In this document: one piece after another, positions 1-64,000 of the stretch
Layout: every line of letters begins with the position of its first letter
Position numbering within the stretch: position 1 is the stretch's first letter
Origin: Azospirillum sp. TSA2s
Lineage (GTDB): Bacteria > Pseudomonadota > Alphaproteobacteria > Azospirillales > Azospirillaceae
Length of the DNA stretch: 64,000 bases
NCBI RefSeq assembly: GCF_004923315.1
Contig: NZ_CP039650.1
Coordinates: 1,377,501 to 1,441,500, forward strand
Direction of reading: 5' to 3'
Position numbers and translations under genes: made by a program
Notes under the pieces: generated by a model
What the model was told of the DNA's origin: nothing
The model's database searches: none
Seen by the model: the letters and a program-made list of their open reading frames with translations, nothing else

Positions 1-474
1 CTCCAGGTCGCCCAGCTCGCGCAGGGTGGCGGCGAGGAAATGGTGCATTTCCGGCGCTTCGGGACGGAGGTCCAGCGCGGTGCGGAAGCAGTCCGCCGCC
101 TCGTCCAGCCGGCTCTGCGCCTTCAGCGCGTTGCCGAGGTTGCCGTGCAGTTCGGGCAGGCGCGGGTTGATGGCGAGGCCGGCGCGGAACGCCTCCTCCG
201 CCTCCGCCGGGCGGGCCTGCTGGAAGAGCAGGCTGCCGCGGCTGTTGTGGAAGGACGGGTCGTTGCCGTTCTCCGCGATGGCCTGGGCGAACAGGGCCAG
301 CGCGTTTTCCGGATGGTCGGTGTGGGCGGCGACCAGCCCCAGCAGATGCAGCGCCTGGGCATTGTGCGGATCCGTCGCCAGGATCGCCCGGCAGTCCTGT
401 TCCGCCCCCGCCAGATCGTTGCTGCGGAATCGCTTGGCCGCGTCGAGCAGGGTCGGGGCGGGGGTGTCGGTCAT
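1..474 (-). CDS. Tetratricopeptide repeat protein (N-terminal part, runs off the window)
   Basis: Reading the minus strand from the ATG at 474 gives an uninterrupted frame of 158 codons that leaves the window at base 1. It begins MTDTPAPTLLDAAKRF. The translation shows back-to-back 34-residue helical repeats with TPR-type positions, for example ALHLLGLVAAHTDHPENALALF, ELHGNLGNALKAQSRLDEA and a following DCFRTALDLRPEAPE. TPR proteins act as protein-binding scaffolds; proteins with this start are often N-terminal TPR modules fused to glycosyltransferase (SPINDLY-like) or sulfotransferase domains, but the C-terminus is outside the window, so the activity is unknown. It diverges from the deaminase-like gene at 653. 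Confidence 0.85.
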   Translation of the reverse strand, partial: MTDTPAPTLLDAAKRFRSNDLAGAEQDCRAILATDPHNAQALHLLGLVAAHTDHPENALALFAQAIAENGNDPSFHNSRGSLLFQQARPAEAEEAFRAGLAINPRLPELHGNLGNALKAQSRLDEAADCFRTALDLRPEAPEMHHFLAATLRELGDLE

Positions 475-652
475 CGCTGCGGCTCCAAAGACGGCGGGTA
501 CGGCGGGAACACGAAAAGATCGCCGCACCATACCGGGAATTGCCGCCCCGCTACAGCCTTTCGATCCGCATCCTTTCACCGGGCTCGGCCATTGCGCCTG
601 CGCGATTATCACTGCATTCATACCCGCAAAAGGAGAATAAGGAGTCGGGCGC

Positions 653-2254
653 ATGTCGGATACGGGAATGATCGGGCGCGTGAAGGGCGGCGTGACGGGC
701 GGCGTGATGGGGGCGCTGGCGGCGACGCTGCTGCTGGCGGGCTGCGCCACGGCGGAAATGGGCGGTGCCGGCGCCGGAGGGGGCGATGCCGCGGGATCGG
801 CGGCGGCGCGGCGGTTCGAGGCGGTGCGGACCAGCCCGCCGGAACTGCGCGCCTTCCTCTACCGCATGCCCAAGGGGGCGGACCTGCACAGCCACCTGAC
901 CGGTGCGGTCTATGCCGAGAGCTACATGCGGATGGCGGCGGATGCCGGGCTGTGCTTCGACGTCAAGGCCAACACGCTGGTGGCGCCGACGGCGCAGGCG
1001 CCCTGCGACGCCAAGGCCGGGCGGCCGGGCGCCGCGGCGGTGACCGCCGACAGCGTGCTGTATCCGGTGGCGCTGGACGCGCTGTCGACGCGCGACGCGC
1101 TGCCGGTCTCCGGCTACAGCCTGCATGACCAGTTCTTCGCCACCTTCGGACGGTTCCGTGCCGCCGCCAACGCGACCCCCACTTCCACCGGCGATCTGCT
1201 GGCCGAGGTGGTGGACCGCGCCGGCCGGCAGGGCGAACGCCATGTCGAACTGATGGTGTCCTTCGGCACCGGCCCGGCCGCCGCCATCGGCAAGGCGTTC
1301 GCCTGGACGCCGCAGGCGGCGGCCGACCTGTCGGGCACCGCCGACCGGCTGATCGCCGCCGGCCTGCCGGCGCTGGTCGCCCCGGCCCGGCAGGAGATCG
1401 ACGCCGCCGAGTCGCGGATGCGCTCCGTCCTGGGCTGCGGCACGCCGGCGGCGCGGCCGGGCTGTGCGGTGTCGGTGCGCTACCTCCAGCAGGTGGCGCG
1501 GACGCAAGGACCGGGGCCGGTCTTCGCCACCACCCTGTTCAACGCCCTGCTGGAAGAGCAGGAGCCGCGAATCGTCGGCCTGAACTTCGTGGCGCCGGAG
1601 GACAATCCGGTGGCGCTGGACGACTACGACCTGCACATGCGCATGGTGGCGGAGGCGGTACGGCGCCATCCCGGCACCAACGTCGCGCTGCATGCCGGCG
1701 AACTGACGCTGGGCCTCGTCCCGCCGGAGCGGCTGCGCGACCACATCCGCAAGGCGGTTGAGGTCGCACGCGCCAAGCGCATCGGCCATGGCGTCGACGT
1801 GATGTATGAGGACGATCCCCAGGGCCTGCTGCGGATGATGGCTGCGCGCAAGGTGGCGGTGGAGATCAACCTGACCAGCAACGACAAGATCCTGGGCGTC
1901 AGCGGCCGGAACCACCCGCTGCCGGTCTATCGCGCCGCAGGCGTGCCGGTGGTGCTGTCCACCGACGACGAGGGCGTGAGCAGGATCGACCTTACCAACG
2001 AGCTGCAGCGTGCGGTCGAGGAGTTCGGGCTGGGCTATGCCGATCTGGTCGGGCTGGCGCGCGCCAGCCTGGAGCACAGCTTCCTGCCCGGCGACAGCCT
2101 GTGGTCGGCCCCCGGCTGCACGCCGCCAATGGGCGAAGGGGTGCATGAGGACGCCTGCCGCGCGGTGACGGAGCGCAGCGAGAAGGCGCGGGTGCAATGG
2201 GGGCTGGAACAGGCGCTGGCGCGGTTCGACCGCGAGATGGCGGGGGTGCGGTAA
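653..2254 (+). CDS. Exported adenosine deaminase-like metallohydrolase (lipoprotein)
   Basis: A 533-residue member of the adenosine/AMP deaminase amidohydrolase family. The N-terminus is a lipoprotein signal with lipobox LLAG-C31, so the enzyme is probably anchored outside the cytoplasm, as in secreted ADGF-type deaminases. Metal-binding HxH is at residues 79-81 (PKGADLHSHLTGA). Further expected motifs are ALHAGE (H347, E350, the catalytic glutamate), RIGHGVD (H379), and STDDEG (D438, D439) near the C-terminal end of the barrel. A GGAG Shine-Dalgarno 8 bases upstream supports the ATG at 653. Substrate is inferred to be a purine nucleoside or related base; family membership is clear, exact specificity is not. 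Confidence 0.88.
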   Translation: MSDTGMIGRVKGGVTGGVMGALAATLLLAGCATAEMGGAGAGGGDAAGSAAARRFEAVRTSPPELRAFLYRMPKGADLHSHLTGAVYAESYMRMAADAGLCFDVKANTLVAPTAQAPCDAKAGRPGAAAVTADSVLYPVALDALSTRDALPVSGYSLHDQFFATFGRFRAAANATPTSTGDLLAEVVDRAGRQGERHVELMVSFGTGPAAAIGKAFAWTPQAAADLSGTADRLIAAGLPALVAPARQEIDAAESRMRSVLGCGTPAARPGCAVSVRYLQQVARTQGPGPVFATTLFNALLEEQEPRIVGLNFVAPEDNPVALDDYDLHMRMVAEAVRRHPGTNVALHAGELTLGLVPPERLRDHIRKAVEVARAKRIGHGVDVMYEDDPQGLLRMMAARKVAVEINLTSNDKILGVSGRNHPLPVYRAAGVPVVLSTDDEGVSRIDLTNELQRAVEEFGLGYADLVGLARASLEHSFLPGDSLWSAPGCTPPMGEGVHEDACRAVTERSEKARVQWGLEQALARFDREMAGVR

Positions 2255-2783
2255 CGCCCGGCCGGACGCCCGCCCGCGGCGATGGGAAGCGGCGGGCGGG
2301 TTGCGCGGGTTGGAACAGCGTGAAACAGACTCCGGCACCCTGTTCATCCGTTCAACGGAGCGGGCGACGGGGTGGAGCGCGGCGCTGTCGGCCGGCGCCA
2401 AGCCATTGGCGATGAACGGGATTTTCGTCGCCCACCTGTTGCCGGGCCGCCGTCGGAGCCCGGCGATGGCCCAACGGATGGAACAGCGGAGCGGCTGGGC
2501 GGTGTTGCAGCGCCGCTCGCCCGGCGGCCGGCAAGGCATGAGGTCACGGGGCCGTACGCCGATCCGGCAGTGAAACGGACAGGACGAAAAGCGGACGACA
2601 GGCCCCATGCGCGGCCTCCGGGATTGGATATAGGTGTATAGTCCTATCACGACGCATGGCTACGGACCAGCGCGGCCTGCGCAGTCCCGGCGGAGAGCCG
2701 TGGGTGACCGCCATCGCCGAGGGGCTGGGCCGTAATGCCGGGGCGATGAGGTTGCTCGGCATCAGCGATTGCCACAACGAGAT
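2255..2783. other. 529-bp gene-free stretch before the CRISPR array
   Basis: No gene with convincing codon pattern or homology is visible. A 45-codon open frame on the plus strand (2656-2793) ends with its TGA inside the first CRISPR repeat and has no recognisable family. A weak inverted repeat with arms ATAGG/CCTAT lies near 2630-2650. As the array is read towards this side, this stretch is the trailer (leader-distal) flank. Confidence 0.5.
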
Positions 2784-3943
2784 GTTTCAATGAGGCCGGG
2801 GCATTGCTGCTCCGGAATACGATGACCACGGGCCAGGACGGCTCGATGGGCACGCTTCACGCGCTTCAATGAGGCCGGAGCATTTCCGCTCCGGATTACC
2901 AGGGCTTGAGCCACATGGTCCACTGGGTCGCCGTGCTTCAATGAGGTCGGAGCATTTCCGCTCCGGATTACGTCGCCGCCCTGCTGTGCGTGCCCGTGAT
3001 GGAGGAACTGGCTTCAATGAGGCCGGAGCATTTCCGCTCCGGATTACGCCGCATCCACATGGTGCCCTACCTCGTCACCGTCCCGCTTCAATGAGGCCGA
3101 AGCATTTCTGCTCCGGATTACCAAGCGACCACCCGCAGGCCTTCGGGCCGGGCGTGGATGCTTCAATGAGGCTGGAGCATTTCTGCTCCGGATTACACCG
3201 CTATCCGGATCGACCACAGGGGCCGTCAGAGCGCTTCAATGAGGCCGGAGCATTTCTGCTCCGGATTACGTGGCAGAGGACCAGTGGACGGTCAGGGCCC
3301 AGTCCAGCTTCAATGAGGCCGGAGCATTTCTGCTCCGGATTACGATGCGGAATTGGTCTCGCATGACCCGGCGCCGGAAAGTGCTTCAATGAGGCCGGAG
3401 CATTTCTGCTCCGGATTACCGAGTTCAAGACCAAGCGGAAGGACGCCCTTCAGTAGCTTCAATGAGGCCGGAGCATTTCCGCTCCGGATTACCTGCTGTT
3501 CCTCGATCCCCCTACCCGCGCCACACCCTGCTTCAATGAGGCCGGAGCATTTCCGCTCCGGATTACGGGGCAAGGCGCCGCCGACACCGACGAAGGCCGA
3601 GGCGCTTCAATGAGGCCGGAGCATTTCCGCTCCGGATTACTTCCTGGGAGACATGGCCCATCTCAAGCTGGGCATGTTCTTGCTTCAATGAGGCCGGAGC
3701 ATTTCCGCTCCGGATTACAGGCACAGCGGCCGAAAGGACCGGTAGCCCTGATCCTCGCTTCAATGAGGCCGGAGCATTTCCGCTCCGGATTACTGTGGTC
3801 CGCTTTCGTCGCAGATTGGACGGCGCTTGCCCGGCTTCAATGAGGCCGGAGCATTTCCGCTCCGGATTACGATGAACTCAGCGACCGTGACCGCCGATTG
3901 TTGGCTGCTTCAATGAGGCCGGAGCATTTCCGCTCCGGATTAC
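2784..3943 (-). CRISPR. CRISPR array, leader-distal segment (16 repeats)
   Basis: Sixteen 37-bp repeats separated by spacers of 35-42 bp. On the plus strand each repeat begins GCTTCAATGA and ends CTCCGGATTAC. Read on the minus strand, the repeat forms a perfect 7-bp hairpin (CCGGAGC, 6-nt loop, GCTCCGG) and ends in ATTGAAGC, like the ATTGAAA-type 3' ends of many repeats. The first repeat (2784-2820) is degenerate at several positions. Repeats at 3085, 3160, 3233, 3307 and 3383 share a C-to-T change in the loop, and those at 2935, 3085 and 3160 have a stem change. Degeneracy at this end plus uniform repeats at the other place the leader on the right and transcription on the minus strand. No cas gene lies in the window, so the subtype is undetermined. 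Confidence 0.97.
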
Positions 3944-3965
3944 GATCTGGCGGACGAGCGGCTTA

Positions 3966-3981
3966 GAGCACCTAACAAAAC
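3966..3981 (+). repeat. Left terminal inverted repeat of the IS5-family element
   Basis: Sequence GAGCACCTAACAAAAC. It matches the reverse complement of the right end at 14 of 16 positions and is preceded by the TTA target duplication. Confidence 0.9.
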
Positions 3982-4005
3982 GGCGTTTGGGCTGTTGAGA
4001 GGTGT

Positions 4006-4811
4006 ATGGCTTCCCCTCTTGTCTCCGACGCCCTTTGGGCGCTGATTGAACCGTTGCTCCCACCGGAGCCGCCCAAGCCGAAGGGCGGGCGGCCTCGGCT
4101 GGACAACCGCGCCGCTCTAACCGGTATCCTGTTCGTGTTGCGCTCGGGCATTCCCTGGGAACTGCTGCCGGTTGAGATGGGGTGTGGTTCGGGCATGACC
4201 TGTTGGCGCCGGCTGCACGAATGGCAGCAAGCCGGCGTCTGGGAGCGATTGCACCGCGTGCTGCTCGATCGGCTTGGCTACGCCAACGCCATCAACTGGG
4301 ATCGCGCGGCGGTGGACAGCGCCAGCGTTCCAGCAAAAAGGGGGGCGAGGAGACCGGGCCGAACCCGACGGACCGCGGCAAACCGGGCTCCAAGCGCCAC
4401 ATCCTCGTCGATGCCAATGGCATCCCCCTCGCCCTGAGGATTTCGCCGGCCAACCGGCATGACAGCAAGTTCCTGGAGGCGTTGGTCGATGCCGTGCCGG
4501 CAATCCGCCAATGTGCGGGCCGGCCACGGCGCCGACCGGCCAAGCTGCACGCCGACAAGGGCTACGACTTCGCCCACTGCCGGCAGGCGCTACGCCGGCG
4601 GGGGATCATTCCACGCATCGCCCGGCGTGGCATCGAGAGCAGTGAGCGCCTTGGCCGACACCGATGGGTGGTCGAGCGGACACTCGCTTGGTTTGCCCGG
4701 TTCCGCCGCATCGCCGTCCGCTATGAACGGCGCGCCGATATCTTCACCGCCTTCCACCATATCGCCGCCAGCCTCATCTGCTGGCGATTCGTCCAGAGAT
4801 GGTTCTGTTAG
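4006..4811 (+). CDS. IS5-family transposase (two frames joined by -1 frameshift)
   Basis: DDE transposase that cuts and joins the ends of the surrounding element. The first frame starts at the ATG at 4006 and contains the DUF4096-like N-terminal domain ([28 protein letters not shown]). At 4335-4341 lies a slippery A-AAA-AGG run; moving back one base enters the second frame, which continues to the TAG at 4809-4811. The fused product is about 268 residues, normal for this group. Catalytic residues are D104 (AVDSAS), D184 (ADKGYD) and E224 (VVERTLAWF). Without slippage the first frame ends at 4437 as a truncated protein. Frameshifting is known for IS427-group elements; here it is inferred from the slippery site. 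Confidence 0.92.
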
Positions 4812-4817
4812 GCGCTC
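4802..4817 (-). repeat. Right terminal inverted repeat of the IS5-family element
   Basis: Read on the minus strand it is GAGCGCCTAACAGAAC, the partner of the left end. The transposase stop codon lies inside it. TTA of the target duplication follows at 4818-4820. Confidence 0.9.
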
Positions 4818-4835
4818 TTAGGGCCGATACGCTGG

Positions 4836-5401
4836 GCTTCAATGAGGCCGGAGCATTTCCGCTCCGGATTACGTTCTAGGGTCGGACGAGCAAATTCTCG
4901 GCATGCTGGCTTCAATGAGGCCGGAGCATTTCCGCTCCGGATTACGCGGAGAACGAAATCCGCGACAGGAACCTGAAGGGACAGGACGCCGCTTCAATGA
5001 GGCCGGAGCATTTCCGCTCCGGATTACGCTCGCGCTCCAGGCGGAAACCCTGACCGTCGTCGGTGACGCTTCAATGAGGCCGGAGCATTTCCGCTCCGGA
5101 TTACTGCGCCGGCCCTGGATCGTCACCAACCCGCCCTACTCGCTTCAATGAGGCCGGAGCATTTCCGCTCCGGATTACGGGCTGGGATGATGTACCGCAC
5201 CTCGATGCGGACACGCTTCAATGAGGCCGGAGCATTTCCGCTCCGGATTACGCTGCTCTTCGTCACCATGGAGAATGAGGACTTCCAGCTTCAATGAGGC
5301 CGGAGCATTTCCGCTCCGGATTACACCTCAGCGTCCAGCACTCGCTGTTCGTGCAGGAATACCTGCTTCAATGAGGCCGGAGCATTTCCGCTCCGGATTA
5401 C
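4836..5401 (-). CRISPR. CRISPR array, leader-proximal segment (8 repeats)
   Basis: Eight identical 37-bp repeats and seven intact spacers of 36-45 bp, the continuation of the array to the left of the insertion sequence. The complete array has 24 repeats and 23 spacers. All repeats here are the consensus form, as expected for the newest part next to the leader at 5402. The spacer at 5105-5141 translates on the plus strand to RPWIVTNPPY, containing the NPPY catalytic motif of N6-adenine DNA methyltransferases, which suggests it came from a phage or plasmid methylase gene. Confidence 0.97.
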
Positions 5402-5560
5402 TGCCTTGCCCTCAAACCGTTCAAAGTCCACAGCGATTCGCCCTGGAATCGAGCGGTGAGGGACTCTGTCGGCTCGGTCAGGTCCTTGGGTCCGTTTTCG
5501 TTCTGAACGATGTCAAAGAACCCAGGAAAAACAACGACTCCGCCCTTGCGAGCGGTGACG
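5402..5560 (-). promoter_or_regulatory. Probable CRISPR leader
   Basis: Non-coding DNA directly beside the uniform, leader-side end of the array. On the minus strand it contains a T-rich run (TTGTTTTTCC near 5525-5537) and GGTTCTTTGACATC (about 5509-5522), with a TTGACA that could be a -35 box; no good -10 is seen at the usual distance. Assignment rests on array polarity more than on the motif. The rest of the gap to 5672 shows no gene. Confidence 0.6.
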
Positions 5561-5672
5561 GGGGTTTCGCCTGTGCCGGACCGCTCGCGGTGGCGGGGCG
5601 GCGGTGGGAAGGATAGCATGGGGTGGGGGGCAATGCCATCGCAGGGGGCTGGCCGCCCTCTCCCGACCCCCC

Positions 5673-6374
5673 TTACCCCTCCTCCGTATTCTCCCAGCCC
5701 CAGCGGGTCCAGGCGCCGTCGAGGAAGGCGGTCGGGCGGGGGGCGGCGGGGAGGCCGGGGCAGGACAGCAGGGACGGCGCGATGCGGCCGGCGCCGCGGG
5801 TCCACCACAGGCTGGCATCCGCGGGCAAGGGGCCGGACAGGCGGCCGAGAAGGGCGCGGGTGGCGGCGCCGACGCGCTCCGGCTCGGGACGGCCGAGGAT
5901 GGCGAGGCGGGCCGGCAGGCCTTCGACATCGGCACCGGCGCGGCAGGCGTCGGCGGCCAGCGACTCGGCACGGGCCAGCCAGGGGGCACAGGCGGCGGGG
6001 GCGTCGGCGATGTCGAAGCCGGCAGGCAGTCCGGCGGCGATGGTGAAGGGATAGGGGCGGCCGACGCGGTCGGCGCTGGACATCCACACGCCGATCAGCG
6101 GGGTGGCGCCGCACAGGCCGGCCGCCAGGGCGAAGCGCCAGACCGGGGCCTGGGCGAACAGCGACTCCCATTCGGCGCCGAGCTGGCTGGCGGCCTCGCC
6201 CAACGCCGCCGACAGCCAGCCGTCCCACGGGCCGAGCACGGCGGGCGGCAGGCCGTGGCCGACGAAATCGCCGCGCGCCGGGACCTTGCCGTGGAAGCCC
6301 ATCACCGGATCGGCGCCCATCCCAACGCCCGGCCCGGCGGCAAGGCCGCGCGGCGTGCCGAAGGATCCCATCAT
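5673..6374 (-). CDS. tagF: Type VI secretion-associated protein TagF (ImpM)
   Basis: 233 residues if the first of two adjacent ATG codons at 6374 is used. The core reads MGFHGKVPARGDFVG, typical of TagF/ImpM (DUF2094), followed by conserved WLSAALGEAASQLG, RFALAAGLCG, PLIGVWMSSADRVGR and a C-terminal ASLWWT segment. In Pseudomonas TagF represses T6SS assembly at the post-translational level. Its start overlaps the stop of tssM by 4 bases (ATGA), so the two are translationally coupled. A later ATG at the MGFHG motif would drop about 20 unconserved residues. Family call is secure; whether it still regulates a working apparatus is unknown. Confidence 0.88.
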   Translation of the reverse strand: MMGSFGTPRGLAAGPGVGMGADPVMGFHGKVPARGDFVGHGLPPAVLGPWDGWLSAALGEAASQLGAEWESLFAQAPVWRFALAAGLCGATPLIGVWMSSADRVGRPYPFTIAAGLPAGFDIADAPAACAPWLARAESLAADACRAGADVEGLPARLAILGRPEPERVGAATRALLGRLSGPLPADASLWWTRGAGRIAPSLLSCPGLPAAPRPTAFLDGAWTRWGWENTEEG

Positions 6375-8467
6375 GGCAGGGCGGCCCGGCTGGCCGGGGT
6401 CGGTTGTGGAAGTGGCTGGGGCGTCGATTCGGCCAGCACCTCGCGCACGCGGGCGACCAGGGCCTCGTCGGGCGGGACCGGGGCGAAGCCGACGGCGAAC
6501 AGGGCGGCCAGATGGTCGCCGAGGGCGCGTCGTGCCGCCTCGTTGGCCGGGCCGGGAAGCGTGCGCTGCCAGTCGAGCGCCAGCCATTCCGCCAGCGCGC
6601 CGGCATCCATCGGTTCGGCCCCGCCGACCATGTGCCCAGTGATCATGTGATACAGGCGCAGGGTCCGGCGCAGCTGGTCGGGCAAGGCCCAGTCGGCGCG
6701 CAGCCGCTCCTCCAGCCTGAGGGCGATGCGGGCGAGGAACTGGCTGCGCAGGGCGCGGCTGTAGGCCTCCCGCGCCGGGACGGCGATGCGGGCGCCCTGG
6801 TAGAGGCCGCCGGCCAGCGCCGGATCGGCCCAATTCTGCGCCTCGTCGAAGGCGTGCGGCAGGGCGCGCAGGGCGTCCAGCGCCGGCAGGATCGCCGCCG
6901 GGTCGGCATCGTCCACCCGCGTCAACGCGCGCGGCGGCGTGTCGAGCGGGCGCAGCGCCGCCTCCACCACCGCGGCGCCGGCATCGGCGCGCTCCAGCAG
7001 GGCGGCGTTGCCCCGCGCGCTGACCAGCCACCAGCCGCCGAGCGCCGCGCCCAGCAGCAGGGCTGCGGCGGCGGACAGGGCGTTGCGGCGGCGGCGGGTG
7101 CGCTCCAGCACGCGGTCGACCTGGGCGAGGTTGGCTTCCGGAAAGACGATGTCGGGCAGCAGCCGGTCGAGGAAATAGGTGGAGGCCGGGCCGTCGGCCT
7201 CCGGCTCCAGCAGGCCGAGCGGGCCGCCGGTCTGGGTGGCGCTGGTCAGGTAGAGCCCGCGCAGGCGCGGCGTCTCCTCGCCCTGTTCGGAGCCGAAGAC
7301 GGTGTCGACGATGTCGGCCAGCGCCGGCTCCAGCTCCGCCACCCGCATCGGCAGGGTGAAGGCGTCGCTGCGGCGGCGGATGTCGGGTTCCTGGTGCAGC
7401 CGGTCGAGCAGCCGCTCGTCCAGCCGCCGCACCAGACCGGCATAGAGGTCGCGGAAGAGCGGCAGCGGGCTGGCGCTTTCCGGTTCTGCGGCCGGCAGGG
7501 TCAGGCCCCAGATCTGGCTGCGCGCCTCGCGGTCAAGCGGATCGAAGAAGGTGGCGAAGCCGTCCAGCAGGTCGGCCTTGGTCAGCAGCAGATAGACCGG
7601 CAGGCGGACGCCCAGCTGCACCCGCAGCTCGTTCAGGCGCTGGCGGATCAGGATGGCGTGGTTGCGCCGCTCGGCATCGGTCCAGCCGGTCAGCTCGGGG
7701 ATGCTGACGGTCAGCAGGACGCCGTTGGCGGGCTGGCGCGGGCGATGCTCCTTCAACAGGTCGAGCAGGCCGGACCACACCCGGCCGTCGACCGCGCGTC
7801 GGCTGTCCTGGGTGGTGTAGCGGCCGGCGGTGTCGATCAGCACGGCGCGGTCGGTGAACCACCAGTCGCAGTTGCGGGTGCCGGCCAGACCGGCCAGCGG
7901 CCCGGTAACGGTGCCGTTGAGCAGCGGGGTGGCGAGGCCGGTGTTGGCCAGCGCCGTCGTCTTGCCCGAACCGGGGGCGCCGATCACCAGATACCATGGC
8001 AGCTGGTAGAGATAGCGCCCGCCCCGCCGCTTGCGCAGCTGGGCCAGCACGGCGTCGAGGCGCTTGCGCACCGTGCCGATCTCCTCCAGCGAGGCCTTCA
8101 GTTCGGGATCGCGGCCGGCGGCCAGCGCCTCCAGCAGGCGGGCGTTGGCGGCGCGCTCGCGGCCGTCGATGCGGCGGTTGACGGCGATCCACACCGCCAG
8201 CGCCAGCAGCAGCGGCAGCAGACGGACGCTCCAGTCGGCCTGGATGGTCGGCAGCAGGTGGGGGGCGGCGGATGCGGCCAGACGCGGCAGCAGCAGCCAG
8301 CCGGCCAGCCCCAGCGCCAGCGCGCCCGCCAGCGAGGTCGCCCAGCGGGCGCGGGCGGAGCGGTGGGGCGAGGGCGTGGCGGCGGGCTTGCGGCGCCTGC
8401 CGGTCTTCTTCGCCACAACCTTCTTCGCCGGAGTGGCGCCAGCCTTCTTGGGATGGGGATCGGCCAT
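6371..8467 (-). CDS. tssM: Type VI secretion membrane protein TssM (IcmF/ImpL), short form
   Basis: Inner-membrane component of the T6SS membrane complex. The 698 residues contain two N-terminal membrane segments (about 43-61 and 82-97), a cytoplasmic GTPase-like domain with Walker A GAPGSGKT at 163-170, DTAGR at 212-216 and LLTKADL at 294-300, and a third membrane segment at 462-483. Only about 215 residues follow, ending in a proline-rich tail. TssM proteins are usually 1,100-1,200 residues with a large periplasmic C-terminal region that contacts TssJ and the tail; most of it is missing. The next gene overlaps the stop by ATGA, so the end looks natural rather than a simple break. A basic, lysine-rich stretch precedes the first membrane segment. 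Confidence 0.9.
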   Translation of the reverse strand: MADPHPKKAGATPAKKVVAKKTGRRRKPAATPSPHRSARARWATSLAGALALGLAGWLLLPRLAASAAPHLLPTIQADWSVRLLPLLLALAVWIAVNRRIDGRERAANARLLEALAAGRDPELKASLEEIGTVRKRLDAVLAQLRKRRGGRYLYQLPWYLVIGAPGSGKTTALANTGLATPLLNGTVTGPLAGLAGTRNCDWWFTDRAVLIDTAGRYTTQDSRRAVDGRVWSGLLDLLKEHRPRQPANGVLLTVSIPELTGWTDAERRNHAILIRQRLNELRVQLGVRLPVYLLLTKADLLDGFATFFDPLDREARSQIWGLTLPAAEPESASPLPLFRDLYAGLVRRLDERLLDRLHQEPDIRRRSDAFTLPMRVAELEPALADIVDTVFGSEQGEETPRLRGLYLTSATQTGGPLGLLEPEADGPASTYFLDRLLPDIVFPEANLAQVDRVLERTRRRRNALSAAAALLLGAALGGWWLVSARGNAALLERADAGAAVVEAALRPLDTPPRALTRVDDADPAAILPALDALRALPHAFDEAQNWADPALAGGLYQGARIAVPAREAYSRALRSQFLARIALRLEERLRADWALPDQLRRTLRLYHMITGHMVGGAEPMDAGALAEWLALDWQRTLPGPANEAARRALGDHLAALFAVGFAPVPPDEALVARVREVLAESTPQPLPQPTPASRAALP

Positions 8468-8477
8468 GGCGGGCGCC

Positions 8478-9725
8478 CTATTGCGGATAGAGGCGGATGT
8501 CGATCCGCCGGTTGGCGTCGCGCCCGGCGGGCGTGTCGTTCAGCGCGACCGGCTCCTGGTCGCCATGGCCCTCGGCCGACAGGCGGGCGGGGGTGATCGT
8601 GTGCTCCAGCAGCTTGCGGACGGCTTCGGCGCGGGCGTCGGTCAGGGATTGGGCGGTGGCGAGACGGCCGGCGGGCGGGGTCTGGTCGTCGGTGTGGGCG
8701 ACCACCAGCACGCCGCCGGACTCCGCCGCCAGGGTCTGGCCCACCCGCTCGACGATGGCGCGGTGGCGGGCCTTCACCGCGTCGCCGCCGGTGGCGAACA
8801 TCGCCGCCGCCGGGATGCGGATGACCAGGGCGCCGTCCTCCCCCGCCAGCACCTCGACGGAGCCGGTGCGGATCTCCGGGGCGAGTTGGCCGGTGATGCG
8901 GGCGATCAGGGCCGGGCCGGCGGTGGGCGGCGGCGGCGGGACCAGCCGGGCGATCTCGATCGGCCGGTCGGGCAGCAAGGCGGCGATACGGGAGGCCACC
9001 GGCTCCGCTTGCCGGTCGAGGGTGCCGGCGAGATGGACGTAGAGGCCGGACAGGCCCAGCGCCACCGCCGCCCAGATAAGCCAGCCGGGCAAGCCGCCGC
9101 CAAGGGTATTGCGAACTGGGCGGAACGGCTCCGCCACCCCGGTCCAGGCCGGCGAAAGCTCCGCCGGTACGTCGCCGCGGGCGCGGCGCAGGATACGGTA
9201 CAGCTCGTCGCGCAGGCGGGCGAGGTCGTGGGCGCCGCCGGGCTTGTCGCGGAAGCGGCCTTCGAAGCCCAGCGACAGGCAGGCGTAGAACAGCTCCAGC
9301 GCATGGCGGTGGCGGCGCGGGTCGCCCAGCATGCCGTCGAGCAGGTCGAAGAAGCGCACCCCGGCACCGGGCTCGGCCACCAGTTCGGCCACTGGCGCCC
9401 CGCCATGGCCGGCGGCGCGGGCGACGTCGTCCAGTGTGGCGGCCAGCGCAATGCGGGCGGCGCGGATGTCGTCGGGGTCGAGGGCAGCGCTGGCGGCGGC
9501 GCGGTCGAACCGCTCCAGCGCCGAGGCGGCGGCGGCGCGCGGCGGGTCGGACAGGGCGCGGTCGCGTAGCGAGGTGGCCAGCGCCAGCACCGGGGCGGCG
9601 ACGCTGAGCAGCGGGTTGAGGGCGTCGCGGGGGCGGGCAGGCGGAGCGGGGGTGTCGGCGGCGGCCGGCGGGGGCGCGGCCTCCGCCAGCAGGTCCGCTC
9701 CGTCCGTTTGCTCGTCCGCCTGCAT
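8478..9725 (-). CDS. tssL: Type VI secretion protein TssL (DotU/ImpK) with OmpA-like domain
   Basis: About 415 residues. The N-terminal half is the DotU helical domain (ALELFYACLSLGFEGRF, FFDLLDGML), followed by one membrane span (LPGWLIWAAVALGLSGLYV) and a periplasmic OmpA_C peptidoglycan-binding domain (VVAHTDDQTPP, LTDARAEAVRKLL, GRDANRRIDIRL). This is the extended TssL that anchors the T6SS membrane complex to the wall. The ATG at 9725 (MQADEQ) is chosen because the open frame further upstream runs into an intergenic palindromic repeat. It is 10 bases upstream of tssM and first in the trio. No other T6SS genes (sheath, baseplate, Hcp, VgrG, ClpV) are in the window. Confidence 0.9.
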   Translation of the reverse strand: MQADEQTDGADLLAEAAPPPAAADTPAPPARPRDALNPLLSVAAPVLALATSLRDRALSDPPRAAAASALERFDRAAASAALDPDDIRAARIALAATLDDVARAAGHGGAPVAELVAEPGAGVRFFDLLDGMLGDPRRHRHALELFYACLSLGFEGRFRDKPGGAHDLARLRDELYRILRRARGDVPAELSPAWTGVAEPFRPVRNTLGGGLPGWLIWAAVALGLSGLYVHLAGTLDRQAEPVASRIAALLPDRPIEIARLVPPPPPTAGPALIARITGQLAPEIRTGSVEVLAGEDGALVIRIPAAAMFATGGDAVKARHRAIVERVGQTLAAESGGVLVVAHTDDQTPPAGRLATAQSLTDARAEAVRKLLEHTITPARLSAEGHGDQEPVALNDTPAGRDANRRIDIRLYPQ

Positions 9726-9804
9726 GTGTCGTCCGCCGTGGGGAAAGTCGGGGGGAGGTATAGCAGGGTCGGGGCGGTGGGGGGAACGTCGGTGGACTGA
9801 GTTA

Positions 9805-9912
9805 GACCCCCACCCTAACCCTCCCCCGCTGGGCGGGGGAGGGGACAAGTGCTTGTTCGGGAGGGTGGCGGCAGTCCCTCCCCCGCCCAGCGGGGGAGGT
9901 TAGGTGGGGGTC
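9805..9912. repeat. GC-rich palindromic intergenic repeat, copy A
   Basis: Long imperfect inverted repeat: CCCCCACCCTAACCCTCCCC followed by CGCTGGGCGGGGGAG on one arm, and the complementary arm ending GGTTAGGTGGGGGT. The same element recurs at 61451-61567 and 62381-62515. It lies between tssL and the stop of the PBP gene. It could form a strong hairpin in RNA. Confidence 0.85.
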
Positions 9913-9927
9913 TTACCCAGCCCACCC

Positions 9928-12393
9928 CTACCGCACCCCGGTGTTGCTGTAGTCGTGCTGCACCTTCGGCGCGGCGCCGGAGCTGCCGGCGATCTTTTCG
10001 ATCAGCGAACCGATGGCGCCGCCGGGCGGGGCGTCGGCCGAGGCCATCGGGACGCCGTTCGGTATCGTGCTTCCCGGCGGCGGTGTCCAGGCGGGGGCGC
10101 CGTCCAGGCCGGGGAGCGGGCGGGCGGGCTTGCCGGCATGGGCGTCCAGCATGAATTCGCGCCACAGCTTGGCCGGCAGGGTGCCGCCGGTGACCTTCTT
10201 CATGGCGTCGTTGTTGTCGTTGCCGAGCCAGACGCCGGCGACCAGATCGGCGGTGAAGCCGACGAACCACGCGTCGTGATAGTCCTGGGTGGTGCCGGAC
10301 TTGGCCGCCGCCGGGCGGTTCAGCCGGGCGCTGCGGCCGGTGCCGTAGTCGAGCACGCCGCTCATCATCCGGGCGAGCTGGACCGCGTGGGCGGGGTCGA
10401 CCACCGGCGCGCCGCCGCCGCCCTGGCGCCGGTAGAGCACGGCGCCGTCGCGGCTCCTGATCTCGGTGATGGCATAGGCCCAGACGGGGACGCCGCGGTT
10501 GGCGATGCCGGCATAGGCGCGCACCAGCTCCAGCGGCGTCACTTCGCTGGTGCCGAGCGCCAGCGACAGGTCGCGGGTCAAGGGCGAGGAGATGCCGAGG
10601 TTCGACGCGATCCGCCGCACCCGGTCGGTGCCGACCCGGTCGATCAGCCGCGCCGTCGCGGTGTTGGAGGAATGGGCCAGCGCCGAGGCCAACGTGATGC
10701 TGCCGCGGTACTTGCCGTCGTAATTGCCGGGACTCCAGGTGCCGAGCTGGACCGGGGCGTCGTCGATCAGGCTGTCGGGGGTCCAGCCGGTTTCCAGCGC
10801 CGCCAGATAGACGAAGGGCTTGAAGGCCGAGCCCGGCTGGCGCAGCGCCTGGGTGGCGCGGTTGAATTCGCTGCTGTCGTAATCGCGGCCGCCGACCAGC
10901 GCGCGCACGGCGCCATCCGGGCTCATGGCGACCAGCGCGCCCTGGCGGACGTTGGCGGCGGCGCCGGGACCGCCGAGCAGCGCTTCCATCCGCTGTTCGG
11001 CGGCGCGCTGCATCCGCAGGTCCAGCGTGGTGCGGACGATGACGTCGCCATGATCGGGGCCGGCGAAGCCCGGCACCAGATCGGTCACCCAGTCGGCGAA
11101 ATAGCGGCCGTCGCCGCCGGGCCTGCGCTTGGGCGAGGGCTTGGCGGTGCGGGCGGCATCGTACTGCGCCTGGGTGAGATAGCCGGCGTCCAGCATCGCC
11201 GCCATCACCACCCGCGCCCGCTCCGCCGACTCATCGGGGTTGGAGCTGGGGGCGTAGCGCGATGGCGCCTTCAACAGGCCGGCGAGCACAGCCGATTCGC
11301 GGATGTCGACCTCGGTCGCCGGCTTGCCGAAATAGGTGCGGGCGGCGGCGTCCACCCCGAAGGTGCCGGCGCCGAGATAGACGCGGTTCAGATAGGCGGT
11401 GAGGATCTGGTCCTTGGTGAAGCGGCTCTCCAGCCACAGCGCCAGCATCGCCTCCTGAATCTTGCGCTTTAGCGACTTCTCGGGCGTCAGGAACAGGTTC
11501 TTGGCGAGCTGCTGGGTGATGGTGGAGCCGCCCTGCACCGCCCGGCCGGAGCGCCAGTTGACGTAGACGGCGCGGGCAAGGCCCAGCGGGTCGATGCCGA
11601 AATGGCTGTAGAAGCGGCGGTCCTCGATCGCCAGAACGGCGTCGACCAGATGCGGCGGCAGGTCGCGCACGCTGAGCGTCGTGCCCTGCAGGTCGCCGAA
11701 GCGGGCGAACTCGCTGCCGTCGGCGGCCAGAACGGTGATCGAGGCGCGGCGTTCGAACTGCGCCACCTTGGAGATGTCCGGCAGGTCGAGCGCGAACCAG
11801 GCCAGCACCGCGCCAAGCCCGATGCCGCACCAGATGGCGGCGACGAGGCCCCATTGCAGCAGTTGCCTCATCCAGCCGCCGCCCTTGGCCCTGTTGTTCT
11901 TTGGCGGCTGCGGCGGCTGCGGCGGCTGGGAACCGCCGGACCGGGGAGCGGACGGCTTGGACGCTTTTATCTTGGGCAAGGAGATCCTTGGCAGGGTGAA
12001 GGGCGGCAGGGTGAAGGACGGCAGCGTGAAGGAGGGCAAGCCGCGGCGGCGCGGCCGGCGCGGCTGCTTGTAGGGGGTCGGCGGCGGGGCGGCGGAGGGA
12101 GGCGGCTGCCTGCGGCGCGGCTTGCCCTGGCCGAGTCTCTGGCCAAGGGTAGCCAGCCGGTCGCGGGCAATCCCGAACGCCTTGGCGGCCAGCGCACGGG
12201 CGATCCCGCCCGCCGTCAGCCGGTCGAGCGGCGACGGGTCTTCGCGGGTGCGGACCGGACGGGGGCCGGCGTAGAGCTGGCCCGTCCTCTGGTCCCTTTG
12301 GTGGTCGGGTCGGTCGGCGGTCACGGCGCGCTCGCTGAAGCCCCATCGGGTCGATGCGGTGAGTGCGGGAAACGTTCCCGCTTCGGTCCTCAT
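9928..12393 (-). CDS. Class A penicillin-binding protein 1A-type (transglycosylase/transpeptidase)
   Basis: Bifunctional cell-wall synthase of 821 residues. A long basic, proline-rich cytoplasmic N-terminus (about 1-175) precedes a single membrane anchor (QWGLVAAIWCGIGLGAVLAWF). The GT51 domain has EDRRFYSHFG (E257 catalytic) and GGSTITQQLAKNLFL. The transpeptidase domain has the acyl-enzyme serine in PGSAFKPF (S522, K525), HSSNTA and KSGTTQDYHDAWFVGF (K698 region). The cytoplasmic part contains three near-identical short units, LPSFTLPSFTLPPFTLP, from a tandem DNA repeat near 11980-12035. The ATG at 12393 is the first in frame; the low-complexity start could be shorter. It is transcribed alone, convergent with no neighbour. 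Confidence 0.93.
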   Translation of the reverse strand: MRTEAGTFPALTASTRWGFSERAVTADRPDHQRDQRTGQLYAGPRPVRTREDPSPLDRLTAGGIARALAAKAFGIARDRLATLGQRLGQGKPRRRQPPPSAAPPPTPYKQPRRPRRRGLPSFTLPSFTLPPFTLPRISLPKIKASKPSAPRSGGSQPPQPPQPPKNNRAKGGGWMRQLLQWGLVAAIWCGIGLGAVLAWFALDLPDISKVAQFERRASITVLAADGSEFARFGDLQGTTLSVRDLPPHLVDAVLAIEDRRFYSHFGIDPLGLARAVYVNWRSGRAVQGGSTITQQLAKNLFLTPEKSLKRKIQEAMLALWLESRFTKDQILTAYLNRVYLGAGTFGVDAAARTYFGKPATEVDIRESAVLAGLLKAPSRYAPSSNPDESAERARVVMAAMLDAGYLTQAQYDAARTAKPSPKRRPGGDGRYFADWVTDLVPGFAGPDHGDVIVRTTLDLRMQRAAEQRMEALLGGPGAAANVRQGALVAMSPDGAVRALVGGRDYDSSEFNRATQALRQPGSAFKPFVYLAALETGWTPDSLIDDAPVQLGTWSPGNYDGKYRGSITLASALAHSSNTATARLIDRVGTDRVRRIASNLGISSPLTRDLSLALGTSEVTPLELVRAYAGIANRGVPVWAYAITEIRSRDGAVLYRRQGGGGAPVVDPAHAVQLARMMSGVLDYGTGRSARLNRPAAAKSGTTQDYHDAWFVGFTADLVAGVWLGNDNNDAMKKVTGGTLPAKLWREFMLDAHAGKPARPLPGLDGAPAWTPPPGSTIPNGVPMASADAPPGGAIGSLIEKIAGSSGAAPKVQHDYSNTGVR

Positions 12394-12707
12394 ACGCCTA
12401 CATCCCCGCCGCCGGAAGACCGGTGGCGGGCCGACGATTATTTGTCTCCCGACCGTGGCGAAAGGATGACGCTATCCGAAATTGCGGAGGGGCACTTACT
12501 CGCCTGGGGGTGCACAGATCGCATGCGCCCTTAAACCACTGGGATCATGACATCTATTCGGCCGTCATTCCCGCGAAGGCGGGAATCCAGCCGTTTCAGC
12601 CGCTTCATGGCGGAGCTCCCTGGATCCCCGCCTTCGCGGGGATGACGGAAAGTTCCTTTTATTCCAGAGGTTTAATGTCGCTTTGAGTTGTGTGCATCCC
12701 GTAGCCC
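12394..12707. other. 314-bp intergenic region
   Basis: Holds the upstream region of the PBP gene and, at its far end, a REP-type palindrome (listed separately). No gene is supported; no clear promoter could be picked out. Confidence 0.5.
12564..12646. repeat. REP-like palindromic repeat pair
   Basis: GTCATTCCCGCGAAGGCGGG on the left and the complementary CCCCGCCTTCGCGGGGATGAC on the right, separated by about 40 bp. Each half is itself a small hairpin. This motif is a widespread extragenic palindrome in proteobacteria. Confidence 0.85.
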
Positions 12708-13952
12708 TCACTCGGGGGAGGGAGCCGGCCGCCCCAGCCACTCCACCATTCCCTTGCCGGCCGCCACGCCCATGGCGAAGCAGCCCTGCAGCAGATAGCC
12801 GCCGGTCGGCGCCTCCCAGTCCAGCATCTCGCCGGCCAGGAACAGGCCGGGGCGGCGGGTCAGCATCAGCCGGTCGTCCAGTTCCGACAGGCGGACGCCG
12901 CCGGCGCTGGAGATCGCGCGCTCGATGGGACGGACGCCGGTCAGCACCACCGACAGCCCCTTGATCTGACGGGCCAGCGCCACCGGATCGGTCAGGTCGG
13001 CGGCGGGGGCGAACTCGCGCAGCAGGGCGGCGCGCGGGCCGGTCAGCGACAGCGACTTCTTCAGGAAGGTGGACAGCGACTCGGCGCCACGGCGGCGCAG
13101 GCGCTTGACCAGCTCGGCCTCGGCCATGTCCGGCAGCAGGTCCATCGTCAGGGTCGCCCAGCCCTCGGCGGCGATGGCGTCGCGCAAGGGCGCGCTCAGG
13201 GCATAGACGGCGCCGCCCTCGATCCCGGTTTCGGTGATGACGAACTCGCCTTTCAGACGACGGCCGGCAGCAGACAGTCCGACGCTCTTCACCGGCTGGC
13301 CGGCGAAGCGGTCGCGCAGGTGATCGGACCAGGGCACCTCGAAGCCCATGTTGGACGGCACCAGCGGCGCCACCTCCACCCCCAGCCCCTCCAGCAGCGG
13401 GACCCAGCCGCCGTCCGACCCGGTGCGCGGCCAGCTCGCCCCGCCCAGCGCCAGAAGCGTGGCGCGCGGGGCGACGGTTACGACGTCCTCTCCGGTGCGG
13501 AAGGTCAGCGCGCCGGTGTCGTCCCAGCCGGTCCAGCGGTGGCGGCTGTGCAGGGTGACGCCCAGCCCGTCCAGCCGCCGCAGCCAAGCCCGCACCAGGG
13601 TGGAGGCCTTCATCTGCACCGGGAAGACGCGGCCGCTGCTGCCGACGAAGGTCTCGATGCCCAACCCGGCCGCCCAGCCGCGCAGGTCGTCCGGCGAGAA
13701 GCCGGCCAGCAGGCGGCGGAACAGCGGCTCGGCGGCGCCATAGCGGGGCAGGAAGCGGTCGAGCGGTTCCGAATGGGTCAGGTTCAGCCCGCCGCGCCCG
13801 GCCAGCAGCAGCTTGCGCGCCGGGGTCAACGCGTGGTCGAACACGGCGACCCGCAGGCCGGCGGCCGCGGCGATCTCCGCCGCCATCAACCCGGCGGGGC
13901 CGGCGCCGATGATCGCCACGTCCGGGATCACGTCAGGGGTGGGATGGGGCAC
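12708..13952 (-). CDS. FAD-dependent HI0933/TIGR03862-type flavoprotein
   Basis: A 414-residue NAD(P)/FAD-dependent oxidoreductase. The dinucleotide-binding motif AIIGAGPAGLMAAEIAA is at residues 14-30, followed by the family-typical RKLLLAGRGGLNLTHSE. Later motifs are ALGGASWPRTGSDG and a C-terminal LFLAGEMLDWEAPTGGYLLQ, which closes the FAD site. Family members resemble HI0933 and are conserved but have no firmly assigned substrate; some related proteins act in nucleotide or quinone chemistry, so function is left open. It is monocistronic. Confidence 0.9.
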   Translation of the reverse strand: MPHPTPDVIPDVAIIGAGPAGLMAAEIAAAAGLRVAVFDHALTPARKLLLAGRGGLNLTHSEPLDRFLPRYGAAEPLFRRLLAGFSPDDLRGWAAGLGIETFVGSSGRVFPVQMKASTLVRAWLRRLDGLGVTLHSRHRWTGWDDTGALTFRTGEDVVTVAPRATLLALGGASWPRTGSDGGWVPLLEGLGVEVAPLVPSNMGFEVPWSDHLRDRFAGQPVKSVGLSAAGRRLKGEFVITETGIEGGAVYALSAPLRDAIAAEGWATLTMDLLPDMAEAELVKRLRRRGAESLSTFLKKSLSLTGPRAALLREFAPAADLTDPVALARQIKGLSVVLTGVRPIERAISSAGGVRLSELDDRLMLTRRPGLFLAGEMLDWEAPTGGYLLQGCFAMGVAAGKGMVEWLGRPAPSPE

Positions 13953-14041
13953 TTGGCGGGGCTTTCACAAAAGGACATGCCCCCGCCGTTCCCATGCAGC
14001 GCGGGGAAGGGCGGGGGCATTCCGGTCTCGACCTCGGTCCA

Positions 14042-14109
14042 CAGGATCAATCCCTTGGGGGTCAGTCCCCAGGGTCAATCCGCTGGGTCAGTCCCTTGGG
14101 GATCAGTCC
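14042..14109. repeat. Short tandem array of TCARTCC units
   Basis: Five copies of TCA(A/G)TCC start at 14047, 14062, 14075, 14088 and 14103, spaced 13-15 bp, with CTTGGGG or CCAGGG between them. The last copy contains the stop codon of the small gene read on the minus strand. Confidence 0.6.
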
Positions 14110-14372
14110 TCGTAGTCGTCCTGGTCCTGCGATACTTCCTCGGCCAGGTCGGCGGCGAGGTCGGCGAAATAGCCGGCGTCGACGTCCAGGCCGTTCTCCT
14201 CGCAGATGCGCATGAAGATGCGGTAGGCGTGCAGGATGGCGACGTCGAGGACGACGAGGTCCCCCTCCTCGCTGTGGCGGTCGGCGACGTCCCGCTCCTG
14301 AAGGGTGGCGACGATGTCGTGCGCGGCGGCCTGCAGGACCGCGTCCATGGCTTGTTTGTGTTGGGTCGACAT
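14103..14372 (-). CDS. Small acidic protein of unknown function
   Basis: 89 residues starting MSTQHKQAMDAVLQAAAHD. AAGGA 8-12 bases before the ATG at 14372 supports this start over the arginine-rich upstream extension. The protein is strongly acidic, ends DQDDYED, is predicted helical, and has no membrane segment or known domain that I recognise. Its stop codon lies within a short tandem repeat. Codon use resembles its neighbours, so it is probably real. Confidence 0.6.
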   Translation of the reverse strand: MSTQHKQAMDAVLQAAAHDIVATLQERDVADRHSEEGDLVVLDVAILHAYRIFMRICEENGLDVDAGYFADLAADLAEEVSQDQDDYED

Positions 14373-14627
14373 CGTGTGGATCCTTGTCCCGGTCGTGCTT
14401 CGCGCCCCCGCCCGGCCTGACCGGCGCCGCATGGCCGGCGGGGGTGGTCGAACCGTCGGACGGGGCGGGCACCCCCCGGCTCACGTCTGAAGGGGCACCG
14501 TTCGTCCGCGAAAGTTCGGCCTCCCCCTTGTTGTAGAATCCTTTTTCACGGCCGAACAAGCCCCTTCACGGGGGGCCGGGGCGCGTCCTTCCGGGTAGCC
14601 TCGTACCGGTTCCCCGGCGTTGCCCGT

Positions 14628-15671
14628 TCAGCGCTTGAGGGGCGCCAGCAGGGCGGCGCCGACATAGCCCAGCGCCTTGCCCTTCCGCCCGACCTTGTAC
14701 CAGCCGCCGGCGGCCTCCAGCACGGTGACGCGCTCGCCGGCGTCCAGCACGTCCAGCACCTTGGCGTCGCAGACCGGGGCGACACGCAGGTTGCCGGCCG
14801 CACGCAGCCGGGCGACGGTCCCGCCGGACAGGCGGGGGCGTTGCGCCCGCTCCGGCAGGTCGCCGGGCAGGGCGCAGCCACGGTCTTCCGGATCGGCCTT
14901 GGCATAGCGGCCGGGCTTTGGCGCCGCGGTGGGCGCCGCGCTGGGCGCTGCGTTTGTCGTGCGGTTGGCGGCGGCTTCCGCCAGATAATCGCCGGCGACG
15001 TAGCCCTGCGGCTTCCCCTCCCGCCCGACCCGCTGCCAGCCGTCGACGGGCGGGCCGAAGGCCGTCACCTGCTCGCCCTTCTCCACCGTATCCAGAACCC
15101 GGCCATCGGCGTCCGGTGTTGCCCGCAGATAGATGCCGGCGGTGGCCGTCACGCTGCGCCGCGCCGGAGCGGCCGCGGGCGGTTTGGCGGTCGGCTTGGC
15201 AGGCGACTCCACGGCGATCGGCTTTTCAGCCGTCGCTGCGGGGGGCGGCTGGAGCGCCACGTCGCCCAGTGGATCGATCGGCGGCTTCACGGGCGGCAGG
15301 GGCGGAAGCGCGACGGCCGGGGGCGCTTCGATGGGTTTGGCGTCGGGCGGCTTCACCGCGGTGGGCGGTGCCGGCGCCCGGCTGGCGGCGGGCTCGGCCG
15401 GGGCGGGGCGTGGGTCCGGAGGCGACAGCGGTGCCGGCGCTTCCGGCGGATGCTCCCAGACCACGCCCGGGGTCAGCGGCGGCGAAAGGAGCTGTGTCGG
15501 CGTCAGCCGGGGGAGGGCGACGATGGGGCCGGCGGCGGGGGTCAGCCGGTCGGCCGGCGTTTTGGCCGGCGTTTCGGCCAGCGCGCCGGCCAACGCTCCT
15601 GCCGCGCAGGCGCTCAGCAGCAGGGCGGACGCCGCGAACCGCAGGATGGAGTTCCGCCGCACTCGGCCCAT
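14628..15671 (-). CDS. SH3-domain lipoprotein
   Basis: 347 residues from the ATG at 15671, which has a G-rich Shine-Dalgarno just upstream. The lipoprotein signal ends with lipobox LLSAC. A long proline/alanine-rich linker (about residues 40-190) follows, then two bacterial SH3 (SH3_3) domains: GIYLRATPDADGRVLDTVEKG with WQRVGREGKPQGYV, and NLRVAPVCDAKVLDVLDAGE with WYKVGRKGKALGYV. Such domains often bind peptidoglycan peptides. It lies 11 bases after the coiled-coil protein gene, so the two form an operon and may work together at the envelope. Confidence 0.8.
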   Translation of the reverse strand: MGRVRRNSILRFAASALLLSACAAGALAGALAETPAKTPADRLTPAAGPIVALPRLTPTQLLSPPLTPGVVWEHPPEAPAPLSPPDPRPAPAEPAASRAPAPPTAVKPPDAKPIEAPPAVALPPLPPVKPPIDPLGDVALQPPPAATAEKPIAVESPAKPTAKPPAAAPARRSVTATAGIYLRATPDADGRVLDTVEKGEQVTAFGPPVDGWQRVGREGKPQGYVAGDYLAEAAANRTTNAAPSAAPTAAPKPGRYAKADPEDRGCALPGDLPERAQRPRLSGGTVARLRAAGNLRVAPVCDAKVLDVLDAGERVTVLEAAGGWYKVGRKGKALGYVGAALLAPLKR

Positions 15672-15682
15672 CGCATCCCCCC

Positions 15683-16885
15683 TCAATCGAGCGTGATGCG
15701 GGCGATCAGCGTCGGCAGCGTCTGGCAGCGCAGAAGCCCGTCCAGCGTCCGGTGCTCGGCCAGCCGCAATGTCAGGGCGCAGCCGAAGGAGTTCACCGCC
15801 AGTTCGGTCTGCGCCAGGGTGCCGACGATGCTGGACGGCCGGGCGATGCTGTAGCCGGGCGCCCCCAGCTTGCCGGCCAGCGCGCCGTTGACCGGGCTGA
15901 AGCCGTCGATCTCCAGCGTCATCGGCCCCAGATTCTGCACCACCACCTCGGAACTGGGGTCCTCCTTGGTGGCGTAGAGCTGGACCGGAACGGCGCGGTG
16001 GCGGGCGATCCAGTCCTTCAGCGCCAGATTGGCGACCACCGGATCGCGGCTCTGCAGCGCCGCGTCCATCGCCGTCTGGCGCAATGCCGGATCGTTGCCG
16101 CCCAACGCCGCTTCGAAGGCGGCCAGCCGCGCGGCGCGGTCCGGACCGGACAGCTTGCCGCGCAGGTCGGCGACCTGGGCGATGCGCGCCTCGACCGCCC
16201 GGCGCTCGGTTTCCGCGCGGGCGGCTTCGGCCTTGGCCGCGGCGGTCTGCTGGGCCAGCCGTTCCTCCTCCCGCCGGCGGCGTTCGGTGTCCTCGGCCAG
16301 CCGTTGCGCGGCGTCGCGATCCAACTGCTCGCGCAGGCTTTTTGCTTCCGGCGTGCCGAGAACCACCGTGCGGCCGGGCAGTTCGGCGGCCGGCTTGCCG
16401 ATGCCGTCGAACAGGCCGGGGCTCTGCGGCGTCAGCGCGACGGTCCAGCCGCCGGGCCCGTGGCTGGCGAGCGCCGTCGCGACCCAGCTCTTGGTCAGCC
16501 CGGCTTCGGCCGCCGGACGCAGGAAGGTCACCGGCCCCTCGCGGCTGTCCACCAGATAGGTCGGGCCGCCAAGCACCACCGTCGCGGTCACCCGCGCCGC
16601 CATCCGCGGTTCCGCCGCCCGAGCCTCCGGGGACGGCGGGGCGGCCAGCGGCTCCACGGTCAGCGATTCGATGCGCCAGGGAGCCGGCAGCAGCGCTTCG
16701 ATCCGGCTGCGGAGAAGGGAGTCCGGGATGGTCTCGGCGGGAAGGGCCGTGGCGGGCCCGGTGGCATCGGCGGCCCAGGCGCTCGGTGTCGCGGGGGCGA
16801 TCCAGGGGGCCCAGGAAGCCAGGAGCCCCATGGCGAACCCGGCTGCGATGCGGGCCGCGAATCGTCCGTTCTCCGGTCGCGTCAT
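15683..16885 (-). CDS. Secreted protein with central coiled coil, function unknown
   Basis: 400 residues from the ATG at 16885, preceded by GGAAGGA. The signal peptide is MTRPENGRFAARIAAGFAMG with a likely cleavage after SAWA. Residues about 175-250 are charged and Ala/Arg/Glu-rich (ERRRREEERLAQQTAAAKAEA), a likely coiled coil. A globular C-terminal part follows (VQLYATKEDPSSEVVVQNL) and includes two cysteines (SFGCALTLR, LLRCQTLP) that could form a disulfide. No family is recognised. It is the first gene of an operon with the SH3 lipoprotein, so an envelope role is inferred. Confidence 0.75.
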   Translation of the reverse strand: MTRPENGRFAARIAAGFAMGLLASWAPWIAPATPSAWAADATGPATALPAETIPDSLLRSRIEALLPAPWRIESLTVEPLAAPPSPEARAAEPRMAARVTATVVLGGPTYLVDSREGPVTFLRPAAEAGLTKSWVATALASHGPGGWTVALTPQSPGLFDGIGKPAAELPGRTVVLGTPEAKSLREQLDRDAAQRLAEDTERRRREEERLAQQTAAAKAEAARAETERRAVEARIAQVADLRGKLSGPDRAARLAAFEAALGGNDPALRQTAMDAALQSRDPVVANLALKDWIARHRAVPVQLYATKEDPSSEVVVQNLGPMTLEIDGFSPVNGALAGKLGAPGYSIARPSSIVGTLAQTELAVNSFGCALTLRLAEHRTLDGLLRCQTLPTLIARITLD

Positions 16886-17142
16886 CGCCGATCCTTCCCC
16901 TTCTTCCGCCGTCCGGCACTGGTATAGCGAAGGTACAGGCCAAAGGAAGCGGCTTTTCCCCGCAATCTGCCGATCTGTGGTTGGAGGCAATACCCGCCTG
17001 CGCTCGATTGTCGCGCCGATCCGCAGCCATGGGTCGAATTGAGCTTGGACGGCACACGCCGCTTGCAATATGGTCACACAAATGGATGTATTGCCCGCAA
17101 CGAGAGATCGGGGCGTGTAACGGATGGAGAACGGGGTTTCCG

Positions 17143-17466
17143 ATGGGGGGAACGGGCGCGAGCAGGGGTAAGGAAGGACCGGGGCTGCTCTGCCGCAATG
17201 TCAAGGTAAGCGGTCGCCGTACCAGCCTGAGGATGGAGCCGTACATCTGGGATTCGCTGAAGGAAATCTGCGAGCGTGAAAGGCTGACGCTGAACGAAAT
17301 CTGCACCCAGATCGACGAGCGGCGGGGAGAGGCCAATCTGACCGCCTCCATCCGCGTCTTCATCGTCAGCTATTACCGCACCGCGATCGGCAATCGCGGC
17401 TTTGCCGAAGACGGCCAGTCGCCCCTGCTCGGCAAGGCGATGGACGACGCCGTCCCGCTGGATTGA
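17143..17466 (+). CDS. Ribbon-helix-helix (RHH_4) domain protein
   Basis: 107 residues. The central motif SGRRTSLRMEPYIWDSLKEI followed by CERERLTLNEICTQIDERR and NLTASIRVFIVSYYR is typical of the alphaproteobacterial RHH_4 family, small predicted DNA-binding proteins. The beta strand (RRTSLRME) and two helices are recognisable. The ATG at 17143 is used; the open frame extends far upstream without coding character. It ends at a hairpin shared with the convergent HAD gene. Target operators are unknown. Confidence 0.82.
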   Translation: MGGTGASRGKEGPGLLCRNVKVSGRRTSLRMEPYIWDSLKEICERERLTLNEICTQIDERRGEANLTASIRVFIVSYYRTAIGNRGFAEDGQSPLLGKAMDDAVPLD

Positions 17467-17503
17467 GACGGGAACGCGGGCAGGACGCCTGCGCGCTCCC
17501 GTC
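17467..17503. terminator. Bidirectional hairpin between convergent genes
   Basis: Arms GACGGGA...CGGGCAGG and CCTGCGCG...CCCGTC flank ACG. It sits between the RHH gene and the HAD phosphatase stop. The T-run is weak on either side. Confidence 0.5.
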
Positions 17504-17512
17504 TTCGAAGAT

Positions 17513-18391
17513 TTACCAGCGCAGGCTGGGCACCGCGTAGGTGGGCATGTGCCCCGACGCATCGGCCAGGGCGCGCAAATTGACCGGATCGACCGCGGCC
17601 CCCCAGGCGGCGCCCCCCAGTTCCTCCTGATGGATGCCGGATGTGACCAGCGCCACGTCGATCCCGGCGGCATTGGCGCCGGCGACATCGGTGCGCAGGC
17701 TGTCGCCCACCGCCAGGATGCGGCTGCTGTCGTCGATCCCCAGCAGCTTGAAGCAGCGTTCGTAGACCGGGGCATGGGGCTTGCCGTGCTGGCGCACGTC
17801 GCCGCCCATCTCCTCGTAGCGGGCGGCCAGCGTGCCGGCGCAGATCACCAGCATCGGACCGACCATCACCACCAGATCGGGGTTGGCGCAGATCATCGGC
17901 AGCCCGGCGGCGAGGCAGGCATCCAGCTGCGGCTGATAATCTGCCACCGTCTCGCCGAAGGTGACGATGCCGGTGTTGACGACGAAGTCGGCCTCCTCCG
18001 GGGTTGCCGCGATCCGGTAGCCGAGCCCTTCATAGACGTCGGTGTCCCGTTCCGGCCCGATGTGGTAGAGCCGGCGGCCGAGGGTCGCGTGCCAGGGATC
18101 GTCGCGGTCGCGCAGCGCCTCGTAGGTCGCCTCGCCCGAGGTCATGACATGGTCGTAGCGCTCGCGCCCCAGCCCCATGCCGTCCAGCTTCTCGATCACG
18201 CCGGTGGTGCGGCGCGGCGCATTGGACAGCAGGCACAGCGTCTTGCCGGCGGCGCGCATGCGGTCCAGGCAGTCGGGCACGCCGGGATAGGGCCGTTCGC
18301 CGTCATGCAGCACGCCCCACAGGTCCAGGATGAACCCGTCATACTGGTCGATGACTTCGGCGATGCCGGAAATCTGTCGGATGTCGGCCAT
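17513..18391 (-). CDS. HAD-superfamily class IIA hydrolase (TIGR01459)
   Basis: 292 residues. Motif I is FILDLWGVLHDG, motif II LLSNAPR, and motif III/IV K...GDS: KPHAPVYERC and ILAVGDSLRTDVAGANAAGID. This matches the TIGR01459 group of HAD-IIA phosphatases related to NagD, probably acting on a sugar- or nucleotide-phosphate; the exact substrate is unknown. It is transcribed after the GT4 gene (72-bp gap) and converges with the RHH gene. Confidence 0.9.
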   Translation of the reverse strand: MADIRQISGIAEVIDQYDGFILDLWGVLHDGERPYPGVPDCLDRMRAAGKTLCLLSNAPRRTTGVIEKLDGMGLGRERYDHVMTSGEATYEALRDRDDPWHATLGRRLYHIGPERDTDVYEGLGYRIAATPEEADFVVNTGIVTFGETVADYQPQLDACLAAGLPMICANPDLVVMVGPMLVICAGTLAARYEEMGGDVRQHGKPHAPVYERCFKLLGIDDSSRILAVGDSLRTDVAGANAAGIDVALVTSGIHQEELGGAAWGAAVDPVNLRALADASGHMPTYAVPSLRW

Positions 18392-18463
18392 GGTGTCCGG
18401 TCGGTTTGATGGAAGGGGTAAGGATCGGATTGCGTTCGATCGGATTGCGTCGACAGGCCGATC

Positions 18464-19714
18464 TCAGCGTGGTTGCAGCAACTCCGCATAGACCGCCAGC
18501 GTGTCGGCGCACATGCGATCCTTGGTGTAGCGGTCGGCGACGAAGGCGATGGCACGGGCGCCGATGGCCTCGCGCTGCTCCGGGGTCAGCGACAGCGCCT
18601 CGTCCAGCGCACGGGCCAGCGCGTCGGGATCGTCGGGCGGCACCACCCAGGCGGTTTCGCCGGGAACGACGGTTTCCTGATAGGCGCCGATGGCCGAGAC
18701 GATCACCGGCTTGCCCATCGCCTGCGCCTCCACGATCACCCGCCCGAAGGCTTCCGGCTCGCGCGAGGCGGAGACGACCACCGTCGACAACAGGTAGGCC
18801 GCGGCCATGTCGCTGCAATGGTCGGTCATCCGCACCACGCCGCGCAGGCCGGCGTTGGCGATGCGGTTCTCCAGCTCCTCCCGGTAGCCGGTGCGGCCCT
18901 GGTCGGAGCCGACCAGCAGGGCCAGAACGTCCTTGCGCCCCAGCCTGGCCAGCGCGTCGATCAGCACGGTCTGGCCCTTCCAGCGGGTCAGCCGGCCGGG
19001 CAGCAGGATCACCGGCCGGTCGTCCGGCAGGTTCCATTGCTTGGCGAGCGTCACCAGCCGCGTCGGGCTGACCCGGTCGGGGGCGAAGACGCCGCGGTCG
19101 ATGCCGCGGTGGATGACGCGCACCCGCTGCGGATCGACCGGGTAGTTGCCCAGCACATGGTCGCGGATGAAGCCGGAGATGGCGATCACCCGCTCGCCGC
19201 GCGCCATCACCGAGTTGTACCAGCGCTTCAGCCGGCCGCCGATCGGACCCGTGCCGAAATTGTAGGGGGCGTGGAAGGTGGTCATGTAGCGGGCGCCGGT
19301 CTCCCGGCAGGCCAGCCACGCGCTCCAGGCCGGCGCGCGGGAGCGGGCGTGGACGATGTCCACCTTGTGCTCGCGGATGATGGCGGCCAGCCGGCGGGCG
19401 TTGCGGCGGATGACCAGCGGGTTTTTGGAGGCCAGCGGCAGCGTCAGGTGGGTGATGCGGGCGCGGTCCAGCTCGCGCACCATCGGCCCGCCTTCCGACG
19501 CCACCAGCGGCTTGCCGCCGGCGGCCTGCAGGGCGAGCGCCATGTCGATGCAGCCGCGCTCCGCCCCGCCGGTGACCAGCGTCGGCACCACCTGCAGCAC
19601 CGTCGGCGCCCGCCCACCCGGCCAATGCTCCGGCCAGTTGGGGACAGGGGTGTCCTGATGGGCGTCCGCGTTGCGCGGGGAATGGTCGGTGGTAAGGTGG
19701 GGGTCGAAATCCAT
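18464..19714 (-). CDS. GT4-family glycosyltransferase
   Basis: 416 residues from the ATG at 19714 (MDFDPHL); a TTG 18 bases upstream is an alternative. The N-terminal Rossmann half begins VLQVVPTLVTGGAERGC, typical for GT4 enzymes, and the C-terminal half has LLPGRLTRWKGQTVLIDALA and REPEAFGRVIVEAQAMGKPVI with the EX7E donor-binding motif. It transfers a sugar from an activated donor, probably in LPS or another envelope polysaccharide; the acceptor is not deducible. It diverges from the alpha/beta hydrolase at 19831. Confidence 0.92.
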   Translation of the reverse strand: MDFDPHLTTDHSPRNADAHQDTPVPNWPEHWPGGRAPTVLQVVPTLVTGGAERGCIDMALALQAAGGKPLVASEGGPMVRELDRARITHLTLPLASKNPLVIRRNARRLAAIIREHKVDIVHARSRAPAWSAWLACRETGARYMTTFHAPYNFGTGPIGGRLKRWYNSVMARGERVIAISGFIRDHVLGNYPVDPQRVRVIHRGIDRGVFAPDRVSPTRLVTLAKQWNLPDDRPVILLPGRLTRWKGQTVLIDALARLGRKDVLALLVGSDQGRTGYREELENRIANAGLRGVVRMTDHCSDMAAAYLLSTVVVSASREPEAFGRVIVEAQAMGKPVIVSAIGAYQETVVPGETAWVVPPDDPDALARALDEALSLTPEQREAIGARAIAFVADRYTKDRMCADTLAVYAELLQPR

Positions 19715-19830
19715 GATGCCGGCTGCTCGCAAGGGGCGGCCCGGAACCGGCCGCGGGCCCCGGCATGCCGGATCGCCGTCGAGCCCGGTGCCCGACCGCG
19801 TGCCGGTGTCCGTTTGTCGAAGGTGACCGT

Positions 19831-20625
19831 ATGACCGAAACCGCAGCCCATCCGGGCGGCGCGCACCATAGCCTAACGCGCGGTGCCGCGACCATAGCCT
19901 ATCACCACACCCCTGCCGGCCCGTCCGGGCAGGGCAAGCCGGGCGTGATGTTCTTGGGGGGCTTCATGTCCGACATGACCGGCGGCAAGGCGACGACGCT
20001 GGAGGCCTGGGCGGTGGAACGCGGCCTGTCCTTCACCCGCTTCGACTATCAGGGCCACGGCGCCTCCAGCGGCCGCTTCGCCGACGGCACCATCGGCCTG
20101 TGGGCCGAGGACGCGCTGGCGGTGCTGGATCAGGTGACGACGGGACCGCAGATCCTGGTCGGATCCTCGATGGGCGGCTGGATGATGCTGCTGGCGGCGA
20201 CGCGCCGGCCGGAGCGGGTGGCCGGGCTGGTCGGCATCGCCCCGGCCCCGGACTTCACCGAAGACCTGATGTGGGACATCTTCGATGCCGATGTCCGCCG
20301 CCGGATTATGGAGGAGGGCGTCTGGAACCGCCCGTCGGAGTATGGCCCGGAGCCGCAGCCGATCACCCGCGCCCTGATCGAGGACGGCCGCAACCACCTT
20401 CTGCTGCGCGGCCCCATTGCCTTCGGCGGCCCCGTCCGCCTGCTGCACGGCCAGCGCGACCCGGATGTCCCCTGGCAGCTCAGCCTGCGCATCGCCGAGG
20501 CGCTGACCGGCGACGATGTCCGCGTCACGCTGGTGAAGGACGGCGACCACCGCCTGTCCCGTCCCCAGGACCTGGACCTGCTGTGCCGCACCGTCGGCGC
20601 CCTTGTGGATGAGTTGGTTGGATGA
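19831..20625 (+). CDS. Alpha/beta hydrolase
   Basis: 264 residues from the ATG at 19831 with AAGGTG upstream. The nucleophile elbow is VGSSMGGW, the acid lies in HGQRDPDVPW, and the histidine in KDGDHRLSRPQD. FLGGFMSDMTGGKA and RFDYQGHGASSGRF form the early sheet and oxyanion region, resembling ABHD10/palmitoyl-protein thioesterase-like hydrolases. An esterase or thioesterase activity is inferred; the natural substrate is unknown. Confidence 0.88.
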   Translation: MTETAAHPGGAHHSLTRGAATIAYHHTPAGPSGQGKPGVMFLGGFMSDMTGGKATTLEAWAVERGLSFTRFDYQGHGASSGRFADGTIGLWAEDALAVLDQVTTGPQILVGSSMGGWMMLLAATRRPERVAGLVGIAPAPDFTEDLMWDIFDADVRRRIMEEGVWNRPSEYGPEPQPITRALIEDGRNHLLLRGPIAFGGPVRLLHGQRDPDVPWQLSLRIAEALTGDDVRVTLVKDGDHRLSRPQDLDLLCRTVGALVDELVG

Positions 20626-20680
20626 GAGTGGCGCGGTTTAGCGCGCCGCCAAAAAAACGTCGTTTGCGTGAAACGGAGGC

Positions 20681-20709
20681 TTGCATAGCCGCGAACCTCT
20701 GGCTATAAC
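20681..20709 (+). promoter_or_regulatory. Sigma70-type promoter of the tRNA-Ser gene
   Basis: TTGCAT at 20681-20686 and TATAAC at 20704-20709, separated by 17 bp, 12 bp before the tRNA gene. Confidence 0.75.
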
Positions 20710-20721
20710 GCGGGCCTCTAC

Positions 20722-20812
20722 GGAGGGGTGGCCGAGCGGTTGAAGGCGCACGCCTGGAAAGTGTGTATACGTCAAAAGCGTATCGAGGGTTCGAATCCCT
20801 CTCCCTCCGCCA
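20722..20812 (+). tRNA. tRNA-Ser(GGA)
   Basis: A 91-nt class II tRNA with encoded CCA at 20810-20812. The acceptor stem pairs GGAGGGG with TCCCTCC (one G-U). The anticodon arm CACGC-CTGGAAA-GTGTG puts the anticodon GGA at 20756-20758. A long variable arm with a hairpin (ATACG/CGTAT) and TTCGAATCC in the T loop fit tRNA-Ser. Confidence 0.97.
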
Positions 20813-20819
20813 CGAAATC

Positions 20820-20870
20820 AGGCCAGAGCGTTGAATTCCTTTGGGAATCCGCTCTGGCCTTTTTCTTTTC
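20820..20870 (+). terminator. Rho-independent terminator after tRNA-Ser
   Basis: An 11-bp stem AGGCCAGAGCG / CGCTCTGGCCT (20820-20830 and 20850-20860) followed by TTTTTCTTTT. It directly follows the tRNA gene. Confidence 0.9.
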
Positions 20871-21100
20871 TCCACAGTTTGCCTTATTCGCGTTTCTTCG
20901 GCCGGAGACGCCGGGAGCGGCACGCCAGATCCGTGGCTGGCGGTAGAATTACGCCCGCATGTCGTGGGTGGATGCGTTAACGATGCAGTCGCGATCTTGC
21001 CCAATAATCTAACTGGCGCCGGAACAACCAACACGGCGCGGAATCGAACGAATTAATCCGTATGTGTTTCCTCTTGCAACAAAACCCTACTTTCGGTTTT

Positions 21101-21691
21101 ATGGATCTATGGTTTAGATGTGCTGTCGAGGTTCGCGTTCGTGTACACATTGGATTGGCTGCGGCCATTCTTGCTGCTGGTGTGCTGTCCGCATGCCAGA
21201 CAATGAATGACGTGGCGAAAACCGTCGGCAAGCCGCCGGAGAAAGCGCTTGAAATGCGCGCGCTCCAGACGCGCCGTTTCGACAGCGAGAACGAGAAGCT
21301 TCTGCTCGAGGCGGGAACCCAGACCCTTCAGGATCTTGGCTTCACCATTTCCGAGGCGTCGAGCGATGTCGGCGTGGTGGTCGCATCCAAGCAGCGGAAT
21401 GCGGAAGAGGGTGGGCAGGTCGCGGCACAGATCGGCCTGACGATCGCAATGGCTCTCCTCGGCGTGGCAAACAATCCCACCTGGGACCAAGAGCAGACCA
21501 TTCGGGTGACGTTTATTGCCAACCCGGTGTCGGGCGGCCGCCAGACCGAAGTGCGCACCACTTTCGACCGAATCCTCGTTAATAATCATGGGCACGCCTG
21601 GAAGGCGGAGTTGCTGATGGAACCGCAACTCTACCAGGAGTTCTTTGAAAAGCTCTCCGCCAGCGCGTTCCTTGAGGCTCACAAGATATGA
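21101..21691 (+). CDS. Lipoprotein of the MRALQTRRFD family (copy 1)
   Basis: About 196 residues from the ATG at 21101; an ATG at 21062 would add 13. No good Shine-Dalgarno decides between them. Signal VHIGLAAAILAAGVLSAC has lipobox VLSAC. The mature part carries LEMRALQTRRFDSENEKLLL and QTLQDLGFTISEA, a hydrophobic stretch (AAQIGLTIAMALLGVA) and ends FFEKLSASAFLEAHKI. It is clearly paralogous to the protein at 22691, with the same motif order. It overlaps the next gene by 4 bases (ATGA). Function unknown; an outer-membrane or periplasmic role is inferred. Base composition is visibly more AT-rich than the surroundings. Confidence 0.8.
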   Translation: MDLWFRCAVEVRVRVHIGLAAAILAAGVLSACQTMNDVAKTVGKPPEKALEMRALQTRRFDSENEKLLLEAGTQTLQDLGFTISEASSDVGVVVASKQRNAEEGGQVAAQIGLTIAMALLGVANNPTWDQEQTIRVTFIANPVSGGRQTEVRTTFDRILVNNHGHAWKAELLMEPQLYQEFFEKLSASAFLEAHKI

Positions 21692-22185
21692 CACTGAGCA
21701 AGAGCATCCGCTTTGCGATCTTCGGCGCTATGGCGCTTACCGTCGCAGCTTGCCAGACCAACAATCAGTCGCAGGTCGTGCTCAGCAAGAAAAGCCCTGT
21801 CGAGTTGAGGGCCATGCAGGCGCGCGCCTTCGAAACCTCCGATCAGAACAAGACCCTGCGAACGGTGATCGCCACCTTCCAGGATCTTGGCTATGGGATC
21901 GACAAGGTCGAACCGGCTGCCGGAACGGTATCGGCAACCAAGCTGGCCAAGCTCCGCATGACCGCAACGGTTTATCCGCGTGGTCCTTCGCGCATGATCG
22001 TGCGCTCCAATGCCTTGGTCATGAATCCTGGAATGGAAAGTCAGGTGGACGATCCGGCCTTTTACAAGGACTTGTTCTTTGAACCTCTGTCCAAGGCAAT
22101 GTTCCTGACTGCCCTGGAACTGGGAAGTGAAGAGGATGTTCCGCCGGTGGCGGACGCTGCATCGAAAACGACTGCCAAGCCGTAA
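21688..22185 (+). CDS. Lipoprotein, second family (copy 1)
   Basis: 165 residues; lipobox TVAAC after FAIFGAMAL. The mature protein has VELRAMQARAFETSDQNKTL and TFQDLGYGIDKVEPAAG, then LRMTATVYPRG and a C-terminal LSKAMFLTALEL. It is paralogous to the protein at 23242 and more distantly related to the copy-1 upstream lipoprotein, which shares the MQxRxFxTxD and LQDLG motifs. Start codon overlaps the previous stop (ATGA), showing coupling. It lacks the hydrophobic stretch of its partner. Function unknown. Confidence 0.82.
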   Translation: MTLSKSIRFAIFGAMALTVAACQTNNQSQVVLSKKSPVELRAMQARAFETSDQNKTLRTVIATFQDLGYGIDKVEPAAGTVSATKLAKLRMTATVYPRGPSRMIVRSNALVMNPGMESQVDDPAFYKDLFFEPLSKAMFLTALELGSEEDVPPVADAASKTTAKP

Positions 22186-22209
22186 TCCTATTCAGATCGA
22201 GGTCTTTCC

Positions 22210-22677
22210 ATGCTCTTCAAGAGTTTCTCATTGGCCGCGATGGGGCTTGCCTCGGTGCTGCTCGCCGGTTGCCAGACGGCGGGAGAGCATGCTGCGGCCG
22301 TCCGTCAGGCGCAGGATGGCGATCGCCTGACCGTCGGCAAGGTGCAGCGCGAGATCCGCATCGGCATGACGAGTGCCGAAGTCGTGGAGGTGCTTGGTTC
22401 GCCCAACATGGTGACGACGGATGACCGTCGGCGCGAGAACTGGGTCTATGACAAGATCTCGACGGAAACCGCGTACTCTTCCAGCAGCGGCGGAGTGAAC
22501 GCATTGATTCTGGGCGGTGGCCCGATCGGTGCCGGCATTGGCGGCGCCTTGGGCGGCGCCGGCATCAGCGGCGCAGCGGGCGCGCGCAGCACCTCACAGC
22601 GGACGTTGACGGTGATCGTCAAGTTCGACGAGAACAGCCGGGTCCGCGATTTCTCGTATCGCTCCAGCAGCTTCTGA
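22210..22677 (+). CDS. BamE/SmpA-like lipoprotein with glycine-rich segment
   Basis: 155 residues; lipobox LLAGC after SLAAMGLASV. The region VGKVQREIRIGMTSAEVVEV, LGSPNMVTTDDRRRENWVYD resembles the SmpA/OmlA (BamE) fold, with the typical GMTxxEVxxxLGxP. Unusually, a glycine-rich hydrophobic insert (LILGGGPIGAGIGGALGGAG) separates it from a final strand TLTVIVKFDENSRVRDFSY. In BamE this fold supports outer-membrane protein assembly; here the context is a lipoprotein block, not a bam operon. It lies between the two duplicated gene pairs. Confidence 0.82.
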   Translation: MLFKSFSLAAMGLASVLLAGCQTAGEHAAAVRQAQDGDRLTVGKVQREIRIGMTSAEVVEVLGSPNMVTTDDRRRENWVYDKISTETAYSSSSGGVNALILGGGPIGAGIGGALGGAGISGAAGARSTSQRTLTVIVKFDENSRVRDFSYRSSSF

Positions 22678-22690
22678 CAGGAGCGGCAGC

Positions 22691-23245
22691 ATGAAATGCC
22701 GGGTTGTCGTATCCGCCTTGATCCTAACGGCGTTGGCGGGCTGCCAGCAGACTCCGGGAGCGCAGCAGCAAGCCGCCGCGCTCACCCTGGCCGCTGAGAG
22801 CCTTGGGCAGCGTCAGATGCAAACCCGGCGTTTCGATACGGCCGATGAACAAGCGATCCTCGCGGCATCTGCCGGCGTGTTGCAGGACCTGGGGTTTACC
22901 ACCGAGGAGACAAACCTCAAGGCCGGGCTGATCGTCGCTTCCAAGGATCGCGATGCAGTCGAATCGGGGCAGGTTGCCGGGCAGGTCTTTTTTGCTCTCC
23001 TGGTCGCGTCTATGGGAGGCCGTGCTGATCCGGTGTGGGACGCCAATCAGAAAATCAGGATCTCCATTGTGACGCGCCCCACGGCCGATCGGAGCGGCAT
23101 CGTCGTCCGCGCGACGTTCCAGCGCGTGATCTGGAACACGAAGAACCAAATCTCGCGCGTAGAGACGATCGACAAGCCCGAAATCCATCAGCAATTCTTC
23201 GAAAAGCTTTCACAATCCGTTTTTCTTGAGGCGCACCAGATATGA
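22691..23245 (+). CDS. Lipoprotein of the MRALQTRRFD family (copy 2)
   Basis: 184 residues; lipobox ALAGC after VVSALILT. It repeats the copy-1 pattern: RQMQTRRFDTADEQAILAAS, GVLQDLGFTTEETN, IVASKDRDAVESGQVAGQV, a hydrophobic stretch (FFALLVASMG), DPVWDANQKIRISIV and an end FFEKLSQSVFLEAHQI. AGGAG lies upstream of the ATG. Like copy 1, its stop overlaps the next start by ATGA. The shared order indicates that the pair of genes was duplicated as a unit. Confidence 0.83.
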   Translation: MKCRVVVSALILTALAGCQQTPGAQQQAAALTLAAESLGQRQMQTRRFDTADEQAILAASAGVLQDLGFTTEETNLKAGLIVASKDRDAVESGQVAGQVFFALLVASMGGRADPVWDANQKIRISIVTRPTADRSGIVVRATFQRVIWNTKNQISRVETIDKPEIHQQFFEKLSQSVFLEAHQI

Positions 23246-23691
23246 GCATGCCCAATTGCCGCACTCTGTCGATCCGCGGCTTGGCCATTGCATTCGCACT
23301 TGCAGTTCTTCCGCTTGGCGGATGTCAAACGGACTCGAAGCAACAGGTGATGGCTGTCGACAAAAGCCAGGTCGAATTGCGTGCGATTCAGACGCGGGCA
23401 TTCGACACCAGTGACCGTAACCTGACGATCCGTACGGTAATTAGCAGTCTTCAGGATCTGGGCTTCGTCATCGATAAGGCCGATGAGCAGTTGGGGATCA
23501 TCAGCGGAACCAAGCTGTCCGGCTATGCCATGCGCATGACGGTTACCGTTCGCCCGCGCGGCAAAACCCAAATGTCGGTGCGCGCGAGCGCGCAATACAA
23601 TCTGGTCGCGGTATCGGACGCGGAGCCTTACCAGCAGTTCTTTGCCGCCCTCTCAAAAGCAATGTTCCTGACTGCCAACGAAGTCGACTGA
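23242..23691 (+). CDS. Lipoprotein, second family (copy 2)
   Basis: 149 residues; lipobox PLGGC after IAFALAVL. Motifs VELRAIQTRAFDTSDRNLTI, SLQDLGFVIDKADEQLG, MRMTVTVRPRG and a C-terminal LSKAMFLTANEVD correspond one-for-one with the gene at 21688. Last gene of the five-lipoprotein block; a hairpin follows at 23779. Function unknown. Confidence 0.82.
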   Translation: MSMPNCRTLSIRGLAIAFALAVLPLGGCQTDSKQQVMAVDKSQVELRAIQTRAFDTSDRNLTIRTVISSLQDLGFVIDKADEQLGIISGTKLSGYAMRMTVTVRPRGKTQMSVRASAQYNLVAVSDAEPYQQFFAALSKAMFLTANEVD

Positions 23692-23778
23692 AGCCTGAAA
23701 TCAGGACCCCGGTTGGTTCAGTCACTCTCATCGTTTTGGCAAAAGGGCGTTCTGGGTCAACTCGCCACGCCATAGAAA

Positions 23779-23819
23779 AGCCCGCCCTGCATCCGGCAAT
23801 TGCCGGTGCGGGGCGGGCT
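23779..23819. terminator. Hairpin between convergent lipoprotein block and marR gene
   Basis: AGCCCGCCC ... CCGGCAA/TTGCCGG ... GGGCGGGCT, an interrupted long stem. On the minus strand TTTTC follows; on the plus strand TTTT appears 7 bases later. It could stop transcripts from either side. Confidence 0.65.
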
Positions 23820-23861
23820 GTCAGTCTTTTCCGGTGCCTGGAACGGAAGGGGTAGTGCCCC

Positions 23862-24368
23862 TTACTTCGACCGCGACACGCGGCGCAGGAAGTCGATGAA
23901 CTGTGCCTGCTCTTCCGGGGACAGGTCCTTGACCATGCCCTGGTCGTGCGCCTGGACGCGCGGGATCAGGTCGTCCATCAGCGTCTGGCCTTCCGGCGAC
24001 AGGCGCAGCGCGTAGGAGCGGCGGTCGTTGGGCGAGGGGGCGCGCACGACGAGGCCACGCGACTCGAGACGGTCGATCACAGCGACCATCGTCGACCGGT
24101 CGATGCCGACCGCCGTGCCCAGGTCGGACTGCGACAGTCCCTCGTTCTCCCGGATCATGATCAGCACGCCGAACTGGCCGGGCGTGATGTCATGCGGAGC
24201 GACCGCATTCTGAAAGCTTTGGAACACCGCAACCTGAGCCTTGCGCAGGTTGTAACCCACCAGCTCCGGAAGGGGGCCAAGGGCGAGCTTGCCGTTCTTG
24301 CCGGGCCGCAGACGCGACCGCCGGTCGGCGGGGGTGGAACGCTCGTTGTCAGTCACCGTGGATGCCAT
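23862..24368 (-). CDS. MarR-family transcriptional regulator
   Basis: 168 residues with the MarR winged helix: FGVLIMIRENEGLSQSDLGT, AVGIDRSTMVAVIDRLESRG and the wing LVVRAPSPNDRRSYALRLSPEG. A basic N-terminal tail (DRRSRLRPGKNGK) precedes the dimer helices. Members bind palindromic operators as dimers and often respond to aromatic acids. It diverges from the FAH-family gene, which may be its target; direct GGATGAA repeats just upstream of its start (24374-24391) could be operator half-sites. Confidence 0.92.
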   Translation of the reverse strand: MASTVTDNERSTPADRRSRLRPGKNGKLALGPLPELVGYNLRKAQVAVFQSFQNAVAPHDITPGQFGVLIMIRENEGLSQSDLGTAVGIDRSTMVAVIDRLESRGLVVRAPSPNDRRSYALRLSPEGQTLMDDLIPRVQAHDQGMVKDLSPEEQAQFIDFLRRVSRSK

Positions 24369-24757
24369 ATTTTGGATGAATTATCGGATGAACGGATAAA
24401 ATGCGGGCAAGGCTTTCGTTTGTCAGCAAGAACCGCACAGACAACAGGCTATGCATACCAGATATGCGTTGAGCGTATTGGTGGGAACGCGTACAAATTC
24501 CATCTTGAAGAGTCAAGAAGTGATCGACGCCGATTCGACGCCGATCGCCCGCCCAGCGGTTTCCCCTGCCGCGCGCGGGTTCCCGAATCGGAGCTTCCGA
24601 CGCCCGGTCCCCCCCAGACCGGGCGTCTTCGTTTTTGGCCGACCCCTGCTTGGAACGCTGGACCGATTTGCAGGGCAGGGCGGATGGTTGGGCGCTTGGT
24701 CCGTTGCCGGCTTTCGGGTTAGCTGTGGGTAAGCGTTCCAACCAGAGAGCCGATGCC
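24369..24757. other. 389-bp divergent intergenic region with an orphan terminator
   Basis: Lies between marR and the FAH-family gene, both reading outward. It contains GGATGAA direct repeats beside marR and a strong plus-strand terminator at 24599-24636 that belongs to no annotated gene. No convincing protein gene is visible. Confidence 0.55.
24599..24636 (+). terminator. Orphan rho-independent terminator
   Basis: A perfect 11-bp stem GACGCCCGGTC / GACCGGGCGTC (24599-24609, 24617-24627) followed by TTCGTTTTT. Nothing annotated upstream on the plus strand needs it, so a small RNA is possible. Confidence 0.75.
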
Positions 24758-25453
24758 ATGGCCTTCGCCATTCCCCTGTGGTCCCAGCCGGCCGTCCCCG
24801 TCGTGGGCGGCGATCCGTTCCCGGTGCGCCGCATCTACTGCGTCGGCCGCAACTATGCCGCCCATGCGCGCGAGATGGGCGCCGATCCCGACCGCGAGCC
24901 GCCCTTCTTCTTCATGAAGCCGGCCGACGCCATCGTCGCCGACGGCGCCACCATCCCCTATCCGCCGAAGACCGCCAACCTGCACCACGAGATCGAGCTG
25001 GTGGTGGCCATTGGTACCGGGGGCGGCACCGGCGGCCGCGACATCCCGATCGACCGGGCGCTGGACCATGTGTTCGGCTATGCCGTCGGCCTCGACATGA
25101 CCCGGCGTGACCTGCAGGCCGCCGCCAAGAAGGAAGGCAAGCCCTGGGACATGGGCAAGGGGTTCGACCAGTCGGCACCCTGCTCCGCCATCCGCACCGT
25201 CGCCGACATCGGTCATCCGGCCAGGGGCGCGGTCACCCTGCAGGTGAACGGCGAGCCGCGGCAGAAGGGCGACCTGTCCGACCTGATCTGGTCGGTGGCG
25301 GAGACGATCTCCTACCTGTCCGGGTTCGTCGAACTGCAGCCGGGCGACCTGATCTACACCGGCACGCCGGAGGGCGTCGGCCCGGTGGTGGCCGGCGACG
25401 TGCTGACCGGCGCGGTCGAAGGCGTCGGCACCCTGACCCTGACCATCGCCTGA
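24758..25453 (+). CDS. Fumarylacetoacetate hydrolase (FAH)-family protein
   Basis: 231 residues from the ATG at 24758 (MAFAIPLW). It has the FAH fold: [18 protein letters not shown], metal ligands in [12 protein letters not shown], followed by [24 protein letters not shown] and [13 protein letters not shown]. Members hydrolyse or decarboxylate beta-diketo acids such as acylpyruvates in aromatic catabolism. The exact substrate is open. It is 10 bases upstream of the exonuclease gene and may be co-transcribed. Confidence 0.92.
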
Positions 25454-25463
25454 GCCGCCGGCA

Positions 25464-26258
25464 ATGCGCATCGCGACCTGGAACATCAATTCGGTCCGCA
25501 TGCGTCTGGACCTCCTCCTCCGCCTGATGGAGGAGGAGCGGCCGGACGTGATCTGCCTGCAGGAAACCAAGGTGGTGGACGCCGACTTCCCGCTCGGCCC
25601 GCTGGCGGAGCGCGGCTATGTCCACGCCCACATCCACGGGATGAAGAGCTACAACGGCGTCGCCATCCTGTCGCGCCTGCCCTTCGAGTCGCATGACGTC
25701 CAGCACTGGTGCGGCAAGCAGGACTGCCGCCACGCGCTGGCCCATCTGCCGGGCGGGATCGAGCTGCATTGCGTCTACATCCCCGCCGGCGGCGACATCC
25801 CCGACCCGGCGGTGAACGACAAGTTTGCCCACAAGCTCCAGTTCCTCGACGAGATGACCCACTGGTTGGGCACGGAGCGGACGTCCGACCGGCCGATGGT
25901 GCTGGTCGGCGACCTGAACATCGCGCCGCTGGAACAGGACGTCTGGAGCCACAAGGAACTGCTGTCCGTGGTCTCCCACACGCCGATCGAGGTTTCAAGG
26001 CTGGCGGCGATGCAGGCCTCGGCCGGCTGGGTCGACGCCATGCGCCGCTTCGTTCCGCCGGAGGAGAAGCTCTACACCTGGTGGAGCTACCGGGCGAAGG
26101 ACTGGGCCGCCTCCAACCGAGGCCGGCGCCTGGACCACATCTGGGTGACCCCGCCGCTGGAAGGGGCGCTGACGGGCATCAAGGTGCTGCGCGACGCCCG
26201 CGGCTGGGAGCCCAAGCCGTCGGACCATGTGCCGGTGATCGTCGATCTGGACGTTTGA
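25464..26258 (+). CDS. xth: Exodeoxyribonuclease III
   Basis: 264-residue AP endonuclease/3'-exonuclease of base-excision repair. It starts MRIATWNINSVRMRL. Catalytic and metal residues sit in CLQETK, VGDLNIAP, TWWSYR, RLDHIW and the C-terminal SDHVPVIVDL. Length matches the family. Read through from the FAH-family gene with a 10-base gap. Confidence 0.96.
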   Translation: MRIATWNINSVRMRLDLLLRLMEEERPDVICLQETKVVDADFPLGPLAERGYVHAHIHGMKSYNGVAILSRLPFESHDVQHWCGKQDCRHALAHLPGGIELHCVYIPAGGDIPDPAVNDKFAHKLQFLDEMTHWLGTERTSDRPMVLVGDLNIAPLEQDVWSHKELLSVVSHTPIEVSRLAAMQASAGWVDAMRRFVPPEEKLYTWWSYRAKDWAASNRGRRLDHIWVTPPLEGALTGIKVLRDARGWEPKPSDHVPVIVDLDV

Positions 26259-26297
26259 GATCTGACCGTCTGAAGGGGAGGGGGCCGCAGTGCCCCC

Positions 26298-26879
26298 TTA
26301 CTCCAACATATTGATGTTTAGCCGCACCAGCTCCGGTGCGCCGCCCTTGCCAATGCGGAACAGGTGGGCGCAGCCGTTGCGCAATTCCTCCGCCGGGTCG
26401 TCGCGCATGTCCCAGCCGGTGGCGAGCGAGTAGAGCGCGCGCAGGATGCCGTTGTGGGCGACGGCGCCGGTCGGATGCCCCTCCGCCGCGAGGTCGGCGA
26501 GCCAGGAGCGCAGACGGGCCTGAACCTCGCGCGGGCTTTCGCCGCCGGGCGCCTTGAAGTCCAGACCCAGCCGGTCGTGGCGGGCCGGCATGCGGCCGTC
26601 GGCGCGCAGGTCCTCGGTGCGCTGGCCTTCCCACTCACCCCAGTCCATTTCGACGATCCGCGGCTCCGGCGTGGGATCGAGGCCGAGCAGGGTGGCGGTC
26701 TCCCAGGCCCGGCGCTTCGGGCTGGCGACCCAGCGCAGTCCGGCCGACTCGGGCGGCAGGCGATAGCGGGCGACCCGTGCCCGGCCGGCGTCGGACAGCG
26801 GCTCGTCGATGCTGCCCTGGATGCGCCCTTCGGCGTTCCAGGCGGTCGGGCCGTGGCGGAGGATCAGCAGGGTGGTCAT
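26298..26879 (-). CDS. Histidine phosphatase (phosphoglycerate mutase) family protein
   Basis: 193 residues from the ATG at 26879. The phosphohistidine motif is LLILRHGPTAWNAEGRIQG at residues 4-22, with SPKRRAWETA, MDWGEWEGQ and the second catalytic histidine in GAVAHNGILRAL. Acts on a small phosphorylated metabolite; substrate unknown. The open frame upstream of 26879 is low-complexity and belongs to the shadow of the next gene. Confidence 0.9.
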   Translation of the reverse strand: MTTLLILRHGPTAWNAEGRIQGSIDEPLSDAGRARVARYRLPPESAGLRWVASPKRRAWETATLLGLDPTPEPRIVEMDWGEWEGQRTEDLRADGRMPARHDRLGLDFKAPGGESPREVQARLRSWLADLAAEGHPTGAVAHNGILRALYSLATGWDMRDDPAEELRNGCAHLFRIGKGGAPELVRLNINMLE

Positions 26880-26919
26880 GACGGTACCGGTGCGCGGGTG
26901 ACGGGACAGTGCCCTGAGT

Positions 26920-27759
26920 TTAGCGCTTCGCCGTCTTCTGCACCGGCATTTCCTTGACCTGGGCCAGCGCCACGCGGACACGCGACAGATCGGGCGCCGC
27001 CGCCCGGATGGCGGATTTGGCCGGAGCCTTGGCCGGCTTTGCCGGCGACTTGCCCGGCTTGACCGCCTTGGCCGCCACCTCGGCCACCTGCACGCGGCCC
27101 TTGCCGCCGCCATGCTTCATGGCGAGCGCCTGGGCCCTGGCGCGGGCGCGGGCCTGCGCCTCCAGGATCTGCGGCGCGCGCGGTTCGCCGGTCTTCGGCG
27201 TCCAGGTGCGGAAGGGGCCGGTGTCGACATGGACATGGCCGGTGTGGGCGTACATGGCGTAGCCGCCGCGCTGCATCGCCGCCGCTTCCTCCGCCAGCCG
27301 CGAGGGCGGGATGCCGGCGATGGAGAAGTCCGCCGCCTGACCGCGCATGTGATAGGAATTCTCGGCGACGTTCGGGTTCGTCCGGGCGAGGCTGGCGTTG
27401 GTCGCGCTCGACCGGTAGCCGGAGGTGAGGCGGATCGGCGACTCCGCCGACGCGCCGACGCGCTGGCGCAGCTCCACCAGCATATCGACCAGGGCCGGAT
27501 CGACCGGGATCACCTCGTCGCTGCGGCGGTCGCGGAACAGGACGGCGATCTCGCGCATCGCGGCCGGGTCATAACCGTCGCCGGGGCGCCAGTAGGTGAC
27601 GGACGCCGTCTCCCCGCTGGCGGGATGCTGCAGGACCACGCTGCGCGGTTCGCCGTCGAACTTGGCGCTTTCCAGCGGCGGCGCGGTGGCGCAGCCGCCA
27701 AGCTGCGTCGCGACGGTCAGCACGGCGAGAATACCCAAGGCACGACCGGTCATGCGCAT
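26920..27759 (-). CDS. DUF882/YcbK-like peptidase lipoprotein (M15 fold)
   Basis: 279 residues from the ATG at 27759, preceded by GGGGGGAAGAG. The lipobox is QLGGC after ILAVLTVAT. The catalytic domain holds LTSGYRSSATN, ENSYHMRGQAADFSI and GHVHVDTGPFR, i.e. the zinc ligands of M15-type peptidoglycan peptidases (H/D/H). The C-terminus is a basic alanine/lysine/proline-rich tail (GKSPAKPAKAPAKSA) that could bind the wall. Probably cleaves or modifies peptidoglycan cross-links; not proven. Confidence 0.88.
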   Translation of the reverse strand: MRMTGRALGILAVLTVATQLGGCATAPPLESAKFDGEPRSVVLQHPASGETASVTYWRPGDGYDPAAMREIAVLFRDRRSDEVIPVDPALVDMLVELRQRVGASAESPIRLTSGYRSSATNASLARTNPNVAENSYHMRGQAADFSIAGIPPSRLAEEAAAMQRGGYAMYAHTGHVHVDTGPFRTWTPKTGEPRAPQILEAQARARARAQALAMKHGGGKGRVQVAEVAAKAVKPGKSPAKPAKAPAKSAIRAAAPDLSRVRVALAQVKEMPVQKTAKR

Positions 27760-27957
27760 CGCTCTTCCCCCCAAGCTTTGCACGCATCAACGACCCCGCC
27801 CGCCCCAATCGTGGCGGGGTTGCACACCGATCTAATACCAAGATTGTCACAGGAGGCCAGTGTGACAAAGCAACCTGTGGCGTAATGAACACGCACAAGC
27901 GCTTTTGCTCAGTGGAACCGATTGTTCGGGATTCAACCGGTGCGGATCGCGCCGATC

Positions 27958-28845
27958 CTACAGGGACAGCTCCATCCCTTCATAGGCCACCAGGGATCCG
28001 GGGCGCATCGACGCCGCTTCGGCTGCGATTGCGTCCAGCGCGTCGTCGGTGCGGGCCGGGTCGTGGTGGAAGATCACCGCACGGCCGACTCCGGCCGCCT
28101 CGGCCAGCCGCAGGCATTCCTGCCAGGTCGAATGGCCCCAGCCGACGCGCGACGGGTATTCGGCGTCGGTGTAGGTGCTGTCATACACCATCACGTCGGC
28201 GCCGCGCAGCAACTCCAGGATCACCGGGTCGCGCCCTTCGGCCGGATGCTCGGTGTCGGTCAGGACGCACAGGCTGCGGCCGCCATGCTCCACCCGGTAG
28301 CCGGTGGCGCCGTCGGGATGGTTCAGGCGGCAGGTGCGCACCACCACTCCCGGCGCCAGCTCCAGCGTCTGGCCGGCCTGGAAATCGCGGAACTGGCAGT
28401 CGGCACGGAAGATCTCGACCGGCACGGGGAACAGCGGCGCCGTCATCATGTCGGCCAGCACGGTGCGGAAGGGTCGTTCCGGCGGCAGATGCCCGGACCA
28501 CAGCCGCAGCCGGCCGGCCGGGTCGAAGGCCGGCGCGAAGAAGGGCAGGCCGCTGATATGGTCGAGATGGCTGTGGGTCAGCAGCAGGTCGATGTCCACC
28601 GGCCCGCCGTCGCGCGCCAGCGACTCGCCCAGCGGCCGGATGCCGGTGCCGCAGTCGAAGACGATGTGGGTGCCGCCGCAGCGTACCTCGATGCAGGCGG
28701 TGTTGCCGCCATAGCGCACGGTGGCCGGGCCGGGCGACGCGATGCTGCCGCGCACGCCCCAGAAGCGCACGGTGAAGGGGGACCCGCCGCCGGACTCCTC
28801 AGGAGCGGGCGGTTGCGCGGAATTGGTGGTTGAACGAACGGTCAT
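27958..28845 (-). CDS. MBL-fold metallohydrolase
   Basis: 295 residues from the ATG at 28845. The beta-lactamase fold shows HIVFDCGTG, the metal motif LLTHSHLDHISGLPFF, CRLNHPDGATGYRVE, VLTDTEHPAEG, MVYDSTYTD and a final HHDPARTDD. Related proteins are phosphodiesterase-like hydrolases, sometimes with a cyclic-nucleotide or ribonuclease Z-like role. It diverges from the gene at 29142 across a region with a perfect hairpin. Confidence 0.9.
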   Translation of the reverse strand: MTVRSTTNSAQPPAPEESGGGSPFTVRFWGVRGSIASPGPATVRYGGNTACIEVRCGGTHIVFDCGTGIRPLGESLARDGGPVDIDLLLTHSHLDHISGLPFFAPAFDPAGRLRLWSGHLPPERPFRTVLADMMTAPLFPVPVEIFRADCQFRDFQAGQTLELAPGVVVRTCRLNHPDGATGYRVEHGGRSLCVLTDTEHPAEGRDPVILELLRGADVMVYDSTYTDAEYPSRVGWGHSTWQECLRLAEAAGVGRAVIFHHDPARTDDALDAIAAEAASMRPGSLVAYEGMELSL

Positions 28846-28883
28846 GACGGCGCCATCGTGGCGGCCCCGCTTGCCCAAGTCTA

Positions 28884-28919
28884 GAGCTTCCTGCGTTTGA
28901 TATGAAACGCAGGAAGCTC
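28884..28919. repeat. Perfect 15-bp inverted repeat
   Basis: GAGCTTCCTGCGTTT and its exact complement flank a 6-bp loop GATATG. It sits between divergent genes and lacks a T-run, so it is not a simple terminator. Confidence 0.85.
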
Positions 28920-29141
28920 CAGCCTTATGTCTGGCGATGGATTCACGCTTCAAATCGATACCGATTTTCGCGATCCGATCCGGCAAATCCGAACAGGCCG
29001 TGTCGCGAGTCGACACCCTACGAAGGGCATCTGTCCAAACCCATAAGATGTGGTAGGTTGGGGCTCGTCGCGCATTGCGCGGCATGACTCCCAAAGGGTC
29101 CCCGCGCGGGTGGGGACCGGCTCCGGCGGAACCCGACGCGG

Positions 29142-29918
29142 ATGGATCCTGACAAGCTCGCCAAAGTCCTCGCCATGGCCGAGTCGGAGCATCAGGGCGA
29201 GGCGCTGTCCGCCCTGCGCGCCGCCCGCATCATGCTGTCCCGCGCCGGGCTGTCCTTCCGTGATCTGGCGGAGCGCGCCCGCACGCCGGTGCCGCCTGCG
29301 GCCGAGCCGCCGCCCGCCGCCCAACCTGCCGAACCCGCCGGTGCGCCGGCCCCGCCGCCGCCGCCGGACGAACTCGTCCGCGGCCTGCGCCGGCAGGTGA
29401 AGGACCTGGAACTGGAACTCGCCACCCTGCGGCGGCAACTCGACAAGGCGGCGGGCGATGCCGACCGCCAGCGCGAGGAGGCCGACCGCTGGCGCACCCT
29501 GGCGCGCGAGACGGCGGAGAAGCTGTGGGACATGGGCAAGGCGCTGGAGCGCAAGCACTCCCGCCATGCCGACAGCGACAAGCGCCGCGCGGTGCTGGAC
29601 CTGCTGCAGGACCCCGGCAGCGCGCTGCTGTCCGACCGCGAGATCGCCCGGCGCGTCGGCGTGTCGCCGCACGACGTCGCCCACTGGCGCCGCCGGATGG
29701 CCATCGTCGGCCGCAAGCTGCGGCTGCTGCCGGTGGTGCCGCGCGGGCGCGGCCTGTGGGGCGGCCCCTCGGCCTGCGGACTCGGCGTGGCCCGGCTGGG
29801 CAAGCTTTCGGGTGGGCCGCAGATGGGCGAGCGTCGCCGCTGGCTGGGCTTTGCCGGCGAGGTCACCATCGCCGAACGGGGAAGCCGCCGCGAACTGGCC
29901 TCGGTCGGCCGGCGCTGA
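29142..29918 (+). CDS. DUF2786-like protein with coiled coil and helix-turn-helix
   Basis: 258 residues. The N-terminus DPDKLAKVLAMAESEHQGEA, SALRAARIMLSRAGLSFRDL resembles the DUF2786 motif. A proline/alanine linker (residues about 47-75) leads to a coiled coil (RRQVKDLELELATLRRQL) and a helix-turn-helix-like segment LLSDREIARRVGVSPHDVAHWRRRM. The C-terminus is basic and glycine-rich. A DNA-binding or regulatory role is inferred. No clear operon partner. Confidence 0.75.
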   Translation: MDPDKLAKVLAMAESEHQGEALSALRAARIMLSRAGLSFRDLAERARTPVPPAAEPPPAAQPAEPAGAPAPPPPPDELVRGLRRQVKDLELELATLRRQLDKAAGDADRQREEADRWRTLARETAEKLWDMGKALERKHSRHADSDKRRAVLDLLQDPGSALLSDREIARRVGVSPHDVAHWRRRMAIVGRKLRLLPVVPRGRGLWGGPSACGLGVARLGKLSGGPQMGERRRWLGFAGEVTIAERGSRRELASVGRR

Positions 29919-29966
29919 TCGGGGAGCCGGCCAGGAGCCGGCCAAGAGGCTGACCCGGACGGCGGC

Positions 29967-30671
29967 TCAGGGCACCAGGCGGTAGCCGCCGGGTTCCGTC
30001 ACCAGGATGCGGGCGTTGGACGGATCGGCCTCGATCTTCTGGCGCAGGCGGTAGACGTGGGTCTCCAGCGTGTGGGTGGTGACCGCCGCGTTGTAGCCCC
30101 AGACCTCGCCCAGCAGGGTTTCGCGCCCGACCACCAGATCGCCGGCCCGGTACAGGTATTTCAGGATCGCCGTTTCCTTCTCGGTCAGGCGGATCCTGCG
30201 GTTGGTGGCCTCGTCCAGCAGCAGCTTGGCGCCGGGGCGGAAGCTGTAGGGGCCGATGGCGAAGACCGCGTCCTCCGTCTGCTCGAACTGGCGCAGCTGG
30301 GCGCGCAGCCGGGCGATCAGCACCCCCAGGCGGAAGGGCTTGGTCACATAGTCGCTGGCACCGGATTCCAGCCCCAGGATGGTGTCGGCATCGCTGGCCG
30401 ATGCGGTCAGCATGATGATGGGACAGCGCACCCCTTCGCGCCGCAGCAGCTTGCAGACGTCGCGCCCGTCCATGTCCGGCAGTCCGACGTCGAGCAGGAT
30501 GGCGGAGAAGCCGGTTCCGGCCTCGCCAGCCTTGCGGACCGCGTTCAGCGCGCCGGCGCCGTCGCCGGCCTCCTCCGTCTCAAGCTCCTCCAGCAGGCGA
30601 AGCTGCTCCGCCAGCGACTGGCGCAGGGCGGTGTCGTCGTCGACCAGGAGGATGCGCTTTGCGATGGTCAT
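29967..30671 (-). CDS. OmpR-family response regulator, no adjacent kinase
   Basis: 234 residues from the ATG at 30671 (MTIAKRILLVDDD); an ATG at 30683 is possible. The receiver domain has acidic DDD, phospho-acceptor Asp in ILLDVGLPDMDG, Thr in MLTASAS and Lys in YVTKPF. The C-terminal winged helix has RLTEKETAILKYL and ETHVYRLRQKIE. It is a DNA-binding regulator; no histidine kinase gene is beside it, so its partner must be elsewhere. Confidence 0.93.
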   Translation of the reverse strand: MTIAKRILLVDDDTALRQSLAEQLRLLEELETEEAGDGAGALNAVRKAGEAGTGFSAILLDVGLPDMDGRDVCKLLRREGVRCPIIMLTASASDADTILGLESGASDYVTKPFRLGVLIARLRAQLRQFEQTEDAVFAIGPYSFRPGAKLLLDEATNRRIRLTEKETAILKYLYRAGDLVVGRETLLGEVWGYNAAVTTHTLETHVYRLRQKIEADPSNARILVTEPGGYRLVP

Positions 30672-30799
30672 GGTCCGCGGCACGAAGTCGGAAGTCGAAG
30701 ATTGACGCCGGCAGGGCCGGGGCGGCGCCTTAGTAGCATGGCGCCGGTGGATTGTCGTGATGGCTTGTGGCGAAGCGGATGGGCCTTCCAGATGGGCCT

Positions 30800-31318
30800 T
30801 TACAGAACCGCCAGCAGCGCCGCCGCCCCATCGGCGTCCGCGGCGGCGAGGACGATCCGCTCGGGCCGCACGCCCAGGTCCCGCAGGGTGGCGGCGACGG
30901 CCTCGTCCGGCACCGCGACATGGCGCATCAGCGACAGCGCCCCCTGTTCCAGATTGCGGCGCACGGCGGCCTCTTCGGCGGTCAGACCCGGCTCGGTCCA
31001 GTGCAGGCGTTCGATCAGCGCGGTGAAGCGCAGGCGCCGGCTGTCGGCCGGCAGGCTGGCGGCGAGGTTGGGCAGGGCGTTGCCGTCCAGCAGGACCGGC
31101 GCGCCGTCGGGCAGACGCGACAGCGCGACGTCGGCCGCCAGGATCGCCGACGGATCGACCTGCGGGTGCGGGCCGGGCAGGGCGTGGAGCATGATGCCGG
31201 CGCCGACGGAGCGCAGGGCATCGACCATGCGGCGGGCATAGGCATCGGCGGCAAGATCGGCCGGCATCACCAGATGCACGGACACGGTCGGATCAGGGGG
31301 CGTCGAAAGGGTGGTCAC
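30800..31318 (-). CDS. Truncated glycosyltransferase-like protein (N-terminal half)
   Basis: 172 residues from a GTG at 31318; no good Shine-Dalgarno is visible and an internal ATG (MPADL) is possible. The sequence VSVHLVMPADLAADAYARRM, VDALRSVGAGIMLHALPG, PDGAPVLLDGNALPN, RFTALIERLHWTEPGL and VPDEAVAATLRDLG resembles the acceptor half of GT4 enzymes. The nucleotide-sugar-binding half (with EX7E) is missing, as the frame stops at 30800. It may be a decayed or specialised remnant, so no activity is assigned. Confidence 0.6.
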   Translation of the reverse strand: MTTLSTPPDPTVSVHLVMPADLAADAYARRMVDALRSVGAGIMLHALPGPHPQVDPSAILAADVALSRLPDGAPVLLDGNALPNLAASLPADSRRLRFTALIERLHWTEPGLTAEEAAVRRNLEQGALSLMRHVAVPDEAVAATLRDLGVRPERIVLAAADADGAAALLAVL

Positions 31319-31600
31319 GGGGAACGGGCTCCCGGTTGAAGGGCTGCGGTCGCCATCCCGGCGCCCATGGTCAAGGGCGGCGGAGCGGCCCGTTGGAGGG
31401 GCCGACTCCGCCCGGCCGGCGGCCCGGGATGGTTCCCGCGCCGGGCAGGCTAGCCGGATCGTTGTGTCCCCGGCAACGGTGTGGCGCGCGGGAATTGCTG
31501 GACAGGGGCGCGCCACCTGCGCTTTGCTTCGCCCGCCGAACGCACCATGTCCCGTTTTACGCGCCGTATCCGGCGCACCCGCTACGCAAAGCCGCTGACG

Positions 31601-32851
31601 ATGCAAGCCGAACGCTCCTCCGCCACCACCACGGTCACCCTGTCCACGCCCGCGGCAGCCGCCGCGGCGGCGCCAATCGACGAGGCCGCCGTGCGCGCCG
31701 TCGACCGGGCGCTGGCCGCCCTGCGCCGGGGCGAGGTGGTGGCGATCGAGACCGCCGACGGCACGGTCGGCGCCGCGGTGTCGGTGGAATCGGTGGCGCT
31801 CGACGCCGTGGAGCGGCTGAAGGCGCTGACCGGCGGCACCCCGCGGCTGGTGGTCACCCGCCGCCGCGCCGTGGTGCTGGGGCTGGCCGCCGCCGCCGCG
31901 GCGCAGCCGGTGAGCGACATCGCCGACGATCAGGCGCCCGGCGCCGCGGCGGAGGCGTTCGGCGCCATGACGCTCGACCGGCCCGGCGGGCTGACCGCCG
32001 ACCAAGCCCACGCGCTGGCCGATCCCGAACAGCATCCGCAGGCCCAGGATGCGCTGCCCGCCGGTCTGGCCGCCGTCGAGGCTTGCCCCGGCAGCCGCGA
32101 GGCCGCGGCGGTGGATCTCGCCCGGCTGGCCCGCCTGCTGCCCGCCGCCATCACCGCCGACCTGCCGTCGTCGGCCCGGATCAGCGCTGCGGAGTGGGCG
32201 GCGGAGCATGACCTGCTGCTGGTGCGGGCGTCGGACGTCGCCGATTACCGCGTCCATGTGGTGCGGACCCTGCGCCGCGTCGCCGACGCGCGGGTGCCTC
32301 TGGTCGGGTCGGAAAACACGCGCATCTACGCCTTCCGCCCGGCCGACGGCGGGCCGGAGCATCTGGCCATCGTCATCGGCGACCCCGATCCGCAGCAGCC
32401 GGTGCTGGCCCGCCTGCATTCGGAATGCTTCACCGGCGATCTGCTGGGGTCGCTGCGCTGCGACTGCGGCGACCAGCTGCGCGGCGCCATCGCCGAGATC
32501 GCCCGGCAGGGCAGCGGCGTGCTGCTGTATCTGGCGCAGGAGGGGCGCGGCATCGGGCTGGTCAACAAGCTGCGCGCCTACCGCATCCAGGATCGCGGTT
32601 TCGACACGGTGGACGCCAACGAGATCCTCGGCTTCGAAGCGGACGAGCGCGTCTATCTGCCGGCGGCGGAGATGCTGCGGCAGCTTGGCTTCGAGTCCGT
32701 GCGGCTGATGACCAACAACCCGGAGAAACTGCGCCAGCTCGCCCGCTGCGGCATCGCGGTGGTGGAGCGGGTGGCCCACATCTTCCCGGCCAACGGCCAC
32801 AACGAGGCCTATCTCCGCACCAAGGCGGAACGCAGCGGCCATATGTTCTGA
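31601..32851 (+). CDS. ribA: GTP cyclohydrolase II with degenerate N-terminal domain
   Basis: 416 residues from the ATG at 31601; an ATG at 31547 is also possible. The C-terminal half is complete RibA: zinc cysteines C276, C287 and C289 in SECFTGDLLGSLRCDCGD, YLAQEGRGIGLVNKL, and LMTNNPEKLRQL. It opens GTP to 2,5-diamino-6-ribosylamino-4(3H)-pyrimidinone phosphate in riboflavin synthesis. The N-terminal 190 residues look like a RibB-type fold (ALRRGEVVAIETADG) but lack the acidic active-site motif, so the enzyme is likely monofunctional. The N-terminal tail is Ala-rich. Confidence 0.93.
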   Translation: MQAERSSATTTVTLSTPAAAAAAAPIDEAAVRAVDRALAALRRGEVVAIETADGTVGAAVSVESVALDAVERLKALTGGTPRLVVTRRRAVVLGLAAAAAAQPVSDIADDQAPGAAAEAFGAMTLDRPGGLTADQAHALADPEQHPQAQDALPAGLAAVEACPGSREAAAVDLARLARLLPAAITADLPSSARISAAEWAAEHDLLLVRASDVADYRVHVVRTLRRVADARVPLVGSENTRIYAFRPADGGPEHLAIVIGDPDPQQPVLARLHSECFTGDLLGSLRCDCGDQLRGAIAEIARQGSGVLLYLAQEGRGIGLVNKLRAYRIQDRGFDTVDANEILGFEADERVYLPAAEMLRQLGFESVRLMTNNPEKLRQLARCGIAVVERVAHIFPANGHNEAYLRTKAERSGHMF

Positions 32852-33074
32852 CCAAACGGCCGGGGCGAAAGGCCGGGGCCGGCGGGGCAGGAATCGCCAT
32901 GCCGGCCCGGCAGTTCTTGCCGGCCTTTCGCCGACCGGGCCGCGCTGGGAATCGGATTCCGGGTGCTGACCGTCCGGATCCTCCCGAATCGGTCGATTCC
33001 GCTTCGGATCGGGCGTCCTGGTTTGGCACGCCGCTTGCTGTACCTGTCGTGACCACCGAGCCGGGAGACCGCCC

Positions 33075-34055
33075 ATGGCCATCGACGCCACCACGATCGA
33101 CAGCAGCGCCGTCCAGCGTCCGGCGCCGCGCGAAAAGGCGTCGCCGGTCATCAGCGACGGCCACAACGGCGGCCCGGTGGAAATCCAGGGCGACATGTCC
33201 TTCTGGGACTTCCTGGACATCATCAACCCGCTGCAGCACATCCCGATCGTCAGCACCATCTATCGCGAGATCACCGGCGACACCATCCAGCCGTCCATGC
33301 GGATCATGGGCGACATGCTGTATGGCGGCGTGATCGGTGGCATGGCCTCCATCGCCAACGCGGTGGTCGAACAGGCGACGGGTCAGGATGTCGGCGAAAC
33401 GGTCATGGCCTCGCTCGGCTTTGGGGACGGTGACCATCCCGCCGCCTCCACCGCCGTCGCGAACGCCTCGGGGGGGCCGGCGGCGTCCGGCTCCCCCGCG
33501 GAGCCGCAACAGGCGCAGCAGACGCAGCAGGCTGCCGCCGGAGGACTTGCCGCCGCGCTGGCCGCCGCCAAGCCCGCCGATCTCGGGTCGGCGCAGCAGC
33601 CCGCGGCCGGGCAGCCGGTCCGGCTTGCGGCCGCCACCTCCACCGCCAAATCCGCGGATGCCTCGCCGGTCCTGACGGCGCAACTCGCGGCCGGAGCGGT
33701 TCCTCATCCCAGCAAGATGCCGGCGCGCGACACGCCGCTGGCCAGCTCCGCGCTGGCGAAGCACAGCGTGCCCCGCTATGCCGCGACGATCCCCGGAGCG
33801 GTGACGGCGAATGCACGCGCCGCCGGTGCGGCGGCGGCCAATGGCAATGGCGGCGGCCAGCCCCAGCCCGCCGCCGGGCAGCCGGGCGGCCAGCCAGCAG
33901 CGGGCCAGCCAACCGAGGCGGCCCCCGCCGCCGGCCCGACTCCGGTCGCGCCGGACATGTTGTCGGAGACGATGATGCGCAACCTCGCCAAGTATGAGCA
34001 GTCGCGCAAGGCGGCGCAGGGTGCCGCGGGCAGCACCACACGGGTGACGGGATGA
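33075..34055 (+). CDS. Conserved hypothetical protein with Ala/Gln/Pro-rich region
   Basis: 326 residues. A distinctive N-terminal domain (about 35-105) reads MSFWDFLDIINPLQHIPIVS, TIYREITGDTIQPSMRIMGD, MLYGGVIGGMASIANAVVEQ; the glycine-rich helix could sit in or near a membrane. Beyond it, roughly 200 residues are low-complexity (Ala, Gln, Pro, Gly). No signal peptide is seen. It overlaps the YkuD gene by 4 bases (ATGA), so the two are coupled. I recognise the N-terminal block as recurring in related alphaproteobacteria, but it has no assigned function. Confidence 0.75.
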   Translation: MAIDATTIDSSAVQRPAPREKASPVISDGHNGGPVEIQGDMSFWDFLDIINPLQHIPIVSTIYREITGDTIQPSMRIMGDMLYGGVIGGMASIANAVVEQATGQDVGETVMASLGFGDGDHPAASTAVANASGGPAASGSPAEPQQAQQTQQAAAGGLAAALAAAKPADLGSAQQPAAGQPVRLAAATSTAKSADASPVLTAQLAAGAVPHPSKMPARDTPLASSALAKHSVPRYAATIPGAVTANARAAGAAAANGNGGGQPQPAAGQPGGQPAAGQPTEAAPAAGPTPVAPDMLSETMMRNLAKYEQSRKAAQGAAGSTTRVTG

Positions 34056-34609
34056 CCATCGAGATCACCGTGACGCCGGATGACGGCGGCAATGGCGGCG
34101 GCAATGGCGGCGCACCGGTCACCACCGGCCGGCTGCGCTGGCCGGGCGGCGAGGTGCCCTGTGTGCTGGGCCGCGGCGGCGTCCGTGCCGACAAGCGGGA
34201 GGGCGACGGCGCCACTCCCGTCGGCCGCTTCCCGCTGCGTCGCGTGCTGTGGCGTGCCGACCGGCTGGCTCCGCCGGAGACCGGGCTGCCGCTCCAGCCC
34301 ATCGCCGAGCGGGACGGCTGGTGCGACGCGCCGGAGGATCCCGCCTACAACCGTCCGGTCATCCGGCCCTATCCCGCCAGCCACGAGGAGATGTGGCGGG
34401 ACGATCACGTCTACGACGTCGTGGTGGTGATGGGGCACAATGACGACCCGGTGGTGCCGGGGATGGGTAGTGCCGTGTTCCTGCACCTCGTCCGCCCGGA
34501 CCGCGCGCCGACCGCCGGCTGCGTCGCGCTGGCGCCCGACGACATGCTGCGCCTGTTGAAGGACTGTGGGCCTGGAAGCGCGCTGAGCGTCGCCGGCCCG
34601 GCCGCCTGA
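34052..34609 (+). CDS. L,D-transpeptidase (YkuD) family protein
   Basis: 185 residues. The YkuD catalytic stretch is VFLHLVRPDRAPTAGCVAL, with the conserved His and the nucleophilic Cys in TAGCVAL. Upstream are GDGATPVGRFPLR and VVVMGHND, typical for the family. Family members form 3-3 cross-links in peptidoglycan or attach proteins to it. No signal peptide is visible here, which is odd for a wall enzyme; related short proteins are also cytosolic-looking. It is translationally coupled to the upstream hypothetical. Confidence 0.85.
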   Translation: MTIEITVTPDDGGNGGGNGGAPVTTGRLRWPGGEVPCVLGRGGVRADKREGDGATPVGRFPLRRVLWRADRLAPPETGLPLQPIAERDGWCDAPEDPAYNRPVIRPYPASHEEMWRDDHVYDVVVVMGHNDDPVVPGMGSAVFLHLVRPDRAPTAGCVALAPDDMLRLLKDCGPGSALSVAGPAA

Positions 34610-34650
34610 TGCTGCGGCCTGTTGTCGGGCCAGGGCGTTTACCGTGCCGT

Positions 34651-35394
34651 TTATTGGGCCGGATAGGGGCGCGCGCCGAAAATCGCCGTGCCGACCCGCA
34701 CATGGGTGGCGCCGAAGCGGACCGCGGTCTCGTAATCGCCGCTCATGCCCATGCTGATTTCCGCCAGACCCAGCCGGCGCGCCATCTCCGCCAGCAGGGC
34801 GAAATGCATCGCCGGCTCCTCGTCCACCGGCGGGATGCACATCAGCCCGGTGACGGGCAGCCCCAGCCGGTCGCGGCAGTCGGCCAGGAAGGCCTCCACC
34901 TCCGCCGGGGCGAGGCCGGCCTTCTGCGGCTCCTCGCCCGTGTTGACCTCGATCAGGCAGCGCGGGCGGCGGCCGGATTTCGCCATCTCCTCCGCCAGCG
35001 CCTCCGCCAGCTTCGGGCGGTCCAGCGTCTGGATCACGTCGAACAGGGCGACGGCATCCCGGACCTTGTTGGTCTGCAGCGGACCGATCAGGTGCAGTTC
35101 CAGCTCGGGGAAGCGCTCCTTCAGCGCCGGGAACTTGGCCTTGGCCTCCTGCACCCGGTTCTCGCCGAACACGCGCTGGCCGGCGGCGAGCGCCTCCTCC
35201 ACCGCTTCGGCCGGATGGGTCTTCGACACGGCGACCAGCGTCACCGCGCCGTCGCCGCGCCCGCAGGCCGATGCCGTTTCCGCAATGGCGCGGCGCACCG
35301 AGTCGAGCCGTCCCGCCACGCTGTCCGCGTGGGCGGAACCGCCTGCTTCGGCGCCGGTTTGCGTATCTCTGCCAGTGCCCTGCGTCGTCGTCAT
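34651..35394 (-). CDS. YggS-family pyridoxal phosphate homeostasis protein
   Basis: 247 residues from the ATG at 35394. Motifs VTLVAVSKTHPAEAVEEAL (Lys binds PLP), VFGENRVQEAKAKF, LHLIGPLQTNKV, CLIEVNTGEEPQKAG, LMCIPP and ISMGMSGDYETAVRFGATHV, VRVGTAIFGAR are characteristic. It binds PLP without classic enzyme activity and maintains vitamin B6 balance. Transcribed opposite to the YkuD gene; the C-terminus is intact. Confidence 0.95.
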   Translation of the reverse strand: MTTTQGTGRDTQTGAEAGGSAHADSVAGRLDSVRRAIAETASACGRGDGAVTLVAVSKTHPAEAVEEALAAGQRVFGENRVQEAKAKFPALKERFPELELHLIGPLQTNKVRDAVALFDVIQTLDRPKLAEALAEEMAKSGRRPRCLIEVNTGEEPQKAGLAPAEVEAFLADCRDRLGLPVTGLMCIPPVDEEPAMHFALLAEMARRLGLAEISMGMSGDYETAVRFGATHVRVGTAIFGARPYPAQ

Positions 35395-35553
35395 GGCCGC
35401 CCCCAATCCGGTCGCTGCGGGTGTACAGCGCTTCCGCGGCGTGTTAGCGGACGGTCCGCGGAAACGCAAGCGCCCCAAGCGACCATGCCCTTTGCGTCCG
35501 GATCGCCGGTGCGGGGGATCGTCATCGTTTTTGCACATCGAGGAGACCTCCGC

Positions 35554-36156
35554 ATGCGGAGTCCGTATCGTTCCCTGCTCTCCGTTCTGACGTCGGTGGC
35601 CCCCGCCGGCCTCCTTGCTGCCGCGGTCGCCATCTGGTCCGTCGCCACTCCCGCCCACGCCGAAGACCATGCGAAGCCGGCCCCTAAAACCGCAACGCCG
35701 AAAGCCGAGGGCAAGGCGAAGCCCGGCGCCAAGGACGGCAAGGCCAAGCTGATGCTCGGCTCGCCGATGACCAAGGTGCGCTTCAGCGAGCCCGCCTTTC
35801 CGCTGACGGACGACGGCACCTATCGCAGCTTCATGGACAGGATTCTGGACGAATACGGCCGCCGTTGCGTGCGGCAGGAGCAGTTCGGCTGGGAAATCGC
35901 GAAGGACGATCAGGAGCGGCTGGACTTCATCTTCCAGGGAACGATGGCGAATTACGGCCGTCTCGGCTTTCTGCTGGGGGAAATCCATCCCAAGTCCGTG
36001 ACCGATCCGGAAACCCTCGCCTTCCTCGCCGACCGCAACAAGGAGCGCTACCTGCTGGTCTGGACGCCGCTGGAGTCGTCGGTGCTGTTCATGATGTGCG
36101 ATACCGCGGCCAAGGATGCCAAGGCCGACCAGCCGAAATCCGCTCCGAAGAAATAG
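35554..36156 (+). CDS. Small secreted protein of unknown function
   Basis: 200 residues from the ATG at 35554, with GAGGAGA upstream. Signal peptide with cleavage after AHA (SVATPAHA-EDHAK). The mature part begins with a lysine/alanine-rich stretch (KPAPKTATPKAEGKAKPGAK), then a folded region with two cysteines (RRCVRQEQFGWE, FMMCDTAA) and LIFQG-like LDFIFQGTMANYGRL. No known domain is recognised. It precedes the porins but reads in the opposite direction. Confidence 0.75.
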   Translation: MRSPYRSLLSVLTSVAPAGLLAAAVAIWSVATPAHAEDHAKPAPKTATPKAEGKAKPGAKDGKAKLMLGSPMTKVRFSEPAFPLTDDGTYRSFMDRILDEYGRRCVRQEQFGWEIAKDDQERLDFIFQGTMANYGRLGFLLGEIHPKSVTDPETLAFLADRNKERYLLVWTPLESSVLFMMCDTAAKDAKADQPKSAPKK

Positions 36157-36175
36157 GGGCGGTCCGGAATGACGG

Positions 36176-36206
36176 AAAAGGCGGCGGATGTCTCCGCCGC
36201 CTTTCG
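36176..36206. terminator. Bidirectional terminator between convergent genes
   Basis: Nine-base arms GGCGGCGGA / TCCGCCGCC around TGTC, with AAAA on one side and TTT on the other. It serves the secreted-protein gene and the first porin. Confidence 0.8.
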
Positions 36207-36234
36207 CGTTCGTGCCGTCCGGGATCGCGTGCGC

Positions 36235-37323
36235 TCAGAAAGCGAAGCGGGTGTCCCACAGGACGATGTTGGCGTCGTTGTTCACACCGCCGACCTTGTT
36301 GTCGAGATAGCTGTATTCCAGACCCGTGGTCAGGCCCGGCGCCACGGTGTAGGTCACGCCGGCCTGCCAGACATGGGCACGGGAGTTCAGCCCGGCGAAG
36401 TTGCTGTCGATGCCCTTGGCGTCGGTGTAGGTGGCGGCCAGGATGACCGGACCCATCGTGTAGTTGGCGCCGACGATCCACAGCTGCTGATCGTCCACGC
36501 CGCGGGTGCCGGTGGCATAACCGCTGTCGCCGCTGAAGGCGTAGCTGCCGCCGACCTTGAAGTTGGCGTAGGACACATTGGCGCCGACATGGACCGAGGA
36601 CAGGTCCTCAAGCCCGCTGGCCGCCTTGGCGAACTGGTAGGCGGCGCTCGCCTCCACGCCGAAGCCGCCGAACGCGCCCTTGTAGGTGGCCTGGACCTCG
36701 GCCATGTCGTGATAGGCGGTGGTGTTCTTGCGGCGGTTCACGTCGGTGTTGCTGCTGCCGTACACCGGGGTGTAGGCGGCGCCGACCTGGAACCCGGCGA
36801 AGCTCGGCGTCAGGTAGATGATCTTGGTGCTGGCGTCGCCCGACTCCAGCGTGCGCAGGCTGCCCAGCACATAGGGGGCGCCGTTGGCGTTCACGTAATA
36901 ATTCAGGAACTGGGCGTCGGGCGAGCCTTCGATGCCTTCGACGTTCGGGCCGATGACGCCGTATTCGTCCGACAGGCCGTTGATCACGCCGGCCTGCACC
37001 GTGCCGAAGCCGCCGTTCACGAAGATGAAGGCGCGGTCGCTGTCGGTGCTGCGGTTGTTGGCGGTGCCGCCGGAGGCGCGCAGGCGCAGGCGGGCACCGT
37101 ATTCCAGGCCGTTGTCGGCCTTGGCCGTCGGCGTGATGTTGAGGCGGAAGCGGTTGGCGAACTCGGTCTGGCGCAGCCCGTTGTCATTGTCCTGGTCGAC
37201 ATAGGCGCCCTGGAAATAGGCGTCGCCACCCAACAGGATATCGAACTTGGCCTGGGCCGAGGCGGTGCCGCAGCCGGCGGCGAGGGCGACGGCTGCACAG
37301 CCGATGACGAGAGAGCGCTTCAT
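36235..37323 (-). CDS. Gram-negative porin (paralogue 1)
   Basis: 362 residues; signal peptide MKRSLVIGCAAVALAAGCG with cleavage after ASA. The mature protein starts AQAKFDILLGGDAYFQGAYV and continues with alternating beta strands ending in WDTRFAF, the aromatic C-terminal signature recognised by BAM. It is a 16-stranded trimeric porin-type channel (Porin_4). About 70-80 percent of it appears identical by eye to the protein at 37699, including the signal peptide and C-terminus. Selectivity is unknown. Confidence 0.93.
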   Translation of the reverse strand: MKRSLVIGCAAVALAAGCGTASAQAKFDILLGGDAYFQGAYVDQDNDNGLRQTEFANRFRLNITPTAKADNGLEYGARLRLRASGGTANNRSTDSDRAFIFVNGGFGTVQAGVINGLSDEYGVIGPNVEGIEGSPDAQFLNYYVNANGAPYVLGSLRTLESGDASTKIIYLTPSFAGFQVGAAYTPVYGSSNTDVNRRKNTTAYHDMAEVQATYKGAFGGFGVEASAAYQFAKAASGLEDLSSVHVGANVSYANFKVGGSYAFSGDSGYATGTRGVDDQQLWIVGANYTMGPVILAATYTDAKGIDSNFAGLNSRAHVWQAGVTYTVAPGLTTGLEYSYLDNKVGGVNNDANIVLWDTRFAF

Positions 37324-37484
37324 GGCATGTCATCCCGGATGCATGCGCCCCATCGGAGAGAGGCGCGAGCGGTGTCTTATGCTCCAAAACTTAATCCCGT
37401 CACCCGTCGACCGGCAAGTGACCGATATGGTGGAAGTCTCCGCATCCCGAGGACAGTGATGGGAAAAACACGCACTCCCGGATC

Positions 37485-37498
37485 ATATGAATTCATAT
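37485..37498. promoter_or_regulatory. Perfect 14-bp palindrome upstream of porin 1
   Basis: ATATGAATTCATAT, in an AT-rich patch (down to TAATAAGTATTT) about 165 bp upstream of the porin 1 start. It could be an operator or part of a promoter; no regulator is identified. Confidence 0.45.
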
Positions 37499-37639
37499 AA
37501 TAAGTATTTGGCGATTTTCTGGCGATTGCTTGCAAGGAGATCGCCGCTTTGTCACCGGAAAGGGGTAACCCCTTCGCTGGGCGCGTCGTGATGGTCCTGT
37601 ACGCCGGCGGGCATAACGGGGCACGGCATCCGGGGGAAC

Positions 37640-37672
37640 AAAAAAAGAGGCGGCGGATTTCTCCGCCGCCTT
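37640..37672 (-). terminator. Rho-independent terminator of porin 2
   Basis: On the minus strand GGCGGCGGA-GAAA-TCCGCCGCC is followed by TCTTTTTTT. The stem matches the one after porin 1. Confidence 0.9.
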
Positions 37673-37698
37673 CGCGTCTGCTGCCAGGAGCCTGCTTC

Positions 37699-38793
37699 TT
37701 AGAAAGCGAAGCGGGTGTCCCACAGAACGATGTTGGCATCGTTGTTGACGCCGCCCGACTTGTTGTCGACGAAGCTGTACTCCAGGCCCGTGGTCAGGCC
37801 GGGGGCGACGGTGTAGGTCACGCCGGCCTGATAGATGTGGGCGCGGGCATAATCGGCGGCGGTGGCGGCACCGGTGCCGACATTGGCGCCCTTGGCGTCG
37901 GTGTAGGTGGCGGCCAGGATCACCGGACCCAGGGTGTACTGGGCGCCGACCAGCCAGACCTGGTTGTCGTCGACACCGGTATGGCCCTTGCGATAGCCGC
38001 TGTCGCCGCTGAAGGCATAGCTGCCGCCGAGGGCGAAGGCGCCGTAGGAGATGGTGGCGCCAGTGTGGATCGACGACAGGTCTTCGAAGCCGGTCGGGGC
38101 CTGGGCGAACTGATAGGCGACGCTGGCTTCCAGGCCGACGCCGCTGAAGGCGCCCTTATAGTAGGCCTGGATTTCACCCATGTCGTTGTAGGTGACGTTC
38201 TTGCGGCGGTTCACGTCCGTGCCGCTGCTGCCGTAGGTCGGCGTGTAGGCGGCCGACAGCTTGAAGCCGGCGAAGCTCGGGGTCGAGTAGACGATCTTGG
38301 TGCTGGCGTCGCCCGACTCGAGCGTGCGCAGCGAACCCGTCACGTACGGCAGCGAGGTGACGCCGTAGTAGAGGCCGTAGAAGCCGTCCGGGCTGCCCGA
38401 GATGCCGTCGACGTTCGGGCCGATGACGCCCGAGTCGTCCGACGGGCCGTTGGTCACGCCGGCCTGCACCGAACCGAAGGTGCCGTTCACGAAGATATAG
38501 GCGCGGTCGTAGTCGGTGCTGCGCGCGTTGTTGGTGCCGTTGCTGGCACGCAGACGCAGGCGGGCGCCGTATTCCAGGCCGTTGTCGGCCTTGGCCGTCG
38601 GGGTGACGGTCAGGCGGAAGCGGTTGGCGAACTCGGTCTTGCGCAGGCCGTTGTCATTGTCCTGGTCGACATAGGCGCCCTGGAAGAAGGCGTCGCCGCC
38701 CATCAGGACGTCGAACTTGGACTGGGCCGAGGCGGTGCCGCAGCCGGCGGCGAGGGCGACGGCTGCGCAGCCGATAACGAGAGAGCGCTTCAT
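37699..38793 (-). CDS. Gram-negative porin (paralogue 2)
   Basis: 364 residues with the same signal peptide and C-terminal WDTRFAF as the porin at 36235. The mature start is AQSKFDVLMGGDAFFQGAYV. Differences cluster in predicted loops, for example TSLPYVTGSLRTLESGD and AKGANVGTGAATAADY. The pair arose by tandem duplication, and each copy keeps its own terminator. They may differ in expression or pore properties; that is inference. Confidence 0.93.
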   Translation of the reverse strand: MKRSLVIGCAAVALAAGCGTASAQSKFDVLMGGDAFFQGAYVDQDNDNGLRKTEFANRFRLTVTPTAKADNGLEYGARLRLRASNGTNNARSTDYDRAYIFVNGTFGSVQAGVTNGPSDDSGVIGPNVDGISGSPDGFYGLYYGVTSLPYVTGSLRTLESGDASTKIVYSTPSFAGFKLSAAYTPTYGSSGTDVNRRKNVTYNDMGEIQAYYKGAFSGVGLEASVAYQFAQAPTGFEDLSSIHTGATISYGAFALGGSYAFSGDSGYRKGHTGVDDNQVWLVGAQYTLGPVILAATYTDAKGANVGTGAATAADYARAHIYQAGVTYTVAPGLTTGLEYSFVDNKSGGVNNDANIVLWDTRFAF

Positions 38794-39145
38794 GGATTGC
38801 CATCCTTGTGCGTACGCCCCGTTTGACCGGGAGCGGCGGTTGTCTTGTCGGCCGTGACCTTCCGGCCGGGGCCCTTATGGGAATGACTTAATCGCGAGTT
38901 GCTCGGCGCCACAAGGGGGAAACCGACGTGCTTTCACGCATCCGCAACACAGTTGCGAGAAAACCACACCGGTAACTCTCTGAAAAGAAAAGGAAAATCG
39001 ACTATGCCGCTTTTTTGGCGCATGAGCGGCCCAGGATTTGGGCGTCCTGCCCACGTCGCGGGCATAAAATTGGGCATAAAAAAAGAGCGGTGGCCGAAGC
39101 CACCGCCCTCTCTTTCCGTTTCCGGACGTCTGATCGGAAGACCGA
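38794..39145. other. 352-bp intergenic region between porins 2 and 3
   Basis: Holds the upstream region of porin 2 and the terminator of porin 3 (39078-39112). No gene or clear promoter is visible. Confidence 0.55.
39078..39112 (-). terminator. Rho-independent terminator of porin 3
   Basis: On the minus strand GAGGGCGGTGGC-TTC-GGCCACCGCTC is followed by TTTTTTTATG. Confidence 0.92.
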
Positions 39146-40306
39146 TTAGAACGCCAGGATGGTGCGGACGAGCACGACGTTGCCCTTGTCGCTGAGAGCC
39201 GAGGTCTCGGCATCCAGGTCGAAGTAGTCGTACTGAGCCTGCAGGGTCAGGCCCGGAGCGACGGTGTAGCCGACGCCGATTTCGTAGACCTGCAGCTCAC
39301 GATCGCCGGAGATGGCAACCGAGCCGGCGTCCTTGCCGTTCTTGTAGTTGGCGCCGACGACGATCGGGCCGGTGGTGTACTGAGCGCCGACAACCCAGTT
39401 GCGGGTCGACTCGGTGAACAGGCCGGTACGGTCGTTCAGGCCCGACTTGCCGAAGTCGGTGTAGCTGCCGCCGATGCTGAAGCCGGCGTAGCCGACGGTG
39501 GCGCCGACCTGCCAGGCGTTCAGGTCCTTGTAGTTCGAACCGGCGACGTTGTCGACGGCCTGGCCCCAGTAGTAGCCGGCGCTGCCCTTGACGGTCACGC
39601 CGCCGAAGGTGTTGTTGTAGTTCGCGCCGACTTCGACCATGTCGGTGTAGGTGCCGTTGCCGCCGCCGGCGAAGGTGCCGACCGGCTTGACGCGGTTCAC
39701 GTCCGTGCCCGAGCTGTCGTTACGCGGGGTGTAGCTGGCGCCCAGCTGCAGACCGGCGAAACGCGGCGAGAAGTAGACGATCTTGGTGGAGTTGCCGTCC
39801 GGGTTCAGCGACGGCCAAATGATGCTGTTGCCGGTAACGGTCGTGGCCGGGCCGTTGCCACCGAGGTTGGTGTTCGGGCCGAAGTAGTTCTGGACCTGAT
39901 CGACCAGGGCCAGCGGCAGGTAGTCGGTCGGCGCCGAGACGTAGGTCTCGTCGTTGAACGAGTTGGTCACGCCCATGCGGACCTGACCGAAGGTGCCCTG
40001 CGCGAAGATGTAAGCGCGGTCAGCGTCGGTGGTACGGGCGTTGTTGGCGCCGGAGTTGGCGCGGATACGCATGCGGGCACCGTACTCCAGGCCGTTATCG
40101 GCCTTGGCGGACGGGATGATGTTGATGCGCATGCGGTTGCGGAATTCGGTCGAGCGCAGGCCGGAGTCCAGGTCCTGATCGACGTAGCCGGCCTCAAAGT
40201 AGGCGTCGCCACCGACCTTGACTTCGAACTTGGCCTGGGCGTTGGCGGCGCCAGCGCCGAGGGCGAGAGCGGCGGCAGCGGCGCCGGCCAGCAGATAACG
40301 GTTCAT
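39146..40306 (-). CDS. Gram-negative porin (paralogue 3, divergent)
   Basis: 386 residues from the ATG at 40306, with GGAGG upstream. Signal peptide MNRYLLAGAAAAALALGAG, cleavage after ANA. The mature start AQAKFEVKVGGDAYFEAGYV and NGLEYGARMRIRANSGANN match the other two porins, but the rest is more divergent and the C-terminus is VLVRTILAF. Codon use is highly biased and even, as for a strongly expressed gene; it is probably the major porin of the three. Confidence 0.93.
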   Translation of the reverse strand: MNRYLLAGAAAAALALGAGAANAQAKFEVKVGGDAYFEAGYVDQDLDSGLRSTEFRNRMRINIIPSAKADNGLEYGARMRIRANSGANNARTTDADRAYIFAQGTFGQVRMGVTNSFNDETYVSAPTDYLPLALVDQVQNYFGPNTNLGGNGPATTVTGNSIIWPSLNPDGNSTKIVYFSPRFAGLQLGASYTPRNDSSGTDVNRVKPVGTFAGGGNGTYTDMVEVGANYNNTFGGVTVKGSAGYYWGQAVDNVAGSNYKDLNAWQVGATVGYAGFSIGGSYTDFGKSGLNDRTGLFTESTRNWVVGAQYTTGPIVVGANYKNGKDAGSVAISGDRELQVYEIGVGYTVAPGLTLQAQYDYFDLDAETSALSDKGNVVLVRTILAF

Positions 40307-40640
40307 GATTGTTGCCTCCATCCTGGCAGCAGATGTTTCAGCCTGGTTGACGTCCTGGCTGAGACTTTCGTACGCACCCCCGCCCTTGCCAGCAAGCGGC
40401 AAATCTCCCCGATTGCTGCATTGGGGGGACAGTGTGTCGCACGGAGCACACTAAGAAGACCCCCCTGTCCGCCCCGCCACAGTCGAAGCCGGCAGGCCCC
40501 GCCTGTTGTCGTCCTGTTGTCGCGAGGCGGGGCAAAGACGCTTCCGCTGTTGCGTGGGGCCGTCCACTTATGGTCTGTTCACCGGCATTCCGCGCGTGAC
40601 TCGCGCGCGGCATCCCCATTTCTGAACCGGGTTCCCGACC

Positions 40641-41180
40641 ATGCGCCGTTCGACCGCCCTTCGCCTTGTCCCTGTACTGCTCGCGGCTTCCGTCTCGATC
40701 GCCGGCTGCGCAAGCTGGGGCGGCAAGACCGAAACCGTCGAAGAGCAGATGAAGAACAAGGACTACAAGTTCGGCAGCCTGCTCGGCACCGACGGCGGCC
40801 TGAACCTGTTCGGCAAGAACAAGCGCGGCGGCGACCAGGACAGCGCCGGCGGCATCGGCGTCAACAGCTTCCTGTGGCGCGCCTCGCTCGACACGCTGTC
40901 CTTCATGCCGATCGCCTCGGCCGATCCGTTCGGCGGCGTGATCCTGACCGACTGGTACACCCCGCCCGATTCGCCGAACGAGCGCTTCAAGGTCAACCTC
41001 TACATCATGGACCGCCAGCTGCGCGCCGACGGCGTCCGGGTTTCTGTGTTCAAGCAGCAGCGGACCGGCAACGACTGGCGCGAGGTCGCGGTCGGGCCGG
41101 AGACCGCCGGCCAGCTGGAGGATGCGGTGCTGACCCGCGCCCGCCAGCTTCGCGTCTCGCAGAACGCCGCGGTCCGCTGA
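40641..41180 (+). CDS. DUF3576 lipoprotein
   Basis: 179 residues; lipobox SIAGC after VPVLLAASV. The conserved DUF3576 core includes GVNSFLWRASLDTLSFMPIA, SADPFGGVILTDWYTPPDSP, NERFKVNLYIMDRQLRADGV. It lies upstream of leuS, lptE and holA, a conserved alphaproteobacterial order. Function is unknown but an outer-membrane biogenesis role is suggested by the neighbour lptE. Confidence 0.92.
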   Translation: MRRSTALRLVPVLLAASVSIAGCASWGGKTETVEEQMKNKDYKFGSLLGTDGGLNLFGKNKRGGDQDSAGGIGVNSFLWRASLDTLSFMPIASADPFGGVILTDWYTPPDSPNERFKVNLYIMDRQLRADGVRVSVFKQQRTGNDWREVAVGPETAGQLEDAVLTRARQLRVSQNAAVR

Positions 41181-41279
41181 CGCGGCGACCGGCCCCCCCC
41201 CCGGGCGACCCCCAGGCTGCCCCTGGGCGGTCCCCCGGGCCTTCGAGCATCTGGTACAACGGAAAACGGCGTCGCGCTC

Positions 41280-43850
41280 ATGTCGCGTTACAATGTCAAG
41301 GAAACCGAGGCGAAGTGGCAGGGCGTGTGGGACGGCAAGGGCTGTTTCACCGCGCGCGAGGACGCCTCCCGGCCCAAATACTATGTGTTGGAGATGTTCC
41401 CCTATCCGTCGGGGCGCATCCACATGGGCCATGTCCGCAACTACACCATCGGCGACGTGATCGCGCGCTTCAAGCGCGCCAAGGGCTTCAACGTCCTGCA
41501 CCCGATGGGCTGGGACGCCTTCGGCCTGCCGGCCGAGAACGCCGCGCTGGAGAAGAAGGTCCACCCGGCCGCCTGGACGCGCGAGAACATCGCGACCATG
41601 CGCGGGCAGCTGAAGACGATGGGCCTGTCCATCGACTGGGACCGCGAGATCGCCACCTGCGACGTGGAGTATTATCGCCACGAGCAGAAGATGTTCCTGG
41701 ATTTCCTGAAGGCGGGCCTCGCCTACCGCAAGGAATCCTGGGTGAACTGGGACCCGGTGGACAACACCGTTCTCGCCAACGAGCAGGTGATCGACGGCCG
41801 CGGCTGGCGCACCGGCGCGCTGGTGGAAAAGCGCAAGCTGTCGCAGTGGTTCCTGAAGATCACCGCCTATGCCGAAGACCTGCTGAAGGGCCTGGAGACG
41901 CTGGACCGCTGGCCCGAGCGCGTCCGCATCATGCAGGAGAACTGGATCGGCAAGTCCACCGGCGTCCGCTTCCGCTTCAAGATCAAGGGGCGCGAGGAGG
42001 AGCTGGAGGTCTTCACCACCCGTCCGGACACGCTGTTCGGCGCCTCCTTCGCCGCGATCTCCCCGAATCACCCGCTGGCCGCCGAACTGGCCGCGTCCAG
42101 CCCGGAACTGGCCGAGTTCATCGCCGAGTGCAACCGGCTGGGCACCAGCGAGGAAGCGATCGAGACGGCGGAGAAGCGCGGCTTCGACACCGGCCTGAAG
42201 GTCGTGCATCCCTTCGATCCGTCGTGGGAGCTGCCGGTCTATGTCGCCAACTTCGTGCTGATGGAATACGGCACGGGCGCGATCTTCGCCTGCCCGGCGC
42301 ATGACCAGCGCGACCTGGATTTCGCCCGCAAGTACGGCCTGCCGGTCCGTCCGGTGGTGATCCCCGCCGATGCCGACCCGGCGGCCTTCGATGTCGGGTC
42401 CGAGGCCTACACCGGTCCCGGCGTGCTGCGGAACTCCGCCTTCCTCGACGGACTCGACACCGAGTCGGCCAAGGACGAGGCCGGCAAGCGGCTGGAGGCG
42501 GCGGGCCAGGGCGAGCGCACCACCCAGTACCGCCTGCGCGACTGGGGCGTGTCGCGCCAGCGCTATTGGGGCTGCCCGATCCCGGTCATCCACTGCGAAT
42601 CTTGCGGCATCGTCCCGGTTCCGGACGACCAGCTGCCGGTCGTGCTGCCGGAGGACGTGACCTTCGACAAGCCCGGCAACCCGCTGGCCCACCACCCGAC
42701 CTGGAAGCACACCAGCTGCCCGACCTGCGGCAAGCCGGCGCTGCGCGAGACCGACACCTTCGACACCTTCATCGAGTCGTCCTGGTATTTCGCTCGGTTC
42801 TGCTCGCCGAAGACCGAGGATGCCGCCTTCACCCGCGACTCGGTCGACTACTGGCTGGGCGTCGACCAGTATATCGGCGGCATCGAGCATGCGGTCCTGC
42901 ATCTGCTCTACAGCCGCTTCTGGACGCGCGCGCTGAAGACCTGCGGCTATCTGGATCTGGAGGAGCCGTTCACCGGCCTGTTCACCCAGGGCATGGTCAA
43001 CCACGAGACCTATAAGGACGCCGGCACCGGCGCCTGGCTGGCCCCGACCGACCTGACCAGGAACGACAAGGGCGAGTGGGTCCGGGCCGACAGCGGCGCG
43101 CCGGTCAATGTCGGCCGCGTCGAGAAGATGTCGAAGTCCAAGAAGAACGTGGTGGACCCGGCGCACATCATCGGCACCTATGGCGCCGACGCCGCCCGCC
43201 TGTTCATGCTGTCGGACAGCCCGCCGGAACGCGATCTGGAATGGACCGAGGCCGGCATCGACGGCGCGTGGCGCTACATCAACCGCCTGTGGCGGATGGT
43301 GACCGAGGCGCCGGTGGAGCTGCCCGCCGCCGGCACGCCTAGACCTGAGTCGTTCGGCCCGAAGGCCGAAGCCGCCCGCCGTCTGGTCCACAAGACCATC
43401 GCCGGCGTGTCGGAGGATCTCGACAAGTTCCGCTTCAACAAGGCGGTCGCCCGTGTCCGCGAGCTGTCCAATGCGCTCGGCGAGCTGGACGGCAAGGGCG
43501 AGGGCGAGGCCTGGGTCCTGCGCGAAGGCTTCGAGTCGCTGGTCCGCTTGGTCGGCCCGATGATGCCGCATCTGGGCGAGGAGCTGTGGGCGCAGCTGGG
43601 TCACACCACCCTGCTGGCCGATCAGCCCTGGCCGGAGGCCGACCCCGCCCTGGTGGTGGAGGACAGCGTCAAGATCGCGGTTCAGGTCAACGGCAAGCTG
43701 CGCGCCACGCTGGAGCTGCCGCGCAACATGGACAAGGACGCGGCGGAGCAGGCGGCGCTTGCCGACGCCAACGTCCAGCGCGCCATGGACGGCAAGCCGG
43801 CGCGCAAGGTCATCGTCGTCCCGAACCGGGTGATCAATGTCGTCGTCTGA
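41280..43850 (+). CDS. leuS: Leucine-tRNA ligase
   Basis: 856-residue class I aminoacyl-tRNA synthetase. HMGH (HIGH-type signature) lies at residues 48-51 in [16 protein letters not shown], and KMSKS at 616-620. The connective-peptide editing domain ([26 protein letters not shown]) and zinc-like CESCG/CPTCG motifs are present. Full length and intact. lptE begins 14 bases before its stop. Confidence 0.98.
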
Positions 43851-44379
43851 TACCAGACTGTTCCGCCAGACCGTGGCGCGGGGGCTGTTCGCCCTCGCGC
43901 TCGGTCTGTCCGCCCTGTCGCTGTCGGGCTGCGGCTTCCAGCCGCTCTACGGTGGCCAGGGGGTTGGAGCCGCCGCGGCCGACCGGCTGATGGAGGTCGA
44001 CATCGCGTCGATCCCCAACCGGGAAGGGCAGAAGCTCCGCAACCTGCTGATCGACAACTTCTATCCGTCGGAGCGCCCGAGCAATCCGCGCTACCGGCTG
44101 GATGTGGCGCTGTCGGCGTCGGAGCAGAAGCTGGCCCTGCAGAAGGACGCCACCGCCGTGCGCGCCCAGCTGCTGGTCAACGCCCCCTACCGGCTGACCG
44201 ACACCCAGACCGGTCAGGTGGTGTTCCAGTCCAGCTCGCGCTCGATGATCAGCTACAACACGCTGGAACAGCATTACGCTGCCATCGAGACGGTGCGGAG
44301 CGCCTATGACCGGGCGCTCGAGGACATTTCCAACGACATCACCACCCGCGTCGCCATGTATCTCGGCCGCGGGTCCTGA
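43837..44379 (+). CDS. lptE: LPS-assembly lipoprotein LptE
   Basis: 180 residues; lipobox SLSGC after ALALGLSAL, followed by GFQPLYGG, the hallmark of LptE in this class. It plugs the LptD barrel that inserts LPS into the outer leaflet. The rest ([37 protein letters not shown]) matches the family. It overlaps leuS by 14 bases and is followed by holA. Confidence 0.94.
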
Positions 44380-44397
44380 CCGGCCGGGGATGCACGG

Positions 44398-45423
44398 GTG
44401 AAACTCCAGCCCAAGGCGATCGACGGTTTTCTGCGCAGCCCGGACCGCAAGGTTCGGGCGGTGCTGCTTTATGGCCCCGACTCGGGCCTCGTGCGCGACC
44501 GCGCCCAGACGCTGGGCAAGACGGTGGTGCAGGACCTGTCCGATCCGTTCCGCGTCGCCGAGTTCCTGGGGCGCGCGATCGCCGACGATCCGGCGCGGCT
44601 GGCGGACGAGGCCGCGGCGATCTCCTTCACCGGCGGCCGGCGCCTGATCCGTGTCCGCGACGCGGAGGACAACGCCACCGCCGCCTTCACCGCCTTCTTC
44701 GAGAATTTGCCGCCGGGCGACAGCCTTGTGGTGGTCGAGTCGGGCGACCTCTCGGCCCGCTCCAAGCTGCGGCTTCTGTTCGAGGGGGATGATGCCGCCG
44801 CCGCGATCCCTTGCTATGTCGAGGAGGAGGCGTCGCTCGGCCGCGTCATCGCCGACATCCTGCATGGCCATGGGCTGACCGCCGATTCCGACGTGCTGAG
44901 CTTCCTGGCCGCCAACCTCGTCGGCGACCGCATGGTGGCCCGCGGCGAGGCGGAGAAGCTGGCGCTCTATATGGGCAGTGAAAAGCGCGTGCGGCTGGAG
45001 GATGCCCAGGCCTGCATCGGCGACAGCGCCGCCCTGTCGATGGACGAGCCGGTGTGGGCGGCGGCGGAGGGCGATTTCGCCACGCTCGACCGCTCGCTGG
45101 CGCGGCTGTTCGCCGAGGGCACCTCGCCGGTGCCGATCCTGCGCGGCGCCCAGCGCCATTTCCAGCGCCTGCAACTGCTCACCGCCCAGGTCGCCGCCGG
45201 CAAGTCGGCGGAGGCCGCCGTCGAGTCGCTGCGCCCGCCGGTCTTCTTCAAGCTGAAGACCCGGCTGGTCAAACAGGCGCGCCACTGGTCGCCCAACCAT
45301 GTCCGGCAGGCGCTGGAACGGCTGGTCGATGCCGAGGCCGACTGCAAGCGCACCAACATGCCGGACGAGACGCTGTGCGCCCGCGTGCTGTTCCAGCTGG
45401 CTTCGCTGGGCGCGCGGCGTTAA
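44398..45423 (+). CDS. holA: DNA polymerase III subunit delta
   Basis: 341 residues from a GTG at 44398. Recognisable clamp-loader delta features are MKLQPKAIDGFLRSPDRKV, VLLYGPDSGLVRDRA, SFTGGRRLIRV and the C-terminal FFKLKTRLVKQARHWSP. It opens the beta sliding clamp during loading. Order leuS-lptE-holA supports the call. Confidence 0.95.
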   Translation: MKLQPKAIDGFLRSPDRKVRAVLLYGPDSGLVRDRAQTLGKTVVQDLSDPFRVAEFLGRAIADDPARLADEAAAISFTGGRRLIRVRDAEDNATAAFTAFFENLPPGDSLVVVESGDLSARSKLRLLFEGDDAAAAIPCYVEEEASLGRVIADILHGHGLTADSDVLSFLAANLVGDRMVARGEAEKLALYMGSEKRVRLEDAQACIGDSAALSMDEPVWAAAEGDFATLDRSLARLFAEGTSPVPILRGAQRHFQRLQLLTAQVAAGKSAEAAVESLRPPVFFKLKTRLVKQARHWSPNHVRQALERLVDAEADCKRTNMPDETLCARVLFQLASLGARR

Positions 45424-45469
45424 CGGGCGCTGACTTGACCATTGGGGGCCGCGCGCTATCTGGCGGGGC

Positions 45470-46000
45470 ATGAGCCACGCCATAGACACCGCGCCACCGC
45501 CCGCCCCCTTCCGGGTGCGCTGGTGGCAACCCCTGCTGTTCTGGGTCGTCGTCAACGCCTGGGGCTTCGTCGAACGCGGCGGCCAGCCCTTCGCCGGGCA
45601 TCAGCCGTCGCCCTTGCAGCCGCCGGGCTGGGTGTTCCCGGTGATGTGGTTCACGCTGAACGTCTTCCAGATCTGGGGCGACATCCGCCTGCTCGACCCG
45701 GCGCGGCGAATCCGCAGCCGTGGCCTGCTGATCGGCCTGCAGGCGGTGACCTGGGTGATCTACGCCACCTTCAGCCTCGTCTATTTCACGCTGGGCAGCT
45801 CGATCCTCGCCGCGGCCTGGACGGTGTCCTTCTTCGTCATCACCTCCTTCTGCATCGCGCTGGTGGCGCGGGACGACCGCAGCATCGCGCTGATCTGGAC
45901 GCCGCTGATCCTGTGGACCGGCTTCGCATCGGTGGTCGGCGTCCACAACGCGCTGATCAACCCCGATCCGCTGTTCGGCACTCCGGCCCTCTGGGAATAA
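45470..46000 (+). CDS. TspO/MBR-like membrane protein
   Basis: 176 residues with about five membrane helices. LQPPGWVFPVMWFTLNVFQI matches the tryptophan-rich TspO motif (PPGWVFPxxW). Later helices are rich in Trp, Phe and Tyr. TspO proteins bind porphyrins or cholesterol-like ligands; here this is by family only. A TspO in a porphyrin-making alphaproteobacterium would be consistent. Confidence 0.78.
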   Translation: MSHAIDTAPPPAPFRVRWWQPLLFWVVVNAWGFVERGGQPFAGHQPSPLQPPGWVFPVMWFTLNVFQIWGDIRLLDPARRIRSRGLLIGLQAVTWVIYATFSLVYFTLGSSILAAAWTVSFFVITSFCIALVARDDRSIALIWTPLILWTGFASVVGVHNALINPDPLFGTPALWE

Positions 46001-46055
46001 TACCCGGATAAAAACCTTGCATCGAATATCACCCGGGTATAACCAGTCGGGAACG

Positions 46056-46418
46056 ATGATGCATGCGGTGAGGCTGGACGTGGTTGGCAAAGAGGATCGC
46101 AAGGCGGCGGTGGCGGCCTACAAGGAGCGCAAGAGCGTGGCCGGCGTGTTCGCCGTCCGCTGCGGGGCCGCCGGTGCGGTGTGGGTGGGCGGCGCGCCCG
46201 ATCTCGACAAGATCCAGAACCGCCTGTGGTTCCAGTTGAAGATGGGCGGTTGTCCGCACCGCAGCCTGCAGGCGGCATGGAACGCCCATGGGCCTGAGTC
46301 GCTGGCCTTCGAAATCGTCGAGCGTCTTGAGGACGAGGACCTTGCCTTCGCCCGCACCGCCGCGCTGAAGGCGCGGGTCGCCCATTGGGTGGCGGCGCTG
46401 GGGGCTGAGACGATCTGA
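46056..46418 (+). CDS. GIY-YIG-like nuclease family protein
   Basis: 120 residues from the ATG at 46056 (MMHAVRLDVV). AAVAAYKERKSVAGVFAVRC followed by GAVWVGGAPDLDKIQNRLWF fits the alphaproteobacterial GIY-YIG family, with the GIY and YIG elements degenerate here (GVF and WVG). CPHRSLQAAWNAHGPESLAFE and ERLEDEDLAF complete the fold. Such short proteins are annotated as nucleases but activity is often unproven. It converges with the aminomutase-like gene with only 10 bases between stops. Confidence 0.75.
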   Translation: MMHAVRLDVVGKEDRKAAVAAYKERKSVAGVFAVRCGAAGAVWVGGAPDLDKIQNRLWFQLKMGGCPHRSLQAAWNAHGPESLAFEIVERLEDEDLAFARTAALKARVAHWVAALGAETI

Positions 46419-46428
46419 GCGGGAGGGC

Positions 46429-47466
46429 TCAGCCCCGGTAGTCGTGGACCCGGCCGGTGAAGTCGGTCACGCGATAGCGGTCCTCGCCCTGATCCTCGAT
46501 CCAGGCCGCGGCGGCGGGGGCCTTGCCATGGCCGCCGGGGATGTCGAGGACGTAAGTCGGCTGGCACAACCCTGACAACTTTCCGCGCAGTCCGGTCACC
46601 AGCGCCTGCCCCTCCGCCAGGGTCGGGCGGAAATGGCTGGTGCCGGCGGCGAGATCGGGGTGGTGCAGGTAATAGGGCTTCACCCGGTTGCGGACGAGCC
46701 CGCGGAACAGTGCCTCCAGCGCCGCATGGCTGTCGTTGATGCCCTTCAGCAGCACGGTCTGGCCGACCAGCGGGATGCCGGCCTCCACCAGCCGGGCGAG
46801 GGATGCCCGCACCGGCGGTGTCAGTTCGTCGGCGTGGTTGATGTGGACGGCGACCCAGGTGGCGAGGTCGGGGGCGTTCAGCGCCTCCAGCAGTTCCGGG
46901 GTGACGCGCTCCGGGTCGGCGGCGGGGATGCGGCTGTGCAGGCGGACGATGCCGACATGCGGCATGGCCGACAGCGCCTGGACGATTCCGCGAAGCCGCC
47001 GTGGCGACAGCAGCAGCGGATCGCCGCCGGTGATGACGACCTCCCACACCTCCTGGTGATCGCGGATGTAGGCGAGTGCCGCGTCCAGCTCGTCGGCGGT
47101 CAGCGCCTCGCCGCCCGGACCGACCATCTCGCGGCGGAAGCAGAAGCGGCAATAGACGGCGCAGGCATGCAGCGGCTTCAGCAGAACCCGGTCGGGATAG
47201 CGGTGAACGATGCCCTTCACCGGGCTGCGCGCGCCGTCGCCGATCGGGTCTTCCAGCTCCTCCGGCGTGCTGTACGCCTCGGCGGGGGAGGGGACGTACT
47301 GGGCATAGAGCGGATCCTGCGGGTCCGTACGTCCGGCCAGCGTCTCGCGCAGGTACGGGGTCAGCGCCACGGCATAGCGGTCGGCGACCGTACGTACGGC
47401 CTCGCCGGCTTCCGGAGTCATCAGCCCGGCGGCCACCAGATCGGAAACGCTGTGCAGGGCCTTCAT
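46429..47466 (-). CDS. Lysine 2,3-aminomutase-like radical SAM protein
   Basis: 345 residues. The radical SAM cluster is CAVYCRFCFRR (CxxxCxxC), followed by VWEVVITGGDPLLLS, the glycine motif binding SAM, and HINHADELTP, GQTVLLKGIND, YYLHHPDLAAGTSHFR typical of KAM/EpmB enzymes, including PLP lysine region. EpmB makes (R)-beta-lysine for EF-P modification. No efp or epmA gene is next to it, so whether it is EpmB or a free lysine aminomutase is open. Confidence 0.88.
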   Translation of the reverse strand: MKALHSVSDLVAAGLMTPEAGEAVRTVADRYAVALTPYLRETLAGRTDPQDPLYAQYVPSPAEAYSTPEELEDPIGDGARSPVKGIVHRYPDRVLLKPLHACAVYCRFCFRREMVGPGGEALTADELDAALAYIRDHQEVWEVVITGGDPLLLSPRRLRGIVQALSAMPHVGIVRLHSRIPAADPERVTPELLEALNAPDLATWVAVHINHADELTPPVRASLARLVEAGIPLVGQTVLLKGINDSHAALEALFRGLVRNRVKPYYLHHPDLAAGTSHFRPTLAEGQALVTGLRGKLSGLCQPTYVLDIPGGHGKAPAAAAWIEDQGEDRYRVTDFTGRVHDYRG

Positions 47467-47532
47467 CGCTCTTTCCCGCTTCGACGGAATGGGTCATGTA
47501 GGAAAGCGACCGCTCTTACTCCTGCGAGACCC

Positions 47533-48276
47533 ATGCTGTCGACTCTTCCCCGCCTGATCGGCCACCGCGGCGCCAAGGAAAGCGCTCCGGAAAACACCCT
47601 CGCCTCGATCCGCGAAGCCGCCCGCCAGGGCGCCCGCTGGGTGGAGGTGGATGTCATGCTGACCCGCGACCAGCGGCCGGTGCTGATCCATGACGATACG
47701 CTGGACCGCACCACCACCGGCACCGGTGCCGTGCCGCTGCTGGATCTGGCGGCGTTGCAGCAGCTCGACGCCGGACGCTGGTTCGATGCCGCCTTCGTCG
47801 GCGAACGGGTTCCGACGCTGGAGGAGGCGGTGGACCTGATCCGCGAACTGGGACTCGGGCTGAACCTGGAGATCAAGCCCTATCCGGGGCAGGAGGAGAT
47901 CACGGCGGAGGTGGCGCTGAACACCCTGCGGCCGTTGTGGCCGTTCGACCGGCCGCTCCTGCTCTCCAGTTTCGAGGTTCCCTGCCTGGAGGTGGCGCAG
48001 CGGCTGTGGCCGGAGATCCCGCGCGGCTATCTGCTGTGGGACCCGCCGGCCGATTGGGCCGCCATCGCCGACCGCATCGGGGCGGCAACCCTGAACGTCG
48101 ACCAGAGCCGCCAGACCGCCGACAGCGTGGCGGAATACCGTGCCACCGGCCGGCCGGTGCTGTCCTACACCGTCAACGACGCCGATCGTGCCCGGACGCT
48201 GTTCGGCTGGGGCGTGTCGGCGGTCTTCACCGACGCGCCCGGCCGGCTGGCGCGGGAGCTGGGGCCGCTCGCCTGA
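47533..48276 (+). CDS. Glycerophosphodiester phosphodiesterase
   Basis: 247 residues from the ATG at 47533. GDPD catalytic residues are in LIGHRGAKESAPENT, WVEVDVMLTRD, VLIHDDTLDRTTTG and LNLEIKPYPG. Hydrolyses glycerophosphodiesters from phospholipids to glycerol-3-phosphate and an alcohol. No signal peptide, so cytosolic. Diverges from the aminomutase-like gene. Confidence 0.95.
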   Translation: MLSTLPRLIGHRGAKESAPENTLASIREAARQGARWVEVDVMLTRDQRPVLIHDDTLDRTTTGTGAVPLLDLAALQQLDAGRWFDAAFVGERVPTLEEAVDLIRELGLGLNLEIKPYPGQEEITAEVALNTLRPLWPFDRPLLLSSFEVPCLEVAQRLWPEIPRGYLLWDPPADWAAIADRIGAATLNVDQSRQTADSVAEYRATGRPVLSYTVNDADRARTLFGWGVSAVFTDAPGRLARELGPLA

Positions 48277-48541
48277 TCGGGCGCCTGATGGTCCGCCAGA
48301 TGATCCGCCGGGGGACCGGTCGACACGCTGACGCTTCCGTTCGCGACTGCGGCAAATCGTGAACGTTTTTTGCGCGGGGGGATGAATCCGCTCGTAGGGC
48401 GCGCCAATTCCTCATATATAGAACCGCACTGGCGATCCCGCCGGAACCCACGCGGATTCCGGTGGAGCCTTTCGTCGTCTGGTATCCGCCGCTTTGGTCC
48501 GGCGTCCCACGGGATGCCACGTTCGGTCTTTGGAGGGTTCG

Positions 48542-49939
48542 TTGAAGGCGTTGAAGCCGTTGCCGATGTCCGGCCGGGAGGTTTTGCCGCTCGTCGAGGG
48601 TGGCAAGGGTATTGCCGTGTCCAACGGCGAAAGCTCCGGCGCCTGGGCGGCGGCCGGCGGGATTGGCACCTTCTCGGGTGTCAACGCCGACAGCTATGAT
48701 GAGAACGGCAACCTTCTGCCGCAGATCTACAAGGGCAAGACCCGGCGCGAGCGCCATGACGAGCTGATCGCCTTCGGCATCGAGGGCGGCATCGCCCAGG
48801 CGCGCATCGCGCACGAGACGTCGAACGGTAATGGCCGCATCCACATGAACGTCCTGTGGGAGATGGGCGGCGCCGAGCACATCCTGCACGGCGTGCTGGA
48901 AGGCGCCCAGGGTCTGATCCATGGCGTCACCTGCGGCGCCGGCATGCCCTACAAGGTGGCCGAGATCGCCGTGCGCTACGGCGTCCATTACTATCCGATC
49001 GTCTCGTCGGCCCGCGCCTTCCGCGCGCTGTGGCTGCGCGCCTACCACAAGTTCCGCGACCATCTGGGCGGCGTGGTGTACGAGGATCCGTGGCTGGCCG
49101 GCGGTCACAACGGCCTGTCCAACTCGGAAGATCCGCAGAAGCCGGAGGATCCGTTCCCCCGCGTCCTGGCCCTGCGCCAGATGATGAACAGCTTCGGCCT
49201 GAACGACACCCCCATCGTGATGGCGGGCGGCGTCTGGTGGCTGTCGGAGTGGGAGGACTGGATCGACAACCCCGATCTGGGTCCGGTCGCCTTCCAGTTC
49301 GGCACCCGTCCGCTGCTGACCCAGGAGAGCCCGATCTCCATGGCGTGGAAGCGCAAGCTGGTCGCGCTGCAGCCGGGCGACGTCTTCCTGAACCGCTTCT
49401 CCCCCACCGGCTTCTATTCGTCGGCGGTGAAGAACCCGTTCCTGCTGGATTTGATGGGGCGGTCCGAACGTCAGGTTGCCTATCTGTCCAAGCCGGTGGG
49501 CGAGCATTCGGCCGAATTCCCGGTCGGTCCGCGCGGCCGTCCGGTCTATGTGACCGAAAGCGACAAGCAGCGCGCCGAGGGCTGGCTGTCCCAGGGCTTC
49601 ACCACCGCGCTGAAGACGCCGGACAGCACGCTGGTCTTCGTCACGCCCCAGCAGTCCGAGAAGATCCTGCACGATCAGGTCGACTGCATGGGCTGCCTGT
49701 CGGCCTGCGGCTTCTCCAACTGGGCGCAGAACGAGGAGGGGACGACGGGCAAGCGTGCCGATCCGCGCTCCTTCTGCATCCAGAAGACGCTCCAGGCGGT
49801 CAGCCACACCGACGACTGCGAAAACCAGCTGATGTTCGCCGGGCACAACGCCTACCGCTTCGCCAGCGATCCCTACTACAACGACGGCTTCATCCCCACG
49901 GTGAAGCAGCTGGTCGAACGGATCGCCACCGGTTACTGA
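48542..49939 (+). CDS. Nitronate monooxygenase/2-nitropropane dioxygenase family protein
   Basis: 465 residues from a TTG at 48542, chosen because GGAGG lies 5 bases upstream. The TIM-barrel FMN enzyme shows GGIGTFSGVNADSYD, GAEHILHGVLEGAQGLIHGV, TCGAGMPYKVAEIA, IVMAGGVWW and a His/Asp-rich middle. The C-terminal cysteines (DCMGCLSACGFSNW) could bind metal, which is unlike small nitronate monooxygenases; this long subgroup's substrate is uncertain. Ends at a strong terminator. Confidence 0.85.
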   Translation: MKALKPLPMSGREVLPLVEGGKGIAVSNGESSGAWAAAGGIGTFSGVNADSYDENGNLLPQIYKGKTRRERHDELIAFGIEGGIAQARIAHETSNGNGRIHMNVLWEMGGAEHILHGVLEGAQGLIHGVTCGAGMPYKVAEIAVRYGVHYYPIVSSARAFRALWLRAYHKFRDHLGGVVYEDPWLAGGHNGLSNSEDPQKPEDPFPRVLALRQMMNSFGLNDTPIVMAGGVWWLSEWEDWIDNPDLGPVAFQFGTRPLLTQESPISMAWKRKLVALQPGDVFLNRFSPTGFYSSAVKNPFLLDLMGRSERQVAYLSKPVGEHSAEFPVGPRGRPVYVTESDKQRAEGWLSQGFTTALKTPDSTLVFVTPQQSEKILHDQVDCMGCLSACGFSNWAQNEEGTTGKRADPRSFCIQKTLQAVSHTDDCENQLMFAGHNAYRFASDPYYNDGFIPTVKQLVERIATGY

Positions 49940-49961
49940 CCGGGCGCATCATTGGACGGGC

Positions 49962-49996
49962 AAGGCCGCCGGCGGGAGACCGCCGGCGGCCTTTGC
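49962..49996 (+). terminator. Rho-independent terminator of the nitronate monooxygenase gene
   Basis: A 14-bp perfect stem AAGGCCGCCGGCGG / CCGCCGGCGGCCTT around GAGA, then TTTGCATT. Confidence 0.85.
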
Positions 49997-50158
49997 ATTC
50001 GTCCGCCGCGCGCGTGCCGTCCGGTTGACGCCGGTGCGACAATGGCTTGCGCGGCCTTTCCGAATGGTTTTACAGTTGAACGGATTGCGGCCATGTGCCG
50101 CGGTTCTGTGCCGGACCATGTGTTCGATCCCGATGTCGACAGTACGGGGGCCACGCCC

Positions 50159-50584
50159 ATGATGACCGCCGAACGTCCCTTCAAGCGAGTCCTTGACCGG
50201 CTGAACGGTGCCGGTCTGCGCCCGACCCGCCAGCGCCTCGGCCTTGCCCGGCTGCTGTTCGAAGGTTGCGACCGGCACGTCACCGCGGAACAGCTGCATG
50301 GCGAGGCGCTGTCCGCCGACCTGCCGGTGTCGCTGGCGACGGTCTACAACACGCTGAACCAGTTCACCGCCGCCGGCCTGCTGCGCGAGGTGGTGGTGGA
50401 GGCGGGGAAGTCCTATTTCGACACCAACATCAGCGATCACCATCATTTCTTCGTCGAATCCACCGGCCGGCTGGAGGACATCCCCGCCGACCGGGTGATG
50501 GTGCAGAACCTGCCGGCCGCTCCCGCCGGCACCCGCGTCGCCCGCGTCGACGTGATCGTCCGCCTGATCCAGGACGATTGCTGA
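50159..50584 (+). CDS. irr: Fur-family iron response regulator Irr
   Basis: 141 residues from the ATG at 50159. A longer start at 50092 (MCRGSV) is possible. The winged helix has GLRPTRQRLGLARLLFEGCD, LPVSLATVYNTLNQFTAAGL and the regulatory SDHHHFFVESTG with three histidines, as in Irr of alphaproteobacteria, which controls iron and heme genes in response to heme. It lacks the extra CxxC zinc site of classical Fur, consistent with Irr. Confidence 0.9.
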   Translation: MMTAERPFKRVLDRLNGAGLRPTRQRLGLARLLFEGCDRHVTAEQLHGEALSADLPVSLATVYNTLNQFTAAGLLREVVVEAGKSYFDTNISDHHHFFVESTGRLEDIPADRVMVQNLPAAPAGTRVARVDVIVRLIQDDC

Positions 50585-50612
50585 ACCTGCTTTTACCGAT
50601 CCGGTTCCGCGC

Positions 50613-50855
50613 TCAGTTCCTGTCGGCCGGTCCCGGTTCGGCGGCGTTGGGCGCGCGGTCGACGAAGGGCCAGCGCATGAAGGCGAAGGCCCACACCGCC
50701 AGGACGTTGATGTAAGGGAACAGCAGCAGCAGGATCCACAGCGGGCTGCGCCCGGCCTTGGCCAGGACCCAGCCGCCGGCGATCAGCATGTACATCGTGA
50801 CGATCGAGCCGATCAGCAGTTCCCAGAAGCCCAGATGGATCACGGTCTCCGTCAT
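50613..50855 (-). CDS. Small membrane protein A
   Basis: 80 residues. Two hydrophobic segments (ELLIGSIVTMYMLIAGGWVL and SPLWILLLLFPYINVLAVWA) fill most of it. Overlaps the following small protein gene by 4 bases (ATGA). Shares the pattern AGxSPLWxLxxLxPxxxV with its partner, so they look like diverged duplicates. Function unknown. Confidence 0.7.
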   Translation of the reverse strand: MTETVIHLGFWELLIGSIVTMYMLIAGGWVLAKAGRSPLWILLLLFPYINVLAVWAFAFMRWPFVDRAPNAAEPGPADRN

Positions 50856-51094
50856 GCCGTCCTCCGTGCCTTGACCTTGCGCGCCTGACGCGCCGGCAGG
50901 ACCGGCCAGCGGCTGTGCGCCATCACGCCGATGGGGACGACATGCCCGAGCGGAACCAGCGAGAACAGGGCCCACAGCGGCGAGAAGCCGGCCCGCCGCA
51001 GGATGCGCGACAAGGGCCAGACGATGGCGATCTGGAACAGCATCAGCCCCAAGAACGGCCCCTGACTCAGGCCATCGATGAAATCCTGCAGCAT
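50852..51094 (-). CDS. Small membrane protein B
   Basis: 80 residues. Two membrane segments (FLGLMLFQIAIVWPLSRIL and SPLWALFSLVPLGHVVPIGV) followed by a basic tail (ARQARKVKARRTA). It is translated first; its stop overlaps the start of protein A. Same length and same SPLWxL motif as A suggest a heterodimer or duplicated pair. Function unknown. Confidence 0.7.
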   Translation of the reverse strand: MLQDFIDGLSQGPFLGLMLFQIAIVWPLSRILRRAGFSPLWALFSLVPLGHVVPIGVMAHSRWPVLPARQARKVKARRTA

Positions 51095-51322
51095 GCCGGT
51101 CCGGACCCTCCCTCACATCGTCGTCGGGCAGAGAAGCGCGGGCGGGCGGCTTTGTCGAGCCAAACTTTTCCCGGACCGGGCATCATGCACCGCGTTGCAG
51201 GTTCTGCACGGATCAGGGGTGTGCGAACGTGAAATGTCCCGCATCGGCATGCTACAGTTCGCCGCGTCCGGCCTTTCCGGCTTGACGTCGTTTCAGAATT
51301 CAGATGCGGCGGGCCATTCTCT

Positions 51323-53440
51323 TTGACGGATCTCTCCGAACCGGACGGTGGCGCACACGGGAGACGGTGGCGCTTGTCGTCCCTGCCGCCGGTCGCCGCG
51401 TTGCGCATCGGCCTGCTTGTGGCGGTGATCGCCGGCTTCTGGCTGGTCGCCTACGCCGACCTCGACCGCGCGCGCGACCGGGCGATCCAGGACGGGCTGC
51501 GCCAGACCGTCAACCTGTCGATCCTTCTGGAGGAGGATGCCCGCCGCGTCGTCGTCGTTGCCGGCTATTCCCTGCATTCGATGGCGGAAAGCGGACGGAT
51601 CGCCGCTCATCTGCTGAGCGACACGGCAGTGCCGCCGGGCGCTGATGCCGGTCCCGGACCGGCGCTGCGGAGCATGCTGATCGTGGAGCGGGACGGGCGG
51701 GTGCGGCAGGCCGCAGGGCTGAACGCCCCGGCCTCGGTCGCCGGGACCCCGCTGGCCGATGCGGTGCGCGACGGTTCGGCGGCCTTCGTCGGGCCATACC
51801 AGACGGCCGACGGCGGCTGGCGGGCGGCCATGACCCGGCCGTTGACGGACGGCAGCGGCGTGGCGGTGGCGGTGCTCGACCTCGACCGCTTCACCCGGCT
51901 CTACGCCAGCCAGACCATCGGGCCGCTCAGCATCATCCTGCTTTATCGCGAGAACGGCGCGGTCCTGGCCTATTCGCGGACCGGCCTGCGGCTGGACCAG
52001 GACCGCGCCGCCTTCGCCGCCTTTCTGCCGCGGCTGCCCGCCGGGGAAGCCGCGCGGACGCTGTCCGGCTTCGACCCGGCGGAAGGGCGCGAGCGCATCG
52101 GCACGGTCCGCCGGGTGGCGGGGTTGCCGCTGTACGTCTATGTCCGCATCCGCACCGACGACGTGCTGGCCGGCTGGTACAACGACCGCTGGAAACGCGT
52201 TCTGGAGACCGCGGCGGTCTCGGTGGTGGTGACGCTGCTGGCCCTGCTGGCCTTGCGGCAGCTCGGTCGGCTGGAGACGACGACGCAGGCGTTGCGGGCC
52301 AGCGACCGGCGGTCGCAGGCGCTGTTCGACAGCAGTTTCCAGATCATGGGGTTGCTGTCGCCCGATGGACGGGTTCTGGCGCTGAACCAGCCGGCCTGCG
52401 CGCTGGCCGGGTTGCCGGCCAAAGCCCTGGTCGGGCGCCGCGCCTGGGAGTTCCGCGGCTGGGCCCGCACCGACGAGCTGGCGGCGGGATTCCGTCAATC
52501 CATCGAAAAGGCGGCGGCGGGACGATTCGTCCGCTATGAGACCGACGTGGTCACCGACGGCACGACCCGCGTGATGGACGTGACGATCAAGCCGGTGTTC
52601 GACGACCGGGGCGCGGTGACGGTGCTGGTGGTCGAGGCGCGCGACATCACCGAACGGGTGGAGGCGGCCGCGCGGCTCGCCGCGGCGCTCGATCAGGCGG
52701 AGGCCGCCAATCGCGCCAAGAGCGCCTTCCTGGCGACCATGAGCCACGAGCTGCGCACCCCGCTGAACGCCATCATCGGCTTTTCCGACATCATGCTGCA
52801 CGAGCTGTTCGGCCCGCTGGGCAGCCCGCGCTACCGCGACTATGCCCGCCATGTGCAGAACAGCGGCCGGCACCTGCTCGACCTCATCAACGACGTGCTG
52901 GACATGTCGAAGCTGGAGGCCGGGCGCTACACGCTGGATGAAAGCTGGCTGGAGCCGGCTGGGACAATCGAGAATTGCCGGGCGCTGGCCGCGGTGCCGG
53001 CCGATGCCGGCGGCGTGCTGCTGGCGGTCGACTGCGCCCCCGGCTTGCCCGGCCTGCTGGCCGACGAGCGCGCGTTGCGCCAGGTGCTGCTGAACCTGCT
53101 GTCGAACGCGGTGAAATTCACCCCGCGCGGCGGCCGGGTGACGGTGAGCGCGGCGCGGGAGGAGGACGGCGGGATCGCCGTCGCCGTGCGCGACACCGGC
53201 ATCGGCATTCCGGCCGAGGCGCTGACCCGTATCCTGGAGCCCTTCCAGCAGGCCGACAGCAGCATCCCCGGACGGTTCGGCGGCACCGGGCTGGGGCTGT
53301 CGATCTGCCGCGACCTGATGGCCCTGCATGGCGGAAGCCTGTCGATCGAAAGCGAACCGGACCGTGGCACCACCGCCACCATCCGCTTTCCGGCGACCCG
53401 CGTCGGCCCGCCGGTTGCGGCGGACGGGTTGCCGGCGTAA
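51323..53440 (+). CDS. Sensor histidine kinase with PAS domain
   Basis: 705 residues from a TTG at 51323. An N-terminal membrane helix (RIGLLVAVIAGFWLVAYA), a periplasmic sensor part (residues about 50-310) and a second helix (VVVTLLALLALRQLG) precede a PAS domain (ALFDSSFQIMGLLSPDGRVL). The kinase core has phospho-acceptor H475 in MSHELRTPLNAI, N-box LLNLLSNAVKF, G1 DTGIGI and G2 GGTGLGLSI. No response regulator gene is adjacent. The ligand is unknown. Confidence 0.92.
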   Translation: MTDLSEPDGGAHGRRWRLSSLPPVAALRIGLLVAVIAGFWLVAYADLDRARDRAIQDGLRQTVNLSILLEEDARRVVVVAGYSLHSMAESGRIAAHLLSDTAVPPGADAGPGPALRSMLIVERDGRVRQAAGLNAPASVAGTPLADAVRDGSAAFVGPYQTADGGWRAAMTRPLTDGSGVAVAVLDLDRFTRLYASQTIGPLSIILLYRENGAVLAYSRTGLRLDQDRAAFAAFLPRLPAGEAARTLSGFDPAEGRERIGTVRRVAGLPLYVYVRIRTDDVLAGWYNDRWKRVLETAAVSVVVTLLALLALRQLGRLETTTQALRASDRRSQALFDSSFQIMGLLSPDGRVLALNQPACALAGLPAKALVGRRAWEFRGWARTDELAAGFRQSIEKAAAGRFVRYETDVVTDGTTRVMDVTIKPVFDDRGAVTVLVVEARDITERVEAAARLAAALDQAEAANRAKSAFLATMSHELRTPLNAIIGFSDIMLHELFGPLGSPRYRDYARHVQNSGRHLLDLINDVLDMSKLEAGRYTLDESWLEPAGTIENCRALAAVPADAGGVLLAVDCAPGLPGLLADERALRQVLLNLLSNAVKFTPRGGRVTVSAAREEDGGIAVAVRDTGIGIPAEALTRILEPFQQADSSIPGRFGGTGLGLSICRDLMALHGGSLSIESEPDRGTTATIRFPATRVGPPVAADGLPA

Positions 53441-53493
53441 GCCTGTCGGCAATCAAGCCTGTTGGCTTTGAGGCGGATCGAAAGGCGGACAAG

Positions 53494-53715
53494 ATGATCG
53501 GGAATGACGGGAAGCCGGTGTCCAAGGAGGAGGTGCGCAAGCACATCGCCGCCTACAACGGCCAGTCGCGCGGCTCCAAGGAATTCGCGGCGATCCCGCG
53601 GGCGCTGGTGACCATCCTCGACGGGCTGAAGCCGGGCAAGACCGGCTACGTCAAATGCCTGGACGGGCAGGTGCAGCTGTCGCGCCGCAAGGACAACAGC
53701 GTTTCGGCGGGCTGA
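53494..53715 (+). CDS. Small basic hypothetical protein
   Basis: 73 residues from the ATG at 53494 (MIGNDGKPVSKEEVRKHIAA). It is hydrophilic and basic, with YNGQSRGSKEF and GYVKCLDGQVQLSRRKD. No known domain. Follows the kinase gene by 53 bases and ends at a hairpin, so may be co-transcribed with it. Confidence 0.6.
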   Translation: MIGNDGKPVSKEEVRKHIAAYNGQSRGSKEFAAIPRALVTILDGLKPGKTGYVKCLDGQVQLSRRKDNSVSAG

Positions 53716-53725
53716 CAAAAGAAAA

Positions 53726-53756
53726 GCGCCCTTCCCCGAGGCTGGGGAAGGGCGCC
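53726..53756. terminator. Bidirectional terminator
   Basis: GCGCCCTTCCCC and GGGGAAGGGCGC flank GAGGCT, with AAAA upstream. It lies between the small basic protein gene and actP. Confidence 0.8.
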
Positions 53757-53777
53757 CTTCATTGGACCGTCAGGCCG

Positions 53778-55460
53778 TCAGTGCTTGGCCGCGGCGGCGG
53801 CACCGATGCCGGTCTGGGAGCGGACGAACTGGTCCTCGAAAGCCTCGCGCTCGGCACGGGCGGACGCGCTGCTGTCCAGCTTCGACACGATGATGGTGAC
53901 GAGGAAGGCCAGCGTCATCGAGAACAGGGCCGGCTGCTCGTAGGGGAAGATCGGCGCCGGGTTGTTCAGCACCACGACCCACACGGCGTTCGACAGGATC
54001 ACCAGCGTGACCGCGGAGATCAGGCCGGCGATGCCGCCCGCCAGCGCGCCGCGGGTGGTCAGGCCCTTCCAGTACATCGACAGGATCAGCACCGGGAAGT
54101 TCACCGACGCCGCGACGCCGAAGGTCAGGCCGACCAGGAAGGCGACGTTCTGCTTTTCGAAGGCGATGCCCAGCACCACGGCCAGCACGCCCAGCACCAG
54201 CGACGCGATCTTGGACACGCGCATCTCCTCGCGCTCCGTCGCCTCGCCCTTGCGGATGACGCGGGCATAGAGGTCGTGGGCGATGGCCGAGGCGCCGGCC
54301 AGCGCCAGACCCGACACCACCGCCAGGATGGTGGCGAAGGCGACCGCCGACAGGAAGCCCAGGAACAGGTCGCCGCCCAGCGCCTTGGCCAGATGCATCA
54401 CCGGCATGTTGCCGCCGCCGATCAGCTTGCCGCCGACCTTGCCGCCTTCGAAGAACTGCGGGTCGGTGCCGACGATGGTGATCGCCGCCATGCCGAGAAC
54501 GCAGACGATCAGGAAGAAGAAGCCGATGAAGCCCGAGGCGTAGAAGACCGACTTGCGGGCCTCGCGCGCGTTGGGGACGGTGAAGAAGCGCATCATGATG
54601 TGCGGCAGGGCGGCCGTGCCGAACAGCAGGCCCAGCGACAGCGACACCGCCGACACCGGGTCGGCCAGCAGCGTGCCCGGCCCCATGATCTTCACGCCGT
54701 CCTTGTGCGCGGCGATGGCGCTCTTGGCGATGGCCTCCAGGCTGAAGCCGAAGCGCGACAGCGCCAGGAAGGCCAGCAGAATGCCGCCGCCCAGCAGCAG
54801 CACCGCCTTGATGATCTGCACCCAGGTGGTGGCGATCATGCCGCCGAAGGTGACGTAGACCACCATCAGCACGCCGACCACGATGACCGCGATGTTGTAG
54901 TCCAGCCCGAACAACAGCTTGATCAGCTGGCCGGCGCCGACCATCTGGACGATCAGGTAGAAGCACACCACCGTCAGCGAGCCGATGGCGGCGAAGGTGC
55001 GGATCTTGCCCTGGTCCAGCCGATATGAGGCGATGTCGGCGAAGGTGAAGTGGCCGAGGTTGCGCAGCCGCTCCGCCAGCAGGAACAGGATGATCGGCCA
55101 GCCGACGAAGAAGCTGATGGTGTAGACGAAGCCGTCATAGCCCTTGGCGAACACCAGGCTCGACAGGCCCAGCAGCGTCGCGGCCGACATATAGTCGCCG
55201 GCGATGGCCAGACCGTTCTGGAACCCGGTGATGCCGCCGCCCGCGGTGTAGAAGTCCGACGTGGAGCGGGTGCGGCTGGCCGCCCAGTAGGTGATGCCCA
55301 GCGTCATCAGCACGAAGGCGATGAACATGCCGATGGCCGACAGGTTGATCGGCTGCTTTTCCAGCTGCCCGACATCGCCGGCGGCCAGCGCCGGCACGGC
55401 GGACAGGGTGGCGAACAGGGTGGCGGCAGCCGCCGTGAGGAGGATTCGGCGGGCGGTCAT
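53778..55460 (-). CDS. actP: Cation/acetate symporter ActP
   Basis: 560 residues of the SSS (SLC5) transporter family with about 13 membrane helices; signal-like start [20 protein letters not shown]. ActP markers are [56 protein letters not shown] and [19 protein letters not shown]. Imports acetate and other short carboxylates with Na+ or H+. Overlaps yjcH by ATGA. Confidence 0.96.
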
Positions 55461-55780
55461 TGCAGCGTCTCCCGCGTGATCTCGTCGGTCAGGTCCTGAA
55501 AACGGCCGTTGGCGAAGTGGGAGTAGACGCCGGTCAGCAGCCAGGACAGGATGATGATCCCCGCCCCGATGGGAAAGCCGACGCTGAGCGACGACTCGTC
55601 GGAGATCGGCTTGTGCAGCAGGTCCGGCGCGAAGGCGACCACCATCATGAAGCTGTAATAGCCGACCAGCACGACGGCCGACAGGACCAGGGCCAGCCGG
55701 CTGCGCTGGCGGACCAGCTCGTGGAATTTGGGGTTCCGGCGAACCCTCTCGTAAACGGGATTGTTGGCGGGGGAGTGCAT
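55457..55780 (-). CDS. yjcH: DUF485 membrane protein (YjcH)
   Basis: 107 residues from the ATG at 55780. Two membrane segments ([19 protein letters not shown] and [20 protein letters not shown]). DUF485 proteins always accompany ActP and probably help it. Forms an operon with actP (4-base overlap). The next gene upstream reads away, so their promoters share 55781-55960. Confidence 0.93.
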
Positions 55781-55960
55781 GTTTCCTCCAGACGCTGGAC
55801 GTCCTTGTGGTGCCCGACCCAAATTGATGGGATTCGGCTTATGGCTTTTCGGCTAACAAAACACTGTTTCGCAAATTTCCCGGAAATATGACGAATTGTT
55901 TCAGCGCAATTCAGGTAACAATCCCACCGATTCGCATTGAGGCGCGGCGGCGAAGCTGGG

Positions 55961-58801
55961 ATGATGGCGGCAACTCCCCAATTCCCGCATCCTGCCGTCC
56001 CCGTCCGGAAAATGATCCGCTCGCCCCTGTTCCTCCGGCTGTTCTCGGCGATCCTGATCTCGCTCGGGCTGTTCTCCGCCGCGGCCTATGTCTTCTCGGT
56101 CCCGTTCATCGAGGAGAAGGCCTACGAGATCGAACGCGACGCCAGCCGCACCATCCTCGACAACGTGTTCGAACTGGTCAGCCGCATCCGCGTCGGGCTG
56201 GAGGAACAGCGGACGTCGACGGTGGAGTCGTACAAGACCCGCCTGCGCGATGTGCTGGAACTGGCGGTCGGCTATATCGAGCATGTCTATGCCCGCGCCG
56301 ACCGTGGCGAGATCACAATGGAGGAGGCCCGGCGCGAGGCGATGGAGGGGCTGCACGCCTTCCGCTACGGCAACGGCGACTATGTCTGGGCCATCGGCTA
56401 CGACTCGGTGATCCTGTCCCACCCGTCGCCCGATTATGAGGGACGGAAGTCCGACGATTTGCGCGACAATCTGGGCCGCCACATCCTGCCCACCATCGTC
56501 GCCACCGCCAAGCGCGAGGGGGAGGGGTTCCAAACCTATCCGTGGTGGCGGCCCAACGGTGACGAGCGGGCGCCGAAGCTCAGCTTCTTCAAGGATCTGT
56601 CGAAGCGCGGCATCATCGTCGGCACCGGCGCCTATCTGGCCGACGTCGATGCCGAGGTGGAGCGGCGCAAGGCCGAGGCCATCGAGGACCTGCGGCAGGC
56701 CCTGCGCAAGCTGCGCATCGCCCGCACCGGCTATCTCTACATCTTCGATTCGGCGAACCGGATGATCATCCACCCGAATTCGAACATCGAGGGCACGGCC
56801 TTCGGCGACCGCCTGAATTCGGCCACCGGGCGCCCGATCGCCGAGGATCTGAAGGTTGCCGCGGCCAAGGGGGAGCCGCTGACCTACCTGTGGGACAAGC
56901 CCGACGATCCCGGCAACTACGCCTACGAGAAGATCAGCTGGGTCCGGCATTTCGAGGGCTTCGACTGGTACATCGCCTCGTCGGTCTATGTGGACGAGCT
57001 GCGGCGGTCGTCGGTGGTGCTGGGCAACCGCATCCTCGCCATCGGCATGGCGCTGATGGCGGCGGGCAGTCTGCTGGGCTACATCGCGGTCGGTCGGCTG
57101 GTCCGGCCGCTGCGCCGTCTGGCCGACACCGCGGCGCAGGTGCGCGCCGGCGATCTCGACGCCCAGAGCGGCATCCGCCGCGGCGACGAGATCGGGCTGC
57201 TGGGAACCGCCTTCGACGGCATGGTCCGGCAGCTGCGCGATACCGTCGCCACGCTGGACAGCCGGGTGCGCGACCGCACCGCCGCGCTGGCGGAGGCGGA
57301 AACCCGGCAGCGCGTGATCCTGGACGCCATTCCCGCCTGCATCGCCGGGTTGGACCGCGACGGCCGGCTGACCTTCGCCAACCTGCGCTGGGCCGAACTG
57401 GTCGGGCGCGACAAGGCCGAGGTGATCGGCCGCGACCTTGCCGCCGTGGTCGGCCGGCGCGCCATGGCGGCGCTCGGTTCCCATCTCGACCGCTGCCTGT
57501 CGGGGAACGTGGTGACCTTCGAATATGCCTTCCCGCGCGACGGCCGCGACATGGTGACCAAGACGACGCTGATCCCGCATCGCGGCGAGGGCGGACTGGA
57601 GGAGGGCGCCGTCACCGGCCTGTTCGTCCTGACGCTGGACATCACCGACGAGAAGCAGACCGAACGCCAGCTGGTGGAGGCGCAACGGCTGAAGGCGGTC
57701 GGGCAGCTGTCGGGCGGGCTGGCGCACGACTTCAACAACCTGCTGTCGATCATCATCGGCAACCTGTCGGCGGCGCGCGACCGCTACGCTTCGGTGGAGG
57801 GGTTGGACGCCTATCTGGAGCCGGCCCAGCGCGCCGGCCGCCGCGGCGCCGACATCACCGCCCGGCTGCTTGCCTTCTCGCGCCAGCAGCCGTTGAAGCC
57901 GGAACCGATCGAGCTGTGCGGCCTGCTGCGCGACATGGCGGTGCTGCTGCGCCGATCCTTCCCCAGCTCCATCGCCATCGGCGTGCCGGAGGAGGGGCGG
58001 GAATGCTGGACCATCGCCGACCAGACCCAGTTGGAAAACGCGCTGGTCAACCTCGCCATCAACGCGCGGGACGCCATGGCGAACGGCGGGCGGCTCGACA
58101 TCGCGGTGGGCATCCGCAAGCTGGAGGGCGACCAGTCCTTCGACGAGCCGGTCCGGCCCGACGATTATCTGGAAATCCGCGTCAGCGACACTGGCACCGG
58201 CTTCACGCCGGAGGCGCTGGCCCGCGCGGTGGAGCCCTTCTTCACGACGAAGGCCTTGGGGTCGGGGCTGGGTCTGTCGATGGTCTACGGCTTCGTCAAG
58301 CAGTCGCGCGGCTATCTGCGCATCGACAGCCGGCCGGGGGAGGGGACCGCCGTCACCCTGCTGCTGCCGCGTGCCGAGCCGGTGCCCCGGTTGCAGGAGG
58401 CCGATCCGGCTTCGGCCGAACCGCAGCCCGGCGGCTGGTCCGGCCAACTGGCGCTGGTGGCGGAGGACAATGACGACGTGCGGCAGGTGATGCGCCAGCA
58501 GTTGGTGGATCTCGGCTTCTCGGTGGTGGAGGTGGCCAGCGGCGACGAGGCGGCGGAGCTGGTGGAGCAGATCGACGGGCTGTCGCTGCTGGTCTCCGAC
58601 ATCGTCATGCCCGGTCTGTCGGGGGTGGAGCTGGCGCGGCGCGTCCGGCTGCTGCGGCCGGCGATGCGGGTGGTTCTGGTCAGCGGGTTCGCCGTCGAGT
58701 ATGGCGACGTCCCCGCCGATGCGGTCATACTGCGCAAGCCATGGGACAAGCGGGACCTGGTGGCGGCCATCGGCCACGCCGCCGAACCCGCGCCGGCCTG
58801 A
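55961..58801 (+). CDS. Hybrid sensor histidine kinase with Cache domain
   Basis: 946 residues from the ATG at 55961; a TTG at 55937 is possible. Order: membrane helix (LFLRLFSAILISLGLFSAAA), periplasmic dCache/sCache with repeated NGDYVWAIGYDSVILSHPSP and TGYLYIFDSANRMIIHPNS, second helix, HAMP (RRLADTAAQVRAGDLDAQSG), PAS, kinase core with H589 in LSGGLAHDFNNLL, then a C-terminal receiver with D880 in LLVSDIVMPGLSG. Cache domains bind small organic acids. Its position next to actP suggests carboxylate sensing; this is inference. A response regulator gene follows. Confidence 0.93.
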   Translation: MMAATPQFPHPAVPVRKMIRSPLFLRLFSAILISLGLFSAAAYVFSVPFIEEKAYEIERDASRTILDNVFELVSRIRVGLEEQRTSTVESYKTRLRDVLELAVGYIEHVYARADRGEITMEEARREAMEGLHAFRYGNGDYVWAIGYDSVILSHPSPDYEGRKSDDLRDNLGRHILPTIVATAKREGEGFQTYPWWRPNGDERAPKLSFFKDLSKRGIIVGTGAYLADVDAEVERRKAEAIEDLRQALRKLRIARTGYLYIFDSANRMIIHPNSNIEGTAFGDRLNSATGRPIAEDLKVAAAKGEPLTYLWDKPDDPGNYAYEKISWVRHFEGFDWYIASSVYVDELRRSSVVLGNRILAIGMALMAAGSLLGYIAVGRLVRPLRRLADTAAQVRAGDLDAQSGIRRGDEIGLLGTAFDGMVRQLRDTVATLDSRVRDRTAALAEAETRQRVILDAIPACIAGLDRDGRLTFANLRWAELVGRDKAEVIGRDLAAVVGRRAMAALGSHLDRCLSGNVVTFEYAFPRDGRDMVTKTTLIPHRGEGGLEEGAVTGLFVLTLDITDEKQTERQLVEAQRLKAVGQLSGGLAHDFNNLLSIIIGNLSAARDRYASVEGLDAYLEPAQRAGRRGADITARLLAFSRQQPLKPEPIELCGLLRDMAVLLRRSFPSSIAIGVPEEGRECWTIADQTQLENALVNLAINARDAMANGGRLDIAVGIRKLEGDQSFDEPVRPDDYLEIRVSDTGTGFTPEALARAVEPFFTTKALGSGLGLSMVYGFVKQSRGYLRIDSRPGEGTAVTLLLPRAEPVPRLQEADPASAEPQPGGWSGQLALVAEDNDDVRQVMRQQLVDLGFSVVEVASGDEAAELVEQIDGLSLLVSDIVMPGLSGVELARRVRLLRPAMRVVLVSGFAVEYGDVPADAVILRKPWDKRDLVAAIGHAAEPAPA

Positions 58802-58816
58802 TATGATCGGGCCCAG

Positions 58817-58857
58817 AGAACGCACCTGATAGAACGCACCTGATAGAACGCACCTGA
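58817..58857. repeat. Three tandem copies of a 14-bp unit
   Basis: AGAACGCACCTGAT repeated 2.9 times between the hybrid kinase and its regulator. The unit is not part of a coding frame. Confidence 0.85.
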
Positions 58858-58894
58858 AAAAATGCAGGGCGACGAGTGCCGAGGGGAAACGCGC

Positions 58895-59617
58895 GTGGGA
58901 CAGAAGAAGCGCATCTATGTGGTCGAGGACGAAGCCGACATCCGCCGGCTGGTGACGGAGGTTCTGGAGGGCTACGGCTATGACGTGTCCTGCTGGGCCA
59001 GCGGGCGGGAGGCGCGGGCGGCGATCCAGCGACAGGCCCCCGACCTGTGCCTGGTGGATCTCGGCCTGCCGGACATGGACGGGCTGACCCTGGTGCGCGA
59101 GCTGTGGGAGGATGTGCGGTTCGGCGTCATCATCCTGTCCGGGCGCGGCGGCACCTCCGACCGCGTGCTGGGGCTGGAGCTGGGGGCCGACGATTATATC
59201 GTGAAGCCGTTCGAGTCGCGGGAACTGGTCGCCCGCGTCAACAGCGCCATCCGCCGCCGCGAACAGCTGTCCAGCGCCGCCACCCCGGCCGAGACCGCGC
59301 GGGCGCGCTTCGGCCCCTGGGTGTTCGATCTGGGCAACCTGACGCTGACCGCCGACGATGGCCGTCAGGAAAGCCTGACGGCGGCGGAGGCCTCGCTTCT
59401 GCTGATGCTGCTGAAGGCGCCCAAGCGCGTGCTGTCGCGCGAGCATCTGCAGGGACCGGATCAGGACCGCGACGACTTTCCCTATGACCGCAGCATCGAC
59501 GTCCGCATTTCGCGCATCCGCAAGAAGATCGAGGAGGACCCGCGCGCGCCGCGGCTGATCAAGACCGTCTACGGCGCCGGGTACCTGTTCGCGGGAGACG
59601 TGACGTGGTTGCGGTGA
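58895..59617 (+). CDS. OmpR-family response regulator
   Basis: 240 residues from a GTG at 58895, preceded by GAGGGGA; an ATG at 58862 lacks a good ribosome site. Receiver domain: acidic EDEAD, D55 in LVDLGLPDMDG, Ser in ILSGRGG, Lys in YIVKPF. Winged helix: LTAAEASLLLMLLKAPKRVL, DVRISRIRKKIEEDPRAPRL, KTVYGAGYLF. Probably partner of the kinase just upstream, although separated by a tandem repeat. An acetate- or fatty-acid-type regulon is a possibility from the neighbours. Confidence 0.93.
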   Translation: MGQKKRIYVVEDEADIRRLVTEVLEGYGYDVSCWASGREARAAIQRQAPDLCLVDLGLPDMDGLTLVRELWEDVRFGVIILSGRGGTSDRVLGLELGADDYIVKPFESRELVARVNSAIRRREQLSSAATPAETARARFGPWVFDLGNLTLTADDGRQESLTAAEASLLLMLLKAPKRVLSREHLQGPDQDRDDFPYDRSIDVRISRIRKKIEEDPRAPRLIKTVYGAGYLFAGDVTWLR

Positions 59618-59771
59618 CGGGGCACCCCCTCGCGCCGCCGTGAAACAACGCCAATAACAATTGGTCATAATCCTGAGAAAGTTGCGCAAAGCTGATCTGG
59701 TAGAGGCTGTTTCCAACACCGCCGCGCCCAATGTCGGCGCGCAACAAAGAACCCCTGGGGAGAACGGTCCG

Positions 59772-61436
59772 ATGAGTGAAACTGCCGCCGCGGCGAATCA
59801 AAGCGTCGATGTCCGCGTCAATCCGTACGAGCGCGATCTCGACCGCAACGCCGCCAATTTCGTTGCCCTGACGCCGCTGACCTTCCTGGAGCGCGCCGCC
59901 GCCGTGTGGCCCGACCGGCTGGCCGTCGTCCACGGCCCGGTCCGCCGGACCTGGGCGGAGACCTTCGGCCGCGTGCGCCGTCTGGCCGCGGCGCTGGCGA
60001 ATGTGGGGATCGGCACCGGCGACACCGTCGCCATGCTGGCCGCCAACACGCCGGAACTGTTTGAGGCGCATTTCGGCGTGCCGCTGGCCGGCGCCGTGCT
60101 GAACGCCATCAACACCCGCCTGGACGCCGAGGCCATCGCCTTCATCCTGAAGCATGGCGAGGCGAAGATCCTGATCGTCGACCGCGAGTTCTCCGGCGTC
60201 GCCAAGAAGGCGCTGGCCCTGCTGGACTCGCCGATCCCGGTGGTGGACATCGACGACCCGACCTACACCGGCGGCGAGCTGATCGGCGACCGCGATTACG
60301 AGGCCTTCATCAGCGACGTCGGTGCCGAACATGCGTGGAGCCTGCCGGCCGACGAATGGCAGGCCATCGCGCTGAACTACACCTCCGGCACCACCGGCAA
60401 CCCGAAGGGCGTCGTCTATCACCACCGCGGCGCCTATCTGAACGCGGTGTCGAACGCGCTGTCCTGGAACATGGGCGACGCGCCCGTGTATCTGTGGACG
60501 CTGCCGATGTTCCACTGCAACGGCTGGTGCTTCCCCTGGACCATCGCGGTCACCGCCGGCACCGCCGTCTGCCTGCGTCAGGTCCGTCCCGACGCCGTGC
60601 TGAACCTGATCCGCGACGAGAAGGTGACCAACTTCTGCGGCGCGCCGATCGTTCTGAACATGCTGAACAACGCGCCGGCCGAGCTGAAGCAGGGCATCGA
60701 GCAGAAGGTGAAGGTGATGGTCGCCGGCGCCGCCCCGCCCGCCGCCGTCATCGCCGGCATGGAGCGCATGGGCTGGGAAGTCACCCATGTCTACGGCCTG
60801 ACCGAATGCTACGGCCCGACCGTGGTCTGCGTCTGGCACGACCGCTGGGACGGCCTGTCGCTGGATGAGAAGGCGGCGATCAAGGCCCGCCAGGGCGTGC
60901 GCGGCCCGATGCTGGAGGCGGTGATCGTCGCCGATCCCTTCACGCTGGAGCCGATGCCGATGGACGGCCGCAGCATGGGCGAGATCATGATGCGCGGCAA
61001 CAACGTCATGAAGGGCTACCTGAAGAACCCCAAGGCGACGGAAGAGGCCTTCGCCGGCGGCTGGTTCCACACCGGCGACCTCGCCGTCTGGCACGAGGAC
61101 GGGTACGTCGAGATCAAGGACCGCTCGAAGGACATCATCATCTCCGGCGGCGAGAACATCTCGTCGATCGAGGTGGAGGATGTCCTCTACAAGCATCCCG
61201 AGGTGCTGGAGGCGGCCGTCGTCGCCCGCCATGACGAGAAGTGGGGCGAGACGCCCTGTGCCTTCGTCACCCTGAAGGACGGCGCCACCGCGACCGAGGC
61301 CGACATCATCGCCTTCTGCCGGTCGCACATGGCCCACTTCAAGTGCCCGCGCACGGTGGTGTTCGGCCCGCTGCCGAAGACCTCGACCGGCAAGATCCAG
61401 AAATACGTCCTGCGCAAGCAGACCGAGGGGCTGTAA
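59772..61436 (+). CDS. Acyl-CoA synthetase (AMP-forming)
   Basis: 554 residues from the ATG at 59772. ANL-family motifs: NYTSGTTGNPKGVVYHHRG (P-loop, A3), VYGLTECYGPT, WFHTGDLAVW (A7), DRSKDIIISGGENIS (A8) and the catalytic lysine in TSTGKIQKYVLRK (A10). Activates a fatty or other acid to acyl-CoA using ATP. Close to medium-chain acyl-CoA ligases. Followed by etfB-etfA and an acyl-CoA dehydrogenase gene, a beta-oxidation context. Confidence 0.94.
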   Translation: MSETAAAANQSVDVRVNPYERDLDRNAANFVALTPLTFLERAAAVWPDRLAVVHGPVRRTWAETFGRVRRLAAALANVGIGTGDTVAMLAANTPELFEAHFGVPLAGAVLNAINTRLDAEAIAFILKHGEAKILIVDREFSGVAKKALALLDSPIPVVDIDDPTYTGGELIGDRDYEAFISDVGAEHAWSLPADEWQAIALNYTSGTTGNPKGVVYHHRGAYLNAVSNALSWNMGDAPVYLWTLPMFHCNGWCFPWTIAVTAGTAVCLRQVRPDAVLNLIRDEKVTNFCGAPIVLNMLNNAPAELKQGIEQKVKVMVAGAAPPAAVIAGMERMGWEVTHVYGLTECYGPTVVCVWHDRWDGLSLDEKAAIKARQGVRGPMLEAVIVADPFTLEPMPMDGRSMGEIMMRGNNVMKGYLKNPKATEEAFAGGWFHTGDLAVWHEDGYVEIKDRSKDIIISGGENISSIEVEDVLYKHPEVLEAAVVARHDEKWGETPCAFVTLKDGATATEADIIAFCRSHMAHFKCPRTVVFGPLPKTSTGKIQKYVLRKQTEGL

Positions 61437-61450
61437 CAGCCTAAGCCGCT

Positions 61451-61567
61451 ACCCCCACCCTAACCCTCCCCCGCTGGGCGGGGGAGGGGACTGCCGCCGT
61501 CCTTTGCGATGTCTCTGCAAGCATCCGCCCCCTCCCCCGCCCAGCGGGGGAGGGTCGGGGTGGGGGC
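61451..61567. repeat. GC-rich palindromic intergenic repeat, copy B
   Basis: ACCCCCACCCTAACCCTCCC on one side and CAGCGGGGGAGGGTCGGGGT on the other, joined by a GC-rich middle. Sits between the acyl-CoA synthetase gene and etfB. Confidence 0.85.
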
Positions 61568-61616
61568 AAGTCCCCCCCATGCCCACACGCTGCCCAATCC
61601 TTAGGGGACCCGCGCC

Positions 61617-62366
61617 ATGAAGATCCTCTGCGCCGTGAAGCGCGTCGTCGATTACAACGTCAAGATCCGGGTGAAGACCGACCAGTCCGGCGTCGAGACA
61701 TCCAACGTGAAATTCTCGATGAACCCCTTCGACGAGATCGCCGTCGAAGAGGCGGTGCGGTGCAAGGAAGCCGGTGCGGCGACTGAGATCGTCGTGGTCT
61801 CCGTCGGCCCGGCCCAGGCCCAGGAGACCCTGCGCACCGCTCTCGCCATGGGGGCGGACCGCGCCATCCTGGTCCAGACCGACGTGGAGACCCAGCCGCT
61901 GGCCGTCGCCAAGGTGTTGAAGGCGCTGGTCGAGAAGGAAGCGCCGGGGATGGTGATCCTCGGCAAGCAGGCGATCGACGACGATTGCAACCAGACCGGC
62001 CAGATGCTGGCCGCGCTGCTGGGTTGGGGCCAGGGCACCTTCGCCTCGAAGGTGGTTGCCGGCGACGGCAAGGTCGCGGTGACCCGCGAGATCGACGGCG
62101 GGCTGGAGACGGTCGAGCTGAAGCTGCCGGCGGTGGTGACGGCCGACCTGCGTCTGAACGAGCCGCGCTATGCCTCGCTGCCCAACATCATGAAAGCGAA
62201 GAAGAAGCCACTGGAGACCGTCACGCCGGACGCTCTGGGCGTTGACGTGACGCCGCGGCTGACCACGGTGAAGGTGGCCGAGCCGGCCAAGCGTCAGGCC
62301 GGCATCAAGGTGCCGGACGTCGCCACGCTGGTCGACAAGCTGAAGAACGAGGCGCGGGTGATCTGA
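61617..62366 (+). CDS. etfB: Electron transfer flavoprotein subunit beta
   Basis: 249 residues starting [26 protein letters not shown]-binding and partner features include [57 protein letters not shown] and the C-terminal [15 protein letters not shown]. Pairs with EtfA to accept electrons from acyl-CoA dehydrogenase and pass them to ETF:quinone oxidoreductase. Confidence 0.97.
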
Positions 62367-62380
62367 GCGCCGGCTCCGGT

Positions 62381-62515
62381 GCCCCCACCCTAACCCTCCC
62401 CCGCTTCGCAGGGGAGGGAACTGCCGCCGCTCTCCCGCATCAGCACTTTCCCCCTCCCCCACGTCGGACGGACCTTCGGTCCGCCGAGAGCGGGGGAGGG
62501 TCGGGGTGGGGGCAA
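62381..62515. repeat. GC-rich palindromic intergenic repeat, copy C
   Basis: Same outer arms as copies A and B (CCCCCACCCTAACCCTCCCC and GGGGGAGGGTCGGGGTGGGG) but with a different central loop including GTCGGACGGACCTTCGGTCC. It separates etfB from etfA; etfA starts 42 bases after it. Confidence 0.85.
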
Positions 62516-62557
62516 GTGTCCGCACTCGCCACCCCCCGCCCGACAGAGGAATCCGCC

Positions 62558-63484
62558 ATGCCCATCCTGATCCTCGCCGACCACGACAACGCCACCCTCA
62601 AGCCGGCCACCGCCCACGCGGTGACCGCCGCCGCCAAGCTCGGCGGCGACATCCACCTCCTGGTCGCCGGCCGCAACGCCGCCCCGGCCGCCGAGCAGGC
62701 CGCCAAGCTGGCCGGCGTCGCCAAGGTGCTGCTCGCCGACGCTGCCGCCTACGAGCACGCGCTGGCCGAACCGGTCGCGGCCCTGCTGGTCTCGCTGGCC
62801 CCCGGCTACAGCCATGTCCTCGCCGCCGCCACTTCAACCGGCAAGAATGTGCTGCCGCGCGTCGCCGCCTTGCTCGACGTGGCGATGATCTCCGACATCA
62901 CCGCCGTGGTCTCTTCGGATACGTTCGAGCGGCCGGTCTATGCAGGCAACGCCATCGCCACCGTGCAGTCGGCCGATCCGGTGAAGGTGATCACCGTCCG
63001 CACCACCGCCTTCGAGGCGGCGGCAGCCACCGGCAGCGCCCCGGTCGAGAGCGTCGCCGCCGTGGCCGATCCCGCCCTGTCGAGCTTCGTCTCGGCCGAG
63101 CTGTCGAAGTCGGAGCGTCCGGAGCTGACCTCCGCCCGCATCATCATCTCCGGCGGGCGTGGCATGCAGTCGGGCGACAACTTCCACCTGCTGGAGGCCA
63201 TCGCCGACAAGCTGGGCGCCGCCGTGGGCGCCTCGCGCGCCGCCGTTGATGCCGGCTTCGTGCCGAACGACTATCAGGTCGGCCAGACCGGCAAGATCGT
63301 GGCGCCGGAGCTGTACGTCGCCGTCGGCATCTCGGGCGCCATTCAGCACCTCGCCGGCATGAAGGACAGCAAGGTGATCGTCGCCATCAACAAGGACGAG
63401 GAGGCGCCGATCTTCCAAGTCGCCGATTACGGCCTTGTCGCCGACCTGTTCAAGGTGCTGCCGGAGCTGCAGCAGGCCGTCTGA
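62558..63484 (+). CDS. etfA: Electron transfer flavoprotein subunit alpha
   Basis: 308 residues from the ATG at 62558. C-terminal FAD motif [20 protein letters not shown] and [20 protein letters not shown], followed by [20 protein letters not shown] are diagnostic of EtfA. Works with etfB upstream. Confidence 0.97.
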
Positions 63485-63521
63485 TCCCGTTCATTTCCTC
63501 CGTTACCCGAAGAGGTCCCCC

Positions 63522-64000
63522 ATGACCGCCGCCGCGATCCCCTACACCCCGCCGCTGAAAGAGATCCGCTTCGTCCTCGACCACCTCGCCGGCATGGCCG
63601 ACGTGGCGGCTCTGCCGGGCTTCGAGGATGCCAGCCCCGACATGGTGGACAGCATCCTGGGCGAGGCGGCGAAGATCGCCGAGAATGTCCTGGCTCCGCT
63701 GAACCGCATCGGCGACGTCCAGGGTGCCAGGCTCGGCGCCGACGGCATCGCCCGCACGGCGGAAGGCTGGGGGGCGGCTTGGCAGGCGTTGGTGGAGGGC
63801 GGATGGAACGGGCTGCCCTTCGACCCGACGCGCGGCGGCATGGGGCTGCCCAACCTGCTGAACACAGCCGTGCAGGAGATGTGGCATTCCGCCAACATGG
63901 CCTTCGCGCTCTGCCCGATGCTGACTCAAGGGGCGGTGAACGCGGTGCAGCTCTATGGCTCCGACGCGCTGAAGGACCTCTATTTGCCCAAGATGATCTC
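63522..64000 (+). CDS. Acyl-CoA dehydrogenase (N-terminal part, runs off the window)
   Basis: 159 codons from the ATG at 63522, with AGAGG upstream. It starts [20 protein letters not shown], the N-terminal extension found in many alphaproteobacterial acyl-CoA dehydrogenases, then [20 protein letters not shown] and [22 protein letters not shown] and catalytic regions lie outside the window. Context with etfAB supports beta-oxidation. Confidence 0.9.

What the first reader, a model, noticed from the sequence alone, without database searches (positions are those of the whole stretch)
21101..23691. Five-lipoprotein block made of two duplicated gene pairs around a BamE-like gene
Order is A1-B1-E-A2-B2. 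A1/A2 share MQTRRFD, LQDLGF, a hydrophobic segment and FLEAHxI; B1/B2 share LRAxQxRAFxTxD, LQDLG and LSKAMFLTA. A and B share a core motif, and both pairs use ATGA overlaps. All five have a lipobox. The block is more AT-rich than its flanks and follows a tRNA-Ser gene, so it may be acquired. A new envelope complex or lipoprotein delivery unit is a plausible guess.
Basis: partly seen in the sequence, partly recalled or inferred. Interest (0 to 1): 0.65.

Follow-up and report, generated by a model that had tools for sequence, protein, structure and literature searches.

The report
Mobile BamE/BamC-like lipoprotein operon
A small group of linked genes for outer-membrane lipoproteins, built like parts of the machine that assembles bacterial outer-membrane proteins, occurs sporadically in distant bacteria and has no name in the databases searched.

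Summary
In detail: five lipoprotein genes, order A1-B1-E-A2-B2, at 21101-23691 of an Azospirillum genome. E has a BamE domain. A and B match no Pfam or NCBIfam family convincingly; they are predicted single-domain helix-grip lipoproteins. For both, Foldseek's best solved match is BamC, and a profile comparison weakly agrees, but the fold is common. The recurrent unit is a three-gene operon, E-A-B: in 80 of 80 loci collected with A, from many diderm phyla, E lies directly upstream. In a sample of 398 genomes of the phylum, strong E and A matches fall in the same 9 genomes, and in all 9 an A/B-type gene adjoins E. The five-gene form fits one duplication of the A-B pair in Alphaproteobacteria. 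The module is rare and mobile: an 8-kb plasmid, megaplasmids, phage-like contigs, and here a tRNA-Ser hot spot that is empty or holds other cargo in relatives. Distant A/B relatives without E exist. I propose an accessory module acting at or beside the BAM machine, pairing a second BamE with BamC-type domains in bacteria that lack BamC. The genetic unit is well supported; the mechanism is inferred (about 0.45). Envelope defence and a BAM-independent lipid-binding complex remain open.

The parts
20722..20812 (+). tRNA-Ser(GGA), left edge of the insertion hot spot
   Evidence: ARAGORN, Rfam; found in 10 of 10 relatives' pieces examined
21101..21691 (+). A1: helix-grip-type lipoprotein with a hydrophobic segment; diverged duplicate of A2 (start codon uncertain, 21062 or 21101)
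   Evidence: first-copy clade 100/100
21688..22185 (+). B1: short lipoprotein, duplicate of B2, overlaps A1 by ATGA
22210..22677 (+). E: lipoprotein with a BamE domain
   Evidence: Pfam PF04355 1.2e-5, 25.4 bits against cut-off 23.2; only 21.7 bits in the six-frame genome scan
22489..22584 (+). Gly-rich, hydrophobic insertion inside E (residues 94-125)
   Evidence: alignment; at least one GxxxG in 55 of the 81 family members in which the insert could be delimited, 86 examined
22691..23245 (+). A2: helix-grip lipoprotein, ancestral-type A
   Evidence: AlphaFold2 pLDDT 90.8; best Foldseek match BamC
22964..23011 (+). hydrophobic helix of A2 (residues 92-107, GQVAGQVFFALLVASM region), which B lacks
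   Evidence: model; hydropathy over the family (A2 itself scores 1.42, under the 1.6 limit used for the family count)
23242..23691 (+). B2: short helix-grip lipoprotein, overlaps A2 by ATGA
   Evidence: AlphaFold2 pLDDT 87.6; best Foldseek match BamC
23772..23861 (.). right edge of the hot spot: conserved sequence downstream of the MarR-type gene (23862-24368, minus strand)
   Evidence: found about 100-115 bp after the tRNA in three empty-site relatives

Best explanation
The block is a horizontally acquired, duplicated version of a three-gene lipoprotein operon, E-A-B. E is a second BamE-domain lipoprotein; A and B are lipoproteins each carrying one BamC-type helix-grip domain. The three most likely form one complex on the periplasmic face of the outer membrane that docks beside or onto the BAM machine (BamA/BamD) and changes the insertion or stability of outer-membrane proteins, or protects the machine under envelope stress. 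The hydrophobic helix of A and the Gly-rich insertion of E would contact the membrane. Shown by sequence or prediction: the operon, lipoboxes, shared A/B ancestry, helix-grip fold, BamE domain, mobility, and one A-B duplication as the simplest history. Inferred: complex formation, contact with BAM, effect on outer-membrane proteins.
For: E directly upstream of A in 80 of 80 loci. Strong E and A matches in the same 9 of 398 phylum genomes, with an A/B-type gene adjoining E in 9 of 9 (order varies, see full report). A-B overlap of exactly 4 nt in 46 of 84 A-B pairs; median E-A gap 12 nt over 79 pairs (starts chosen by script). Lipobox found by script in 87/91 E, 94/99 A and 92/95 B. E has a BamE domain. 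Best Foldseek PDB matches are BamC for both A (6lys_C, 4.9e-5) and B (9hg5_C, 1.4e-6). hhalign score against the BamC N domain: A 33.4, B 25.7; 60 column shuffles each reach at most 21.6 and 14.1; BamC N against its own C domain scores 31.4. All 80 record titles name diderm lineages. The genome has a canonical BamE elsewhere (63.2 bits) and no BamC match. A small gene that I read by eye as an outer-membrane barrel is adjacent in 6 of 8 Opitutae/Verrucomicrobia loci; in L071 and L107 the upstream gene matches the barrel family PF13505.
Against: No physical or genetic link to BamA or BamD was tested. Foldseek TM-scores to BamC are low (0.36/0.42 for A, 0.41/0.22 for the top B match). The helix-grip fold is common: BamC ties with plant PR-10 and KA1 domains for A (Z 9.8 against 9.9 and 9.7), and Flpp3 scores higher than BamC for B (10.9 against 9.7). 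The profile match to BamC is weak (probability 63% and 17%). Three Opitutae barrel-like proteins and the L067 neighbour matched no Pfam model. Neighbouring genes otherwise differ from locus to locus. B is missing in three of the nine phylum genomes, and distant A/B relatives without E occur in G086 and G185.
Confidence: 0.45

Rival explanations
1. Envelope-level defence or immunity cargo: the lipoproteins block phage entry (superinfection exclusion) or neutralise a periplasmic or membrane-acting toxin, and so travel on mobile elements.
For: Sporadic and mobile: 6 of 37 Azospirillum genomes, an 8-kb plasmid, a tRNA hot spot. E and a short A lie after a tail-like ORF and a reverse transcriptase on viral contig L104; E lies after a terminase on L109. 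E matches a phage protein family of unknown function, phrog_3135, at 1.3e-8. A gene of a WYL-regulator cluster lies close to six loci (Pfam WYL confirmed for four upstream members). BamE-like proteins are described as immunity proteins of Lipocone toxins (PMC12419801, passages).
Against: No toxin family recurs among the neighbours scanned (part of the loci only). E is well conserved (mean column identity 54%), unlike the rapidly evolving immunity proteins described. The best PADLOC match of the five proteins is E 0.0099. No relative in 50,697 phage records with the two queries tried.
Confidence: 0.25
2. A BAM-independent outer-membrane lipoprotein complex that binds lipid or another hydrophobic ligand in the helix-grip pockets and stabilises the membrane, comparable in role to SlyB-type glycine-zipper lipoproteins (comparison recalled).
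For: The helix-grip fold is shared with ligand-binding PR-10 proteins and with Flpp3. A has a hydrophobic segment (17-residue hydropathy of 1.6 or more in 60 of 91 A, against 1 of 91 B) and E a Gly-rich insertion.
Against: The BamE domain is typical of BAM-type lipoproteins (general knowledge). BamC heads the Foldseek lists of both A and B. No Gly-zipper family appears among E's Pfam matches.
Confidence: 0.25
3. Lineage-specific duplication of ordinary lipoproteins with no joint function; adjacency is incidental.
For: Distant A/B-type lipoproteins stand alone (G185) or as a pair with no E seen on a short contig (G086).
Against: Constant E-A-B order across distant phyla in differing neighbourhoods and the same genome distribution of strong E and A matches.
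Confidence: 0.04

Closest known systems
BamC (Pfam PF06804, Lipoprotein_18) of the BAM complex
   Same: Lipoprotein with a helix-grip domain; best Foldseek match for A and B; weak but above-shuffle profile similarity to its N-terminal domain.
   Different: A and B have one domain, not two; none of the five proteins lists a PF06804 match; in a sample of 150 phylum genomes the 32 BamC matches were all outside the window's class, while A and B occur in many phyla.
BamE / SmpA / OmlA (Pfam PF04355)
   Same: E matches the domain over its cut-off (25.4 against 23.2 bits).
   Different: E carries a long Gly-rich insertion, is genetically tied to A and B, and is additional to the genome's canonical BamE (63.2 bits).
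BamE-like immunity proteins of Lipocone toxins (PMC12419801, passages read)
   Same: Membrane-anchored BamE fold outside BAM.
   Different: There described as rapidly evolving and paired with toxin genes; here conserved, and no toxin family recurred among the neighbours scanned.
Flpp3 and PR-10/Bet v 1 helix-grip proteins
   Same: Same general fold (Z up to 10.9 for B, 9.9 for A).
   Different: About 6-11% identity in the top rows; a common fold only.

Membership tests
BamC | Match to Pfam PF06804 | tested here: not met
   not listed for A1, B1, E, A2 or B2 at E up to 10 (filters drop most matches above about 0.1); no PF06804 match in the own genome
BamC | Two helix-grip domains after an N-terminal BamD-binding linker | tested here: not met
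   models of A2 (184 aa) and B2 (149 aa) show one domain each
BamC | Helix-grip fold | tested here: met
   predicted models; Foldseek; hhalign above shuffles; the fold is also shared with unrelated proteins
BamC | Physical part of the BAM complex | not testable with these tools
   needs pull-down
BamE | BamE domain above the curated Pfam cut-off | tested here: met
   (25.4 bits; cut-off 23.2); in the six-frame genome scan only 21.7 bits
BamE | NCBIfam BamE equivalog | tested here: not met
   20.3 bits against cut-off 93
BamE | Binding to BamA/BamD | not testable with these tools
   needs pull-down or a complex model
Known anti-phage defence systems (PADLOC) | Match to a PADLOC model | tested here: not met
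   best E 0.0099 (PDC-S05, A1 only), nothing up to E 1 for the other four
Lipocone-type toxin immunity | Adjacent toxin gene | tested here: inconclusive
   neighbour tallies: no recurrent toxin family, but only 290 of 397 ORFs, from part of the loci, were scanned

The most novel reading that the evidence does not exclude
E-A-B is a mobile, self-contained alternative lipoprotein module for the BAM machine: bacteria, plasmids and perhaps phages pass around a BamE-plus-BamC-like set that re-tunes which outer-membrane proteins are assembled, giving BamC-type domains to lineages (Alphaproteobacteria, deltaproteobacterial groups, Planctomycetes, Verrucomicrobia) that lack BamC.
Probability: 0.3. Interest if true: 0.85.

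Novelty: new variant of a known kind. Interest (0 to 1): 0.6.

Why it matters
BAM lipoproteins are described as lineage-specific subunits, and BamC as confined to beta- and gamma-proteobacteria (PMC3359395 and PMC13067283, passages read). A rare, mobile operon that pairs a second BamE with two BamC-type domains across many diderm phyla would mean that accessory parts of outer-membrane assembly can be shared horizontally, also by plasmids and possibly phages. It also gives two unnamed protein families a predicted fold, a fixed partner and a direct test.

Tried and rejected
Family names for A and B in Pfam, NCBIfam, PHROGs and PADLOC: none convincing (63 A members against NCBIfam; eight distant relatives against Pfam). 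Sequence match to solved structures: nothing meaningful. Viral fold library for A: best E 1.2e-3 with low TM-scores, taken as no match. Relatives among 50,697 phage records: none with the Acinetobacter A and the window E as queries. The window A2 alone as query found nothing in the viral contigs. A fixed neighbour gene: none except a WYL-regulator cluster at some loci and small barrel-like genes at others. Lol-type delivery: no Lol protein appears in the fold lists shown, which does not exclude it. Promoter and terminator scan: no promoter, one terminator-like site, below the shuffle means. An att-like direct repeat of the tRNA end was not among the repeats. Papers: seven completed searches listed no paper on this operon that I recognised; only open-licence PMC text was searched, mostly as listings; passages were read in four papers, of which PMC10260701 proved unrelated.

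Limits of the counts. The first BamC extraction ignored locus orientation and was discarded; replace it with 20 proteins: of the 32 genomes matched, 30 have loci, and L158 (no BamC frame recovered), L162 (partial match) and the weak matches L169-L176 were left out. The B-tree group table was cut from the output; I saw the printed B tree (starred first-copy branch, 99) but not its group statistics. Of 94 relatives found only the best 80 were kept. The neighbour set took at most the three longest ORFs of 90-899 aa within 1200 nt on each side, over 397 ORFs; I scanned 145 of 208 upstream (loci up to L083) and 145 of 189 downstream (loci up to L088); PADLOC and PHROGs were run on the upstream set alone. 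Of the 80 loci, L066, L080, L095 and L096 end at a contig end after A, L072 has E and A broken into two frames each, and in L097 the fourth gene is intermediate between A and B. Most of the lipobox misses are broken frames or show a Cys motif by eye that the script's start rule missed.
Full report
WHAT IS THERE. The window lies in an 8.1-Mb genome, contig C9. Between a tRNA-Ser (20722-20812) and a MarR-type gene (named by eye) lie five plus-strand genes, A1-B1-E-A2-B2, each with a lipobox. A1/A2 are 42% identical, B1/B2 50%, A2/B2 27%. E matches the BamE domain (25.4 bits, cut-off 23.2); A and B match nothing of note in Pfam or NCBIfam.

THE UNIT IS E-A-B. A collection scan with an A alignment returned 80 loci with organism titles (94 relatives found, best 80 kept). 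Titles include Alpha-, Beta- and Gammaproteobacteria, deltaproteobacterial and Desulfobacterota lineages, Planctomycetes, Opitutae/Verrucomicrobia, Omnitrophica, Nitrospinaceae, Methylomirabilis, Hydrogenedentes and two Bacteroidetes-labelled bins; many are metagenome bins, so single labels may be wrong. E lies directly upstream of A in 80 of 80. The orders are E-A-B 66, A-B-E-A-B 8, E-A 4 (all at a contig end), and two irregular: L072 with broken frames, and L097, whose fourth gene is intermediate between A and B. The median E-A gap is 12 nt over 79 pairs, and A and B overlap by exactly 4 nt in 46 of 84 pairs (starts chosen by script). A script found a lipobox in 87 of 91 E, 94 of 99 A and 92 of 95 B.

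CO-OCCURRENCE. In an even sample of 398 genomes of the phylum, the window's own included, the E profile found 9 with strong matches (E below 1e-20) and three weak ones (25-27 bits). The A profile found 10: the same 9 plus the weak G185. In all 9 an A/B-type gene adjoins E. In detail, E-A-B is present in G373, G143 and G163 and, as the five-gene form, in the window's genome. E plus one A/B-type gene is seen in G108, G401 and G166 (the last with a stop inside). G421 and G353 have six genes including E, with a B-type gene after E and two further A/B-type genes on the other strand; for G353 this rests on match positions only. The B profile (396 genomes) found those 9 plus G315 (a 49-residue fragment) and G086. 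So the module, in any form, occurs in about 2% of genomes. Against strict linkage, G086 has a tandem pair of distant A/B-type lipoproteins with no E on its short contig, and G185 a single one. A wider superfamily without E therefore exists. Vibrio sp. THAF191d also has E plus one A-type gene, with no B seen.

HISTORY. In an A tree of 96 rows, the first copies of the five-gene loci form one side of a branch with support 100/100 (9 of 9 labelled rows; the L097 first copy falls there too). In the B tree the first copies share a starred branch (99) (the B group table was cut from view). One duplication of the A-B pair in Alphaproteobacteria explains the window's arrangement. The A tree mixes phyla with good support, for example Candidatus Brocadia with Smithella and Syntrophaceae (100/96), as expected from transfer or from mislabelled bins.

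MOBILITY. In Azospirillum, 6 of 37 genomes, the window's own included, have A. The block has GC 59.0% against about 70% on both sides, and third-position GC of 0.69-0.81 against 0.87-0.93 in four neighbours. I fetched the tRNA-Ser region of ten relatives, chosen from 30 matched genomes. The tRNA was found in 10 of 10, and the right flank (MarR type, FAA hydrolase) in 8 of 10; in G002 and G001 it was not within the piece. The gap between tRNA and right flank is about 100-115 bp in three (G014, G016, G007: empty) and about 720 bp in G009. It is 3.7 kb in G022, with an ORF that resembles by eye the PPC-domain protein of A. oryzae (PF04151). It is about 4.4 kb in G011 and G004, with ORFs that I read by eye as an iron-type ABC transport set. 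In G015 it holds the same five-gene block plus the PPC-type ORF. This is an insertion hot spot; I saw no integrase ORF in the window's block. Other settings are A. brasilense megaplasmids after phbB, an 8-kb Acinetobacter plasmid with the complete E-A-B, and viral-collection contigs. Of nine E loci there, seven have A next to E; L104 and L105 look like the same stretch (same scores and coordinates). L104 also has a reverse transcriptase (6.6e-102) and a tail-like protein, and L109 a terminase (2.6e-33). On L104 the A frame is short and lies near the contig end, so a phage-host boundary is possible; the other viral contigs were not checked for phage genes. E matches phrog_3135, a phage family of unknown function, at 1.3e-8. 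No match was found in 50,697 phage records with two queries.

STRUCTURE. AlphaFold2 gives confident single-domain helix-grip models for A2 (pLDDT 90.8) and B2 (87.6); E was not modelled. Foldseek ranks BamC first for both, with low TM-scores (0.36/0.42 and 0.41/0.22). VIA-align shows that the fold is common: BamC ties with PR-10 and KA1 for A, and Flpp3 leads for B. hhalign scores against a BamC N-domain profile built here from 20 proteins are 33.4 (A, probability 63%) and 25.7 (B, 17%). The best of 60 column shuffles is 21.6 and 14.1, and BamC N against BamC C scores 31.4. A has a hydrophobic segment that B lacks (60 of 91 A against 1 of 91 B at the limit used; the window's A2 is just under it, A1 over it). 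E has a Gly-rich insertion. The own genome has a canonical BamE elsewhere and no BamC.

NEIGHBOURS. Pfam scans of 290 of 397 near ORFs show no fixed partner: the commonest family reaches 4 members upstream and 3 downstream. A cluster of WYL-type regulators lies close to L028, L036, L040, L055, L099 and L100 (and 2.8 kb from L089). Pfam confirms WYL for four upstream members; L099 and L100 were not scanned. A small gene, barrel-like by eye, is adjacent in 6 of 8 Opitutae/Verrucomicrobia loci; of the other two, L084 ends 209 nt after B and L088 has none. Three of these proteins had no Pfam match, while L071 and L107 have a PF13505 outer-membrane barrel upstream.

MECHANISM. The simplest reading is one periplasm-facing lipoprotein complex in the outer membrane that uses BamE- and BamC-type domains at or beside BAM. 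The steps after 'lipoproteins of one operon' are inference. The defence and lipid-binding rivals fit the mobility and the fold nearly as well, hence the confidence of 0.45.

KNOWN OR NEW. BamC is reported only from beta- and gamma-proteobacteria (PMC3359395, PMC13067283; passages read); here 32 of 150 sampled phylum genomes had it, none in the window's class. BamE-like immunity proteins are reported for Lipocone toxins (PMC12419801, passages). None of the searches made listed a paper that I recognised as describing this operon. I file it as a new variant of BAM-type accessory lipoproteins by resemblance, not as a BamC family member: the defining BamC tests (PF06804, two domains) were not met.

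Noticed in passing
window 20812-23772 and loci L208-L215: The interval between tRNA-Ser and the MarR-type gene is an Azospirillum insertion hot spot: empty, or filled with a PPC-type protein, an apparent iron ABC transport set, or this lipoprotein block.
   Followed up: partly
L104 950-4257: Phage-like contig with a reverse transcriptase next to a tail-like protein that by eye resembles a diversity-generating-retroelement target; E and a short A follow.
   Followed up: partly
L118/L130 (G421) and G353: Six-gene variant around E in small alphaproteobacterial genomes, with two diverged A/B-type genes on the opposite strand.
   Followed up: partly
L177 6947-7910 and L120: Two-gene form, E plus a distinct A subtype without B, in Vibrio sp. 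THAF191d and genome G108.
   Followed up: no
L036, L055: E-A-B close to WYL regulators, with ankyrin and (by eye) helicase-like genes nearby, which suggests defence-island settings.
   Followed up: no
L018, L019, L029, L031: In A. brasilense and A. griseum the operon sits just after an acetoacetyl-CoA reductase gene (phbB, polyhydroxybutyrate genes).
   Followed up: no
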